A DNA stretch of 32,490 nucleotides from Flavobacteriaceae bacterium (lineage in GTDB: Bacteria; Bacteroidota; Bacteroidia; Flavobacteriales; Flavobacteriaceae). Location: positions 1 to 32,490 of the forward strand of contig CANGUP010000017.1 in the NCBI GenBank assembly GCA_947457105.1, written 5' to 3'. This document shows positions 1-32,490 of the stretch, piece after piece. Every line of letters starts with the position of its first letter. The stretch's first letter is position 1. The translations under genes and the position numbers were made by a program. Below the pieces are notes generated by a model. It worked only from the letters and a program-made list of their open reading frames with translations, had not been told where the DNA came from and made no database searches.

Positions 1-22
1 ACCTCTAACGTTAATTAGAGGT
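1..22. terminator. Stem-loop downstream of the minus-strand tRNA-Gly; likely terminator
   Basis: acctctaa-cgttaa-ttagaggt: perfect 8-bp stem, 6-nt loop; T-tract lies outside the window. Confidence 0.5.
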
Positions 23-29
23 TTTACAG

Positions 30-102
<73 letters not shown>

Positions 103-277
103 ATTACAAAAACAGAATATGATGTTCTTATTTTGTGAGTGCAAATATATAGCATTTGTTTGTTTTGATGCAAATTTTTTTTGAAAAATTTTTGTGTAGA
201 AAAAATTTTACAAATCTAAGCTAGTCTAAAAGTTTTATTATTAATTTGTTATCATTTAATTTGCATTGAAATTTTTT

Positions 278-718
278 ATGAAAGAGATTAAAAAAATCAG
301 CTCAAGAGACACTTTTTTGGTTCGCCATCCTATTTTAAGAGAAGGAAAACCAATTGAAAGTTGTCAATTTGATGGAGATGATTTAGAAACAACAACTCAT
401 TTTGGATTATTTATTGACAAAAATATAACAGGAGTACTATCTGTTTTTAAAAATAATAATGTTATATTTAGTTCTGAAAATCAATTTCAAATAAGAGGAA
501 TGGCTATTCTAAAGGATTTTCAAAGGAAAGGCTTTGGTGATGAACTAATAAAACATGCTGAAGTATATATAAAAAGTCAGTTTGGAAAATTAATCTGGTT
601 TAATGCTCGTGAAAATGCTGTTCCGTTTTATGAAAAATTGGGTTACATTAAAATTGGAGAGCCATTTTTTATTGCCGATATTGGAATCCATTATAATATG
701 AAAAAAGAAATTGGCTAA
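278..718 (+). CDS. GNAT family N-acetyltransferase
   Basis: QIRGMAILKDFQRKGFGDELIKHAE acetyl-CoA-binding motif and ENAVPFYEKLGY C-terminal motif; ATG at 278 preferred over the TTG at 266. Confidence 0.85.
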   Translation: MKEIKKISSRDTFLVRHPILREGKPIESCQFDGDDLETTTHFGLFIDKNITGVLSVFKNNNVIFSSENQFQIRGMAILKDFQRKGFGDELIKHAEVYIKSQFGKLIWFNARENAVPFYEKLGYIKIGEPFFIADIGIHYNMKKEIG

Positions 719-2427
719 TGCCTATGAATAAATTTTACATTTTAATTCTACTTATCGTTTTTTCAAGTTGCAAAAGAAACATTTCAAATGAATCTTCTGC
801 AGAGGCCTCTTTTATTGACTTTTCTCTTTTTGGAGATGATAGAATTAAAATTGACTCCACTTTAATTAATACTTCTAAAGACGAAGATTTTAAGGCTTTT
901 TATAAAAAATTCAACTACGAAACTGCTTGGAATAAAAAAGAACACAGAGATTTTATAATTAATGAAATTAGCAAAGCTGAAAATGAAGGTCTAGAATCAA
1001 AAGACTATAATTATGAAACTTTAAAATCTTTTGAAACTAAATTTGATGACCTACCAGATTCCACAATAATAAAATATGATTTACTTCTAACTTCAAGCAC
1101 ACAACTTTATGTAAATCATATTAGTAAAGGAAAGTTAAATCCGAAAAAACTTTATAAAGATTGGGATTTAGAAGAAAAAAAAATAAATATAAATGAGATA
1201 CTTTATGATTGTATTGACAACAACAACTTCAGTAAAGCCATTGAAAACTGTAAACCTAATCACATCATTTATAAAAAACTAAAAAACTGTTTAAAAATAT
1301 TACAGCAATTTCCTGAGGAGACAACCTATGAATTGATTGATATTAGAGAAAGAATTGTACCTAATAAAAAAAGCAAATACTTACCAATCGTCAAGAAAAG
1401 ATTAATGTATTGGGGCGATATAGTTGAAAAAGACACGATATTATCAACTGTTTATGATAAGAAAACACAAGAAGCAGTAAAAATATTTCAAGCTAGACAT
1501 GGGCTAAGACCTGACGCAGTGATTGGCAGAAGCACTATTGACGCCTTAAATTATTCTAGAAATCAAAGAATAGAACAAGTCGTTGTAAATATGGAGCGTT
1601 GGAGATGGTTTGCTCACGATTTTGGAAATCATTATCTCTTGATAAATATTCCAGATTATAGTATTGTTGCCGTAAAAGATAATGATACTACTCAAAGTCA
1701 AAAAGTTGTAGTCGGAAAAGGTACCCGAGCTACACCAATATTAGAATCAAAAATATCTAATATCAATTTAAACCCTAATTGGACAGTTCCTCCAACAATT
1801 CTGAAAGAAGATATTTATCCCGAAGCAGAAAAAGACAGAGGTGTTTTTAGAAAAAAAGGATTGAAAATTTTTGATAGAAAAAATAATGAAGTAAGTCCTT
1901 GGTCTTGGAAAAAAGAAGATGCAAACAAATATAAATATATTCAAGATCCTGGAAGAAACAACTCACTTGGATCAATGAAAATTAATTTTCCAAATAGATA
2001 TTCTGTTTATCTTCATGATACTAACCATAGAGATTACTTTGCTTTCTCATATCGTTCATTAAGTTCTGGATGTGTGCGTTTAGAGAAACCATTAGAAATG
2101 GCAAGTTACATAATAAATGACACTACAAAATGGTCATTAAAAAGAATTAAAGACACTACAGATATTAAATATTACTATAAACTACAAAAAGCTAAACAAA
2201 AAGAAATTGACAAAATCAATGCTAAAATACTAGCTAAAAATCCAAATTTTGTAATTGAAAAGAAAAACCTTCCAAAACCAGAATTAAAAACCATTGTTAT
2301 TAAAATTTATGAAGATATTTTTATTCATCAACTATATTGGACAGCTTGGGAAACAAATGGTATTTTAAATTTTAGAGAGGATATATATTGTCTTGATGCT
2401 AATTTGTACTCCAAATTAAGATATTAA
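718..2427 (+). CDS. L,D-transpeptidase (YcbB-like) lipoprotein with peptidoglycan-binding domain
   Basis: Lipobox-like LIVFSSC; PG-binding AVKIFQARHGLRPDAVIGRSTIDALN; catalytic SSGCVRLE; alternative ATG at 724. Confidence 0.9.
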   Translation: MPMNKFYILILLIVFSSCKRNISNESSAEASFIDFSLFGDDRIKIDSTLINTSKDEDFKAFYKKFNYETAWNKKEHRDFIINEISKAENEGLESKDYNYETLKSFETKFDDLPDSTIIKYDLLLTSSTQLYVNHISKGKLNPKKLYKDWDLEEKKININEILYDCIDNNNFSKAIENCKPNHIIYKKLKNCLKILQQFPEETTYELIDIRERIVPNKKSKYLPIVKKRLMYWGDIVEKDTILSTVYDKKTQEAVKIFQARHGLRPDAVIGRSTIDALNYSRNQRIEQVVVNMERWRWFAHDFGNHYLLINIPDYSIVAVKDNDTTQSQKVVVGKGTRATPILESKISNINLNPNWTVPPTILKEDIYPEAEKDRGVFRKKGLKIFDRKNNEVSPWSWKKEDANKYKYIQDPGRNNSLGSMKINFPNRYSVYLHDTNHRDYFAFSYRSLSSGCVRLEKPLEMASYIINDTTKWSLKRIKDTTDIKYYYKLQKAKQKEIDKINAKILAKNPNFVIEKKNLPKPELKTIVIKIYEDIFIHQLYWTAWETNGILNFREDIYCLDANLYSKLRY

Positions 2428-2428
2428 T

Positions 2429-2560
2429 TTAGAATTGTTTACATAATTTTTGGAAGGATGATAAATAAACAGACACGATTTGTTCTTTATTGTAAAAAAA
2501 ATCACTTGATTTAATGGGATATGCTGAATAACCTTGACTTCTAAAAATTCTTTTGTGATT
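2429..2560 (-). pseudogene. Possible 3' remnant of a gene (43 codons, no start codon)
   Basis: Minus-strand frame reads NHKRIFRSQGYSAYPIKSSDFFYNKEQIVSVYLSSFQKLCKQF*; in-frame stop at 2561-2563 and no ATG; its stop is 1 nt from the convergent L,D-transpeptidase stop. Confidence 0.35.
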
Positions 2561-2589
2561 TTATAAACCAAAATTACGCAATAGAGCCA

Positions 2590-2639
2590 AAACCTTTGTC
2601 AAAGCCATAAACTATGCCTATTAGCTTTGATAAAGGTTT
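2590..2639. repeat. Long stem-loop (16-bp arms, 18-nt loop); terminator or repetitive palindromic element
   Basis: aaacctttgtcaaagc ... gctttgataaaggttt; arms complementary except one G-T wobble. Confidence 0.7.
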
Positions 2640-2665
2640 CAAAATTTGTTTGATTTTTCTAATCC

Positions 2666-2758
2666 TTAATTTTGGATAAAAGATTTAACAACATAAGTAG
2701 CGGCATAAATTACAAAAGCTTTTTTTCTAGCATTATCGTTAATACTTTTATAAACCAT
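2666..2758 (-). CDS. Possible 30-aa small protein
   Basis: ATG...TAA on the minus strand: MVYKSINDNARKKAFVIYAATYVVKSFIQN; followed on that strand by the 2590-2639 hairpin. Confidence 0.25.
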   Translation of the reverse strand: MVYKSINDNARKKAFVIYAATYVVKSFIQN

Positions 2759-2820
2759 TTTACTTTATTTACAATCTATGTTTGCATCTCTAAATTACTC
2801 CAATACTAATACAATTATCA

Positions 2821-2850
2821 TTGCGCAATAATTATAAAGATTTATATTTG
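2821..2850 (+). promoter_or_regulatory. Bacteroidota-type promoter (TTG-N19-TAnnTTTG)
   Basis: TTG at 2821-2823, 19-nt spacer, TATATTTG at 2843-2850; CDS ATG at 2861. Confidence 0.65.
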
Positions 2851-2860
2851 CCTAATCAAC

Positions 2861-5302
2861 ATGAAGAAAATGTTTAAAGAAAAGTTAGTTTTTTCCTTTA
2901 TATGTTCATTAGCAACTACTTTGAGTTTTTCGCAAACACAAAAAAAGACTTTACAAACAAAATTTTGTTCTGAAAAAATTACCATTGACGGAAAATTTGA
3001 TGAACCCACTTGGAAAACAGCTGCAATTGCAACAGATTTTGTAATGATTGAACCCAATAATGGTGAGCCAGAAAAAAATAATAGACGTTCAGAGGTTAAA
3101 ATAGTTTATGACAATGAAGCCATTTATATTGCTGCTACAATGTATGATGACCAACCAACCAAGATTTTAAAAGAGCTTACAGCTCGAGATGATTTTGGAT
3201 CTGCTGATCATTTCGGAATATTTTTCAATGGTTATAATGACGGTCAACAAGAATTTCGTTTTTATGTTAGTGCTGCTGGTGTTCAACAAGATTGTATATA
3301 CACAGAAGCTAATGGTGCGGATTTTAGTATAAATTCTATTTGGGATAGTAAGACAAATATCACAGATTATGGATGGACAATTGAATTAAAGATTCCTTAT
3401 GCAGCCCTTCGTTTTTCTAATGAAAAAAAACAAACTTGGGGATTAAATATGTTTCGTGAGGTATATAGAGACCGTTTTCAATATACTTGGAATTTAATTG
3501 ATATTAATTTACAAACAGAAGCCAACCAAGCTGGAATTCTTGAAGGCATTGAAAACATTAAAACCCCTACTCGATTATTTTTAATCCCTTACACCTCTTA
3601 CTATTTGAGTGGAAATGATTCTAACAAAACCAAAGGTGAATTTAAAGGTGGCTTAGATGTAAAATACGGTATCAATGATGCTTTTACACTCGATGCAATT
3701 CTTGTGCCCGATTTTGGCCAAGCTGCTTTTGACAGAGTAGAACTTAACCTTGGGCCGTTTGAGCAGCAATTTGCAGAAAATAGACCTTTTTTTACCGAAG
3801 GAACTGATTTATTTAATAAAGGAAATCTATTTTATTCTAGAAGAATTGGTGGCGAACCATCGGTACAACCAACATTATCATCTGACGAAGATTTTATTGA
3901 ATATCCTTCAACAGTAAATTTATTAAATGCCTTAAAAGTATCTGGTAGAACCAAAGGTGGATTAGGAATTGGAATTCTAAATGCAGTGACAGAAAAAACA
4001 GATGCTGTAATAAGAAATAATATCACTGGTGAAACAAGAAATGAATTAATAGAACCCTTGGCAAACTTCAACCTTTTTGTATTAGACCAACGTTTTAGAC
4101 AAAATTCATCTGTTTCATTTATCAACACCAATGTCACAAGAAATGGTGAATATAGAGACGCTAATGTGTCTGCATTAATATATGATTTAAATACCAAGAA
4201 AAACACTTTTAATTTATCCGGTGATTATAAATTTAGCTATGTAAACGATTACCTTCTCGAGAATAGAAACGGTTATAACACCTCGATAAACTTAGGAAAA
4301 ACAAAAGGTAAGTACCGTTATAGTATTGGCAGCCAGTATGTTTCGGAAAAATGGGACAACAACGATCTGGGAATCAACTTTCAAACCAATTATCATGCTG
4401 TTTATGGTAATGCAAGTTATAGAATTATAAAACCTACAAAGACATTTAACACCTTAAATGTACAATTAAATTTATATTCAGAATTTAACAATACAACAGG
4501 TAGTGTTCAAGAATCAATTGCTAACTTAAATTTTAATTCTACCAACAAAAGAAATGATTATCATGGATTTGGTCTTAACTCTAGACCAATTGAAGTCTAT
4601 GATTATTACGAACCTCGATCGGCAGACAATAGTAAATTCTTAATCATTCCTCGAAGATTTGGAGGAAATTACTTTTTTTCGTCAAATTATGCTAAAAAAT
4701 TCGCATTAGATTTTGGCCCGTCAATATCTTTTTTTGACGAAAAAGACCGACTAAACTTTAATTTACTTGTAAGTCCAAGATATCGCTTTTCAGACAAATT
4801 ATTACTAATATATAGTTCTAGATTTTCAAGACAAGTTAACGATATTGGTTGGATAGATTTCGATAATTCGGATAACGCTATATTAGCAAAACGCAATAGA
4901 AATACCTACACTAACACATTGTCAGGAAAATATGCAATCAATGATTTAATAACTTTTAATCTTTCTATTCGCCATTATTGGAGTTACGCAATTAATAAAG
5001 CGATACTAACTCTTAAAGACGACGGCACTTTTGAAACCAATACCAATTACAACAAAAATAGAAACTCAAATTTTAACACTTGGAATATGGACTTGTCTTT
5101 TTCTTGGTGGTTTGCTCCTGGTAGTCAAATGTCAATACTATATCGTAATAACTCTTCTTTATTTGCAAGAGAATTTAATAAAGAAATTGGTAGTAATTTT
5201 AGAGATTCCGTTAATCAAGAAAATCTTAATCATATTTTATCTGTTAGTATTCGCTATTTTATTGATTACAACTCTGCTAAAAACTGGTTTTCTAAAAAAT
5301 AA
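2861..5302 (+). CDS. DUF5916 domain-containing protein (N-terminal CBM9-like domain, C-terminal membrane beta-barrel-like region)
   Basis: Signal peptide; KITIDGKFDEPTWKTAAIATDF; FNGYNDGQQEFRFYVSAAGVQQD; AENRPFFTEGTDLFNKGNLFYSRRIG. Confidence 0.85.
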   Translation: MKKMFKEKLVFSFICSLATTLSFSQTQKKTLQTKFCSEKITIDGKFDEPTWKTAAIATDFVMIEPNNGEPEKNNRRSEVKIVYDNEAIYIAATMYDDQPTKILKELTARDDFGSADHFGIFFNGYNDGQQEFRFYVSAAGVQQDCIYTEANGADFSINSIWDSKTNITDYGWTIELKIPYAALRFSNEKKQTWGLNMFREVYRDRFQYTWNLIDINLQTEANQAGILEGIENIKTPTRLFLIPYTSYYLSGNDSNKTKGEFKGGLDVKYGINDAFTLDAILVPDFGQAAFDRVELNLGPFEQQFAENRPFFTEGTDLFNKGNLFYSRRIGGEPSVQPTLSSDEDFIEYPSTVNLLNALKVSGRTKGGLGIGILNAVTEKTDAVIRNNITGETRNELIEPLANFNLFVLDQRFRQNSSVSFINTNVTRNGEYRDANVSALIYDLNTKKNTFNLSGDYKFSYVNDYLLENRNGYNTSINLGKTKGKYRYSIGSQYVSEKWDNNDLGINFQTNYHAVYGNASYRIIKPTKTFNTLNVQLNLYSEFNNTTGSVQESIANLNFNSTNKRNDYHGFGLNSRPIEVYDYYEPRSADNSKFLIIPRRFGGNYFFSSNYAKKFALDFGPSISFFDEKDRLNFNLLVSPRYRFSDKLLLIYSSRFSRQVNDIGWIDFDNSDNAILAKRNRNTYTNTLSGKYAINDLITFNLSIRHYWSYAINKAILTLKDDGTFETNTNYNKNRNSNFNTWNMDLSFSWWFAPGSQMSILYRNNSSLFAREFNKEIGSNFRDSVNQENLNHILSVSIRYFIDYNSAKNWFSKK

Positions 5303-5411
5303 TTTTCTTAAGAAAACACTAAATCGTTTTCGTTATTTTTCAAATAAATTTACCTCCAACTTTTCATTTCAGCTATTGCAAATGCTTATCTTTGTGTAAA
5401 ATACTATCACA

Positions 5412-6929
5412 ATGAACAAAAAAGTAATACTGATGATTCTTGACGGTTGGGGAAAATCTCCAGACCCAAAAGTTTCAGCAATAGATAACGCTAATGTGCC
5501 TTTTATAAATAGTTTATATACAAAATATCCAAACGCACAACTTAGAACTGATGGATTAAACGTTGGCTTACCCGAAGGACAAATGGGAAATTCTGAAGTT
5601 GGTCACATGAATCTTGGTGCTGGTCGAATTGTATATCAAGATTTGGCTAAAATAAATTTGGCTGTACAAAAGAAAACTATGAATCAAGAAAAACCGCTTC
5701 TTGATGCTTTCAAATATGCTAAAGAAAACAATAAAAAAGTACATTTTTTAGGTTTGGTATCTAATGGTGGTGTTCATTCACATACATCACATTTATTCGG
5801 ATTATTAGATGCTGCACAAGATTATGGCTTAGAAAAAGTGTTTGTTCATGCTTTTACAGATGGTCGAGATGTTGATCCAAAATCGGCAATTACAGATATA
5901 GCAAATCTTGAAAATCATATAAAAAACAATACTGCAAAAATCGCTACAATTATTGGTAGATATTATGCAATGGATAGAGATAAGCGTTGGGAAAGAGTGA
6001 AATTGGCCTACGATTTGGTAGTAAATTCTGAGGGAGAAAAATCTACAAATGCTGTAGAAAGTATAAAAAAAAGTTATGTTAATGATGTTACCGATGAATT
6101 CATACAACCTATTGTGATGACGTATGAAAATGGAAATCCATTAGCGAAAATTGAAGAAGATGATGTTGTAATTTTCTTCAATTTTAGAACCGATAGAGGT
6201 CGTGAATTGACAGAAGCTTTATCACAAAAAGATTTTCACGAGTTCAATATGCACAAAATGAATTTGTATTATGTTACCATGACCAACTATGATGATACAT
6301 ACAACAATGTTCATGTAATTTACGACAAAAACAACATCACTGAAACACTTGGAGAAGTTATAGAAAAAGCAGGAAAAACTCAAATTCGTATAGCAGAAAC
6401 TGAAAAATATCCTCACGTGACCTTCTTCTTTTCAGGTGGTAGAGAAATTCCATTTGTTGGCGAAACGAGAATCTTAAGAAATTCACCAAAAGTTGCCACT
6501 TACGATTTGCAGCCCGAAATGAGTGCTTTCGAATTAAAAGACGCTTTAGTTCCAGAACTTAAAAAAGGTGAAGTAGATTTTGTATGTTTAAATTTTGCAA
6601 ATGGCGACATGGTTGGACACACAGGTATTATGGAAGCTGCTATAAAAGCTTGCGAAGCTGTTGATACTTGTGTAAAAGAAGTGGTTGAAAGTGCTTTAGA
6701 AAACAACTACTCTACTATTATCATTGCAGACCACGGAAATTGTGAAACTATGATTAATCCTGATGGATCTCCAAATACAGCTCATACAACGAATCCGGTG
6801 CCAATTATTCTAGTTGATAAAGATTTAAAAACTATTCATAATGGCGTTTTAGGTGACATCGCTCCTACTATTTTAGAATTAATGGGAATTGAAAAACCTG
6901 CAGTTATGACACAGCATTCGTTACTGTAA
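5412..6929 (+). CDS. gpmI: 2,3-bisphosphoglycerate-independent phosphoglycerate mutase
   Basis: ILMILDGWGKSP, LPEGQMGNSEVGHMNLGAGRIVYQDL, VHAFTDGRDVDPKS, CLNFANGDMVGHTG, IIADHGNCE. Confidence 0.98.
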   Translation: MNKKVILMILDGWGKSPDPKVSAIDNANVPFINSLYTKYPNAQLRTDGLNVGLPEGQMGNSEVGHMNLGAGRIVYQDLAKINLAVQKKTMNQEKPLLDAFKYAKENNKKVHFLGLVSNGGVHSHTSHLFGLLDAAQDYGLEKVFVHAFTDGRDVDPKSAITDIANLENHIKNNTAKIATIIGRYYAMDRDKRWERVKLAYDLVVNSEGEKSTNAVESIKKSYVNDVTDEFIQPIVMTYENGNPLAKIEEDDVVIFFNFRTDRGRELTEALSQKDFHEFNMHKMNLYYVTMTNYDDTYNNVHVIYDKNNITETLGEVIEKAGKTQIRIAETEKYPHVTFFFSGGREIPFVGETRILRNSPKVATYDLQPEMSAFELKDALVPELKKGEVDFVCLNFANGDMVGHTGIMEAAIKACEAVDTCVKEVVESALENNYSTIIIADHGNCETMINPDGSPNTAHTTNPVPIILVDKDLKTIHNGVLGDIAPTILELMGIEKPAVMTQHSLL

Positions 6930-6953
6930 GAATAAATAACATCAATTTTAAAT

Positions 6954-6983
6954 AAGAGATTCATTTTTTGAGTCTCTTTTTTT
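6954..6983 (+). terminator. Rho-independent terminator after gpmI
   Basis: agagattca-ttttt-tgagtctct with one wobble, followed by a T-tract. Confidence 0.7.
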
Positions 6984-7022
6984 ATGCCAAATATTATAAA
7001 TAAAAGTTAAAATTTCATAATC

Positions 7023-7044
7023 AATAGTATTACTATTATATTTG
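7023..7044 (+). promoter_or_regulatory. Palindrome AATAGTATTACTATT overlapping a TATATTTG -7 box (copy 1)
   Basis: 21/22 identical to 7892-7913; 15-nt palindrome abutting TAnnTTTG. Confidence 0.55.
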
Positions 7045-7092
7045 TATATATTTGTATCAATTTTAAGTGTAAAACTTTTAAATTTTAGAATC

Positions 7093-7330
7093 ATGAAAAA
7101 AATTGGCAATTAGTGTATAATCTAAATCTACCAATTTTTAAAAATGATGCAAACGAAAAAAAACTTTATATAAATACACTTAGTAATAGTTTTAAGAATT
7201 AGAAAAAAATCCATTAAAATGAAATAAACATACAGAAGAGTTTTTTGAACAAGAATTAGATCGCTTATTAATAAACTCTAATTTATTACTTGAAAAAATT
7301 GATGAAATTGAAAAAAAAGAGAAAGAATAA
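7093..7330 (+). pseudogene. Decayed small gene (~79 codons when repaired)
   Basis: Two one-A additions plus one internal TGA give MKKNWQLVYNLNLPIFKNDANEKKLYINTLSNSFKELEKNPLK*NKHTEEFFEQELDRLLINSNLLLEKIDEIEKKEKE. Confidence 0.5.
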
Positions 7331-7352
7331 AAAATAATCAATAAAATAAATT

Positions 7353-7856
7353 ATGAAACCTATTACTATTCAAATCATTGAAACTGGTATAGTATTATTT
7401 TGCTACCTATTAACTTATTTTGCAACTAAAACTATAATAAACAACGCTTTAAAAAACACTCAATTACAAAGAGGTAGAAGAAAAATAATGATTAAAACCA
7501 TTAATCTATTGCTTTCATTAACGGCTATAATTCTACTTTCTGCAATTTGGGGTTTAAAACAAAATGAAATTGCCATTTTTGCTACATCTATATTAACAGC
7601 TTTTGGAATTGCATTTTTTGCTCAGTGGTCACTTCTGTCAAATATTACTTCCGGAATAATATTATTTTTCAATCATCCTCTAAAAATTGGTGATTACATT
7701 GAAGTTTTAGACAAAGATTATCCTTTTTCTGGCGAAATATCTGATTTGACCTATTTTTTTATTCATTTAACAACAGAAAATAACAAAATCATTACCATAC
7801 CAAATTCATTAATACTACAAAAATCAATCTCAATTACTGAGAAAGCAAAAGGTTAA
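7353..7856 (+). CDS. Small MscS-family mechanosensitive ion channel
   Basis: LTAFGIAFFAQWSLLSNITSGIILFFNHPLKIGDYIEV ... NNKIITIPNSLIL typical of the MscS pore/beta domain; 167 aa. Confidence 0.85.
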   Translation: MKPITIQIIETGIVLFCYLLTYFATKTIINNALKNTQLQRGRRKIMIKTINLLLSLTAIILLSAIWGLKQNEIAIFATSILTAFGIAFFAQWSLLSNITSGIILFFNHPLKIGDYIEVLDKDYPFSGEISDLTYFFIHLTTENNKIITIPNSLILQKSISITEKAKG

Positions 7857-7891
7857 AAAAAAGCAAAAATAATAGCTAAAAAACAATTATT

Positions 7892-7913
7892 AATAGTTTT
7901 ACTATTATATTTG
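7892..7913 (+). promoter_or_regulatory. Palindrome AATAGTTTTACTATT overlapping a TATATTTG -7 box (copy 2)
   Basis: 21/22 identical to 7023-7044; located just upstream of the LRR-TerC-...-TolC gene string. Confidence 0.55.
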
Positions 7914-7950
7914 AAATTGAAAATCGTTTTTAACATTAAAAAAGTGCATC

Positions 7951-8583
7951 TTGAAAAAAAATAATCTACTTAAAATTGTATTGCTACTCTATTCATGTGC
8001 AGTATTTTCTCAAAATAACGATAAGGCAAAAGAGTATACATCATTATCTGATGCGCTAAAGGAACCAGAAAAAGTTGTACGATTAAATCTTAGCAATCAA
8101 AAAATAAATTTATCCAATGAGAATTGGTCAAAATTCATCAACTTAGAATATTTAAGTTTAAAAAATGACCATTTAAAAGAAATTCCAACTGCTATATTAA
8201 ACCTTAAATCATTAAAAACAATTGATTTAAGTAACAACGATTTTACAAACTTACCAGAAGGATTTTCTAATTTAACCAATTTAGAAGAAATCTATTTGAA
8301 CGAGGAAAAGAACATGAATCTTCCAAAAACACTTACAATATTATCTAAATTACCAAAATTAAAATCACTTCATCTTGAAAACGATAACCTGTCTGTTTTA
8401 CCAAGTGAATTACTACAATTTAAAAATTTAGAATCATTGTATTTAAACAATAATAAATTTAAAGAAATTCCAAAGTTGGAAGCTTTAGACCATTTGAAAT
8501 ATCTAGATTTAAAAGACAACAACATCAATCCTGAATTACAGGATATGAAAAACCTAAATTTCGGATTTAAAATTAATTTCTAA
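7951..8583 (+). CDS. Leucine-rich repeat protein, probably secreted
   Basis: TTG start; signal peptide LLKIVLLLYSCAVFSQ; repeated LxxLxxLxLxxNxLxxLP units. Confidence 0.85.
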   Translation: MKKNNLLKIVLLLYSCAVFSQNNDKAKEYTSLSDALKEPEKVVRLNLSNQKINLSNENWSKFINLEYLSLKNDHLKEIPTAILNLKSLKTIDLSNNDFTNLPEGFSNLTNLEEIYLNEEKNMNLPKTLTILSKLPKLKSLHLENDNLSVLPSELLQFKNLESLYLNNNKFKEIPKLEALDHLKYLDLKDNNINPELQDMKNLNFGFKINF

Positions 8584-8594
8584 AATTCAATAAT

Positions 8595-9302
8595 ATGATA
8601 GACGCTTTAATACCATTAATTTCATTAATTGCTCTCGAAGTAATACTAGGAATAGACAACATTATTTTCATTTCCATTCTCGCCGATAAACTCCCAGAAA
8701 GCCAAAGAAACAAATTACGCTATTGGGGAATTGGATTAGCCATGGTAATGCGATTAGCATTATTAGGTTTTATTTCCTGGATACTAAAACTCGATAAAAC
8801 ATTATTTTCGCTATTTGAAATTGACTTCACTGGAAAAGGAATTATTTTAATACTTGGTGGGTTATTTTTAATATATAAAAGTACCAAAGAGATTTATCAC
8901 AAAACAGAAATCGCTAATTCACACGAAGCCGAACTTCCAAAAAAAGGGAATTTTAGTAAACTTCTAGGTGAAGTGATTATTCTAGATTTGGTATTCTCGG
9001 TAGATTCAATTATCACAGCTGTAGGTATGGTTGACGAATTATGGGTAATGTATACTGCTGTAATTGTAACCGTTATAATTATGTTATTTGCATCAAAACC
9101 AATTAGTGAATTTATTTCTAAACATCCATCATTTAAAGTTTTAGCACTTTGTTTTTTAATGATGATTGGAGTTTCACTAATTGCAGAAGGGTTCCATTTT
9201 GAAATTCCTAAAGGATACATCTATTTTTCAATGGCATTTGCCTTTTTAGTAGATATCATCCAAATGAAAACCACAACAAAAAAACATGTAAATTTACCTT
9301 AG
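8595..9302 (+). CDS. TerC family integral membrane protein
   Basis: LEVILGIDNIIFISILADKLP and VIILDLVFSVDSIITAVGMV motifs with multiple TM segments. Confidence 0.93.
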   Translation: MIDALIPLISLIALEVILGIDNIIFISILADKLPESQRNKLRYWGIGLAMVMRLALLGFISWILKLDKTLFSLFEIDFTGKGIILILGGLFLIYKSTKEIYHKTEIANSHEAELPKKGNFSKLLGEVIILDLVFSVDSIITAVGMVDELWVMYTAVIVTVIIMLFASKPISEFISKHPSFKVLALCFLMMIGVSLIAEGFHFEIPKGYIYFSMAFAFLVDIIQMKTTTKKHVNLP

Positions 9303-9309
9303 TATTGTA

Positions 9310-10014
9310 ATGAAAAAAATTAGTTTTTTATTATTTATATTTACAAGTATTAGTTATTCTCAAAATGAAATTGGTTCATGGAATATTGTTAATTTCAATA
9401 TTAAACTAAATTCTAAATGGAATACTTTTTTTGAAGCACAATTAAGAAGTTTATCTTTTTACGATCAATTTCATTATTACGAATATAAAGGTGGAGCAAC
9501 TTATTTAATCAAAAAAAACTTTTCTGTAACAACAGGTATTGGTTCATATAATACCTATAGTGAAGGAGGAAACTTTGAACTGCCTGCTAAAAATTTAGAA
9601 ACTAGAACATGGATTCAAATAAATATGAAAAACCCTTTAGAGTTTGTTACATTTGAACATCGTTATAGAGCAGAACAACGCTTTACTTCAAACGGATATA
9701 GAAATAGGTTTAGGTATAGATTGGGAGCATTAGTGCCAATAAATAATAAAATAATAATGCCTAAAACTTTTTATTTAACGGCATGGAATGAAATATTTTT
9801 TACTGATAACGAACCATTTTTTGAAAGAAACAGATTTTTTATGGGTTGCGGATATGAGTTTTCAAAAGAGTTAACTGTTCAAACCGGTTATATTTATCAA
9901 TTTGATTACCGAATTAATGATGAAACAGGGAAAAATTTTTTAAACCTTGCCATTTTGTATACTCTTGACTTAAATAAAAAAAACAAAGATTTTACACCAA
10001 TAACAACAGATTAG
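9310..10014 (+). CDS. DUF2490 domain-containing protein
   Basis: Signal peptide, NEIGSWNIVNFNIKLNSKWNTFFEAQLRSLSFY, FEHRYRAEQRF ... RNRFRYRLG. Confidence 0.8.
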   Translation: MKKISFLLFIFTSISYSQNEIGSWNIVNFNIKLNSKWNTFFEAQLRSLSFYDQFHYYEYKGGATYLIKKNFSVTTGIGSYNTYSEGGNFELPAKNLETRTWIQINMKNPLEFVTFEHRYRAEQRFTSNGYRNRFRYRLGALVPINNKIIMPKTFYLTAWNEIFFTDNEPFFERNRFFMGCGYEFSKELTVQTGYIYQFDYRINDETGKNFLNLAILYTLDLNKKNKDFTPITTD

Positions 10015-10016
10015 TA

Positions 10017-10691
10017 ATGCAAAATATACTTTCTAACATAATCATTTCTGTAAATGATAAATTATATGTCAAAAATCCTGAAACATCAGATTTAGGAAAG
10101 AAAATCATTGAACAAAGTATTCTATTAATAGATGAAATTGGATTTGAAAATTTTACTTTCAAAAAATTGGGTGAAAAAATAAGCTCGAATGAAAGTTCTA
10201 TTTATCGCTATTTTGAAAGCAAGCACAAATTATTGTTATACCTTTCCTCTTGGTATTGGGGCTGGATAGAATATAAATTAGCATTTGCTACAACAAATGT
10301 TTCAAATCCTATGGAACGCTTGAAAAAAGGTATTACCATAGTTACAGAAAAAGTTGAAGATGATTCAACAACATTACATATAAATGAAGCAATATTAAAC
10401 AAAATAATCATTCAAGAATTTACAAAAACTTTGCTTACAAAAGAAGTTGATGAAGAAAATAAAGAAGGTTTTTTTCTAGTTTATAAAAGAGTAATCAACC
10501 GAATTATTGAAATGATTGATGAAGTAAACCCTAACTATGCTTTTGCAAAAAGTTTAGCCTCGTCTATTGTAGAAGGTGCTTTACATCAACATTTTCTAAA
10601 AGATCATTTAAAAACAATTACAAATTGTAATTCTTCTGTTTCACCAACAGATTTTTATATTAATTTAGTTGAAAATACATTAAAATATTAG
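10017..10691 (+). CDS. TetR/AcrR family transcriptional regulator
   Basis: N-terminal HTH ILLIDEIGFENFTFKKLGEKISSNESSIYRYFESKHKLLLYL. Confidence 0.9.
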   Translation: MQNILSNIIISVNDKLYVKNPETSDLGKKIIEQSILLIDEIGFENFTFKKLGEKISSNESSIYRYFESKHKLLLYLSSWYWGWIEYKLAFATTNVSNPMERLKKGITIVTEKVEDDSTTLHINEAILNKIIIQEFTKTLLTKEVDEENKEGFFLVYKRVINRIIEMIDEVNPNYAFAKSLASSIVEGALHQHFLKDHLKTITNCNSSVSPTDFYINLVENTLKY

Positions 10692-10693
10692 TC

Positions 10694-12355
10694 ATGAGTC
10701 AATCGCCTTTACAACGGTTTTATAGTTTATTAAGAATAGACAAAAAAGATATTTCTCAAATCATTTTCTACGCCATTTTTGCCGGATTAGTAAGTCTTTC
10801 ACTACCTCTTGGAATACAAGCTATTATTAATTTAATTCAAGCAGGACAAGTAAGCATTTCATGGATTGTTCTTGTTGTAATTGTTGTCATTGGCGTAGCT
10901 TTAGTTGGAATATTATCCTTAATGCAACTACGAATTACAGAAAACTTACAACAAAAAATATTTGTACGTTCTTCATTCGAATTCAGCTATCGTTTGCCTA
11001 AAATTAAATTTGAAGAACTATACAACCAATATCCCCCAGAATTAGCAAATCGCTTTTTCGATACTATTTCTATTCAAAAAGGAACTTCAAAATTGTTAAT
11101 TGATTTTTCTACAGCTTTATTACAAATCCTTTTCGGAATAATTCTGCTGTCATTGTACCATCCTTTCTTTATTTTCTTCGGAATTTTATTGATAGTATTA
11201 CTTTATTCTATTTTTAAATTTTCATACAATCCAGGACTTTCTTCAAGTATGAAAGAATCAAAATACAAATATAAAGTTGCAAGTTGGCTTCAAGAAATTG
11301 CAAGAAACAATTTCAGTTTTAGAAAACAAGACAACTTTGATTTTGCTTTAAATAAAAATAATATTTTAGTAGATGAATATTTAAATTATCGAGAAAAACA
11401 TTTCAAAGTAATCAAAAGACAATTTTCACAACTAATTGTTTTTAAAGTAATTATTACTGCTTGTTTGTTGTTTATCGGTGGATATTTAGTTTTGAATCAA
11501 AAGATGAATATTGGACAATTCGTTGCTGCTGAAATTATAATTTTATTAGTATTAAATTCTGTTGAAAAATTAATTGTTGGTTTAGAAAGTCTATATGATG
11601 TATTGACATCTGTTGAAAAAATTGGTCAAATTGTAGATTTGAATATCGAAGAATCGCAAACAAAAAATCAAGATTATTGTTTTACTAATATTACCTTAGA
11701 AGCAGAAAATCTTAGATTCAAATTTCCAGATTCTGTGGATGATGTTTTGGACAAAATAAATTTAAAAATTGATCAATCAGAAAAAATATACCTTGAAGGT
11801 AGTAATGGTTCAGGAAAAACAACATTAATACGAGTTTTGTCAGGTGGAATGCAACCAACATCAGGCTCCTTTTTTATAAATGACGATACCTATCGTAAAA
11901 TAGATTTGGCACAATACCGTTCTCAAATAGGAACTATCACTCAAGGCGAAACACCATTTGAAGGAACTATTTTAGAAAATATAACGTTCAACAATCCTTT
12001 AGTTTCGCATGATGACATAAAATGGGCAATTGAAAGTGTAAAATTAGGCTCATTCATTAAAACATTACCAAACGGATTAGATACTCACATTTTCCCTGAT
12101 GGACGACAATTGTCATCATCAAATGCACAGAAAATTTTATTAGCTAGAAGTATTGTAAATAAACCAAAAATATTGTTTTACGAAGATCCTTTGGACAAAA
12201 TGGACGAAGAAGCAACCAAAGAAATCATCGATTTTATTACAGATTCCAAAAACAAATGGACTGTAATTGTCTCTTCTAAAAATGAATATTGGAAACAAAA
12301 ATGCAATAGAAAAATAAAAATGAAAGACGGAAAAATAATTGCTGACACTAAATAA
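10694..12355 (+). CDS. ABC transporter permease/ATP-binding protein with degenerate catalytic motifs
   Basis: N-terminal TM region; Walker A GSNGSGKTT; Q-loop ITQGETPFEGTILENI; LSSSNAQKILLARS; ILFYEDPLDKMD. Confidence 0.92.
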   Translation: MSQSPLQRFYSLLRIDKKDISQIIFYAIFAGLVSLSLPLGIQAIINLIQAGQVSISWIVLVVIVVIGVALVGILSLMQLRITENLQQKIFVRSSFEFSYRLPKIKFEELYNQYPPELANRFFDTISIQKGTSKLLIDFSTALLQILFGIILLSLYHPFFIFFGILLIVLLYSIFKFSYNPGLSSSMKESKYKYKVASWLQEIARNNFSFRKQDNFDFALNKNNILVDEYLNYREKHFKVIKRQFSQLIVFKVIITACLLFIGGYLVLNQKMNIGQFVAAEIIILLVLNSVEKLIVGLESLYDVLTSVEKIGQIVDLNIEESQTKNQDYCFTNITLEAENLRFKFPDSVDDVLDKINLKIDQSEKIYLEGSNGSGKTTLIRVLSGGMQPTSGSFFINDDTYRKIDLAQYRSQIGTITQGETPFEGTILENITFNNPLVSHDDIKWAIESVKLGSFIKTLPNGLDTHIFPDGRQLSSSNAQKILLARSIVNKPKILFYEDPLDKMDEEATKEIIDFITDSKNKWTVIVSSKNEYWKQKCNRKIKMKDGKIIADTK

Positions 12356-12363
12356 TAATAGCC

Positions 12364-13710
12364 ATGCTAAATATTTCTAAAAAAAATCCGATAACCGAAA
12401 ATATTGATCAATACAGTACTGTAAAAAGTCTTGCCAATAGACCTCATTACAAAATATTGAACAAAATAATCCTTTATGTTTCCTTACTTGGAGTTGTAAT
12501 TTTATTTCTTCCATGGACGCAAAATATCTCAGGATCAGGAGCTGTTACTACACTAAAACCAAATCAAAGACCACAAACTATTCAATCGGCAATTGCAGGA
12601 CGAATAGAAAAATGGTACGTTCAAGAAGGTGATTTTGTAAAAAAAGGCGATACTATTCTTTTCATTTCTGAAATTAAAGAAGATTACTTTGACCCTAATT
12701 TAGTTGAAAATACCAAAAGCCAAGTCGATGCTAAAAAAATGGCAGGACAATCTTATGGAGGAAAAGTAACTTCGCTTTCTGCACAAATCAATGCTATTGA
12801 AAACGAACGCGTTTTAAAATTACAACAAGCTCAAAATAAAATTCGTCAAGGAATTTTAAAAGTGAAAAGCGATAGTATGGATTTAGAAGCCGTAAAAACG
12901 CAAATAAAAATCGCCAACACGCAATTCAATCGAGCAGTAATTTTAGAAAAAAATGGATTGAAAGCTGTTGTTGATGTCGAAGAAAAAAGATTGAAATTAC
13001 AAGAAGTAGAAGCCAAAATCATCACTCAAGAAAACAAACTTCTAGCGAGTAAAAATGAATTAATTAATGCAAAAGTTGAAATTAATAGAATTAGCGCCGA
13101 ATATGCAGAGAAGAGTTCAAAAGCACAAAGTGATCAATTCACAGCATTGAGTAGCCAATATGATACCGAAGCACAAGTAAATAAACTTGAAAATCAAGTG
13201 GTAAATTACCAAATTCGAAATGGTATGTATTACATAAAAGCCCCACAAGATGGCTATGTAAACCGTGCCATTCAATCGGGAATTGGGGAAACTATTAAGG
13301 AAGGAACTCAAATTGTAAGCATCATGCCTGCAAAATATGATATTGCAGTAGAAACTTATGTGTCACCAACCGATTTACCTTTAATTCACAAAGGCGAAAA
13401 AGTTAGAATTTGGTTTGATGGTTGGCCCACAATTGTATTTTCAGGTTGGCCAAATATGAGTTATGGAACTTTTGGTGGAAAAATTGTAGCTGTTGAAAAT
13501 TTTATTTCTCCAAACGGAAAATTCAGAGTTTTAATTGCACCTGATGAAAAAGAAGAAGCTTGGCCAAAACAAGTTAGTATTGGTTCTGGAGCGCAAACAT
13601 TGGCTTTATTGGACAATGTACCAATTTGGTTTGAATTATGGCGAACATTAAATGGTTTTCCGCCAAATTATTACAAACCAAAAGGTGAAACATCAAAAGA
13701 GAAAAAGTAA
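12364..13710 (+). CDS. HlyD family secretion protein (periplasmic adaptor)
   Basis: Single TM; AGRIEKWYVQEGDFVKKGDTILFISE biotinyl/lipoyl-like half motif; long coiled coil; YYIKAPQDGYVNRA second half motif. Confidence 0.93.
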   Translation: MLNISKKNPITENIDQYSTVKSLANRPHYKILNKIILYVSLLGVVILFLPWTQNISGSGAVTTLKPNQRPQTIQSAIAGRIEKWYVQEGDFVKKGDTILFISEIKEDYFDPNLVENTKSQVDAKKMAGQSYGGKVTSLSAQINAIENERVLKLQQAQNKIRQGILKVKSDSMDLEAVKTQIKIANTQFNRAVILEKNGLKAVVDVEEKRLKLQEVEAKIITQENKLLASKNELINAKVEINRISAEYAEKSSKAQSDQFTALSSQYDTEAQVNKLENQVVNYQIRNGMYYIKAPQDGYVNRAIQSGIGETIKEGTQIVSIMPAKYDIAVETYVSPTDLPLIHKGEKVRIWFDGWPTIVFSGWPNMSYGTFGGKIVAVENFISPNGKFRVLIAPDEKEEAWPKQVSIGSGAQTLALLDNVPIWFELWRTLNGFPPNYYKPKGETSKEKK

Positions 13711-13794
13711 TGAAATCGCCCAAAAAAAACTCGTTTGCTTGCAAAAACCAATAAAAATAGCGATACATATACACCAAAAAAATAATATTTACAT

Positions 13795-15186
13795 ATGAAA
13801 CAAGTACAAATTATAGTCTTTCTGTTTTTCTGTAGCTTTGTTTTTGGTCAAGATAAAAACCTTCAAGAACTTACTTATATTGAGTATTTAGGATATGTAA
13901 AAAAGTACCATCCAATGGTAAAAAGTGCCAATCTTGAAGTCAATAGCGCTCAAGCCAATTTAATGATGGCACGTGGTGGATTTGACCCAAAAATTGAAGT
14001 CGATTTTGACAAAAAACAATTTAAAAACAGCCAATATTATTCACTATTAAACAGCAGTTTCAAAATTCCAACTTGGTATGGTATTGAGGTGAAAGCGGGC
14101 TTTGATAATAGTGAAGGAATTTTTCTAAATCCAGAAAATTCGCTTCCTAATCAAGGACTGACATCACTTGGAATTACGGTTCCATTAGGTCAAGGATTAT
14201 TAATAAACCAACGAATGGCCGATTTGAGAAAAGCTAAAATCCAAATCCAATTAAGTCAAGCCGAACGAAAATTACAAGCTATTGAAGTTTTATACAATGC
14301 TTCAGTTGCTTATTTTAATTGGAAAAGAAATTATAGCGAAGTACAACTTTATAACGAATATTTAAAAAATGCGGAAATACGTTTCAATGGTGTTTCAAGT
14401 TTAATAAAAAATGGTGACAAACCAGCAATTGATAGTGTTGAAGCCGGAATTATTGTTAGAAACCGAAAACTTAGTCTTGAAGATTCACAATTGAAATTGA
14501 TAAAATCTAAATTAGAATTATCTAACTTTTTATGGCTTGAAAACAATGTTCCTTTGGAATTACAAGACACTATTATTCCTGAGATAAAAATTGAAAACAC
14601 AATAAAAGAAACTTTAAAAACAAGCGAACTTTTAGTAGAAAACATTTCCATAGAAAACCATCCAAAAATTAATTCACTCCAAAGTAAATTGGATATTCTA
14701 GAAGTAGAACGCAAACTTAAAGCCAACAGTTTGTTGCCAAAAATTGATTTGGGCTATCATTACTTATCTGAACAAAGTGCATGGAATAACACCAACTTCA
14801 ATAACTATAAAGTGGGCGTAAATTTTAGTTTTCCTATTTTTTTAAGAAAAGAACGTGGAGGATTGCAATTGGCAAAATTCAAAATTCAAGACACCCAATA
14901 TTCACTTGATTTAGAACGTATTCAACTTAAAAACAAAATTAACGCACAACAAACCGAAATCAATTCTCTAGAAAGACAACGCAAACTAATTAGTGATTTA
15001 GTAAAAGATTACAACACGATGTTGAGTTCAGAAGAGCGATTATTCTCTTTTGGAGAAAGTTCTATTTTCTTAATTAATTCACGAGAAAATAATTTGGTAA
15101 GTTCACAATTATCAGAGTTGAGTTTGGAAAATCGTTATTTAATTTCGAATGCCGAATTATTTAAAATAATGGCCAATCCAGATTGA
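13795..15186 (+). CDS. TolC family outer membrane efflux protein
   Basis: Signal peptide, long alpha-helical repeats, GVNFSFPIFLRKERGGLQLAKFKIQ. Confidence 0.92.
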   Translation: MKQVQIIVFLFFCSFVFGQDKNLQELTYIEYLGYVKKYHPMVKSANLEVNSAQANLMMARGGFDPKIEVDFDKKQFKNSQYYSLLNSSFKIPTWYGIEVKAGFDNSEGIFLNPENSLPNQGLTSLGITVPLGQGLLINQRMADLRKAKIQIQLSQAERKLQAIEVLYNASVAYFNWKRNYSEVQLYNEYLKNAEIRFNGVSSLIKNGDKPAIDSVEAGIIVRNRKLSLEDSQLKLIKSKLELSNFLWLENNVPLELQDTIIPEIKIENTIKETLKTSELLVENISIENHPKINSLQSKLDILEVERKLKANSLLPKIDLGYHYLSEQSAWNNTNFNNYKVGVNFSFPIFLRKERGGLQLAKFKIQDTQYSLDLERIQLKNKINAQQTEINSLERQRKLISDLVKDYNTMLSSEERLFSFGESSIFLINSRENNLVSSQLSELSLENRYLISNAELFKIMANPD

Positions 15187-15234
15187 TAATTTTACAAAAG
15201 ACAAAACCTATCTAGCCCTGATTGAAGAGAAAAT

Positions 15235-15271
15235 AAAAAAATGCTTCCATTGTTTGGAAGCATTTTTTTTA
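15235..15271. terminator. Bidirectional terminator between tolC-like gene and convergent CoA-transferase
   Basis: aaaaaatgcttcc-attgttt-ggaagcattttttt. Confidence 0.85.
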
Positions 15272-15326
15272 TTGAAACGAAAAGCAGGTAAATCGAAACC
15301 AAGAATTCCCAAACGATTCGCTCTTA

Positions 15327-16601
15327 CTACATTTTATTAAATAATTCATAGTATTCTCTCTCGATACTTTCTTGGTGATTTGGATGCGCGATTCTTACCA
15401 ATTCGTCAGCACGTTGTTTTAATGTTTTTCCGTATAAATCGGCGATTCCGTTTTCTGTAATTACATAGTGAATGTGAGCTCTTGTTGTTACAACTCCAGC
15501 ACCTTGTTTTAAGAATGGGACTATTCTGCTCAATCCTTTTTTAGTAGTTGATGGCAAAGCGATAATTGCTTTTCCACCAGGACTTAATGAAGCGCCACGG
15601 ATAAAATCCATTTGTCCTCCAACTCCAGAATACATTTTTGGACCAATAGAATCAGCACAAACTTGTCCAGTTAAATCAACCTCAATTGCTGAATTTATAG
15701 CAACCATTTTTGGATTTTTCCTAATTCGAGCTGTATCATTTACCATGGAAGATTCTTTCATTTCAATAAATGGATTGTCGTTTACAAAATCATACAAACG
15801 TTTTGAACCCATTAAAAAAGTTGCCAAAACTCTTCCGCGTAAAGTTCCTTTATAATTACAATTGATAACATCATTTTCAATTAAATCAATAACTCCATCG
15901 GAGAACATTTCGGTGTGTAAACCCAAATCTTTGTGGTTTGTAAGTTTGCTTAAAGCAGCATTTGGAATAGAACCAATTCCCATTTGAAGTGTACTTTTAT
16001 CTTCAATTAATGAAGCAATATAACTACCAATTTTTTCTTCTTCATAGGTAAATGGCTCGGGTGCATGTCTATAAATTGGCACATCAACCTCAACTAAATA
16101 ATCAATTTCAGAAACATGAAGAATTCCGTCACCAAAAGTTCTTGGCATTTGCGGATTTACTTGTGCAATTACAATTTTAGCATTTTCAATGGCAGCAACT
16201 GTAGCTTCTACAGAAACTCCTAGCGAACAATAACCATGTCTGTCTGGTGGCGAAACATGAATAAAAGCAACATCTAGTGGTAAAACATTTTTATGAAACA
16301 AATAAGGCAACTCACTTAAAAAAACCGGTGTGTAAGAACCATTTCCTGCTCTTAAAGTGTGACGAACATTGGCTCCAATAAAAAAAGAATTCACATGAAA
16401 ACTTTCTCTTAACTCAGGATTAGCGTAACGCGCTTCTCCTTCAACATGAAGATGACAAATTTCAACGTTTCGTAATTCTGATGCTCTTTCTGTTAATGCA
16501 TTAGATAAAATTGTTGGTGCTGCTGCGGCAGCTTGAAGATAGACTCTATCTCCAGATTTTACGACTTTTACAGCTTCTGCTGCGGTAACATATTTACTCA
16601 T
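15327..16601 (-). CDS. Acetyl-CoA hydrolase/transferase family (4-hydroxybutyrate CoA-transferase-like)
   Basis: DVAFIHVSPPDRHGYCSLGVSVE, TLQMGIGSIPNA, GVGGQMDFIRGASLSPGGKAIIALPST, VITENGIADLYGKTLKQRA. Confidence 0.93.
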   Translation of the reverse strand: MSKYVTAAEAVKVVKSGDRVYLQAAAAAPTILSNALTERASELRNVEICHLHVEGEARYANPELRESFHVNSFFIGANVRHTLRAGNGSYTPVFLSELPYLFHKNVLPLDVAFIHVSPPDRHGYCSLGVSVEATVAAIENAKIVIAQVNPQMPRTFGDGILHVSEIDYLVEVDVPIYRHAPEPFTYEEEKIGSYIASLIEDKSTLQMGIGSIPNAALSKLTNHKDLGLHTEMFSDGVIDLIENDVINCNYKGTLRGRVLATFLMGSKRLYDFVNDNPFIEMKESSMVNDTARIRKNPKMVAINSAIEVDLTGQVCADSIGPKMYSGVGGQMDFIRGASLSPGGKAIIALPSTTKKGLSRIVPFLKQGAGVVTTRAHIHYVITENGIADLYGKTLKQRADELVRIAHPNHQESIEREYYELFNKM

Positions 16602-16726
16602 ACCTAATAAATTTTATGCAAAGTTAAAATCGGAATTTTTGAAAAAATATGATAAAACTCATATTGTAAATATAGCTATTTTTTATCGTAAGAATATTGT
16701 ATTTTTGCGGACTGAAATTTATAAAA

Positions 16727-17542
16727 ATGATTATTCCAAAAACAAGAGAAGAAATTGAGTTAATGCGCGAAAGTGCATTGTTAGTTTCTAAAACATTGGG
16801 CGAAATTGCAAAAGTTATTAAACCTGGTGTAACTACATTACAATTAGACAAGTTAGCTGAAGAATTTATTCGAGATAATGGTGGTGTTCCGGGATTTCTT
16901 GGACTTTATGGTTTTCCAAATTCTTTGTGTATGAGTCCAAATGCTCAAGTAGTTCATGGAATTCCAAATGCAAAACCCTTGGAAGAAGGTGATGTAATTT
17001 CAGTAGATTGTGGTGTTTTGATGAATGAATTTTATGGTGACCACGCTTATAGTTTTGAAATTGGTGAAGTTGCTCCTGAAGTAAAAAAACTTCTTAAAGT
17101 GACTAAAGAAAGTCTTTATGTTGGAATAAGAGAATTTCGTTCAGGAAATAGAGTTGAAGATGTAGGAAATGCAATTCAAAAATATTGTGAAGGTCATGGA
17201 TATGGTGTGGTTCGTGAACTCGTTGGTCACGGTTTAGGAAGAAAAATGCACGAAGATCCAGAAATGCCAAATTACGGAAAACGCGGTCGTGGAAAATTTT
17301 TTGTGGAAGGCATGGTTGTTGCTATTGAACCAATGATAAACATGGGTACAAAAAACATAAAACAACTAAAAGATGGTTGGACCATTCTAACAGCCGACGG
17401 AAAACCAAGTGCTCATTTTGAACACAATGTAGCTTTAATAGACGGAAAACCAGAAATTTTATCGACTTTCAAATACATTTATGATACTTTAGGAATTGTA
17501 AGTGATGAGGAAAAGGAGTTTAGAAATCATTATACATTGTAA
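16727..17542 (+). CDS. map: Type I methionine aminopeptidase
   Basis: MIIPKTREEIELMRESALLVSKTL, SVDCGVLMNEFYGDHAYSFEIG, VRELVGHGLGRKMHEDPEMPNY; ATG at 16727 preferred over upstream start at 16697. Confidence 0.97.
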   Translation: MIIPKTREEIELMRESALLVSKTLGEIAKVIKPGVTTLQLDKLAEEFIRDNGGVPGFLGLYGFPNSLCMSPNAQVVHGIPNAKPLEEGDVISVDCGVLMNEFYGDHAYSFEIGEVAPEVKKLLKVTKESLYVGIREFRSGNRVEDVGNAIQKYCEGHGYGVVRELVGHGLGRKMHEDPEMPNYGKRGRGKFFVEGMVVAIEPMINMGTKNIKQLKDGWTILTADGKPSAHFEHNVALIDGKPEILSTFKYIYDTLGIVSDEEKEFRNHYTL

Positions 17543-17563
17543 TTTTATACGAATTTTATTTAA

Positions 17564-17605
17564 TCCACTAAGATTCACAAAAGTGATACAAAGATTCGCA
17601 AAAAA
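17564..17605. repeat. Left imperfect inverted repeat flanking the GxxExxY gene
   Basis: tccactaagattcacaaaagtgatacaaagattcgcaaaaaa; about 28/36 matches to the reverse complement of 18008-18050. Confidence 0.75.
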
Positions 17606-18016
17606 ATGGTAGACGAAAATATAAATAAGATCGACTCTGATTTAGAAGCTATAGCTTATAAAGTTATTGGTCTCGCTATTGAAGTTCATCGAACTCTTGG
17701 TCCAGGACTATTAGAATCAGCATACCAAGAATGTTTATTATTTGAGATTTCAAATGCAGGCTTAAAAGTTGAGAAAGAAAAACTTTTGCCAATAAAATAC
17801 AAAGAAATTCAACTTAATCACGGCTATAAAATTGATCTTTTAATTGAAGATAAATTGGTTATAGAATTGAAGACAGTTGAAAATTTCACAACAGTTCATT
17901 ATGCTCAAATTTTAACATATTTAAAACTTGGGAAGTATCCTTTGGGATTACTTTTTAACTTTAATTCTAAAATTTTACGAAACAACATAAAACGATTTAT
18001 AAATACTCCTTCGTGA
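17606..18016 (+). CDS. GxxExxY protein (PD-(D/E)XK_3-like putative nuclease)
   Basis: GLLESAY (GxxExxY) motif; HGYKIDLLIEDKLVIELKTVE with D and ExK catalytic-type residues. Confidence 0.93.
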   Translation: MVDENINKIDSDLEAIAYKVIGLAIEVHRTLGPGLLESAYQECLLFEISNAGLKVEKEKLLPIKYKEIQLNHGYKIDLLIEDKLVIELKTVENFTTVHYAQILTYLKLGKYPLGLLFNFNSKILRNNIKRFINTPS

Positions 18017-18050
18017 GACTTTGTGTCTCCTTTGTGAATCTTTGCGAAAC
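18008..18050. repeat. Right imperfect inverted repeat of the GxxExxY unit
   Basis: cttcgtgagactttgtgtctcctttgtgaatctttgcgaaac; inverted relative to 17564-17605; contains gagac-tttgt-gtctc hairpin; supplies the GxxExxY stop codon. Confidence 0.75.
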
Positions 18051-18056
18051 AAAAAA

Positions 18057-18827
18057 ATGAAGAAACTATTCAAGTTCATATTAAATACCATTCCTCGTCC
18101 GATATTGATTCGTTTGAGTATTGTAGTGCGTCCTATTTTGGCATTTTTGTTAAAAGGAAGTCGTTTTACTGATCCCATTGATGGAAAAAGTTTTAGAATG
18201 TTTTTGCCTTATGGTTATGGAAATCAAAGAAATAACGTTCTTTCTCCGAGCACTTTGTCATTAGAAAGACATCGTTTATTGTGGTTGTATTTACAAAACG
18301 AAACTGATTTTTTTACTTCAAAAGAAAAGAAAAAGGTATTACATTTTGCTCCTGAACAAGAGTTTTACAAACGTTTCAAGAAGCAAACTAACATCGATTA
18401 TACTACAACTGATTTACTTTCGCCCTTGGCAGATGTAAAAGCTGATATTTGCAATTTACCGTTTGAAGATAATCAATACGATTTAATTCTTTGCAACCAC
18501 GTTTTAGAACACATTCCAGATGACACTAAAGCCATGCAAGAATTGTTTAGAGTTTTAAAACCCGGCGGAATGGGAATCTTTCAAATTCCACAGGATTTAT
18601 CGAGAGCAATTACTTTTTCTGATGATACTATTGTTGACCAAAAAGAAAGAGCCAAAATCTTTGGGCAATATGATCACGTTCGTGTATACGGAAGAGATTA
18701 TTTTGACAAATTAAGAAGCATCGGATTTAGAGTTATCGAAGAGGATTATACTTCTAAACTTACACCAGAATTAGTAGAAAAATATTGTTTAGCAAAAGGC
18801 GAAATTATCCCAGTTTGTTTTAAATAA
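18057..18827 (+). CDS. Class I SAM-dependent methyltransferase
   Basis: KVLHFAPEQEFYKRF, DICNLPFEDNQYDLILCNHVLEHIPDDTKAMQELFRVLKPGG. Confidence 0.93.
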   Translation: MKKLFKFILNTIPRPILIRLSIVVRPILAFLLKGSRFTDPIDGKSFRMFLPYGYGNQRNNVLSPSTLSLERHRLLWLYLQNETDFFTSKEKKKVLHFAPEQEFYKRFKKQTNIDYTTTDLLSPLADVKADICNLPFEDNQYDLILCNHVLEHIPDDTKAMQELFRVLKPGGMGIFQIPQDLSRAITFSDDTIVDQKERAKIFGQYDHVRVYGRDYFDKLRSIGFRVIEEDYTSKLTPELVEKYCLAKGEIIPVCFK

Positions 18828-18843
18828 TTCCAATATAAAAAAC

Positions 18844-18879
18844 AAAACCCTGTTAACTTTTACATTAACAGGGTTTTTT
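18844..18879. terminator. Bidirectional terminator between methyltransferase and convergent M16 peptidase
   Basis: aaaaccctgttaa-cttttaca-ttaacagggtttttt. Confidence 0.9.
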
Positions 18880-18897
18880 AGTTTTCAAAGAAATCTA

Positions 18898-21708
18898 TTA
18901 TTTCGTTTCTGGCATTAGAATTCCAATAACTTTATCTTTAGTTAGATACTTTTTAGCTACATCTTGAATTTCTTTAGCTGTTACGCTATTGATTTTTTCT
19001 TCCATTGATAAAACTTCTTCAGCAGACGATGAAAACGTGTAAGCTTTTGTAAAATTACTCAACCAAAATCTGTTTTCCTTACTGTCTTTTTTAAAGTCGG
19101 CAATTTCACCTTCTTTAAATTTGGCTACATCTTTTTCATCTGGACCATTATCAATAATTTTTTGCAATTCATTTAAAGCAGAAGCTGTTAATTTCTCAGC
19201 ATTTTCTGGTCCGCATGGGAAACCTATACTAAAATTATACGACCCGCTTGGCACTTTATTTAGGCTTCCTCTTGCAGAAACTCCGTAAACACCACTTTCA
19301 TTTTCTCTTAATTCTTCAATTAATTTTATAGTAAGAACTTCACCCAAAGCTTGAATTGCCATAGCTTCTTTTGGAGAATAAGTTGTGTCACCATAATACA
19401 TAATCGTTACATTACTTTTAGGATCGGAACCTTTATTAACAACTTTTTTCAAGTCACCTTTTACCATTCTATATCCTAAATCTATTGCTTTTTCTTTAGT
19501 AGTGTTTGAAGGCAACGATGCAATATATTTTGCCGAAAATTCTTCAATTTGTTTATCATCTACGTTACCAACGAAGAAAAATTCGAAATCTCCAGCATTG
19601 GCAAAACGCTCTTTGTATTTATCATAGGCCAATTTATAATCGGTTGCTGTCCATGCTTTTTCGTCAGGAAATATACCAATAAACCTTGGATTGTCTTTCA
19701 TTAAATAGCCATAAAATTCTTGTTGAAAGTACACATTAGGTTGCGACGATAAATTCTTGAAAAAAGCCGATTGTTTTTGTTTGTAACTCTCAAATGCTTC
19801 GTTATCATAATTTAAATCGGTCATGTAAGCATGTGCCATTTGAAATAAATATTCCAAATCTTTTGGCGTAGTACTTCCTCTTAAACCTTCGGTAACATTA
19901 CTTATATATGGACTTACATTGGCAATTTTACCCGACATAAACTTGTCAATATCATTTTTCTTTAATCCAGAAAAACCTGCTTCGGTTAATCCACTATTAG
20001 CAAACTGAACTTTCCTTAACTCTTCATTACTATAAATACTCATTCCTCCAAAACTTACCGCTTCCATTAAAATTTCATCATTTTTAAAATCGGTTTTCTT
20101 GTACGTAACTTTAGCACCATTAGATAAAACTAAAGTTGTAGTTCCAAGTTTAGCATTAGTTTCTTTTTTTACAACTGAACCAGCTTTTATCTCTTTTCTA
20201 ATCAAACTTGAGGCAAGAGCCGTTTCTTTGTAAGCAGTAATACCAGAATCATCTGCATTTATAACAGCTAAAACTTCGGCTTCAGTTACTTTTTTCAAAC
20301 CTTCTTTTTCTGGACCAGTTAACAGCACAAATCTATTTTCATCTTTAATGAAATTTTTAATCAAACCATTAGTTTCTGATAAAGAAATACTTGGAATCAT
20401 CTTTTTCACCGCTTCAAATTCCCATTCAATTCCTGGTGCAGGAACATTTTCTAGAAAATAAGATTGGTATTCCGACACAAATCGCTCTGAGTTGGTTTTA
20501 TCTTTTTCTTTAAAAGTTCTTTCATAATTCGCAATAACTTCTGCTTTAGCTCTATCCAATTCGCCTTGCGTAAATCCGAATTTTTTTGCTCTATTATTTT
20601 CTGTTACCAATACTTTTAATGCCTCCAATTGCTTCTCTTCAGACATCATTGCAAACGATTGATAGGCTTCTTTAGTTCTAGCAAATGTTCCACCATGATA
20701 AGAATATCCGTAAACAAATGGTGGATTTGGTGCATTGGTTAATTCTTGCAATCTATTATTTAACATGGTAGTAAATAATCCTTTAACCAAATCTTCTCTA
20801 TAATCATTTACTGTTACAGTAGGTTTTGGTTTTTCCAGATCATTATAAAGAAGTTGTACTTGTGCATCAGACGATTCTTTATCGGTTTCTATACTAACGA
20901 ACGTTTCTTTGTGATTTGGAACTTCATAAATTTTTCGTGGTTTTGCGTTTTTAGGATTTTTATAATTTGCAAAATGCGCAATTACTTTTTTCTCCATTTC
21001 GGCAACATCAATATCGCCAACTACAATAACCGACATCAAATCGGGACGATACCAATCTTTATAAAAACTAACTAATTTATCGTAGGTAAACTTTTCTAAA
21101 ATTTCTTTTTTTCCAATAGGAAGACGCTCTGCATATTGCGAGTTGTTCATCATTTTTGGTAAATATCGGTCCATCATTCGCTTGTCTGCACCAAGACCTA
21201 ATCTATATTCTTCTAGAACAACGCCGCGTTCTTTATCTATTTCTTCTGGAGTTAAATTGGCATTAAAAGCCCAATCTTCAATAATTTGAAATCCTTTTTC
21301 TAACTTTTCAGGACTATCGGATGGAATCGGTAAAAAGTATACCGTCTCGTCAAAACTTGTGTAAGCATTTAAGTGTTGCCCAAATTTTACTCCTATACTT
21401 TGCAAATAATCTACCAATTCATTTTTTGGAAAACGTTTCGTACCATTAAAACACATGTGTTCCATAAAGTGAGCCAAACCTCTTTGCTCATCGGTTTCAA
21501 GAATAGATCCAGCGTTGATAACTAATCGCAAATCGACCTTTTTTTCTGGTTTTGCGTTTTTTCTAATGTAATAAGTTAAACCGTTTTTTAGTTTTCCGGT
21601 TTTCACATTAGAATCAAAAGGAATTTTATCATCACCGTTTAAATCTTGCGCTAACAATGACAATGGAACTGCCAACAAGAATAGCATTGTTTTTCTAATT
21701 TTATTCAT
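18898..21708 (-). CDS. M16 family (insulinase-like) metallopeptidase, two-domain, secreted
   Basis: Signal peptide; HFMEH (HxxEH) zinc motif in RGLAHFMEHMCFNGTKRFPKNE; second M16 half in the C-terminus; 936 aa. Confidence 0.95.
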   Translation of the reverse strand: MNKIRKTMLFLLAVPLSLLAQDLNGDDKIPFDSNVKTGKLKNGLTYYIRKNAKPEKKVDLRLVINAGSILETDEQRGLAHFMEHMCFNGTKRFPKNELVDYLQSIGVKFGQHLNAYTSFDETVYFLPIPSDSPEKLEKGFQIIEDWAFNANLTPEEIDKERGVVLEEYRLGLGADKRMMDRYLPKMMNNSQYAERLPIGKKEILEKFTYDKLVSFYKDWYRPDLMSVIVVGDIDVAEMEKKVIAHFANYKNPKNAKPRKIYEVPNHKETFVSIETDKESSDAQVQLLYNDLEKPKPTVTVNDYREDLVKGLFTTMLNNRLQELTNAPNPPFVYGYSYHGGTFARTKEAYQSFAMMSEEKQLEALKVLVTENNRAKKFGFTQGELDRAKAEVIANYERTFKEKDKTNSERFVSEYQSYFLENVPAPGIEWEFEAVKKMIPSISLSETNGLIKNFIKDENRFVLLTGPEKEGLKKVTEAEVLAVINADDSGITAYKETALASSLIRKEIKAGSVVKKETNAKLGTTTLVLSNGAKVTYKKTDFKNDEILMEAVSFGGMSIYSNEELRKVQFANSGLTEAGFSGLKKNDIDKFMSGKIANVSPYISNVTEGLRGSTTPKDLEYLFQMAHAYMTDLNYDNEAFESYKQKQSAFFKNLSSQPNVYFQQEFYGYLMKDNPRFIGIFPDEKAWTATDYKLAYDKYKERFANAGDFEFFFVGNVDDKQIEEFSAKYIASLPSNTTKEKAIDLGYRMVKGDLKKVVNKGSDPKSNVTIMYYGDTTYSPKEAMAIQALGEVLTIKLIEELRENESGVYGVSARGSLNKVPSGSYNFSIGFPCGPENAEKLTASALNELQKIIDNGPDEKDVAKFKEGEIADFKKDSKENRFWLSNFTKAYTFSSSAEEVLSMEEKINSVTAKEIQDVAKKYLTKDKVIGILMPETK

Positions 21709-21877
21709 AATTTGTGGTTTAATTTGTACTAAATATATTACATAACTCGAAATTAAATCGTTTATTGTAACACATTTAACAAAAATTTATAAAGTCAAGA
21801 ATACAGAAATATAGGCTTGGCACAATATTAGATTATAATTATTGTTATATTTACACTTCTTAAAATTTTAGACTCCA

Positions 21878-23125
21878 ATGAAACATAAATTATTATTTTT
21901 ATTGTCTGTTTGTTTTTCATCAATTCTTTACTCTCAAGAAAAAGAAGTTAATCCTCCTTACCATATCAAAACAATATCTTTTGTTCAAAACGGACAGAAT
22001 GTTGTTCCGTTATTTCAATTAGGAGACTCTTTCCAATTGCAATTTGATGATTTACATGGAACAGAAGATAATTATTATTACAAAATAACACATTGCGATT
22101 ATGATTGGAAACAGTCGCAGTTATCAATCAATGAATATCTTGTTGGTTTTGATAATCAACGTATCCAAGAGTATATTAATTCCTTGAATGCTTTACAAAT
22201 TTATTCCCACTATAGAATCCCATTCCCAAATAAACTGACACAATTAAAAGTTAGTGGTAATTATGTAATTAGTATTCTAAATGAAGATCAAGAAGTTGTT
22301 TTCGCTAGAAAATTTATAGTATATGAGCCTTTAGTTTCGGTACCAATGCAAGTTAAAAGAGCAAGAAATGTAAAAGATGTTGATTTTAAACATAACCTTG
22401 ATTTTGCTGTAAGGTCTAACACTATAACGTTTCAAAGCCCATTACAAAATGTTAAAGTACTTTTGCTGCAGAACGGAAAACTCAATAATGCAATAAGCGA
22501 TATAAAGCCCATGTATACTGTCGGTAATGACTTGATTTATAAATACGATCGCGAAACACAATTTTGGGCAGGTAACGAATATCTTTTTTTTGAAAATAAA
22601 AATATTAGAGGCGCAAATAACAGCATTGCGCGAATTGATACCGAAGGCGGTTTGTATAATTGTTATTTGTACACAAGCAATGCAAGAGCAAAAAATCCGT
22701 ATACTTATTGGCCAGACATAAATGGAAATTTTAGCATTAAAAATATAAGCGCAGAAAATGATGAGATTGAAGCCGATTACGCATGGATCTACTTTACCTT
22801 ATCAGCACCATCTTTTTATCAAAATAAAGACATCTATATTACAGGAATGTTTAATAACCACGCTATTACTGATGAAAATAAAATGGAATACAATGAAAAA
22901 AAAGGTATTTATGAAAAAGCTTTAATGATCAAACAAGGTTTCACTAATTTCATTTACACGATTGCAGATAAAAATGGTAAAATTGATGAATCAAATGCAA
23001 TTGATGGTAATTTCTTTCAAACTGAGAATAATTATTTCGCAATAGTTTATTATCGTGAAAACAATCAAAGATATGATAGAGTTATTGGAAAAGGAGTTGC
23101 AACTTCAACAGACATAATCAATTAA
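21878..23125 (+). CDS. DUF5103 / type IX secretion system Plug-like protein
   Basis: Signal peptide; VNPPYHIKTISFVQNGQNVVPLFQLGDSFQLQFDDLHGTEDNYYYKITHCDYDWKQSQLSINEYLVGFDNQRI characteristic N-terminus. Confidence 0.85.
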   Translation: MKHKLLFLLSVCFSSILYSQEKEVNPPYHIKTISFVQNGQNVVPLFQLGDSFQLQFDDLHGTEDNYYYKITHCDYDWKQSQLSINEYLVGFDNQRIQEYINSLNALQIYSHYRIPFPNKLTQLKVSGNYVISILNEDQEVVFARKFIVYEPLVSVPMQVKRARNVKDVDFKHNLDFAVRSNTITFQSPLQNVKVLLLQNGKLNNAISDIKPMYTVGNDLIYKYDRETQFWAGNEYLFFENKNIRGANNSIARIDTEGGLYNCYLYTSNARAKNPYTYWPDINGNFSIKNISAENDEIEADYAWIYFTLSAPSFYQNKDIYITGMFNNHAITDENKMEYNEKKGIYEKALMIKQGFTNFIYTIADKNGKIDESNAIDGNFFQTENNYFAIVYYRENNQRYDRVIGKGVATSTDIIN

Positions 23126-23192
23126 AAATCTTTAACATAAAAATCACATTGGTTTTTTTTATTATTTTTGTAACTTTACAAAAATTTTGATT

Positions 23193-23579
23193 ATGGTTTC
23201 TCAAATTACAAGAGGCATAAAAATATCAGTAATAACTAGTTTTGAAGGCACCTACTTCAAGAACTACAAGATTCATTTTGCCTTTTCTTATGAGATAACT
23301 ATAGAAAATCACAGCAAGGATTCGGTTCAATTGACCTCACGTCATTGGGAAATTTTTGACTCACTTAATGATATTGAAGTAGTTGATGGTGAAGGTGTTA
23401 TCGGTAAAAAGCCAGTGCTAAAACCAGGAGAATCTCACACTTATAGTTCAGGATGTTTACTATCTTCTCCACATGGAGCAATGCGCGGATTCTTCAACAT
23501 GATCAACTTTACTTCAACTAAAAATTTTAGAGTTATTGTGCCAACATTTCGTTTGAGTGCACCTTATGCTCTAAACTAA
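23193..23579 (+). CDS. apaG: ApaG domain protein
   Basis: FAFSYEITIENHSKDSVQLTSRHWEIFDS, GVIGKKPVLKPGESHTYSSGC, GAMRGFF. Confidence 0.96.
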   Translation: MVSQITRGIKISVITSFEGTYFKNYKIHFAFSYEITIENHSKDSVQLTSRHWEIFDSLNDIEVVDGEGVIGKKPVLKPGESHTYSSGCLLSSPHGAMRGFFNMINFTSTKNFRVIVPTFRLSAPYALN

Positions 23580-23744
23580 TAAACTTTTATTTCTTAAAAA
23601 TATATTCTAAATTTCTCTCGAAAAGTTTCGTAACATTTGTTATCAAAAATTTAAATTTTCCTTTGTACTTTTGTTACAAATTAAATAATTCGCATTATTT
23701 GAATTATCTATTTATCAAATTGTCTAATTTTCAAAATATAAAAT

Positions 23745-25373
23745 ATGCCTAAAGGATTCTTTCACGTACCGAAAGCGGTTAATGAACCTGTAAAATCATA
23801 CGCTCCAAATTCTCCAGAAAAAGCAGCTGTTTTAGCCGCTTACAAGAAAATGTGGAACGAAACAATCGATGTTCCAATGTATATTGGTTCAGAACAAATT
23901 AAAACTGGAAACACCAAAACAATGTCTGCGCCACATGACCACCAACATATCGTTGGAACCTATCATTTGGCCGAAAAATCTCATGTAGAAAAAGCTATAG
24001 CTTCAGCATTAGAAGCAAGAATAAAATGGTCACAAATGCCTTGGGAACACCGAGCAGCCATCTTTTTAAAAGCCGCTGAATTAATTGCTGGACCTTATCG
24101 TGCAAGAATCAATGCTGCAACCATGATTGCTCAATCAAAAACCATTTTTCAAGCAGAAATTGATGCATCGTGTGAATTGATTGACTTTTTGCGTTACAAC
24201 GTAGAATTCATGACGCAAATTTATCAAGACCAACCAACTTCAAATTCAGATGTTTGGAATAAGGTAGAATATCGTCCGTTAGAAGGTTTTGTTTATGCAA
24301 TTACTCCTTTTAACTTTACTGCAATTGCTGCAAATCTTCCAGCTAGCGCTGCTTTAATGGGAAATACAGTTGTTTGGAAACCAAGTGATAGCCAAGTTTT
24401 TTCTGCAAAAATTATTATTGATATTTTCAGAGAAGCAGGAGTTCCTGATGGAGTTATTAACGTAGTTTTTGGTGATCCTGTGATGATTACGGATACTGTT
24501 TTAGCATCACCAGATTTTGCTGGAGTTCACTATACAGGTTCAACATTCGTTTTCAAAGAAATTTGGAAGAAAATTGGAACTCAAATTCATACTTACAAAA
24601 CGTATCCTAGAATAGTTGGAGAAACTGGAGGAAAAGATTTTGTTGTAGCTCATCCATCAGCAAATGTAAAACAAGTAGTAACTGGAATTACTCGCGGTGC
24701 CTTTGAATTTCAAGGTCAAAAATGTTCGGCTGCTTCAAGAGCTTACATTCCTCAAAGTTTATGGCCAGCCGTAAAAGAGCAATTAATTATTGATGTAAAT
24801 TCAATGAAAATGGGAAGTCCAGAAGATTTTTCAAATTTCATTACAGCAGTAATTCACGAAGGTTCGTTTGACAAATTAGCAAGTTATATCGACCAAGCCA
24901 AAAAAGATGCTGATGCGGAAATTATTCTTGGCGGAAATTATGATAAATCAAAAGGATATTTCATCGAACCTACAGTTATAATTACCACAAATCCAAAATA
25001 TACAACAATGGAAACAGAACTTTTTGGTCCTGTAATCACTATTTATGTGTATGAAGATGCTAAATGGAACGAAACTTTAAAATTAGTTGACGAGACTTCA
25101 GAATATGCATTAACTGGTGCTATTTTCAGCCAAGACCGATATGCAACAATTGAAGCAACAAAAGCTTTAGAAAACGCTGCTGGAAATTTCTATATCAACG
25201 ACAAACCAACTGGTGCTGTTGTAGGAATGCAACCTTTTGGAGGAGCAAGAGCTTCTGGAACAAACGATAAAGCAGGTTCAATGCAAAATTTATTGCGTTG
25301 GGTTTCGCCAAGAACTATAAAAGAAACTTTTGTAACTCCAGAAGATTACAGATATCCATTTTTAGGAGAATAG
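23745..25373 (+). CDS. pruA: L-glutamate gamma-semialdehyde dehydrogenase
   Basis: YAITPFNFTAIAANLPASAALMGNTVVWKPS, VGETGGKDFVVAHPSA, RGAFEFQGQKCSAASRAYIP, INDKPTGAVVGMQPFGGARASGTNDKAG. Confidence 0.97.
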   Translation: MPKGFFHVPKAVNEPVKSYAPNSPEKAAVLAAYKKMWNETIDVPMYIGSEQIKTGNTKTMSAPHDHQHIVGTYHLAEKSHVEKAIASALEARIKWSQMPWEHRAAIFLKAAELIAGPYRARINAATMIAQSKTIFQAEIDASCELIDFLRYNVEFMTQIYQDQPTSNSDVWNKVEYRPLEGFVYAITPFNFTAIAANLPASAALMGNTVVWKPSDSQVFSAKIIIDIFREAGVPDGVINVVFGDPVMITDTVLASPDFAGVHYTGSTFVFKEIWKKIGTQIHTYKTYPRIVGETGGKDFVVAHPSANVKQVVTGITRGAFEFQGQKCSAASRAYIPQSLWPAVKEQLIIDVNSMKMGSPEDFSNFITAVIHEGSFDKLASYIDQAKKDADAEIILGGNYDKSKGYFIEPTVIITTNPKYTTMETELFGPVITIYVYEDAKWNETLKLVDETSEYALTGAIFSQDRYATIEATKALENAAGNFYINDKPTGAVVGMQPFGGARASGTNDKAGSMQNLLRWVSPRTIKETFVTPEDYRYPFLGE

Positions 25374-25396
25374 TTTTAAGTACGAAGTAAAATTTT

Positions 25397-25430
25397 AAAA
25401 GCTCAATCAGAAATGTTTGAGCTTTTTTTT
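25397..25430 (+). terminator. Rho-independent terminator after pruA
   Basis: aaaagctcaa-tcagaaatgt-ttgagctttttttt. Confidence 0.88.
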
Positions 25431-25482
25431 ATTTGGCTGATTACTAATTTTTTGTATCTTCGAAATTCAAAACCAACAAACT

Positions 25483-27765
25483 ATGAAGTCAAAAATTACT
25501 TTATTATTTATTTTTCTTGTTTCAATATTCGGCTATAGCCAAGATAAGACTTATGATTTATTGAAAGAAAAAACCGAAACTAAAATCCTACACGATAGAG
25601 TTTTTGATTTGTCAAAAGCAGCAACAATTGGCTCTAAACCCATTGATGCAAATACTTTCAATCAGTTTTACCATGAAATTCAAAGAGCTGATTTCTTACA
25701 ACGCATACCAAAATATGAAGTTTTAAAAAACGAAGCCAATTTTGGGAAAGTAACTAAACAAATTCCGTTAGCTATTTTAATCACTGAGTATGAAACTTTA
25801 AAAAGAACTTCAATTGACAAGGGTGATGTTTTTCTTCAAAACAATCAATATAATGTTAAATCAAATGCTACTGATGTTTTTGAAAAACATACTGTCAGTA
25901 TTCTATCGCCTTTATTAAGTAAAACAAATAGTAACACATTTCTACTTAAAGAAGAATTTATTTTAAATTCTACTAGTAAAAAAATTCTTTCCGTTGAAAT
26001 AAAACTAGAAGATTCTAACTGGGTAAAAATCAATTTTAACAAACCTTTTCAACTAAATTTCAAAGAAACTGGCAAACAAATAGTTGATTATAAAATTGAA
26101 TTTACTGATGGAAGCAAATTTCAAAATTCATTTGAATTTGAAATAACATCTATTGAAAATATTCAAGGGAAAAATAATGAAGTCCAAGCGCCAAATGTAG
26201 TTTTACCTATTACCTCAACCATTCCTTATCAAGGTTACAATGAAACCGCTCCTTATTTTGGGAAAGGCGAATATGAGCTTTTTATGGATACTACAAATGG
26301 AGTTTTAGACAAACCTATTTTTTTAGTAGATGGTTTTGACCCTGGTGATTCCAGAAATAGTTCAGTAATTTATCAATCTTTAAATTATGGAACGGGTCAA
26401 AATTTGGCTACCGATTTAAGAGCACAAGGATTTGATATAATTATTTTGAATTTTCCAGTCTATACCAGAACAGGAACAACAACAGTAGTTGATGGTGGCG
26501 TTGATTACATTCAACGAAATGCAATGATTTTGGTTGAATTGATAAACCAAATTAATGCACAAAAAGTAGGCAGCGAACAAAATGTAGTTATCGGACCAAG
26601 TATGGGCGGATTGATATCGCGTTATGCTCTTCGCTATATGGAAATGAATAATTTAACTCATCAAACAAGATTATACATTTCTTTTGATTCACCACATCTT
26701 GGGGCAAACGTTCCAATTGGTTTTCAACATTTATTTAATTATATGGCTTACGGACCACTTGGAAGCACAGCTGTTCAGCCAGTAGTTGATGGTTTAATTA
26801 AAAGTCCGGCTGCTAAACAAATGTTGATTGATCATTTTGAAGGACACTTACAATCAGGAAGTGCTTTTGAATTTAATACAGCTTCAAACTCTTTACTACC
26901 AACTGGAGCACCTAATTTTAGAAATGCATTTCAAACAGAGCTCAACACTATGGGATTCCCTGTTAACACAAGAAATGTTTCTATTTCAAATGGCGCAGGA
27001 AATGGCACTATGAATTATTCTCCTAACTTTGAAGCGATGAACCATACTTTCAATGTAACTTCAACTCAAAGAGCCATCATTAATTTAAGATTTACACCAG
27101 CTGCGAATCAAACTAATGAAGTTAGCCGATTTAGAGGACAACAATATTTTCTTTTTTTCTGGATAACTGGTTATGAAAGCGCCGCAAACTCTAAAGCTCC
27201 TTCTTTCACCTCTGGACTAGACTCTGCACCAGGAGGAAGATTTGATATGGCAGGTTTTCAAACCGGAGCTGGAACAGATCCATTACTTACAGAGTTTTTT
27301 GATAATTTATTAGTTGACTACTTTTGTTTCATTCCAGCATGGAGTTCCATGGCAGTTTCTAACACAACAAATCTTTATGCTCCAATAAATAGTAGTTCAA
27401 CTACACCATTTGCTGCCTCTTCAATTCCAGCAGTAAATGAAAATCATGTTACTTTAAATAACCAAAACACAGCATTTGCTTTAGCAGAGATTTTAAATCC
27501 AGTTTTGACAAATAATGAAAATTTAGCTTTGAATAGTTTTTGGATTCAAAATCCAATTCAGAATAGTTTACAAATTAACTCTAATTATACTATCGAAAAC
27601 GCATCAATAGTTGTAAAAGACATTCTTGGAAAAACTATTGTTGAAATGAAAAATCAAACTATTAATGGTATACTTGAAATCCCAATTTCACTATCAAATG
27701 GTGTTTATTTAGTAACATTAAAAAATAGTCAAGGAACTGTCACCAAGAAAATAATAAAAGGTTAA
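25483..27765 (+). CDS. Secreted alpha/beta hydrolase-like protein with C-terminal T9SS type A sorting domain
   Basis: Signal peptide; IFLVDGFDPGDSRN ... VVIGPSMGGLISRYALRYME (GxSxGG nucleophile elbow) ... SFDSPHLGANVPIG; C-term NPIQNSLQINSNYTIENASIVVKDILGKTIVEM...LSNGVYLVTLKNSQGTVTKKIIKG. Confidence 0.88.
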   Translation: MKSKITLLFIFLVSIFGYSQDKTYDLLKEKTETKILHDRVFDLSKAATIGSKPIDANTFNQFYHEIQRADFLQRIPKYEVLKNEANFGKVTKQIPLAILITEYETLKRTSIDKGDVFLQNNQYNVKSNATDVFEKHTVSILSPLLSKTNSNTFLLKEEFILNSTSKKILSVEIKLEDSNWVKINFNKPFQLNFKETGKQIVDYKIEFTDGSKFQNSFEFEITSIENIQGKNNEVQAPNVVLPITSTIPYQGYNETAPYFGKGEYELFMDTTNGVLDKPIFLVDGFDPGDSRNSSVIYQSLNYGTGQNLATDLRAQGFDIIILNFPVYTRTGTTTVVDGGVDYIQRNAMILVELINQINAQKVGSEQNVVIGPSMGGLISRYALRYMEMNNLTHQTRLYISFDSPHLGANVPIGFQHLFNYMAYGPLGSTAVQPVVDGLIKSPAAKQMLIDHFEGHLQSGSAFEFNTASNSLLPTGAPNFRNAFQTELNTMGFPVNTRNVSISNGAGNGTMNYSPNFEAMNHTFNVTSTQRAIINLRFTPAANQTNEVSRFRGQQYFLFFWITGYESAANSKAPSFTSGLDSAPGGRFDMAGFQTGAGTDPLLTEFFDNLLVDYFCFIPAWSSMAVSNTTNLYAPINSSSTTPFAASSIPAVNENHVTLNNQNTAFALAEILNPVLTNNENLALNSFWIQNPIQNSLQINSNYTIENASIVVKDILGKTIVEMKNQTINGILEIPISLSNGVYLVTLKNSQGTVTKKIIKG

Positions 27766-27770
27766 AAACT

Positions 27771-27800
27771 AAAAAGTCTCCAAATTTGGAGACTTTTTTT
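27771..27800. terminator. Bidirectional terminator between T9SS substrate gene and rsmG
   Basis: 26-nt perfect palindrome aaaagtctccaaatttggagactttt. Confidence 0.9.
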
Positions 27801-28419
27801 ATTTCAATGGTAAATGAACTACTTTCTTAGTTTCAAAGAAATCATCAGAAAAATAATCGGATAAATTGTATTCGGTTGCTTTTGGAAAATCTTTCAACTC
27901 TTCAGACAAATCGCCACCTTTCAAATATAAAATTCCGTTTTCTAATTCGTGTTTCGATTTGGTTTTCATTTTTCCTTTCACCCAGCTAACAAAGTCAGGC
28001 ATATTCGTAACGGCGCGACTTACAATAAAATCGAAGTCGTGTTCAACTATTTCGGCTCTTTTTTGTTCAGCTTTAATATTTTTTAATCCTAAAGCTTTGA
28101 TTACTTCATTGACAACTTTAATTTTTTTGGCAATAATATCGATAGCATAAAAATTAGCTTCTGGAAATAAAATTGCTAAAGGAATTGCAGGAAAACCTCC
28201 GCCAGTTCCAACATCCATAATTTTAGAACCCGATTTGAATTCTAAAACTTTAGCAATTCCTAACGAATGTAAAACGTGACGTGTGTACAACTCATCAATG
28301 TCTTTTCTCGAAATTACGTTGATTTTAGAGTTCCAATCTTCATATAAATTTTGCAACATTTCAAATTGTTGTATCTGATTATCAGTAAGATTTGGAAATT
28401 GCTTTAGAATTTCTTCCAT
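27799..28419 (-). CDS. rsmG: 16S rRNA (guanine(527)-N(7))-methyltransferase RsmG
   Basis: LYEDWNSKINVISRKDIDELYTRHVLHSLGIAKVL, IMDVGTGGGFPAIPLAILFPE, DFIVSRAVTNMPDFVSWV; ATG at 28419 preferred. Confidence 0.96.
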   Translation of the reverse strand: MEEILKQFPNLTDNQIQQFEMLQNLYEDWNSKINVISRKDIDELYTRHVLHSLGIAKVLEFKSGSKIMDVGTGGGFPAIPLAILFPEANFYAIDIIAKKIKVVNEVIKALGLKNIKAEQKRAEIVEHDFDFIVSRAVTNMPDFVSWVKGKMKTKSKHELENGILYLKGGDLSEELKDFPKATEYNLSDYFSDDFFETKKVVHLPLK

Positions 28420-28529
28420 AAATTGAATTTTCAACAAAAATAGTCTTTTTGGTTAATAATTATGATTTGTTTTTACTTCTAAAAAAAATATAATATTTAC
28501 CTTTGAACAAATTATTAGAATTCCAAATT

Positions 28530-29627
28530 ATGAGTGCCAACACACCTGTCTTTTCTAAAAGCGACAATCTTAAATTTTTTAGAACATTAAATAAAAGAGT
28601 AAACGATTACTTCAAAGAAAATAATATTGATAAAACCGGAAATTGGAAATTACATTTAAAAACAATTGTAATGTTTACTATTTTCCTAACACCATACTTC
28701 TTTTTACTTGCAATGGAAATGCCTTTTTGGACTTACCTTTTACTTAATGTAGTGATTGGAGTTGGAATGGCTGGCGTTGGAATGAATGTAATGCACGACG
28801 GAAATCACGGCGCTTATTCTAACAAAGGTTGGGTTAATAAATTCATGGGCGGAAGCATTTATATTCTTGCTGGTAACGTTTACAATTGGCAAGTTCAACA
28901 CAATGTTTTGCACCATACGTATACTAATATTCTTGGTCATGATGAAGACTTAGAAGCTGGAAGAATTTTACGTTTTACCAAAGAGGCAAAATGGTACAGT
29001 CATCATAAATTCCAACATTATTATTCATTCATTCTTTACGGATTATTGACTTTCAATTGGGCAATTACAACCGATTTTCAACAAATGAGACGTTATTTAA
29101 AGAGAAATTTATCTTACGGAGAGTTTAAAAAACCTGTAATTCGTTGGACAACATTAGTAATTACGAAAGTGATTTATTTTTCAATGTGGATTGTGATTCC
29201 AATTCTTGTTGGGCACGTTAGTTGGTGGCAAGTTCTAATCGGATTTTTTATTATGCATTACACAGCAGGAGTTATCCTGAGTGTTGTATTCCAATTGGCT
29301 CACGTAGTTCATGAAACTGATAATCCAATTCCAAATAATGAAGGTGAAATAGAAAATACTTGGGCAATTCACCAATTGTATACTACTGCGAATTTTGCTC
29401 CAAAAAATTGGTTAGTAAACTATTACACTGGTGGATTAAACCATCAAATTGAGCATCATATTTTCCCTAATATCAGCCATATTCATTACAATAAAATTGC
29501 TGAATTTGTTAGAGAAACTGCAAAAGAATGTAATCTTCCTTACTACGAATTCAAAACTACTAGAGCAGCCATTTATTCGCACTTTACTCATTTGAGAGAT
29601 TTAGGAAGACAACCACAATTATCGTAA
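28530..29627 (+). CDS. Membrane fatty acid desaturase (acyl-CoA/linoleoyl-CoA desaturase type)
   Basis: Histidine boxes HDGNHGAYS, HNVLHHTYTN, HQIEHHIFPNISH; ATG at 28530. Confidence 0.95.
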   Translation: MSANTPVFSKSDNLKFFRTLNKRVNDYFKENNIDKTGNWKLHLKTIVMFTIFLTPYFFLLAMEMPFWTYLLLNVVIGVGMAGVGMNVMHDGNHGAYSNKGWVNKFMGGSIYILAGNVYNWQVQHNVLHHTYTNILGHDEDLEAGRILRFTKEAKWYSHHKFQHYYSFILYGLLTFNWAITTDFQQMRRYLKRNLSYGEFKKPVIRWTTLVITKVIYFSMWIVIPILVGHVSWWQVLIGFFIMHYTAGVILSVVFQLAHVVHETDNPIPNNEGEIENTWAIHQLYTTANFAPKNWLVNYYTGGLNHQIEHHIFPNISHIHYNKIAEFVRETAKECNLPYYEFKTTRAAIYSHFTHLRDLGRQPQLS

Positions 29628-29655
29628 AGACGTGATTAATCGCGTCTCTAATTAC
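29624..29655. repeat. Intergenic imperfect palindrome (stem-loop)
   Basis: gtaaagacgtgattaatcgcgtctctaattac; core agacgtga-ttaa-tcgcgtct pairs with one G-T wobble. Confidence 0.5.
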
Positions 29656-29671
29656 AATCAACAACACAACA

Positions 29672-30862
29672 ATGAGCAACCCATTATCAGACAGAATTAA
29701 CCAACTATCTACATCACAAACTCTTGCTATGGCAGCATTAGCAAGAGAATTAAAAGCACAAGGAAAAGACATCATTAGTTTAAGTTTAGGTGAACCTGAT
29801 TTTAACACACCTGATTTTATCAAAGAAGCGGCTAAAAAAGCAATCGACGAAAACTACTCAACTTACTCACCTGTTGATGGTTATATGGAATTGAAAGAAG
29901 CTATTTGTAGAAAATTTAAACGTGATAATAATTTAGATTACAAACCTGCAAATATTGTGGTTTCTACTGGAGCAAAACAATCTTTATACAACATTGCTCA
30001 ATGTATGATTAATGAAGGCGATGAAGTAATTCTTCCTGCACCATACTGGGTTTCTTACTTTGAAATTATAAAAATGGCTGGCGGAATTCCAGTTGAAGTT
30101 CCTACTTCAGTTGAAAGTGATTTCAAAATTACACCAGAACAATTAGAAAAAGCTATTACTCCAAAAACTAAAATGATTTGGTATAGTTCGCCATGCAATC
30201 CTAGTGGTTCTGTATATAATCGTGAGGAGTTGACAGCTTTATCAAAAGTGATACTGAATCAACCAAGCGAAATTTATGTGGTTTCAGATGAAATCTACGA
30301 ACACATTAATTTCTCTGGAACTTTTTGCAGTATTGCTACTATTGAAGGAATGTTCGACAGAACGATTACTGTAAACGGTGTTGCTAAAGCATTTGCTATG
30401 ACTGGATGGAGAATTGGATACATCGGTGCTCCTGAAGTTATTGCAAAAGCTTGTACTAAAATGCAAGGACAAGTTACTTCTGGAGCGAATTCTATCGCTC
30501 AAAGAGCTACAATTACCGCAGTTGATGCTGATCCAAGTGTATTGAACGAAATGGTTTCTGCTTTCAAAAATCGTAGAGATTTAGTAGTTGGATTAGTAAA
30601 AGAGATTCCTGGATTCAAGCTAAATGTTCCTGAAGGTGCTTTTTATGTTTTTCCTGATGTTTCTTATTATTTTGGAAAAACTTTACGTGGAAAATTAATC
30701 AATAATGCTGATGATTTTTCAATGTATTTATTGTCAGAAGCAAATGTTGCTACAGTAACTGGAGATGCTTTTGGAAATCCAGATTGTATTCGTTTTTCGT
30801 ATGCAACAAGCGAAGCATTATTAGCTGAAGCAATGAAACGTATTAAAGAAGCGTTGTTATAA
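29672..30862 (+). CDS. Pyridoxal phosphate-dependent aminotransferase, class I/II (aspartate aminotransferase-like)
   Basis: ISLSLGEPDFNTPDFIKEAA, VVSTGAKQSLYN, YSSPCNPSGSVYN, VVSDEIYEHINF, GVAKAFAMTGWRIGYIGAP. Confidence 0.95.
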   Translation: MSNPLSDRINQLSTSQTLAMAALARELKAQGKDIISLSLGEPDFNTPDFIKEAAKKAIDENYSTYSPVDGYMELKEAICRKFKRDNNLDYKPANIVVSTGAKQSLYNIAQCMINEGDEVILPAPYWVSYFEIIKMAGGIPVEVPTSVESDFKITPEQLEKAITPKTKMIWYSSPCNPSGSVYNREELTALSKVILNQPSEIYVVSDEIYEHINFSGTFCSIATIEGMFDRTITVNGVAKAFAMTGWRIGYIGAPEVIAKACTKMQGQVTSGANSIAQRATITAVDADPSVLNEMVSAFKNRRDLVVGLVKEIPGFKLNVPEGAFYVFPDVSYYFGKTLRGKLINNADDFSMYLLSEANVATVTGDAFGNPDCIRFSYATSEALLAEAMKRIKEALL

Positions 30863-30901
30863 AATTCCAAAAAAATAAATTCCAAATTTCAAATAAATAA
30901 C

Positions 30902-30933
30902 AAACCTCAAAATTCAAACTTTGAGGTTTTTTT
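30902..30933. terminator. Bidirectional terminator between aminotransferase and convergent acetyltransferase
   Basis: aaacctcaaa-attcaaac-tttgaggttttttt. Confidence 0.85.
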
Positions 30934-31489
30934 ATTGGTTTATCTTCCGAATCACTTTTGCAGGATTTCCAACGGCGAGTGAATTATCAGGAATATCTTT
31001 AGTTACAATCGAGCCTGCACCAATCGTGCATCCGTTTCCAATTTTTACACCTGGACAAATTACAGAGTTTCCTCCTATCCAACAATCATCACCTATTGAA
31101 ACTGATTTTGAAAACTCAACTGTTCGTCTTTCAACGGCATCAAGTGGATGCGTTGCTGTATAAATATGAACATTCGGACCAAAGAAAACATTGTTTCCAA
31201 TTTCGATTTTCATAGTATCTAAAACCACACAATTCACATTAAAATATACATTTTCACCAGAATGAATATTATAACCATAATCACAATGAAATGGTGGTTC
31301 GATGTATAATCTTTTGTGCGCATTGGGCATCAATTCACGCAGAATATTTCTTGAATTTCCATTCATAACATACTCAGTAACATTCAATCTATGAAGTAAC
31401 TTTTTAGCTCGCAATCGCTCAGCTATCAAAACTTTATCATTAGCAAAATAGATTTCACCATCGAGCATTTTTTCTTTTTCAGATTTCAT
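30932..31489 (-). CDS. Sugar O-acetyltransferase (maltose/galactoside acetyltransferase-like, hexapeptide repeat)
   Basis: KMLDGEIYFANDKVLIAERLRAKKLLHRLN; EPPFHCDYGYNIHSGENVYFNVNCVVLD; DDCWIGGNSVICPGVKIGNGCTIGAGSIVTKDIP. Confidence 0.95.
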   Translation of the reverse strand: MKSEKEKMLDGEIYFANDKVLIAERLRAKKLLHRLNVTEYVMNGNSRNILRELMPNAHKRLYIEPPFHCDYGYNIHSGENVYFNVNCVVLDTMKIEIGNNVFFGPNVHIYTATHPLDAVERRTVEFSKSVSIGDDCWIGGNSVICPGVKIGNGCTIGAGSIVTKDIPDNSLAVGNPAKVIRKINQ

Positions 31490-31551
31490 AATTCAATTTT
31501 AAACAATCAAATATACTGTTTTGCCACAGATTAAACAGATTAGAAAAATAT

Positions 31552-31583
31552 TTGTTAGAAAAACTATTTTAATTGTATTTTTG
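31552..31583 (+). promoter_or_regulatory. Bacteroidota-type promoter (TTG-N21-TAnnTTTG) abutting the Crp/Fnr start codon
   Basis: TTG at 31552-31554; TATTTTTG at 31576-31583; ATG at 31589. Confidence 0.45.
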
Positions 31584-31588
31584 AGCTG

Positions 31589-32164
31589 ATGCAATCTATC
31601 CTACAAAATATCGCTAAGCATGTTTCTTTAACTTCTGATGAAGAATCTTTGTTTTTATCTAAAACCGAAACCAAACACTTAAAAGCTAAGACTATTTTAT
31701 TGAGTTCGGGCGAAATTACTGATTGTACTTACTTCGTTAATTCGGGTATTTTAAGAAGTTTTAATATTAACGATAATATTATCGAGCATGTTTTGCATTT
31801 TGCTTGCGAAGGTTGGTGGATTGGCGATATGTACAGTTATATATCAGGAAAACCAGGTAATCTTTTTATAGAAGTTTTAGAAGATGCCGAAGTGGTCATC
31901 ATAACTAAAGAAAATCACCAAAAATTATACAAGGAAATTCCAAAATTAGAACGTTTTTTCAGAATTCTAGCTGAAAACTCATTGGTTTCACACCAAGAAC
32001 GCTTAATGGATAACTTAAGTTTATCTGCAGAAGAACGCTTCGAAAAATTCTGTTCAAAATATCCAACACTAATTCAAAAAATACCTCAAAAACAAGTTGC
32101 TTCTTACATTGGTGTTACTCCTGAGTTTTTTAGTAAAATGAAAGCACATTTATTAAAAAAATAA
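31589..32164 (+). CDS. Crp/Fnr family transcriptional regulator
   Basis: cNMP-like domain (TILLSSGEITDCTYFVNSGILRSF, WWIGDMYSY) and C-terminal HTH PQKQVASYIGVTPEFFSKMKAHLLKK. Confidence 0.92.
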   Translation: MQSILQNIAKHVSLTSDEESLFLSKTETKHLKAKTILLSSGEITDCTYFVNSGILRSFNINDNIIEHVLHFACEGWWIGDMYSYISGKPGNLFIEVLEDAEVVIITKENHQKLYKEIPKLERFFRILAENSLVSHQERLMDNLSLSAEERFEKFCSKYPTLIQKIPQKQVASYIGVTPEFFSKMKAHLLKK

Positions 32165-32242
32165 TTTCTTAATCTACATTAAGTGCTTCACGAATCTTAT
32201 CGCAGTAAATTTGTATCATAATAATTAATACATTTATACATT

Positions 32243-32308
32243 ATGACACCGAAACAAAAATCATTAAATTTAATTACATCTTTTGTTTCGGCTGCATTTG
32301 ACAATTAA
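32243..32308 (+). other. Possible 21-aa micro-ORF
   Basis: atgacaccgaaacaaaaatc...gacaattaa encodes MTPKQKSLNLITSFVSAAFDN; preceded by TAAATTTG. Confidence 0.25.
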
Positions 32309-32328
32309 AAAACAAATAAAAAAGACAA

Positions 32329-32490
32329 ATGAAAAATATAGTTTTACACAAAGCAGATTCAAGAGGTCACGCTAATCATGGTTGGTTGAATGCTTATCAT
32401 AGTTTCAGTTTTGCAAGTTGGTACAATCCTGATAGAGTTCAGTTTGGAATGTTACGCGTTTTAAACGACGACACTATTGCTGCAGGAATG
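32329..32490 (+). CDS. Pirin family protein (5' part, truncated by window end)
   Basis: MKNIVLHKADSRGHANHGWLNAYHSFSFASWYNPDRVQFGMLRVLNDDTIAAGM, typical pirin N-terminus. Confidence 0.93.
   Translation, partial: MKNIVLHKADSRGHANHGWLNAYHSFSFASWYNPDRVQFGMLRVLNDDTIAAGM

Follow-up and report, generated by a model that had tools for sequence, protein, structure and literature searches.

A GxxExxY nuclease-type gene at the map-methyltransferase junction of a Flavobacteriaceae genome lies between matched, element-specific inverted arms

Intervening sequences (IVSs) in 23S rRNA genes offer the closest described comparison for the locus reported here. In these insertions, an ORF for an S23 protein, a four-helix bundle, lies between terminal inverted repeats; in Coxiella, heptamer direct repeats (GACAGAT) precede the S23 ORF, and the IVS is cut by RNase III (PMC4990558). 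Our locus resembles an IVS in being a short element with one small ORF, terminal inverted repeats that are able to pair, and short direct repeats beside the ORF. The same genome also carries 13 four-helix-bundle elements that encode the IVS protein family itself (TIGR02436), and the Coxiella heptamers would, by analogy, fit the 7-8 nt arm class that we describe below for these elements. The locus differs from an IVS in its position, between map and a methyltransferase gene and not inside a 23S rRNA gene, in its ORF, which encodes a GxxExxY nuclease instead of S23, and in the period of its arms, 10 nt as opposed to 7 nt.

Other known systems can also be set beside the locus. Its protein shares a motif set and a predicted fold with Cas4, RecB and lambda exonuclease, but is a stand-alone protein of 136 aa encoded away from cas, recombination and phage genes. 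MITEs and insertion sequences likewise have inverted terminal arms, empty sites and gene-less derivatives, whereas here the arms differ from element to element, no transposase is seen, and there are no high-identity copies at multiple sites. Eukaryotic foldback elements have inverted ends made of short direct repeats, and in this they are alike; here, however, arms of ~40 nt surround one small gene, and the host is bacterial. A free-standing homing endonuclease gene would similarly appear as a small nuclease gene at a fixed site with empty alleles and a patchy distribution over species, but our locus has paired, co-evolving arms, a nuclease of another class, and a layout in common with a non-nuclease gene. 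In the open-access papers that we searched, we found no experimental work on GxxExxY proteins and no GxxExxY paper describing flanking arms or element status (a paper on bacterial reverse transcriptases names GxxExxY in passing). Papers on IVSs deal with S23 ORFs that lie within rRNA. The class of minimal, arm-framed elements is apparently undescribed, since no description of the architecture was found in those papers.

The window, by which we mean the whole stretch of 32,490 nucleotides that was analysed, is contig C17 of a draft genome (G000; 3.02 Mb in 229 contigs). The features at the locus, where all three genes are on the forward strand, are:

16727 to 17542, forward strand: map, type I methionyl aminopeptidase (TIGR00500, E 1.3e-84); the upstream host gene, which lies outside the element and defines the site
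17543 to 18056, forward strand: the whole element, filling the gap from the map stop codon to the methyltransferase start codon, as read from the sequence and from orthologous junctions that are empty (18-55 nt) in 13 same-genus genomes
17566 to 17603, forward strand: left arm, with the words CACTAAG, CACAAAA, TACAAAG and CGCAAAA at 17566, 17576, 17587 and 17597 (from the sequence, a repeat finder and shuffles)
17606 to 18016, forward strand: GxxExxY gene, 136 aa, a predicted RecB/Cas4-type PD-(D/E)XK nuclease by motif and fold (from profiles, alignment, AlphaFold2/Foldseek and dN/dS)
18009 to 18046, reverse strand: right arm, from its outer end inward CGCAAAG, CACAAAG, CACAAAG and CACGAAG at 18040, 18030, 18019 and 18009 (from the sequence, a repeat finder and shuffles)
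18057 to 18827, forward strand: SAM-dependent methyltransferase (PF08241, E 7.4e-16); the downstream host gene, which lies outside the element and defines the site

Each arm contains four 7-nt words whose starts are 10, 11 and 10 nt apart, and in register (17566-17603 against 18009-18046) the arms are alike at 28 of 38 positions. The first-pass annotation of this DNA had already recognized the flanking inverted repeats, although its 36-mers match at 27 of 36 positions and not at about 28 as it reported. Within 1.6 kb, the longest inverted pair that a repeat finder returned was 17555-17602/18010-18057 (48 nt, 73% complementary), and the arm match score of 43 compares with a mean of 16 (sd 3) for 5000 dinucleotide-preserving shuffles (p=2e-4). 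The same annotation had the repeats abutting the ORF start and supplying its stop codon; indeed, just 2 nt separate the left arm from the ATG, and the TGA stop (18014-18016) is inside the right arm. The GxxExxY ORF is the only one in the element, which is without a transposase in cis, and inspection of the ORF list by eye agreed with the earlier statement that no transposase-like gene is present among the window ORFs.

The 411-bp ORF had been assigned to the GxxExxY family on sight, and its 136-aa product is a full GxxExxY/PDDEXK_3 member, with matches to TIGR04256 (E 4.6e-42, 143 bits against a cut-off of 35) and PF13366 (E 5.9e-40, 136.7 bits against a cut-off of 22). Eight residues that are invariant over 22 homologues (G34, E37, Y40, D77, E87, K89, Q101 and Y105) are all found in the window protein, and the motif set of G..E, D, ExK and QxxxY is that of RecB/Cas4-type PD-(D/E)XK nucleases; YKIDLLI...IELK retains the D and ExK, as had been pointed out, in the form of D77, E87 and K89. 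An AlphaFold2 model (pLDDT 91.9) has Cas4 (4ic1, E 6e-4) as its best solved match in Foldseek, with lambda exonuclease at E 3e-3, the TM-scores being modest at 0.39-0.46. Together, motifs and model suggest a RecB/Cas4-type nuclease with the full set of catalytic residues and a probable Cas4/lambda-exonuclease-like fold. The gene has a dN/dS of 0.06 against its orthologue in the same-genus genome G013, and values of 0.02-0.09 across orthologues correspond to strong purifying selection. GxxExxY relatives were not found in phage records or IMG/VR, and eight plasmid records that contain them are all typed as non-mobilizable; on these records we reject a phage or plasmid vehicle.

Inverted arms are not confined to this copy. 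They surround all six GxxExxY genes of the genome, with a different sequence for each, and all 13 of its four-helix-bundle (TIGR02436, 23S-IVS/S23-type) genes, each of which lies between host genes (L037-L049) and has arm words such as AATTACGA, TTAGTCG, CAGATTG, ATTAGAT and GGTAGTA. For these 19 elements, the match of left arms to their own right arms totals 891, against 500 (sd 31) for permuted partners (0/20,000 permutations). The mean left-right score is 47 versus 25 for 80 GxxExxY elements of same-genus genomes, and 39.4 versus 21.8 for 41 four-helix-bundle elements (again 0/20,000 permutations). Taken individually, p<0.01 is reached by 117 of 178 GxxExxY elements, which represent 50 of the 64 sites sampled (Bacteroidota for the most part), and by 26 of 41 four-helix-bundle elements, so arms of the kind noticed at a single locus by the first-pass annotation do recur at other GxxExxY genes. 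Two examples come under labels other than Bacteroidota: L225, from a Marinimicrobia MAG, and L218, from the record BMS3Abin04. Between fabD and fabG of a Sphingomonas, a further copy has an upstream word array without a clear right arm. A scan covered 671 genes (0.81 Mb of the genome). Most of its strong scorers with arms of repeated words were GxxExxY and four-helix-bundle genes; no convincing third cargo family appeared in this 0.81 Mb, where the other high scorers look like chance matches in A+T-rich DNA or lie next to these elements.

Some flanks hold additional arm-like sequences. Complete inverted arm pairs occur beside the gene at L204 (both flanks), L206 and L207 (left) and L300 (right), the last of these, on a Gemmatirosa replicon, being a hairpin of such arms just downstream; at L181, the left arm is duplicated along with the first codons. 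These could be traces of abortive or past events. Elsewhere in the genome (L286, G000:C19, about 17978-19661), REP-like repeats containing GGATTCGCGCGGTAGC surround unrelated genes.

The arms of the two families differ in period. In the 178 GxxExxY elements, CRCNRAG words number ~2.2 per arm in the inward direction versus 0.2-0.3 on the other strand, and the commonest spacing of neighbouring words is 10 nt (118 left, 93 right). By autocorrelation, GxxExxY arms have a period of 10 nt (z about 8, with an echo at 21), and four-helix-bundle arms one of 7-8 nt (z 11-13 at lag 7, with echoes at 14 and 21). The arm sequence is specific to the element, which rules out fixed transposon ends, and the word type alone is common within a protein clade. 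The covariation of flanks with the gene, which the first-pass annotation had proposed as a check, is present for GxxExxY: even across separate genomic sites, more similar proteins have more similar arms (rho 0.42, permutation p<0.0005). For four-helix-bundle elements, there is no such overall relation (rho 0.08, p=0.24). Their arms are alike solely above 60% protein identity and unlike below it, which argues against simple sequence-specific binding in this family. Because these arms do not follow the protein, the likeness of an element's two arms is unlikely to stem from a fixed preference of the protein for one sequence; mutual complementarity, or copying, is the more likely cause.

Arms that drift independently should leave the left arm of one copy matching the right arm of an orthologous copy as well as its own. 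At the map junction, the self score for 54 non-redundant orthologues is 36.9 against a cross score of about 33.0-33.1 (permutation p<5e-5), with control orientations giving +1.0 (direct, p=0.017), +0.3 and -0.1. The excess of self over cross increases as copies diverge (-1.0, +7.0, +14.6), close relatives showing none. It is also seen for GxxExxY elements outside the map junction (p=0.0008), and 22 of 25 informative pairs of four-helix-bundle elements at shared junctions point in the same direction. The two arms of one element thus change together at a fixed site, and at the map junction this concerted signal is statistically clear and modest in size.

The map junction has a varied history. 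Among its readable same-genus versions, 13 are empty, often with an overlapping stop/start TAATG. One further same-genus genome (G013), the one with the closest copy, has an intact orthologue, 97% identical, and two (G017, G005) have decayed copies. A different GxxExxY lineage, 33-39% identical and with its own arms, occupies the junction in G009, G004, G015 and G008; in G009 it apparently sits beside what resembles a remnant left arm of the first type. In G021 (L073), a gene-less inverted arm pair of CACAGAG type, about 80 nt, is found, and in G012 (L055) an unrelated zinc-ribbon membrane-protein-like ORF. Over all the loci collected, 70 of the 178 GxxExxY elements are at this junction, a share inflated because one scan was queried with the window protein; they extend over much of Flavobacteriaceae, including named genomes of Flavobacterium, Flavivirga, Winogradskyella, Polaribacter, Aequorivita and Xanthomarina. 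The divergence of GxxExxY proteins corresponds only moderately to that of the methyltransferase (rho 0.39). As a separate observation, about 20 residues are inserted in frame near residue 88 of the methyltransferase ORF in L073, L074 and L076 (G021, G007, G010).

Four-helix-bundle elements turn over faster than GxxExxY elements, as at least seven of those in the genome have no gene in G013 while their flanks align. Three of the G013 junctions (L335, L337 and L336, opposite our elements L039, L049 and L042) hold short arrays of a different word with the gene absent, as if left by another element. At the junction common to L042, L302, L306, L309, L310, L312 and L323, the four-helix-bundle genes belong to two lineages that are only ~33% identical and have different arm words.

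Almost all sites within the genus have a protein clade to themselves, and no recent copy at a second site was seen there. The clearest case of relocation is a Sinomicrobium lineage at another site, which is nested inside the map-junction clade, has similar arms, and thus appears to have moved as a unit of gene and arms. With the recurrence of the arms and their covariation with the protein, this supports the earlier proposal that gene and repeats form one unit. The further suggestion, that the two move or are maintained together, stands as far as the unit is concerned; the shared junction and the site-bound clades show no trace of recent movement. We could read no target-site duplication, as the empty junctions are too diverged and the element ends are not sharply defined. 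The window element is a long-resident occupant of the map junction, and elements within the genus are mostly site-bound.

Matched arms that are specific to each element, their concerted change, a period typical of the protein family, and genes that come and go at fixed junctions are what we observe. The reading we favour, tentatively and with slightly less than even confidence, is that the window feature belongs, as a single copy, to a widespread class of transposase-less, single-gene elements of ~0.4-0.6 kb at operon junctions, in which the arms are paired or copied and the nuclease is the element's own enzyme.

The main rival to this reading of arms processed as DNA is a role in RNA similar to that of IVSs, in which the arms would pair in the operon mRNA and RNase III would cut the stem, releasing or insulating the small gene and leaving the protein secondary. 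The strong bias in orientation suits such a role: both neighbours are co-directional with the GxxExxY gene at 48 sites and both opposed at 3 (p=2e-11, one state per site), and 38 of 39 four-helix-bundle elements are in sense. Background pairs of neighbouring genes are co-directional in 77% of cases, so the notable part is sense versus antisense and not operon location alone. The window transcript is also predicted to fold with its arms paired (z -3.07), which keeps an RNA-level role under consideration, and the heptamer repeats and RNase III cutting of the Coxiella IVS (PMC4990558) are close to the 7-nt arms found here. On the other hand, mismatches between the arms on the sense strand show no excess of G-U over A-C (68 versus 108, 88 versus 126, and 42 versus 61) and so lend no support to RNA pairing as a constraint on the arms, in a comparison that the A-rich left arm weakens and makes non-final. 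There is no Rfam match in 17400-18200, and the GxxExxY fold is of a DNA-nuclease type. On balance, we regard an RNA-level explanation as unlikely.

Homing would account for much of the distribution. If the nuclease cut the empty map-methyltransferase junction and repair copied the element in, one would expect its occurrence at the same site over a bacterial family, a separate protein clade at each site, clean empty junctions amid patchy occupancy, and the only moderate agreement with the divergence of the neighbouring gene. The arms would then aid repair or be its scars, which leaves matching, co-changing and periodic inverted arms unexplained, as well as the sharing of this layout with a non-nuclease gene. 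Enzymes of the RecB/Cas4 type, moreover, usually process ends rather than acting at specific sites. We therefore think homing quite improbable.

Long residence at one junction, purifying selection (dN/dS 0.02-0.09) and sense orientation could instead describe a domesticated host gene, mostly vertical in descent and often lost, whose arms serve regulation, as operators, attenuators or controls of translation, and have no part in mobility. Regulatory sequences would hardly be expected on both sides of the gene and unique to each element, to persist as a pair after the gene is gone (L073), or to occur at dozens of unrelated sites in a layout common to an unrelated protein family, and simple domestication seems a poor prospect for these reasons. 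Finally, this A+T-rich genome has many short, imperfect inverted matches (30 pairs by the repeat finder, with chance pairs reaching 50 and above), but chance similarity of intergenic DNA is refuted by the shuffles of the window copy, the permutations over the 19 elements of the genome, and the recurrence in extended samples from many species, and its probability is negligible.

Returning to a single-gene element that owns its nuclease, we suggest the following course of events. The element would have inserted in sense at a junction of co-transcribed genes, a placement by which its gene is read from the host operon and neither neighbour is broken. Its arms may pair, or one may be copied from the other, through a fold-back or panhandle intermediate that serves upkeep or movement. 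The GxxExxY period of about 10 nt is equivalent to one turn of DNA, and the RecB/Cas4-like nuclease, as the element's own enzyme, could bind one arm word in about every turn of the helix and process the arm DNA. The map-junction copy would be bound to its site, kept under purifying selection, often lost, and occasionally replaced by another lineage.

We regard the window element as a variant of IVS-like elements, with a fair chance that it stands for a broader class. Less securely, and only as one possibility, such a class might be general in bacteria, maintaining arm complementarity, rather than any arm sequence, and a repeat period that is set by the protein family, probably through copying between arms, with 23S rRNA IVSs as a special case that resides in rRNA. 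Many Bacteroidota genes bear the unexplained annotations GxxExxY or "four helix bundle protein", and a shared element architecture gives these a role that can be tested. It would also connect the problem of 23S rRNA IVSs with insertions in protein operons, a far larger set, and the dozens of orthologous arms at one junction provide natural data on how inverted repeats stay alike.
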